Positions 1 through 18,488 of a stretch of 18,488 bases of DNA are shown here, in pieces. Below the pieces are notes generated by a model. The model was not told the origin of the DNA. It was given only the letters and a program-made list of their open reading frames with translations, and did not search any database. How positions within the stretch are numbered: the stretch's first letter is position 1; every line of letters begins with the position of its first letter. The stretch is from positions 1 through 18,488 of the forward strand of contig PHAM01000036.1 in NCBI GenBank assembly GCA_002841685.1, read 5' to 3'. The stretch comes from Elusimicrobia bacterium HGW-Elusimicrobia-2 (GTDB lineage: Bacteria > CG03). Position numbers and translations under genes: made by a program.

Positions 1-112
1 AGTATAATAGTAAAATCAAGCAATCGGTAGTGACCACACTTTTATGAAATTGCTTGTGTAGCAAAGAACTTTTTGTCAGTTTGGCGAACTCGGGTTAGGA
101 GCATATATAAAT
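1..112 (+). pseudogene. Disrupted upstream part of the MMPL transporter gene
   Basis: The transporter ORF that starts at 113 is open upstream only to a TAG at 59-61. In this family the residues before the IREF-type segment continue as a membrane helix, so coding sequence would be expected up to the window edge. Fragments that would fit are found in different frames: FVSLANSG is encoded at about 72-95 in one frame and AYINMIREF follows at about 101 in another. This suggests one or more small indels plus stops, either real decay or errors at a contig end. The peptide resemblance is judged by eye and is weak. Confidence 0.4.
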
Positions 113-2083
113 ATGATCCGTGAATTTGCAATTTTCATTGCTCTGGGGGTGTTGTTTGCTCTGGTTATTACTATTACTTTCATACCAGCGGTTCTTTCTC
201 TGCTTAAGGTGAAAAAAACAGCCGAAGAAAAAAAACTTGAAAATATTGTGCTTATTAGGTTTATGGATCGGCTGGGAAGTTTTGTGTTAAGAAAAGAAAA
301 ACTGATCATATTGTTCGCGACAGTCATTGCGATAGTGGCTGTCCTTGGCATATTCCGGCTTAAGCGTGAAGTAAATATGCTTGAATATTTTGACAAAAAA
401 CATGAGATTAGAACTACAGAAAAGATGATGCAGGACAAATTCGGAGGTTCTATACCCATTCAAATATTGGTAAAGGGGGATATAAAAAATCCGTTTGTTT
501 TAAAAGAGATGATGAAAATTGAAAAGTTTTTAAAAACTTTACCGGATGTTAATGATCCCCAATCAATTGCGGATTTAGTTTGTGAGATGAACGATGTAAT
601 GAATGACCGTTATACCATTCCTGAAACGAGAGAGGGCGTTGCTAATCTCTGGTTCTTTATAGAAGGCCAGGATATATTGGATCAGTTAGTGGATAGCGGA
701 GCTTCACAAGCTATTATTCAAACAAAATTAGGGACAGTTGATACCAAAAAGATTGTAACTCTGGTCGATAAAATCAATGCCTATTTGGATAAAAATGTTA
801 AAAATGGGCTGATTGAGATGTCACTGGATGCTGTTCCTCTACCGCAACGAAAGCTTATTGAAAAGGAAAGAATTGCTGATATTACCGCCAATATCAGAAT
901 GGATATAAAAGGCAGATTCCCTGATTATGCAGGAAGTGAAGACAAATTTGAAGATATTCTTTATCGGGATATTTTAGAAAAAAATAATCAAATCAGCGCT
1001 TCCGGAATTTTAAAAATAAAGGAGAAGATCAATGATTTTCTTTTGAATAATGAATCAGACATTGAACTTACTTCTTCAAAAATTGTAAACAAAATAACGC
1101 ATCAAATATCTAAAAATTTAAAACAGGGGACGCTATCCGCTAAAAAAATTGCAGGTATTTTAAAAAGTAATATTAATCGCCGTGACATTTTAGAAGAGGA
1201 ATATGTTGAGTTAATAGGATTAACCACTGAATCAATTGAACATATAATTGATGTATGGAAAAAGAAAGACCGTGTTGATATTCTCACAGTAAAAATCAAA
1301 GGGGCACTTCCTAAACAAATACAGGAAGATAAAAAAATTCTTAAGAAGATAAGGGATGATCTCTGGTCGGTAAATGAAACAATGATTGCCTTGTCGGGTG
1401 ATGAATATTCACGTATTATCATCAATCCTGAATCTTTTACCCCCATTTTTACGGGGCTTTCAATGAAGCAGACAGGAATGTCTCCGATTTTTAAAAATCT
1501 TGATGAGCAGATAGTCAAGAGTCAGATTCAAAGTCTTATAATTGCGACTTTTCTGGTTTTTATTCTATTAGCCGTTCAAATGAAATCTATAGTTGGCGGT
1601 TTGATCGGCATAATTCCGATAATTCTTACCGTGCTGATTAATTTTGGAGTTATGGCATATTCGGGTCTTGCCTTGGATGTGTGTACTGTTTTAATTGGCA
1701 GTGTAGCTGTTGGTATAGGAATTGATTACAGCATTCATTTTCTGTCGCGTTTTAAATCAGAATTTAAACAGAATAAGACGCCCCTGGAGGCGTTGGATAA
1801 GACTTTGGAAACTACCGGAGTAGCAATCCTTATTAATGCAATTTCAGTTTCTACAGGTTTCCTTGTGCTTCTTTTAGGGAATCTCAGACCGCTTCGGCAA
1901 TTTGGATGGCTGATGGCTCTAACGATGTTAACAAGCGCCTGGGGGGCAATTACTGTTCTTCCGGCAGTAATTCTTGTAAGCCATTCCGGTTTTATAGGCA
2001 GATTTAATAATTTTTCCAATAATATGGCAGTTAAAATTAAAGCAAAAATCATGAAAGGGAGGAAAAAAAATGAGAAAAATTGA
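113..2083 (+). CDS. MMPL/RND-family transporter, C-terminal portion (5' truncated)
   Basis: Inner-membrane proton-driven exporter of the MMPL (HAE3-type RND) family, which moves lipids and other hydrophobic molecules. Only the last helix of the first membrane bundle (residues 5-31) is present, followed by a cytoplasmic linker, a helix at about 63-81, a periplasmic domain at about 85-465 and the second membrane bundle (about 467-625). That bundle has the family motif GIGIDYSIHF near 533-542 and RPLRQFG near 590. A full protein normally has about 300 more residues at the N terminus. The periplasmic domain is long, with a charged, probably helical stretch at about 280-430. An AGGAG at 97-101 lies 11 nt before this ATG, so a shortened product could be made. 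The gene overlaps the next one by 14 nt. Family assignment is firm; whether it works is doubtful. Confidence 0.85.
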   Translation: MIREFAIFIALGVLFALVITITFIPAVLSLLKVKKTAEEKKLENIVLIRFMDRLGSFVLRKEKLIILFATVIAIVAVLGIFRLKREVNMLEYFDKKHEIRTTEKMMQDKFGGSIPIQILVKGDIKNPFVLKEMMKIEKFLKTLPDVNDPQSIADLVCEMNDVMNDRYTIPETREGVANLWFFIEGQDILDQLVDSGASQAIIQTKLGTVDTKKIVTLVDKINAYLDKNVKNGLIEMSLDAVPLPQRKLIEKERIADITANIRMDIKGRFPDYAGSEDKFEDILYRDILEKNNQISASGILKIKEKINDFLLNNESDIELTSSKIVNKITHQISKNLKQGTLSAKKIAGILKSNINRRDILEEEYVELIGLTTESIEHIIDVWKKKDRVDILTVKIKGALPKQIQEDKKILKKIRDDLWSVNETMIALSGDEYSRIIINPESFTPIFTGLSMKQTGMSPIFKNLDEQIVKSQIQSLIIATFLVFILLAVQMKSIVGGLIGIIPIILTVLINFGVMAYSGLALDVCTVLIGSVAVGIGIDYSIHFLSRFKSEFKQNKTPLEALDKTLETTGVAILINAISVSTGFLVLLLGNLRPLRQFGWLMALTMLTSAWGAITVLPAVILVSHSGFIGRFNNFSNNMAVKIKAKIMKGRKKNEKN

Positions 2084-2900
2084 AATTATGTCTTTAATGA
2101 CAGTGTTAATGGTTTCCGGTTTTGTAAGAGCAGAGGAGGGAAAGCAACAAGTTCAGGGAACGAAACTTACTGCAATTGAGATTTTGAAGAAAGCTGACGG
2201 AGTTGTAAATGCACCAAAAGATCAGGATATTGCGATTGAAATGATTTTGATTGACAAGGAGGGGAAAGAAAAAAATCGTAAATCGAAGATTATTCAAAAA
2301 GGAAGCGAGAAGAGGATGATTAAATTTTTGTCTCCGGCAGATGTAGAAGGGTTGGCATTTTTGGATTTACCTGACGATGTAATGTATCTGTATCTACCGG
2401 CTTTTAAAAAAATACGAAGAATAGCTTCGCATGTTAAAAATACCAGCTTCGCAGGTACAGATTTTACATATGATGATATGGCTTCCCTGAATTATGCCGA
2501 TGAGTATGTTCCTGAATTAACAGGAGAAAAAAAGACAGATGGCCTCAAGCCAGTAATTAAAGAAGATCAAAAGCAATGGCAGGAGCAGGAATTTGACCAT
2601 TATATTCTTGAACTGAAACCTAAAAAAGGGATACAAAAGGATTATTCCAAATTAATAATGTGGGTAAGAAAAGACAATTTTTATCCAATAAAGATTGAAT
2701 ATTATTCCAGGGAAGGAAAACTTCATAAAGTGATGATAAGGACGAAAATTGAAAAGGAAGGGGAATACTGGATAGCAAAAGAGGTGGAAATGTCAGATCT
2801 TAAAAAAGACCACAAAACCAAGATGATTATTTCCGAAGTTAAGTATGACCAGGATTTAAAGGACGAGTTATTTACTGAAAGGTATTTAAAACGACGCTAA
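2070..2900 (+). CDS. Periplasmic LolA-like protein (outer membrane lipoprotein-sorting protein family)
   Basis: The 276-residue protein starts with a signal peptide (residues 1-21, probable cleavage after VRA). It carries the hallmarks of the LolA-like family often found beside MMPL transporters: RMIKFLSPADVEGLAFL at 82-98, MYLYLPAFKKIRRI at 105-118 and SFAGTDFTYDDM at 126-137. This fold has a lipid-binding half-barrel. By analogy it should accept a hydrophobic substrate from the inner-membrane transporter and carry it across the periplasm. The start is set by a strong GGGAGG (from about 2057) just ahead of the ATG, inside the 3' end of the transporter gene, so the two are probably translationally coupled. 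The substrate is not known. It is not LolA itself: the family is distinct and there is no LolB or LolCDE nearby. Confidence 0.85.
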   Translation: MRKIEIMSLMTVLMVSGFVRAEEGKQQVQGTKLTAIEILKKADGVVNAPKDQDIAIEMILIDKEGKEKNRKSKIIQKGSEKRMIKFLSPADVEGLAFLDLPDDVMYLYLPAFKKIRRIASHVKNTSFAGTDFTYDDMASLNYADEYVPELTGEKKTDGLKPVIKEDQKQWQEQEFDHYILELKPKKGIQKDYSKLIMWVRKDNFYPIKIEYYSREGKLHKVMIRTKIEKEGEYWIAKEVEMSDLKKDHKTKMIISEVKYDQDLKDELFTERYLKRR

Positions 2901-2931
2901 AAAATAGATTAACTATTGCGGAGATATAAAA

Positions 2932-4266
2932 ATGTTGAAACATTATTTTCAAAAAAACCTTTTATTTCTTTTGCTGCTGACTGTTCCCGCATTTTGTGAA
3001 GTCGATATAGGCGGAGAATTTCTTACTGATAACCGTTTCAGGACAGAGGATAAAAATAAATTTACCTGCAATGAGAATCGGCTTTCATTAAAACTTGATT
3101 CGGGCATTTCCCGCGCACAGTTTCACGCTGAAATCTGGCTGAGAGAACAGGGTTTTTCTGAGGTGTCCAGCTCCTCGGACCTACAGGAAAAGGATAAGGA
3201 AAAAATCAGTCCTTCTTCTCTTGAAATAAGAGAACTGTATATTGACTTTTACCGTTTTCTCTCGGAGAATCTTGAATTGCGTGTCGGCAAGCAGCGGATT
3301 GCATGGGGCACAGCGGATAAACTTAATCCCACGGATAATCTGAATCCTGATGACCTTGAAGATATAATGGATTTTGGAAGACATCTCGGATCAAATTCTA
3401 TGAAATTAACTTATTATTTTGGTGATTTGACTCTCACGGGTGTTTACATCCCTGTTTTCATTCCTGCGGTGCTTCCTTCCAGCGACTGGTCATCCGCTCT
3501 TACTCCGGCGTTTTCACTTCCGGCCGGGATGAGTGTGCAGAATTTTTCCGATTCTATAATTCTACCTGAGAATAATCCGGAAGAAAGTTCTATGTATGCG
3601 GCTAAAATTGCAGGGAAGCTGTTTAATTATGACTTATCAGTCAGTTATTTCCATGGTAGAGACGATCTTCCTCTGGTCAACAGGATAGAGGTAACACCCA
3701 CAGGGGCTTCGACCGTAAATGCTGTAGCTGAAATGCTGTATCCGAAAATGCAGGTTATAGGAGCCGACCTTGCCGGGGCTGTTTGTAATATAGGTGTCTG
3801 GGCTGAAGGAGCGCGATTTGTAAACGAAGAAGTAGGGATGGAAACTTTTACTGTTGGAGTAGGGACACAAACCGGAATTGCCTTAAGTGAGGAGGCATAT
3901 TTTAAGTATGTCTTCGGGTTTGATTATACGTTTAAAAACGGGCTTTATATAAATGGTCAATATCTTCACGGATTTGTACATGAAAGAGGAAAGGATAATC
4001 TGGAAGATTATTTTATGGCCGGTATTGAAAAGAAATTTTTCAATGATGAACTCAAAATTAAAATAGGCTGCGGAGCAGAAGTTAAAGATTTTGACAAAGT
4101 AAAAGATAACATGGCAGTAATGACTATGCCGGAAGTCAGCTATTACCCTGTGGATAATACCGAGATAACATTGGGAGCATATTTGATTAACGGCAAGGAT
4201 ACAACAGCGTTCGGCAAAGTTAAAGATAACGACGAGATATATTTAAAATTTAAATACAACTTTTAG
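2932..4266 (+). CDS. Outer-membrane beta-barrel protein, DUF1302/porin-like
   Basis: A 444-residue protein with a signal peptide (hydrophobic 9-21, probable cleavage after AFC or nearby) and alternating-residue strands throughout. It ends in KFKYNF, and a final aromatic residue is the usual barrel-assembly signal. The conserved block GKQRIAWGTADKLNPTD at 119-135, followed by DFGRHLGSNS near 147-156, is the pattern of DUF1302-type barrels that accompany MMPL and LolA-like partners. The gene lies 31 nt after the LolA-like gene, with GGAG at 2920-2923 8 nt before the ATG, so the three genes look like one operon. The inferred role is the outer-membrane exit or acceptor for the transported molecule. 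DUF1302 membership is by eye; a generic porin is the alternative. Confidence 0.75.
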   Translation: MLKHYFQKNLLFLLLLTVPAFCEVDIGGEFLTDNRFRTEDKNKFTCNENRLSLKLDSGISRAQFHAEIWLREQGFSEVSSSSDLQEKDKEKISPSSLEIRELYIDFYRFLSENLELRVGKQRIAWGTADKLNPTDNLNPDDLEDIMDFGRHLGSNSMKLTYYFGDLTLTGVYIPVFIPAVLPSSDWSSALTPAFSLPAGMSVQNFSDSIILPENNPEESSMYAAKIAGKLFNYDLSVSYFHGRDDLPLVNRIEVTPTGASTVNAVAEMLYPKMQVIGADLAGAVCNIGVWAEGARFVNEEVGMETFTVGVGTQTGIALSEEAYFKYVFGFDYTFKNGLYINGQYLHGFVHERGKDNLEDYFMAGIEKKFFNDELKIKIGCGAEVKDFDKVKDNMAVMTMPEVSYYPVDNTEITLGAYLINGKDTTAFGKVKDNDEIYLKFKYNF

Positions 4267-4828
4267 ATAAATTGCCTGCTCACAGCGGTATATTTTTTAA
4301 GGGGTTGGATAGATTTCAATGGAAGGAATAGGTGACAAACTGCACGCCACGGCGCACTTTCAGCCGCCGTTCAGTTTGTCGCCGAGAAAAAAAGAAAAGA
4401 GCGCTGTTTCGAAAGAATGATAACAGGCAAGACAGGAGCAAGCGCCGCCGTCCGCTTGCCCCTGTCTTTCTCAGAGAGCAGAGAGCGAAAGGCGGAGCGT
4501 AGCTCCGGCGGTTGAGCGAACAGATGGAAAAAAAGGATTCATTGCAGAAGCCGCAGACCCGCCGAAGGCGGGAAGCCGACAACGGAGGCAAGCGAAGGAG
4601 CAGAGCGACGACGCTGGCGGCTGGACAAAGGGAGCGGACGAAGGCGCTTGTCCGCCGAAAAGGCGGACATTGTGCCGGAGGGGCGCGACCGTCTTTGAGC
4701 GAGGCGCCGGAGAATCCGGACGATGATCGGACGGATAGTCGGAGGCGCCGAGCGATGGCGAGCAAGTGCGAGCCCGCTTGCCCGCTTTATGCGGGCATTG
4801 TGGGCGAGCCTTGGGAGCATAAAATAAT
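4267..4828. repeat. Gene-free GC-rich nest of inverted repeats
   Basis: No believable gene. ORFs here on both strands are arginine/serine-rich, low in hydrophobic residues and unrelated to known families. The sequence is rich in hairpins: a 12-bp arm pair at 4331-4342/4372-4383 (one G-T) enclosing ACGGCG/CGCCGT at 4349-4354/4365-4370; a 14-bp pair with one mismatch at 4431-4444/4453-4466; CGGAGC/GCTCCG at 4493-4498/4502-4507; CCCGCC/GGCGGG at 4558-4563/4567-4572; TGTCCGCC/GGCGGACA at 4649-4656/4662-4669; GCCCGC/GCGGGC at 4780-4785/4791-4796. It may be a cluster of REP- or MITE-like elements or a structured RNA. The first about 60 bases after the barrel gene show no clear terminator. Confidence 0.7.
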
Positions 4829-4858
4829 ATTGCCACGTCGCTCCGCTCCTCGCAATGA
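4829..4858. repeat. Short dispersed-repeat-like palindrome (ATTGC...GCAAT)
   Basis: ATTGC at 4829-4833 pairs with GCAAT at 4852-4856 around a CGTCGCTCCGCTCCTCG core. Read on the other strand it begins TCATTGCGAGGAGCGGAGCG. This closely resembles the short interspersed repeat seen in the intergenic regions of many unrelated bacterial genomes (CATTGCGAGGAGCGAAGCGACG type). Identification is from memory of that repeat's consensus; only one copy is visible here. Confidence 0.55.
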
Positions 4859-4999
4859 CAAAATGAAAAAAATAAAATTGATTTATTCTATGCAAAATAA
4901 TACAATCTTTTTAGATGCAGGGAATCTTATTGAATATTCTCGAAATAGGTTCGAACAAGGTTTAATAAGGTCGATAATTTCAGACTTCGGCGCTGATTC
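4859..4999. other. AT-rich spacer, nothing recognised
   Basis: An AT-rich stretch between the repeat block and the terminator. An open frame crosses it but also runs through the terminator hairpin, has no ribosome binding site and resembles nothing. A GGTTCGAAC near 4948 looks like a tRNA T-loop but has no flanking stem. Confidence 0.6.
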
Positions 5000-5040
5000 T
5001 CAAAAAAATTCGGTGAGCACGGCTCACCGAATTTTTTTGA
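5000..5040. terminator. Bidirectional intrinsic terminator
   Basis: A perfect 19-bp inverted repeat with a 3-nt loop: arms 5000-5018 and 5022-5040, each with a GC-rich inner part (CGGTGAGC/GCTCACCG) and an outer run of seven A or T. Either strand therefore gives a GC stem followed by a U-tract. It lies 26 nt past the 3' end of tRNA-Pro, so it should end transcription of that tRNA and of the lptD unit. It could also stop transcription arriving from the left. Confidence 0.9.
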
Positions 5041-5065
5041 AAATTGCGCAACAAGTTTGGAATTA

Positions 5066-5138
5066 TCGGGGTGGGCGGATTTGAACCGCCGACCTCCTGC
5101 TCCCAAAGCAGGCGCCCTACCAGCTAGGCCACACCCCG
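5066..5138 (-). tRNA. tRNA-Pro (anticodon TGG)
   Basis: A full cloverleaf of 73 nt including an A discriminator: acceptor stem CGGGGTG/CACCCCG, D-stem GCCT/GGGC, anticodon stem CCTGC/GCAGG with loop TTTGGGA, T-stem GGCGG/CCGCC with loop TTCAAAT. The loop places TGG at 34-36, which reads CCN proline codons. No CCA is encoded; the next bases are TAA. It lies downstream of lptD on the same strand with its own TATAAT and is followed by an intrinsic terminator. Confidence 0.96.
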
Positions 5139-5144
5139 TATCAC

Positions 5145-5172
5145 ATTATACTTTTTTAATTAAATCGACAAA
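5145..5172 (-). promoter_or_regulatory. Likely promoter of tRNA-Pro
   Basis: A consensus TATAAT at 5145-5150 (- strand) ends 6 nt before the first base of the tRNA. A poor -35 (TTTGTC, 5167-5172) lies 16 nt upstream across an A/T-rich spacer. With normal geometry transcription would begin at or within a base or so of the mature tRNA 5' end. Confidence 0.55.
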
Positions 5173-5195
5173 GCTAACCGCGGGAAATATGGATA

Positions 5196-7364
5196 TCATT
5201 GTTTGCGGAACGACCATTCATCGCCGATGGCGTCGCGGTATATTCCCAGCGGCCTGTCGGGGAATGCCGTTATATTAAAGAATATCCAGGCCTCTCTCCG
5301 GTCGCGCGTGACAAGATATTTGAACATCATATCCCAGCAGTGCAGATTTCTCTTTAGCACAAGTTCCTTCTCTATGACATCTTCCAGCTTAATATCCGTC
5401 TTTCTGTAATTGAAAAATGTCCGGGCCCCGGCCTCAACGACCCATTTGCCGTATTTAAAATTGAAACGCTGGAACCAGTTCAGAAAATCCGGTTCCGCCC
5501 GGTTGTGCGTAAATCTCGACGAGAAATGCCGGCCGCTACCCTCAGCCTCCCAGGAAAGCACCTCGCCGAGAGCTATGTTATAATAATTCCTCGCGTAAAA
5601 ATTCATAGCCCCCGCCCTGAAATTCAGCTGATTCTGAAGGAGCGAGAATCTATTTTCAAGCGGCTGAGACCTTTTTTTCAAATCGTATACAACGCTCTGC
5701 CTGAACACCACATTTCGCGCGGGCCTGTATTCATCGGCGAAAGAAATGTTGTCGGTGACGGGGGTTTTGCCCGGTTCTTTTTTGTAATTATGTGTGAAAG
5801 AAAGTTTGAGCGGCCTGTAAAAATTCAGCGTCGTGTTGATGTCGTGAAAATAATATTCCACGGAATCCAGGTTACCGCTCTTATAAAACTGATAACCTAT
5901 TCTGGGAAACAGCGTTATAGACCGCATTAACCTGTAGCTGTTGAAAATCCGCGCCAGTGAGCTGTGTATGGGCGTATAATCGGAAAAAATAGTTCCCATA
6001 TTAGGGTCGGTGTTGAAATAATTCCTGTAATTATAGCTGAGATCATAGCTGAATAGTTTGAGTTTCACGGGATTCAAACGAAAATAGATTTCAGGCGCTA
6101 TCACATTGTCGGCGTCAAATCTGTTGAGGGAATCTTTCCACGCCTCATTTCTGTATCCCGACAAACGCAGATAATAGGCCGACACGCTTTTTGACACCGA
6201 AGCTCGGCTCCTGATGTAGGTGGGTTTTAGCACCAGCGATTCGTCCCTCAGGTAATTATTGTTAAAGAGCGAGTAATCCTGCACCTCGACATAGGACTGC
6301 CAGAGAAAGCCCGCGGGAAGCTGCTGCCAGTGGCTCTGACGGAAGGTACGGTTGCTTGCTCCGGCGTCTTTTTCGTTTATGCCGTAAACATACAGATTAC
6401 TCTGTGTCGACGGGCTCTTGTAGTCAAGCTCCAGGCCCTTACCGTATCCGAGGCGGCTGAAATAATCATTAAGAAGATAAGTCCTGAAATTATCCGACCA
6501 GTTGTAGCGCAGGCGCGTTTTTACGAAGGTGCCGCTCCTTGAGGACCTGCCCGCCCTGACGGCAAGCGTCCATCTTCTCTCACCGAGACGCTGCCTGTAA
6601 TAGGGCGTATAAAAAACAGGCACCCCTCTGACTGAGAAAACAGCGTGCTTCATCGTCACGCTCTTCTTCTCCACAAAAACTATGCGCGGCGAGGCCATTT
6701 TATAATGAGGCTCGTCGTCATCGCAGGTCGTCAGATACGCCTTGTTAAAAATGTAAGTGTCTCCCAACTGCTCCGCGTCGTGTCCGACAAAATACATATT
6801 ATCCCGGAAGACCCTGGCATTCTGAAAAACCCCGGAAGCCGGCGCGGTGCCGACAGCAAGATGATATTCGGCGCTATCACAGTTCATTGTCGTGGCCGCG
6901 TCCTCTATCCGCACTCGGCTCTTCAGGAACACAAGAGACTCGTTCCTGCGGAACTCGGCTTCGTCCGCGTACAATTTCATCGTGTCCCTCTCTATAAAGA
7001 CATTGCCTGATGAGAAAACTATCTCGCTGCTCTTGCTGTATTTGAGATAATCGCAGCTTATATTGAAAGGCAGATCTTCCTGGGCAAACAAAATCCCGGG
7101 GGCGAAAACAACAAAAGCCAAAAAGCTCATTCCCGCAAACAAGTTTTTTAATGCGAGAAGCGGGGCGGATGGTATCCGGCAGGGCTCTATGAGCGAGGGG
7201 TTTTGCTCACTTCCCGAAGCGAATTGAGAGCGAAGCGCATACCTGAGCGTCCCTGACGGATATCTCCGGCGCGCAACGACATTATGAGCTCCGGATGGCA
7301 TACAGCGCTTGAGCTTGTTAAAAGGATTACGGACGCTGCCCATCTGTGCGTTAAAGCAGCGCAA
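5196..7364 (-). CDS. lptD: LPS-assembly protein LptD (OstA/Imp family)
   Basis: Outer-membrane protein that inserts lipopolysaccharide into the outer leaflet. After the signal peptide (hydrophobic about 78-94, probable cleavage after LFA before Q95) comes an LptA-like OstA_N domain (about 98-215) with repeating short strands. Then comes the LptD signature around TTCDDDEPHYK and VPVFYTPYY, followed by a long aromatic-rich beta-barrel to the C terminus. About 630 mature residues is somewhat shorter than E. coli LptD. The start is uncertain: the longest frame begins with TTG at 7364 inside the end of the ROK gene, with ATGs at 7343, 7301 and 7130. The first about 70 codons include a palindromic element (7165-7270), and the ATG at 7130 would give a signal peptide with no basic n-region. 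It ends 57 nt before tRNA-Pro. Confidence 0.85.
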   Translation of the reverse strand: MRCFNAQMGSVRNPFNKLKRCMPSGAHNVVARRRYPSGTLRYALRSQFASGSEQNPSLIEPCRIPSAPLLALKNLFAGMSFLAFVVFAPGILFAQEDLPFNISCDYLKYSKSSEIVFSSGNVFIERDTMKLYADEAEFRRNESLVFLKSRVRIEDAATTMNCDSAEYHLAVGTAPASGVFQNARVFRDNMYFVGHDAEQLGDTYIFNKAYLTTCDDDEPHYKMASPRIVFVEKKSVTMKHAVFSVRGVPVFYTPYYRQRLGERRWTLAVRAGRSSRSGTFVKTRLRYNWSDNFRTYLLNDYFSRLGYGKGLELDYKSPSTQSNLYVYGINEKDAGASNRTFRQSHWQQLPAGFLWQSYVEVQDYSLFNNNYLRDESLVLKPTYIRSRASVSKSVSAYYLRLSGYRNEAWKDSLNRFDADNVIAPEIYFRLNPVKLKLFSYDLSYNYRNYFNTDPNMGTIFSDYTPIHSSLARIFNSYRLMRSITLFPRIGYQFYKSGNLDSVEYYFHDINTTLNFYRPLKLSFTHNYKKEPGKTPVTDNISFADEYRPARNVVFRQSVVYDLKKRSQPLENRFSLLQNQLNFRAGAMNFYARNYYNIALGEVLSWEAEGSGRHFSSRFTHNRAEPDFLNWFQRFNFKYGKWVVEAGARTFFNYRKTDIKLEDVIEKELVLKRNLHCWDMMFKYLVTRDRREAWIFFNITAFPDRPLGIYRDAIGDEWSFRKQ
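7165..7270. repeat. Palindromic element A (106 bp, terminal inverted repeats) at the lptD 5' end
   Basis: The ends at 7165-7184 and 7251-7270 are inverted repeats matching at about 15 of 20 positions, best over GGTATCCGGCAGGG versus GATATCCGTCAGGG. The interior is clearly related to element B at 11526-11641: the core TATGAGCGAGG(G/A)GTTTT matches at 16 of 17 positions, and AGCGAATTG, AGCGAA and TGAGCG blocks follow in the same order. Matches were counted by eye. The element lies between the ROK stop codon and the lptD signal peptide and is open in the lptD frame. It has a 1-nt shift relative to B. Confidence 0.75.
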
Positions 7365-8271
7365 GTTTCGCCGCGCCGTCGGCGCCTATATAGCGTTTCC
7401 GGGCGCAAACCCCTGTTGAAACGGATTTCCTGTAGGGTGGGAGAATATTCCTGTCCATGGAAATACGCAGGCCCTCTTTAAATTCGGAATAGGCCCCGGC
7501 AAGACCTCCGGTGAAAACGATTTTGTCGGGCACAAGAAGATTGACGATATCAGACACCGCCAGGCCGAGATAAAGGCCGTATTGTTTCCATATTTTTTTC
7601 GCCCAGAGCGCCCCTTTGCGCGATTGTCCGCAGATCTCCCGCGGGCTTAAAGCGGCGGCAGAACGCGTCCCCGGGAATAGTTTCCACGCCCAGTTATTCA
7701 TATAGGCCGAACCGCAATAGGCCTCAAGACAGCCCTTAGCGCCGCAGCCGCAGCGCAGGCCTTCCGGAATGATCTTTATATGCCCTGCCTCAAAAACGGA
7801 AATATCACCCCGCGAGAAAATTTTACCGCCGGAAACAAAACCCGAACCTATGCCGGTTCCGAGCGTCAGCGCCACCAGGAAATCCGGCTTTGCCCCACTA
7901 TAGTTCTCATAGACGCCCAGCGCCGCGCAGGACGCGTCATTCTCAAAGACAAGCTTTTTAAATTTGTGATATTTCATCACGGCTTTTTTGACCGAAAAAT
8001 TTTTCCAGCCGAGATTCGGCGCGCAAAAAACGAAACCCTTGCCGGGGCTTATCATTCCCGGAACCGCCATTGCCGCGGCTCCTATTTCATCAAGCGGATA
8101 TTTCCCGGCTATTATTTTTAATATCCCCTCTATTGTTTTTTCCGGTTTAGCCGACGTGGGCGTTGAGAAATCAAAATGTCCGAGTGTTTTCCCCGCGGAA
8201 GAACATATTGAGACGGCGGTGTTGGTCCCGCCTATATCTATGCCCATAGCTTTCATTTTTTTCAGCCCCAT
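7351..8271 (-). CDS. ROK-family sugar kinase, probably glucokinase
   Basis: ATP-dependent cytoplasmic sugar kinase, 306 residues from the chosen start. It has the phosphate-binding GIDIGGTNTAV at 10-20, the catalytic Asp in FENDASCAALG (D112), the adenosine-side TLGTGIGSG near 136-144, and the ROK zinc site EAGHI (H164) with CGCGAKGC (C174, C176, C181). A kinase of this type would feed glucose into glycolysis, fitting the glycogen phosphorylase nearby; N-acetylhexosamine specificity is possible. It is not a ROK repressor because there is no helix-turn-helix N terminus. ATG 8271 is preferred because GAGG at 8280-8283 lies 8 nt upstream. An upstream in-frame start at 8316 would lie deep inside folC. 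It overlaps the folC stop by 10 nt, so translation is probably coupled. Confidence 0.88.
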   Translation of the reverse strand: MGLKKMKAMGIDIGGTNTAVSICSSAGKTLGHFDFSTPTSAKPEKTIEGILKIIAGKYPLDEIGAAAMAVPGMISPGKGFVFCAPNLGWKNFSVKKAVMKYHKFKKLVFENDASCAALGVYENYSGAKPDFLVALTLGTGIGSGFVSGGKIFSRGDISVFEAGHIKIIPEGLRCGCGAKGCLEAYCGSAYMNNWAWKLFPGTRSAAALSPREICGQSRKGALWAKKIWKQYGLYLGLAVSDIVNLLVPDKIVFTGGLAGAYSEFKEGLRISMDRNILPPYRKSVSTGVCARKRYIGADGAAKLALL

Positions 8272-9374
8272 ATTTTTTTCCTCAAATACGCGCTCCCTAT
8301 TAGCGAACCGAAACACAGAATAACTTCAGGCGAAAGAGCCGCGGCTTTCTTCAAACTCTCAACGGGAGAAGAAGAGATCTCAACGCCCGTGCCGCGGGCC
8401 CTTTTCATCAGTTCATCTCTGCCTATCTTTCTTTCATGAGGAAAAGACGAACAGAATATCTTTTCAAAAAGCCCGTTTGAAGATGATAGCATTTCTTCTA
8501 TCTTTTTGTCTTTTAAGGCGTAAAAAACACAGACGCGCGGGCGGGGCGTTTTTTTGATCTCAGACTTGACCGCCCGCCAGGCATCCAGCGTGTGCCCGCC
8601 GTCGAGTATAACATCTATGCCTTTATACTTTTTTCTCTCAAAGCGGGACGGAAGAATATATTCCGGGAAATAACCTTTATCAAACTCTATACCGGCGGAC
8701 TTTACGGCGGAGGCCGCAAGAGAATAATTCTCACCGAGAAAAGCAGGCCCATAGGGGGTTTTCATCATCGCAGCGTTTATAACAGAAGCCTTTCTCCGGG
8801 CCGCTATTGTTTTTATAACATCCGCCGCGGCGCCGCCGCAGCGCGTTATCACCAAACTTCCTTTTTTTATGATCCCCGCTTTTTCGCGCGCTATTTCCTC
8901 AACGCTCGGCCCGAGATACTCCGTGTGCTCCCTGCAAATCCCGGTGATGACGGCGATCTCGTTCTTAAGGACATTGGTAGCGTCGAGCCGGCCGCCGAGG
9001 CCGACTTCAACAACCGCCCATTGCGGCTTTTTTTCCATAAAATACATGAAGGCCGCCGCCGTCAGTTTCTCAAAATATGTCAGGGGATATTTTTGAAACC
9101 TCCTCATCCGGCTGTAATAGAGAGAATCGGATATTTCCCTGCCGTTTAAGCGCACCCTCTCGCCGATGCGTTCAAGATGGGGCGAAAGATAGGTTCCGAC
9201 ACTGAACCCCGAGCGCATTAACAGGCTCTCGGTAAAAACCGCCGTCTGGGATTTCCCTGTGCTGCCGGCGATGAGAACGCATCTGAAATCCTGCTTAAAA
9301 CCCTCCCCCACAAGAGCTTTTCTCATGCGCTCGAGGCCGAAAGACATTGTTTTTGTTTCCTTGCCGGAATTCAT
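8262..9374 (-). CDS. folC: Folylpolyglutamate/dihydrofolate synthase (FolC), divergent
   Basis: Mur-ligase-fold enzyme that adds glutamate to folates using ATP. Family landmarks are YLSPHLERIGERVRLNG at 62-78, VVEVGLGGRLDATNV at 121-135, EHTEYLG at 149-155, REKAGIIK at 163-170 (K165 is the expected carbamylated Lys) and DGGHTLDAW in the C-terminal domain. It is divergent: the P-loop reads AGSTGKSQT (37-44) instead of AGTNGKGS, and the usual DH before TEYLG is EH. At 370 residues it is shorter than the usual about 420, lacking an N-terminal segment before GLERM. The ATG at 9374 lies 2 nt after the upstream stop. ATG 9347 is an alternative, with AAGGA about 10 nt upstream. A stand-alone Mur-ligase relative with another substrate is possible. 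Confidence 0.82.
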   Translation of the reverse strand: MNSGKETKTMSFGLERMRKALVGEGFKQDFRCVLIAGSTGKSQTAVFTESLLMRSGFSVGTYLSPHLERIGERVRLNGREISDSLYYSRMRRFQKYPLTYFEKLTAAAFMYFMEKKPQWAVVEVGLGGRLDATNVLKNEIAVITGICREHTEYLGPSVEEIAREKAGIIKKGSLVITRCGGAAADVIKTIAARRKASVINAAMMKTPYGPAFLGENYSLAASAVKSAGIEFDKGYFPEYILPSRFERKKYKGIDVILDGGHTLDAWRAVKSEIKKTPRPRVCVFYALKDKKIEEMLSSSNGLFEKIFCSSFPHERKIGRDELMKRARGTGVEISSSPVESLKKAAALSPEVILCFGSLIGSAYLRKKIWG

Positions 9375-9376
9375 TC

Positions 9377-9907
9377 TCAGTCGTTAAGCTTCAATTGTTC
9401 ATCAATGTATCTGAGAGACCTTATGTTTTTCTTGACAGCTGTCTTTTTCGCTTCGGGCGCCATCAGCTCCGCGGGCAGATATTTTTTAACAAGATCCTTC
9501 CGGCTTTGCAGAAAAGCTGTCTGATAGAATCTCAATCCCGCGCAGGCGGCAAGACCCGCCGCAAGGCCGAATAACAGCGTTATGACCTTTAAACCCAGAG
9601 CCAGCGACAAAAGGAAATACAGCGCGTTAATGAGGAGTAACGCGTGCACGGCCTGGTTGGCCACATCTATGCCGGTCCATGGATAAAAGAACAGTCCGAA
9701 CATGCCGTAATAAATTAGCGCCGGTACGATAAAAGCTCTCATAAAGTTCTCTCCCGCGAAAAGCAGCGCAAAAGACAGTCCGAGTATAAAAACCTGCGGA
9801 GCAAGGCCGAAAAATTCTTTGACGGATAACCCGCACAGCTGCAGATAATAAAATGACACAGTGGCGACAAGACAAAAATTCAGAAAACCCAACAATCTTT
9901 TCAGCAC
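9377..9907 (-). CDS. Hypothetical multi-pass membrane protein
   Basis: Not recognised. It has 176 residues with about four hydrophobic segments (about 5-25, 33-52, 57-75 and 88-125, the last possibly two helices) and a positively charged C-terminal tail of about 45 residues (KKTAVKKN...) that should be cytoplasmic. The start is GTG at 9907, chosen because GAGGAGG at 9913-9919 lies 5 nt upstream and overlaps the stop codon of the solute-binding protein gene. It sits 2 nt from folC, so it is a true operon member. No catalytic motif is visible. Its position after a binding protein might suggest a transport role, but it is far too small and the wrong type for an ABC permease. Confidence 0.75.
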   Translation of the reverse strand: MLKRLLGFLNFCLVATVSFYYLQLCGLSVKEFFGLAPQVFILGLSFALLFAGENFMRAFIVPALIYYGMFGLFFYPWTGIDVANQAVHALLLINALYFLLSLALGLKVITLLFGLAAGLAACAGLRFYQTAFLQSRKDLVKKYLPAELMAPEAKKTAVKKNIRSLRYIDEQLKLND

Positions 9908-9917
9908 ACAAACCTCC

Positions 9918-11696
9918 TCACTTGTATTTTATCAAATCCTCCGGAACATACCATTTCAAGAAATTATGCGATATCCCCGCTCTTGCCGGTTCAATCCCGT
10001 GGAAACGCGAAGCGACAACAGTGAGAGAATCAGGGGCGTAAAGAAAACAGTACGGCTGATCGGAAGCTATCATCTCCTGGATACGGCCGTAGATTTTTTT
10101 TCTTTCCCCGCGGACAAAACTCATGCGGCCCTTATCTATGAGCGCGTCAACTTCGGGGTTTTTGTATGAGACAAAATTAAAACCTCCGGGGCGGGCCTCG
10201 GAAGAATGCCACAGAGAATAGCAATCCGGATCCACGGCTGTGGACCAGCCGAGCACAATAGCGTCAAAATCCCTGCGGTCTATGTGCCTGTTTATCAGCG
10301 TCGCCCATTCCAGTATCCGTATTTCCGAGGCGATGCCGGCCTCTTTGAGCTGCGACTGTATGATCGTGGCGGCCTCCTCCCTCATTTTATTCCCCTGGTT
10401 TGTGAGAATAGTGAAAGAAAATTTACGGCCATCCCTGTCACGCACACCGTCGCCGTCGGTATCTCTCCATCCGGCCTCATCAAGCAGCGCCCGGGCGCGG
10501 ACGGGATCATAGTCGAACTTCTCCACATCGGGATTATAAGCCCATGACGAGGGCGGATAATTGGAGTGTATCTGCACGCCGCATCCCAGGAGCACGGCAT
10601 CAACGATCGCTTTTTTGTCTATCGCATAGCTTATTGCCCGGCGCACCCTTCTGTCTTTAAACAGCGGATTTGTCAGGTTATATCCCATATAAGCGTATTG
10701 AAAAGCGCCATAGCGGAATTTGTTGTAATTCCTGTTGAATTCCTCATTATCCGTTTCGTATTTATACTGATGCGGCGTGAGGCCCATACTGTCTATGCCC
10801 CGCTTCCTGAGCTCGAGAAACTGCACGGAGCTATCGGGTATTATCCTGTAGATTATCCTCGCGATATTCCCCGTCTCCTCAAAATATTCACTGTTTTTTT
10901 CCAGGACTATCTTCTCTCCCGACAGCCATTTGACAAATTTGTAGGCGCCTGTGCCGACGGGCTTTCTGTTGGCCGGATTTTTATCAAAATCGCCCTGCTC
11001 AAATATGTGCCTGGGTATTATCCCCAAACCCCACGACTCGAGCGCGGGAGAATATGCCCTGGAATATTTTACGACCAGCGTGTGCTCATCAGGAGCGTTG
11101 ACGCTGTCTATCATCTTAAAGCGTCCGCTGCGCGGTGAGATGATGTCCGGATCCACAAGGCATTGATAGGTGAACACAACATCGCCGGCTGTGAAAGCCC
11201 GTCCGTCGTGCCACTTCACATCGTCCCTCAGCTTGAAAACAATGGTCTTCCCTCCGTCCAGCACTTCCCAGCTCCGGGCCAGATCACCGACAAGAACAAG
11301 ATCCTTGTCATATTTGACCAGACCGTTGTAAACGAGATCATTTATTTCCGCCGACGCCGAATCCCCCGCGAGCACGGGATTGAGATAGGACGCGTCGCCG
11401 AGCATCGCAAAAACTATCGTCGCGCCCTCTTCGCGGCCTCTCTCTCCCGGCGAACAACCCTGCAGGAAGGCCGCCGCGCAGAGCATCGCGCACAAAAGCA
11501 CATTGACTACGCCATGGCGTATAATCGCAACGGACGGTATTCGTAGCGGGCCATATGAGCGAGGAGTTTTACCCCCTGCTCCGAGCGAATTGGCAGCGAA
11601 CCGCACACGTGAGCGGCCGTCTAAGGATACCGTCGGCTGCGACTGCTTACGAGTTATACCTATATGCCCGAAGCTGCGCATATTGATTTTAGCCAC
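9918..11696 (-). CDS. Family-5 extracellular solute-binding lipoprotein (peptide ABC transporter type)
   Basis: Binds oligopeptides or similar solutes outside the inner membrane for an ABC importer. The SBP_bac_5 pattern is complete: FAMLGDASYLNPVLAGD, LARSWEVLDGGKTIVFKLRDDVKWHDG, FTAGDVVFTY, PVGTGAYKF, RRVRRAISYAIDK and YNPDVEKFDYDPVRARALLDEAGW, followed by DTDGDGVRDRDG, a calcium-loop-like insertion common in this family. A lipoprotein signal ends in AAAFLQGC (Cys 81). The GTG start at 11696 lies inside the polX stop region and ATG 11681 is an alternative. Either leaves about 60 residues before the hydrophobic core, encoded largely by palindromic element B; normal signal peptides have under 10. 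GTG 11501 would give a short signal without basic residues. No permease or ATPase gene is nearby. It lies 10 nt from the next gene. Confidence 0.88.
   Translation of the reverse strand: MAKINMRSFGHIGITRKQSQPTVSLDGRSRVRFAANSLGAGGKTPRSYGPLRIPSVAIIRHGVVNVLLCAMLCAAAFLQGCSPGERGREEGATIVFAMLGDASYLNPVLAGDSASAEINDLVYNGLVKYDKDLVLVGDLARSWEVLDGGKTIVFKLRDDVKWHDGRAFTAGDVVFTYQCLVDPDIISPRSGRFKMIDSVNAPDEHTLVVKYSRAYSPALESWGLGIIPRHIFEQGDFDKNPANRKPVGTGAYKFVKWLSGEKIVLEKNSEYFEETGNIARIIYRIIPDSSVQFLELRKRGIDSMGLTPHQYKYETDNEEFNRNYNKFRYGAFQYAYMGYNLTNPLFKDRRVRRAISYAIDKKAIVDAVLLGCGVQIHSNYPPSSWAYNPDVEKFDYDPVRARALLDEAGWRDTDGDGVRDRDGRKFSFTILTNQGNKMREEAATIIQSQLKEAGIASEIRILEWATLINRHIDRRDFDAIVLGWSTAVDPDCYSLWHSSEARPGGFNFVSYKNPEVDALIDKGRMSFVRGERKKIYGRIQEMIASDQPYCFLYAPDSLTVVASRFHGIEPARAGISHNFLKWYVPEDLIKYK
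11526..11641. repeat. Palindromic element B (116 bp, terminal inverted repeats) at the solute-binding gene 5' end
   Basis: The ends at 11526-11550 and 11617-11641 are inverted repeats matching at about 19 of 25 positions (ACGGTAT shared exactly). The interior aligns with element A at 7165-7270. Read on the - strand it is open in the frame of the solute-binding gene and encodes a peptide containing RVRFAANSL and GKTPRS; element A encodes MRFALNSL and KTPRS in a shifted frame. Both elements end in codons for RIPS immediately before the signal-peptide core. Matches were counted by eye. Confidence 0.75.
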
Positions 11697-13416
11697 CGGC
11701 TTTCTTACGGCGGGCGCTGATTATTTTCAGCAGAGCCGGAGCTGTCCTCGTGTTCAGCACATCCTTCTTTTCGCATCCGGCTCTTCGGAGGTTCATAAGG
11801 CCGTATCTCATATTGTCCATGTGCCGGAGGGCGTGCGAATCGGTACCGAGAGAAAGCATCACGCCCTTCGCGAGCGCCATGCGTATGTGATCTTCTTTCA
11901 GATCCCGCCTGTCGGGGAAAGCGTTCACCTCGAGGATGATGTTTTTATCGGCGGCTTTTTCCGTGACCTTTTCCATATCCAGCGGAAGCTCCGGACGCTT
12001 GCCTATGAGGCGCGCCGTCGGGTGCGCCAGAACATCAAGATAGGGATTGTCCATGGCCCTCATTATCCTTTTGTTCAGGACTTCGGTGCTCTGGTTAAAC
12101 GCCGCGTGCACGGCGCCCAGGCAGACATCCAGCTCTCTGAGCACCTTATCCGGATAATCCAGTTTACCGTCGGGCAATATGTCCACCTCGGCTCCAAAAA
12201 GGATTTTAACGCGGGATGTTTTGTTGAGCGAATCTATCTCCTTCTTTTTTTTCATCAGGTTATTTATGCTTAAGCCCCGCGCTATTGTCAGGCTCATTGA
12301 ATGGTCGCAGACCGCTATCCAGCCGTATCCCAGCTCCGAAGCCCTGGACGCGAGAGCCCTTATCTCGACGGAACCGTCGGAATAAACGCTGTGAAGATGC
12401 AGGTCGCCTTTTATATCCTCCGCTTCTATGAGCGAAGGCAGATCGCCGAGCGCGGAGCGCTCTATCTCACCCCTGTTTTCCCGCAGTTCGGGAGGAATAT
12501 AATCAAGGCCGAGGCGCTTATACACATCCTTCTCCGTCTTTCCGGCTATATATTTTCCTGATTTCTGATCACTCAAAGCATACTCGTTCAGCGTATAGCC
12601 CTTATCCAGCGCCCGCTTTCTCAAAGCGATGTTGTGTTCTTTGCTCCCTGTGAAATAGAGCATGGCGGCGCCGCAGGATTTCTCGGGAACGACCCTCAGG
12701 TCTATCTGCACGTTGCCTGAGGTGAAAACGCTCGCCTTTGAAGAGCCGGAGGCTATCACCTTCTCAACGCCCGGAATTTTAACGAATGAGTCTATGGTTT
12801 TTTCAGGTTTTTCCGAAACAGCCAGAAGGTCTATGTCGCCTATGGTCTCGCATCCCCGCCGGAGGCTGCCGCAGGCGAGAGCCTCATCGCAGCTTTTTCT
12901 GATAACAGCAAGAAAATCTTCAGCCATATTTTCCGCGGTGGAAATGAGCAGCCTGCCGTCCATGCGGTTGGCGATCTCCAGTCCCCTGAGAATATTGGCG
13001 GCGCTCTTTTCACCCATTCCGGGAAGAGCGGCCAGTTCTCCCCGGCGCGCGGCTATATCAAGGCCCCTCATGGTTTTGACGCCGAGCTTCTCATATATCA
13101 GCCTTATTTTGGCGGGGCCCAGACCCTGCACTTTCAACATTTCCAGAAGGCCGCGGGGAACCTCTTTTCTTAGATCTTCAAGTTTTGTTATCTTTCCGCC
13201 GATCAGATATTCGCTTATTTTAGCGGCGATGTTCTTTCCTATACCATCGAGCTCCTCAAGGTTGCCGGAAAGATAATCGTCTTTTATGTCGTGGTCAAGG
13301 GCTTCTATTGTCTCCGCGGCTTTTTGATAACTTCTGATCTTAAAACTGTTTTCGCCTTTGATCTCCAGAAGATGGGCGATCTCGGTGAACTTATCGGCTA
13401 TTTCCTTATTCTTCAT
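11689..13416 (-). CDS. polX: Family X DNA polymerase with PHP exonuclease domain (PolX)
   Basis: Bacterial gap-filling repair polymerase, 575 residues, the usual length. The N-terminal helix-hairpin-helix 8-kDa domain (about 1-90) starts with the typical LEIKGENSFKIRSYQKAAETI. Further HhH motifs are at 95-145. The nucleotidyltransferase motif GSLRRGCETIGDID is at 183-196 (D194, D196) with the third carboxylate at D239, and YFTGSKEHN lies near 254-262. The C-terminal PHP domain has all its metal ligands: H340/H342, D371/H372, E410, H437, H465, E496, and D526/H528, so 3'-5' exonuclease activity is expected. The ATG is only 6 nt from the 3' end of tRNA-Arg, with no Shine-Dalgarno outside the tRNA. 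The stop overlaps the next gene's GTG. Confidence 0.95.
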   Translation of the reverse strand: MKNKEIADKFTEIAHLLEIKGENSFKIRSYQKAAETIEALDHDIKDDYLSGNLEELDGIGKNIAAKISEYLIGGKITKLEDLRKEVPRGLLEMLKVQGLGPAKIRLIYEKLGVKTMRGLDIAARRGELAALPGMGEKSAANILRGLEIANRMDGRLLISTAENMAEDFLAVIRKSCDEALACGSLRRGCETIGDIDLLAVSEKPEKTIDSFVKIPGVEKVIASGSSKASVFTSGNVQIDLRVVPEKSCGAAMLYFTGSKEHNIALRKRALDKGYTLNEYALSDQKSGKYIAGKTEKDVYKRLGLDYIPPELRENRGEIERSALGDLPSLIEAEDIKGDLHLHSVYSDGSVEIRALASRASELGYGWIAVCDHSMSLTIARGLSINNLMKKKKEIDSLNKTSRVKILFGAEVDILPDGKLDYPDKVLRELDVCLGAVHAAFNQSTEVLNKRIMRAMDNPYLDVLAHPTARLIGKRPELPLDMEKVTEKAADKNIILEVNAFPDRRDLKEDHIRMALAKGVMLSLGTDSHALRHMDNMRYGLMNLRRAGCEKKDVLNTRTAPALLKIISARRKKAGG

Positions 13417-13422
13417 ATTTTT

Positions 13423-13496
13423 TGCCCTCGTCCCGATTCGAACGGGAAACCTTCTCCTTCGCAGGGAGATGCTCTATCCATTTGCGCTACGAGGGC
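13423..13496 (-). tRNA. tRNA-Arg (anticodon GCG)
   Basis: A full cloverleaf of 74 nt including an A discriminator: acceptor GCCCTCG/CGAGGGC, D-stem GCGC/GAGC with loop AAATGGATA, anticodon stem TCTCC/GGAGA with loop CTGCGAA, variable AGGTT, T-stem TCCCG/CGGGA with loop TTCGAAT. The loop puts GCG at 34-36, which reads CGC (and CGT by wobble). Most bacteria read these codons with an ACG tRNA whose A34 is converted to inosine. No CCA is encoded. It sits between rho (20 nt away) and polX (6 nt away) on the same strand. Confidence 0.95.
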
Positions 13497-13515
13497 TTAA
13501 AAAAATTGCGCGTCT

Positions 13516-14898
13516 TCACGACTGCATGGATTTCAAAAACTGCTCGTTTGAAGAGGTTTTCTTCATTTTTTCCACTATAAATTCCATGGCTTCCACATGA
13601 TCGGCGCGGGTGAGGAGTTTTCTGAGTATCCACACTTTGTTCAGCACTTCTTCGCTCAGCAGCAGTTCCTCTTTTCTCGTGCCGCTCTTTGTTATATCTA
13701 TCGTCGGGAACACACGCCTGTCGGTCAGTTCCCGGCAGAGATTGATCTCCATGTTGCCCGTACCCTTGAATTCCTCGAATATCACCTCGTCCATCCGGGA
13801 TCCGGTGTCTATCAGGGCAGTGGCTATGATGGTGAGGCTCCCTCCGTCAACAACGCTCCGCGCCGTGCCGAAGAATTTTTTCGGTTTCTGCAGAGCCGTG
13901 GTTTCCAGCCCCCCCGACATCACTCTGCCCGAAGACGGCGTCTGGGCGTTGTGCGCCCTTGCAAGGCGCGTCAGAGAATCAAGCAGTATCACCACATCCC
14001 TGCCCATTTCCACCATGCGTTTCGCTTTTTCAATAACCATGTCCGACACCTGTATGTGCCTGGCGGGGCTTTCATCAAAAGTGGAAGCCACGACTTCCGA
14101 CTTCACGCTCATCCTCATGTCCGTCACTTCTTCCGGCCTCTCGTCTATGAGCAGGCAGATGAGCGTCACCTCCGGATGATTGATAGTGATGCCGTTGGCT
14201 ATGGCCTGCAGGAGCATTGTCTTGCCCGTCCTCGGAGGCGCGACTATCAAACCCCTCTGCCCCTTGCCTATGGGGGTGAGAAGATCCATGATCCTTCCCG
14301 ATATCCCCTGCCTGTCGGTTTCAAGTATGATCTGTTTCTTCGGGTACTGCGGCATCAGCTTATCAAAATGAGGCCTGCCCAGGGTCTCTTCCGGCTTCAT
14401 ATTATTGACAGCCACTATGTTGTTCATGGCGTAATATTTTTCCCTGTTCACCGAAGGATGTTTGCAGTAGCCCTTGAGGAAATCGCCCGTCCTGAGCTTG
14501 AGTTTTTTTATCAGCATGGGCGCGATATACACGTCTTCATTGGACGGCAGATAACTGTTGTCCGAGGAGCGCAGAAAACCGAAACCGTCCGGCAGTATTT
14601 CGAGATAGCCCTCTTTCTCTTCCTTGGGATAATCTTCGCCGCCATTCTGATTATTGCCGTGATTGTTATTACCCTCGGCCTGACAGCCGTTAACTTTTGC
14701 TGATGTATCAGGAGCGGCCTTAGGCTCAGACAAAGGAGCCGCGGGAGACTGACCGGCGTTTTTGGAAACATTCAAAATAGCTTCCACTATCTCGTGTTTT
14801 TTCATCTTCGCGCCGATGGTCGCGCCCGAGAGCGAGGCCGTTTCTTTAAGCTCCGGCAGCTTCATCTCCTTCAACTTCTCTTCTGTGTAAATAGACAT
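13516..14898 (-). CDS. rho: Transcription termination factor Rho
   Basis: Hexameric RNA-dependent ATPase that ends transcription. From the chosen start (460 residues): Rho_N domain 5-45 ([17 protein letters not shown]), a polar Asn/Gly-rich linker at about 46-95, the RNA-binding cold-shock domain from [15 protein letters not shown] (97-111), Walker A APPRTGKT (220-227), Walker [17 protein letters not shown] (302-317), and the R-loop region [17 protein letters not shown] (366-382). All core motifs are intact. ATG 14898 is chosen because GGAGG at 14904-14908 lies 5 nt upstream; in-frame ATGs at 14931 and 14958 have no such site. It heads the long - strand unit and has its own promoter about 150 nt upstream. 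Confidence 0.97.
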
Positions 14899-15048
14899 TT
14901 CTTCCTCCGTATTGCTGTTTTTCGTTTCCATGTACCGTATTTTATGTTTTATCCTCAAATGCTTTTTGAAATTTCCGGGAAGTTAATATCCCGGGAAAAC
15001 CGCCTGCCGTCTTCCTCCGGATCCTGCCGGCGATTTTATTCCTTTGGA
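14899..15048 (-). promoter_or_regulatory. Long rho leader with a hairpin
   Basis: The predicted start point (about 15048) leaves about 150 nt untranslated before the rho ATG. It contains a 6-bp hairpin (CCGGGA/TCCCGG at 14975-14980 and 14989-14994, 8-nt loop) without a following U-tract. In E. coli, rho is autoregulated through its leader; a similar role here is inference. Confidence 0.45.
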
Positions 15049-15054
15049 ACGCTT

Positions 15055-15083
15055 ATCCTATCAACAATCTTTTTTCGTGTCAA
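15055..15083 (-). promoter_or_regulatory. Sigma70-type promoter of rho
   Basis: A perfect TTGACA at 15078-15083 and TAGGAT at 15055-15060 (5 of 6 to consensus), separated by exactly 17 nt, on the - strand between glgP and rho. It should drive rho and, by read-through, the genes behind it. Confidence 0.8.
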
Positions 15084-15088
15084 TACTC

Positions 15089-15112
15089 AGAACAGGATAC
15101 AGAACAGGATAC
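15089..15112. repeat. Two tandem 12-bp repeats
   Basis: AGAACAGGATAC occurs twice in direct tandem (15089-15100, 15101-15112), followed by a partial third AGGA. It lies just upstream of the rho -35 box. It could be a regulator site or a chance slippage repeat. Confidence 0.7.
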
Positions 15113-15136
15113 AGGACGCAATCCCGCTCAGGGCGT

Positions 15137-17656
15137 TCAGGGATTTATTTTAACAGGATGGGCGTGCCAGATATCATCGGCGTATTCTTTCACGGCCCTG
15201 TCGCTTGAAAAATAACCCATGTTGGCTATGTTTAAAAGCGCCTTTTTCTGCCACAGGAGTTTATCGGCAAAATCTTTGTTGACCTGATAAGTCTTCTGCA
15301 GATAATCTTTCATATCGGCCAGCAGAAAATAGCTGTCCGGGCTGCCGCCGTCGTCGCCATAAAGTATAGAATCGTACAAAGGCTTGAAAAGCTCATTGTC
15401 GCCGCCGGATAATTCCCCGGATTTGAGCATATCAAGCGCGGTCCTGATCTCATCATGCGACTCGTATATCGCGCCGGGATCATAAGATCCGTCCCGCTGC
15501 TTTTCTTTTATCTGTTCAGCGTTAAGGCCGAAAATATATATGTTATCCGCCCCCACATGTTCTAAGATCTCTATGTTCGCCCCGTCAAGTGTGCCGAGCG
15601 TCAGGGCGCCGTTGAGCGCGAATTTCATATTGCCAGTGCCGGATGCTTCCGTTCCGGCCATTGAGATCTGCTCGGAGACATCGCTGGCGGGAATGATCTT
15701 CTCTGCCAGAGACACGCCGTAATTCGGCAGAAAAACAACTTTTATCTTTCCGTTTATGCTCTTGTCACCGTTTATCAGATCAGCGACGCTGTTGATAAAT
15801 TTGATGATGAGCTTTGCCCTGGCGTATCCCGGCGCCGACTTGCCCGCGAAAATAAATGTGACGGGAGCCGCAAGAGAAGACGGGTTTTTCTTAATGCCGT
15901 TATACATCACGAGAATCCTCAAAGCGTTCAGGAACTGCCTTTTGTATTCGTGCATTCTCTTCACCTGCGAATCAAATATGGATTCGGGATTCACTTCAAC
16001 GAAGCATTCCCGCTTTATATATTCAGCCAGCTTCTTTTTGTTTTCAAGTTTGATGTTGTACAGGTTTATCAGGGTGTCCCTGTCATCAGCGAATTTTTCA
16101 AGTTCCTTGAGGCGGGAAAGATCACTTATCCAGCCGTCGCCTATTTTCTCCCTTATCAGCCGGGATAGATAGTGATTGGCCACAAGGAGCCAGCGCCGCT
16201 GCGTTATGCCGTTTGTCTTGTTGCTGAATTTTTCGGGCCACAGCTCATAAAAATCCCTGAAAACATCGGTTTTCAGTATCTCGCTGTGGAGCTTCGCCAC
16301 GCCGTTGACGGAATGCGAGCCGACAATAGCGAGATTCGCCATCCTGATATGCTTTTCGCCGTCGTCGGAAACGATAGACATCCAGTTGACTTTCATGTGA
16401 TCATCGGGATATTTAGCTCTCACCTCAGATGTAAAAATCCTGTTTATTTCATAGATTATCTCCAGGTGCCTGGGCAAAACCGTCTCAAACAGGTTCAGCG
16501 ACCATTTTTCAAGCGCTTCCTGCATGACCGTGTGATTGGTGAAAGCGAAAGTTTTCCGTGTGATGTCCCACGCTTTATCCCATTTCAGGCCGTAAATATC
16601 AATAAACAGGCGCATGAGCTCCGGTATGCCCAGCGCCGGATGCGTGTCATTGAGCTGTATGGCCACCTTATCGGCGAACCTGTCAAAATTATCGTAGGTT
16701 TTCAGATAGCGCCTTATTATATCCTGCAGGGTTGCGGAGACGAAAAAATACTCCTGCTTGAAACGCAGTTCCTTTCCCTCGTAAATATTGTCGTTCGGGT
16801 ACAGCACCTTTGAAATATTTTCCGTGCGGTTCTTGTCTTCCACCGCCTTTATGTAATCGCCGTGATTGAAGATCTGCAGGTCAAACTGGTTGGATGAACG
16901 GGCGGACCAGAGCCGCAAAGTGTTCACCGTGCTGTTTCCGTATCCTATTATCGGCATATCGTGAGGGATAGCCAAAATGTCTCTGGTGTCCCGCCAGACA
17001 AAACGCACTCTGCCGAAAGCATCCTTTTCAGGGACGCTTTTTCCGTAGAAATGCACATTGATGGCGTATTCCGGCCTTTCTATTTCCCAGGGAGAACCGA
17101 ATTTCAGCCACTCGTCCGGCGCCTCCACCTGGAAACCGTCCTGTATCATCTGTTTGAATATGCCGAACTCATAATGGAGCCCGTAGCCATAGCCCGGCAG
17201 GCCGAGAGTCGCCATTGAATCCAGATAACAGGCCGCGAGGCGCCCGAGGCCGCCGTTGCCGAGGCCCGCGTCGGGCTCGAGCTCCAGGAGTTTGTTAAAA
17301 TCATCCCCGCCTTTCTTTATGACATACTTCACTTCCTCAATGAGATTCAGGTTGATTATGTTGTTGAGGAGAGCGCGCCCCAGAAGAAATTCAAGAGAAA
17401 GGTAATAGATCCTCTTCACATCCTCGTTGTAATAGCTCTGCTGCGTTTTGGACCATCTTTCCACCATCCTGTCGCGTACCGCGTAGCAGAGGCCCATGTA
17501 TTTATCGTAATCGGTCGCCGAAAACTCGTCTTTCGCCCGGGTGTAACGCAAATGATTTTTTATGGATAAACGCAGCGCCGACGAGTCCATGCGTTTCCTG
17601 TAATTTTTTACCAGGTCGTCCTGTATCTCTTTTTTCTTTTTATCTTCTTCTGTCAT
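15137..17656 (-). CDS. glgP: Glycogen/starch phosphorylase
   Basis: Releases glucose 1-phosphate from alpha-1,4-glucans using phosphate and pyridoxal phosphate. 839 residues is the family's normal length. Diagnostic blocks are YYLSLEFLLGRALLNN, DAGLGNGGLGRLAACYLDSMATLGLPGYGYG, LNDTHPALGIPELMR, VKRMHEYKRQFLN and the cofactor site EASGTGNMKFALNG with the PLP lysine at about K678. The end, DIWHAHPVKI, is typical. This is the long GT35 GlgP form, not the shorter thermophile type. It has its own promoter 37-65 nt upstream and GGAACGG directly before the ATG as a modest ribosome binding site. The ROK kinase about 7 kb away may act on products of the same pathway, though the two are not in one unit. 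No clear terminator follows the stop. Confidence 0.97.
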   Translation of the reverse strand: MTEEDKKKKEIQDDLVKNYRKRMDSSALRLSIKNHLRYTRAKDEFSATDYDKYMGLCYAVRDRMVERWSKTQQSYYNEDVKRIYYLSLEFLLGRALLNNIINLNLIEEVKYVIKKGGDDFNKLLELEPDAGLGNGGLGRLAACYLDSMATLGLPGYGYGLHYEFGIFKQMIQDGFQVEAPDEWLKFGSPWEIERPEYAINVHFYGKSVPEKDAFGRVRFVWRDTRDILAIPHDMPIIGYGNSTVNTLRLWSARSSNQFDLQIFNHGDYIKAVEDKNRTENISKVLYPNDNIYEGKELRFKQEYFFVSATLQDIIRRYLKTYDNFDRFADKVAIQLNDTHPALGIPELMRLFIDIYGLKWDKAWDITRKTFAFTNHTVMQEALEKWSLNLFETVLPRHLEIIYEINRIFTSEVRAKYPDDHMKVNWMSIVSDDGEKHIRMANLAIVGSHSVNGVAKLHSEILKTDVFRDFYELWPEKFSNKTNGITQRRWLLVANHYLSRLIREKIGDGWISDLSRLKELEKFADDRDTLINLYNIKLENKKKLAEYIKRECFVEVNPESIFDSQVKRMHEYKRQFLNALRILVMYNGIKKNPSSLAAPVTFIFAGKSAPGYARAKLIIKFINSVADLINGDKSINGKIKVVFLPNYGVSLAEKIIPASDVSEQISMAGTEASGTGNMKFALNGALTLGTLDGANIEILEHVGADNIYIFGLNAEQIKEKQRDGSYDPGAIYESHDEIRTALDMLKSGELSGGDNELFKPLYDSILYGDDGGSPDSYFLLADMKDYLQKTYQVNKDFADKLLWQKKALLNIANMGYFSSDRAVKEYADDIWHAHPVKINP

Positions 17657-17692
17657 CCGTTCCGCCTTTGCGCCATGTATAAGCTTGCCGCT

Positions 17693-17721
17693 ATTCTATG
17701 ATTCTCACCTGTTCTTGTCAA
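17693..17721 (-). promoter_or_regulatory. Sigma70-type promoter of glgP
   Basis: A perfect TTGACA at 17716-17721 and TAGAAT at 17693-17698 (5 of 6), with a 17-nt spacer, on the - strand. The start point would be near 17686, giving a leader of about 30 nt to the glgP ATG. The -35 overlaps the read-through tail of the phosphoesterase reading frame. Confidence 0.85.
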
Positions 17722-17779
17722 CTGTATTTACTATCGTGAAGAGGACTATTTCCGATTTTGAGCCCAGACGCATGGGAGG

Positions 17780-18488
17780 TCACCATGTGCCGGCGCCCGA
17801 TGTCGTGTAGATATATGAATCTCCCTGACGGTAAAGACCGTAGGGATGTTTGTAATACAGTTTAACGGGCAGGTTGAAAACAGGTATCTGTCCCGCATGG
17901 GTGTGGCCCGAAAACTGGAGGAAAATCCCCCTCTCGGAGGCCTTATCAAATATCTCCGGACTGTGCGACAGCAGGATGACCGGCAAGCTCCCGGGATTTT
18001 CAGGCAGGGCTTTGGTGAGCTCCGCATCACCCGCGTCATCATCCACCCCCGCAAGGATCATCTTCCCTTTTATTGAAACGCTTTCATTCCGCAGCATCCT
18101 TATTCCGGCTTTTTCCGCGAAACCCTCAAATTGTTTCACTCCGCTGTAAAATTCGTGATTCCCCGTCACGGCGAACACGCCGTCTGATGCTGATAATTTA
18201 CCGAGCGCCTCAATGAATAATTTCTTCTTTGCCTCAAGCGCGCCGTCGCAGAAATCGCCGGCTAGGACAATGATATCCGGTTCAAGGCTGTTGACTTTAG
18301 CCACCAGTTTCTCCAGCCACACAGGAGATTTGTTGTCTTCCAGGTGGATGTCGGAAAAAGCGGCGATCCTGAAGACTTCTCCCTTAAACTGACTGGAAAC
18401 GAGATTTATATTTCTGACAGCCGTGTGCTTCGCGTTGATAAAGGCCGCAAGGCTCAGAATAAGCGTTACCGCAACCGCTATGGCGGTG
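17780..18488 (-). CDS. Membrane-anchored metallophosphoesterase, YkuE-like (partial; ends at an early TGA)
   Basis: Calcineurin-like phosphoesterase with a two-metal site facing the membrane surface. The frame stays open to the window edge, so the gene continues beyond 18488. The visible N-terminal part includes a hydrophobic helix (TAIAVAVTLILSLAAFI). Motifs in order: SDIHLED, GDFCDG, GNHEFY, LSHSPE and GHTHAGQ, the complete metal-binding set. The family includes YkuE and UDP-2,3-diacylglucosamine hydrolase LpxG, so a lipid-phosphate role is possible; the substrate is unknown. The frame stops at TGA 17780-17782 directly after TTSGAGTW, where relatives continue with GPP and R.G...SEI. After the TGA, 24 more codons begin PPMRLGSKSEIV and end at another TGA (17705-17707). 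The final strand is therefore lost unless the stop is read through. Confidence 0.85.
   Translation of the reverse strand, partial: TAIAVAVTLILSLAAFINAKHTAVRNINLVSSQFKGEVFRIAAFSDIHLEDNKSPVWLEKLVAKVNSLEPDIIVLAGDFCDGALEAKKKLFIEALGKLSASDGVFAVTGNHEFYSGVKQFEGFAEKAGIRMLRNESVSIKGKMILAGVDDDAGDAELTKALPENPGSLPVILLSHSPEIFDKASERGIFLQFSGHTHAGQIPVFNLPVKLYYKHPYGLYRQGDSYIYTTSGAGTW

Follow-up and report, generated by a model that had tools for sequence, protein, structure and literature searches.

The window analysed here (the whole stretch of 18,488 nucleotides) holds two short palindromic elements, A and B, in front of two unrelated genes for exported proteins, and the question it raises is what these elements are and how they come to lie there. 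The original prediction, made from the letters of the window alone, was that A and B share a core, that their terminal arms differ between the copies but are complementary within each, and that this hints at selection for a fold or at a MITE-like mobile element. A BLAST search of the genome from which the window comes (G000; 1.78 Mb in 94 contigs) with A as the query recovers B (E = 1.3e-10) together with 14 more copies with E <= 1e-9, and a covariance model built from 22 copies (R1) finds 23 copies in this genome and matches both elements where they had been predicted (Table 1). The similarity of A to B is thus not that of shuffled sequence, and the pair does not stand alone. The core of the element is about 110 bp long and members of the family measure about 110–160 bp; in the predicted folds the outer stem extends to about 7160–7274 in A and to about 11525–11642 in B.

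Table 1. Positions in the window of elements A and B, their parts and the two genes that contain them.
Feature	Position	Strand	Details
OstA/LptD-like gene	5196..7343	-	start ATG 7343-7341; Pfam OstA_2 just below cut-off
Element A	7164..7271	+ (structured, G.A-containing strand)	R1 106 bits, E 4.7e-27; fold
5' arm of outer stem P1 of A	7164..7178	+	partner 7257-7271; sequence varies among copies, complementarity kept
Hairpin P2 of A	7185..7228	+	tandem G.A mismatches (TGAGCGAGG / CCCGAAGCGAA); alignment and pair counts
Hairpin P3 of A	7230..7248	+	GCGAAG-CGCATAC-CTGAGC; tandem G.A between covarying pairs
3' arm of outer stem P1 of A	7257..7271	+	fold, pair counts
Solute-binding lipoprotein gene	9918..11681	-	ATG 11681 or GTG 11696; Pfam SBP_bac_5 E 2.7e-96
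Element B	11529..11638	+	R1 117 bits, E 4.2e-30; fold
Hairpin P2 of B	11550..11594	+	GCCATATGAGCGAGGAG...CTCCGAGCGAATTGGC, two tandem G.A steps
Hairpin P3 of B	11596..11614	+	GCGAAC-CGCACAC-GTGAGC with tandem G.A

Searching the genome and its relatives with the copies, by BLAST and then by covariance model, was expected to reveal many more if the elements are mobile, and it did so: all eight genomes of the class that were searched with R1 (two families, five genera) carry the repeat, in 23, 6, 3, 16, 1, 24, 12 and 39 copies. These numbers (24 in G005 and at least 12 in G006) are underestimates in draft genomes, because several G006 contigs break off inside or at an element (L303, L304, L305, L309). 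The same R1 search of the other eight genomes of the phylum found no copy. When 193 genomes were searched with a wider model (R2), the one carrier added was G082, which belongs to a different phylum and has 7 copies (E 6e-9 to 2e-5); its congener and four more genomes of that phylum gave none. Such a patchy occurrence suggests horizontal spread. Two matches from a phage pattern scan were due to chance and were rejected by the model. Neither A nor B matches an Rfam family at the gathering threshold, and for four other copies nothing in Rfam matched the element even when E values up to 1 were allowed, so that the covariance-model searches place these copies in no Rfam RNA family. A and B are members of one palindromic repeat family that occurs throughout an entire class of uncultivated bacteria.

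What holds this family together is a common three-armed fold of one strand, in which an outer stem (P1) closes a junction that carries the hairpins P2 and P3. P3, the most conserved part of the element and present in G082 too, reads GCGAA(C/G)-CGCATAC-(G/C)TGAGC across copies and contains one tandem G.A step, and P2 of B (ATGAGCGAGGAG...CTCCGAGCGAAT) consists of Watson-Crick pairs broken by tandem G.A/A.G steps. Double changes occur in 15 of the 29 pairs in a 22-copy alignment that was not fitted to the structure (0/500 shuffles) and in 26 of 29 in a 72-copy alignment that was fitted to it; the latter has 299 double-changed cells versus 92 in shuffles, and a covariation score of 0.418 versus at most 0.084 for slid versions. 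The claim that each copy keeps its own arms complementary extends from A and B to these 72 copies, where 13 of the 14 outer-stem pairs have changed on both sides, and the P1 arms of different genera are wholly different in sequence and still complementary. The pairs beside the P3 mismatch swap as well (C-G to G-C in 13 copies, A-U to G-C in 25), and the G.A letters themselves are nearly invariant and among the least variable columns (the P3 step is intact in 70/72 copies and the first P2 step in 64/72). Copies from G005 and G006 have an extra tandem G.A at the foot of P1 (GCGAGTGG/CCACGAGC), and those from G082 keep P3 and have a plain helix as P2. When both strands of 91 copies were folded with DNA parameters, the G.A-containing one came out better in 88. 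Complementary arms can alternatively be kept by template-switch correction of quasi-palindromes, with no selection involved; such correction, however, would erase the conserved mismatches. Strong covariation of the three-armed structure, combined with conserved tandem G.A mismatches, supports the suggested selection for a fold, and it is the fold, not the ends, that is conserved in this family.

Comparison of orthologous sites shows that copies differ in presence and orientation between species. At several compared sites relatives have the same copy in the same orientation, among them B, which in the sister genome G003 (flanks about 95% identical to those in G000) is unchanged in position and orientation and 96% identical. 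We scored a copy as inverted in place if the two copies were each other's best match when compared with every copy fetched from the partner genome; two pairs, L089 (G000) versus L105 (G003) and L091 (G000) versus L112 (G001), are inverted between their arms in this way, and L086/L099 is probably a third. Four orthologous sites with copies in opposite orientation (L084 twice, L085 and L079/L097) were rejected as flips since their copies are not mutual best matches, and replacement or independent insertion is the more likely explanation of these alignments. Still other sites have a different copy at the same place in a relative, so sites are re-used. Element A is absent from G003, where the flanks are joined and the site is 117 bp shorter, with a single CGGATGATAT at the junction in place of the CGGATGGTAT and CGGATGGCAT that mark the two ends in G000; this absence can be a deletion between the 10-bp direct repeats instead of an original empty site. 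No target-site duplication is constant in the flanks of the copies, and the direct repeat at site A fits a deletion as well. G002 has neither element nor flanking residue at site A, and one G000 element site, in the BatD gene, is reduced in G002 to a remnant. Presence and absence, in-place inversion and patchy distribution between relatives all agree with the suggestion of a MITE-like mobile element. The shared orientation of A and B, in contrast, is correct for these two copies and is not a general rule: 31 copies are antisense and 14 sense to their neighbouring genes (p = 0.016, the copies not being independent), a sister species has at least two of them inverted, and the excess may merely reflect fewer stop codons in antisense frames. 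Most of the G005 copies (L281-L290) lie directly 3' of another small hairpin repeat (GCAGACCAAGGGTCTGCAGCTACATT), which suggests that they were inserted next to it.

The elements were also predicted to lie between the stop codon of the upstream gene and a signal-peptide core; they do precede the core, but inside the coding sequence, after the start codon. The ATG of the OstA-like gene lies 8 nt past the stop of the upstream ROK gene, and A interrupts the protein in frame, after MGSVRNPFNKLKRCM and ahead of the hydrophobic core LAFVVFAPGILFAQ; the first residues match the starts of this gene in G002 (MPVRLNFFQKLTTC) and G003 (MGSVLNPFNKLKSC), both of which lack the element at this site. B is in frame ahead of the lipoprotein signal VNVLLCAMLCAAAFLQGC. 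In the BatD gene the start codon and the 30 nt upstream are nearly identical in G000, G003 and G002, and G000 and G003 carry different (non-homologous) copies in opposite orientation and in different frames, both of which are open. A kelch-repeat protein starts in three species at a TTG after a Shine-Dalgarno sequence (AAAAGGGG), and in G003 a nested 39-bp repeat preserves its frame; a TPR/SH3 protein contains the element in G002 but is element-free in G000; and the L083/L106 protein and a TPM protein of G007 also have an in-frame element, placed after the start and before the hydrophobic core. The signal peptides were identified by eye. In all seven genes with in-frame copies, of which BatD, kelch, OstA-like and TPR are the best supported, the insert is between the start codon and the hydrophobic core. 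For the genes of B, L083 and TPM, compared without an element-free ortholog, a start codon downstream of the element is possible. The n-region of a signal peptide may well be the place where a coding insert does least harm, as cleavage of the signal peptide would take the segment away.

The copies within these open reading frames might instead be untranslated, with the real starts downstream and the element an ordinary intergenic repeat. In L092, L093 and L104, where a better start follows the element, we rejected the element as coding sequence for this reason, and TTG and ATG candidates are found downstream of A too. We nevertheless consider this explanation unlikely for the family's in-frame copies, given that the BatD start region is nearly the same in element-bearing and element-free species, that the upstream start of the A-containing gene is homologous to that of G002, that the kelch start and its Shine-Dalgarno sequence are conserved in three species, and that the differences between species keep the frame.

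In the genomes searched we found no autonomous relative of the element and no mobilising enzyme. Extra half-copies in G006 were checked as parts of a possible autonomous copy and sit at contig ends, that is, at assembly breaks; and RVT_1 (reverse transcriptase) has no match in 14 genomes that include all nine carriers. Another candidate is a RAYT (TnpA-REP), a Y1/HUH enzyme that would read a single-stranded hairpin with mismatches and move the element as a REP/REPIN-type repeat. Y1_Tnp proteins are present in six of the eight class genomes and in G082 (7/9 carriers), and the E. coli REP likewise has a conserved mismatch that is needed for processing of one strand (PMC8266576). On the other hand, the draft genomes G005 (89% complete) and G006 (95% complete) have no Y1 match in spite of their many copies, those of G006 being nearly identical and so recent; Y1 genes also occur in non-carrier genomes; R1 has no match in windows of about 3 kb around eight Y1 genes, so that no copy lies within about 1.5 kb of those examined; the element is about three times as long as a REP and is not two inverted REPs; and an unsystematic look noticed no GTAG tag. 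Y1 transposases, found in the majority of carriers though not in every one, and with no copy beside the genes examined, do not track the element; we set them aside as the mobiliser, and a REP-type origin of the element seems improbable to us. L312 and L313 are single-copy Y1 (RAYT-like) genes; the former encodes an extended C-terminal part, is conserved in G000, G001 and G003, and adjoins ABC-transporter ATPase genes.

Two further explanations were weighed. A structured RNA, acting in cis or in trans and amplified because it is useful, would account for the covariation, for the conserved tandem G.A mismatches and for the mild excess of one orientation, although that excess may have the trivial cause given above. 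A cis-regulator, however, would hardly occur in both orientations to genes, be inverted in place, be lost in relatives, be inserted into coding sequence or have other repeats nested in P2, and with no Rfam match for the copies searched we think it quite unlikely that the fold acts as RNA. A MITE of the classical kind, descended from a DDE insertion sequence and recognised by its terminal inverted repeats, would agree in size, inverted repeats, copy number and presence or absence between species. Its terminal repeats should be the constant part, whereas here they are the most variable one, wholly different between genera, and the internal hairpins are conserved, the reverse of what recognition of the termini predicts; no consistent target duplication is seen in the flanks either, and this origin is very unlikely.

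Several known repeats resemble the element in part. Rickettsia palindromic elements (RPE) are short palindromic repeats, several of them in frame in unrelated genes whose product they lengthen (PMC10969869). As in that case, a palindrome of 100–150 bp is repeated in the genome (here 23 copies) and is in frame within protein-coding genes (here seven); unlike RPE, our copies belong to a different, unrelated lineage, lie in signal peptides, have a three-armed fold with conserved tandem G.A, and differ in orientation and frame instead of keeping a conserved peptide in one frame. This likeness is drawn from the description of RPE in that review. The Correia elements of Neisseria are, according to Elbeyioglu et al. 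2017 as summarised in PMC10969869, short inverted-repeat elements upstream of genes that invert in place. Our elements share with them the short inverted repeats upstream of genes and the flipping. Correia elements have fixed terminal repeats, whereas here the arms vary, the inner fold is fixed and there are in-frame insertions in signal peptides. REP/REPIN sequences moved by RAYTs are strand-specific hairpins with conserved mismatches, many copies and no autonomy (PMC8266576, PMC3116915), and our element resembles them in this; the strand-specific mismatch hairpin of 20–40 bp may have its counterpart in P2 and P3, which are strand-specific and hold G.A mismatches but form parts of a 110-bp fold. 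Our element is longer and three-armed, its carriers do not all show a cognate Y1/HUH transposase (G005 and G006, as drafts, have no match), and copies flanking a transposase gene were not found. ERIC (IRU) sequences are imperfect palindromes of similar size that vary between strains and are occasionally intragenic (PMC10969869). Imperfect palindromes, size, variable copies and some intragenic ones are features of our element too. ERIC is gammaproteobacterial and conserved in sequence over its length; in our family conservation is confined to the fold and the inner hairpins. In place of the conserved terminal inverted repeats that a DDE-type MITE shares with a parent IS, we find arms that differ between copies and genera. 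The likeness of the element to RPE and, in its flipping, to Correia elements is one of behaviour; it fails the tested defining features of REP-RAYT systems and of MITEs recognised by their terminal repeats.

In our view A and B probably belong to a MITE-like family of palindromic mobile elements that are non-autonomous, recognised by their fold and tolerated in the n-regions of signal peptides. The family would be defined by a one-strand fold (an outer stem closing a junction with P2, P3 and tandem G.A) and not by a fixed terminal repeat; a host enzyme would recognise the folded single strand, most likely ssDNA, and move the element in trans; and the outer arms may be free to vary because nothing but their pairing counts. 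Correia elements are known to invert in place (PMC10969869), as are small chloroplast DNA segments between short inverted repeats, so by analogy flipping should need no dedicated enzyme. In compact genomes, copies would survive between genes or, repeatedly, in frame in a signal-peptide n-region, where 35–39 extra residues could be tolerated, being lost when the signal peptide is cleaved off, and a benefit to the host is not needed. A more far-reaching reading, that this is a mobile element identified by its single-strand fold (a three-way junction with tandem G.A hairpins) instead of its terminal sequence and moved by an enzyme still to be discovered, which crosses phyla, flips in place and repeatedly lodges in signal peptides as a translated insert, is put forward as a tentative and somewhat doubtful possibility. 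In-frame palindromic elements have rarely been described outside Rickettsia, and here they would occur in a second, unrelated lineage with a clear rule of tolerance (before the signal-peptide core) that makes selfish DNA inside coding sequence testable. The near-invariant mismatches and freely changing arms form a natural set of substrates for finding the mobilising enzyme, and annotators of this class can easily misplace the start codons of exported proteins around such inserts.

Other small repeats accompany the element. Several copies (L083:845-864, L084:2084-2103, L080:1996-2015) carry a smaller palindromic repeat (CTGAGCCTTGCGAAGTCCGCCTCTGGAGGACG) within their P2 region, and a second nested repeat (ACAATGCATAAGGCCAAGCATAATTGCAGGCGAAGCCTG) occurs in L082, L106 and L109. 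The 3' arm of one G000 copy contains yet another palindromic repeat (GAGGGATTTCTATGAAATCCCCGGGACTTAGTCCTGGAGATTCTACGAATCTC, at L091:2119-2185), and a related one follows a G001 copy (L114). The minus strand of the window at 4820-4870 contains a short repeat of the type GTCATTGCGAGGAGCGGAGCGACGTGGCAAT, and a similar one near L095 (GTCATTTCGAGCGAAGCGAGAAATC) forms a hairpin with the same tandem G.A step; repeats of this GTCATTGCGAGGAGCGGAGCGACGTGGCAAT type may be simpler architectural relatives of the element.
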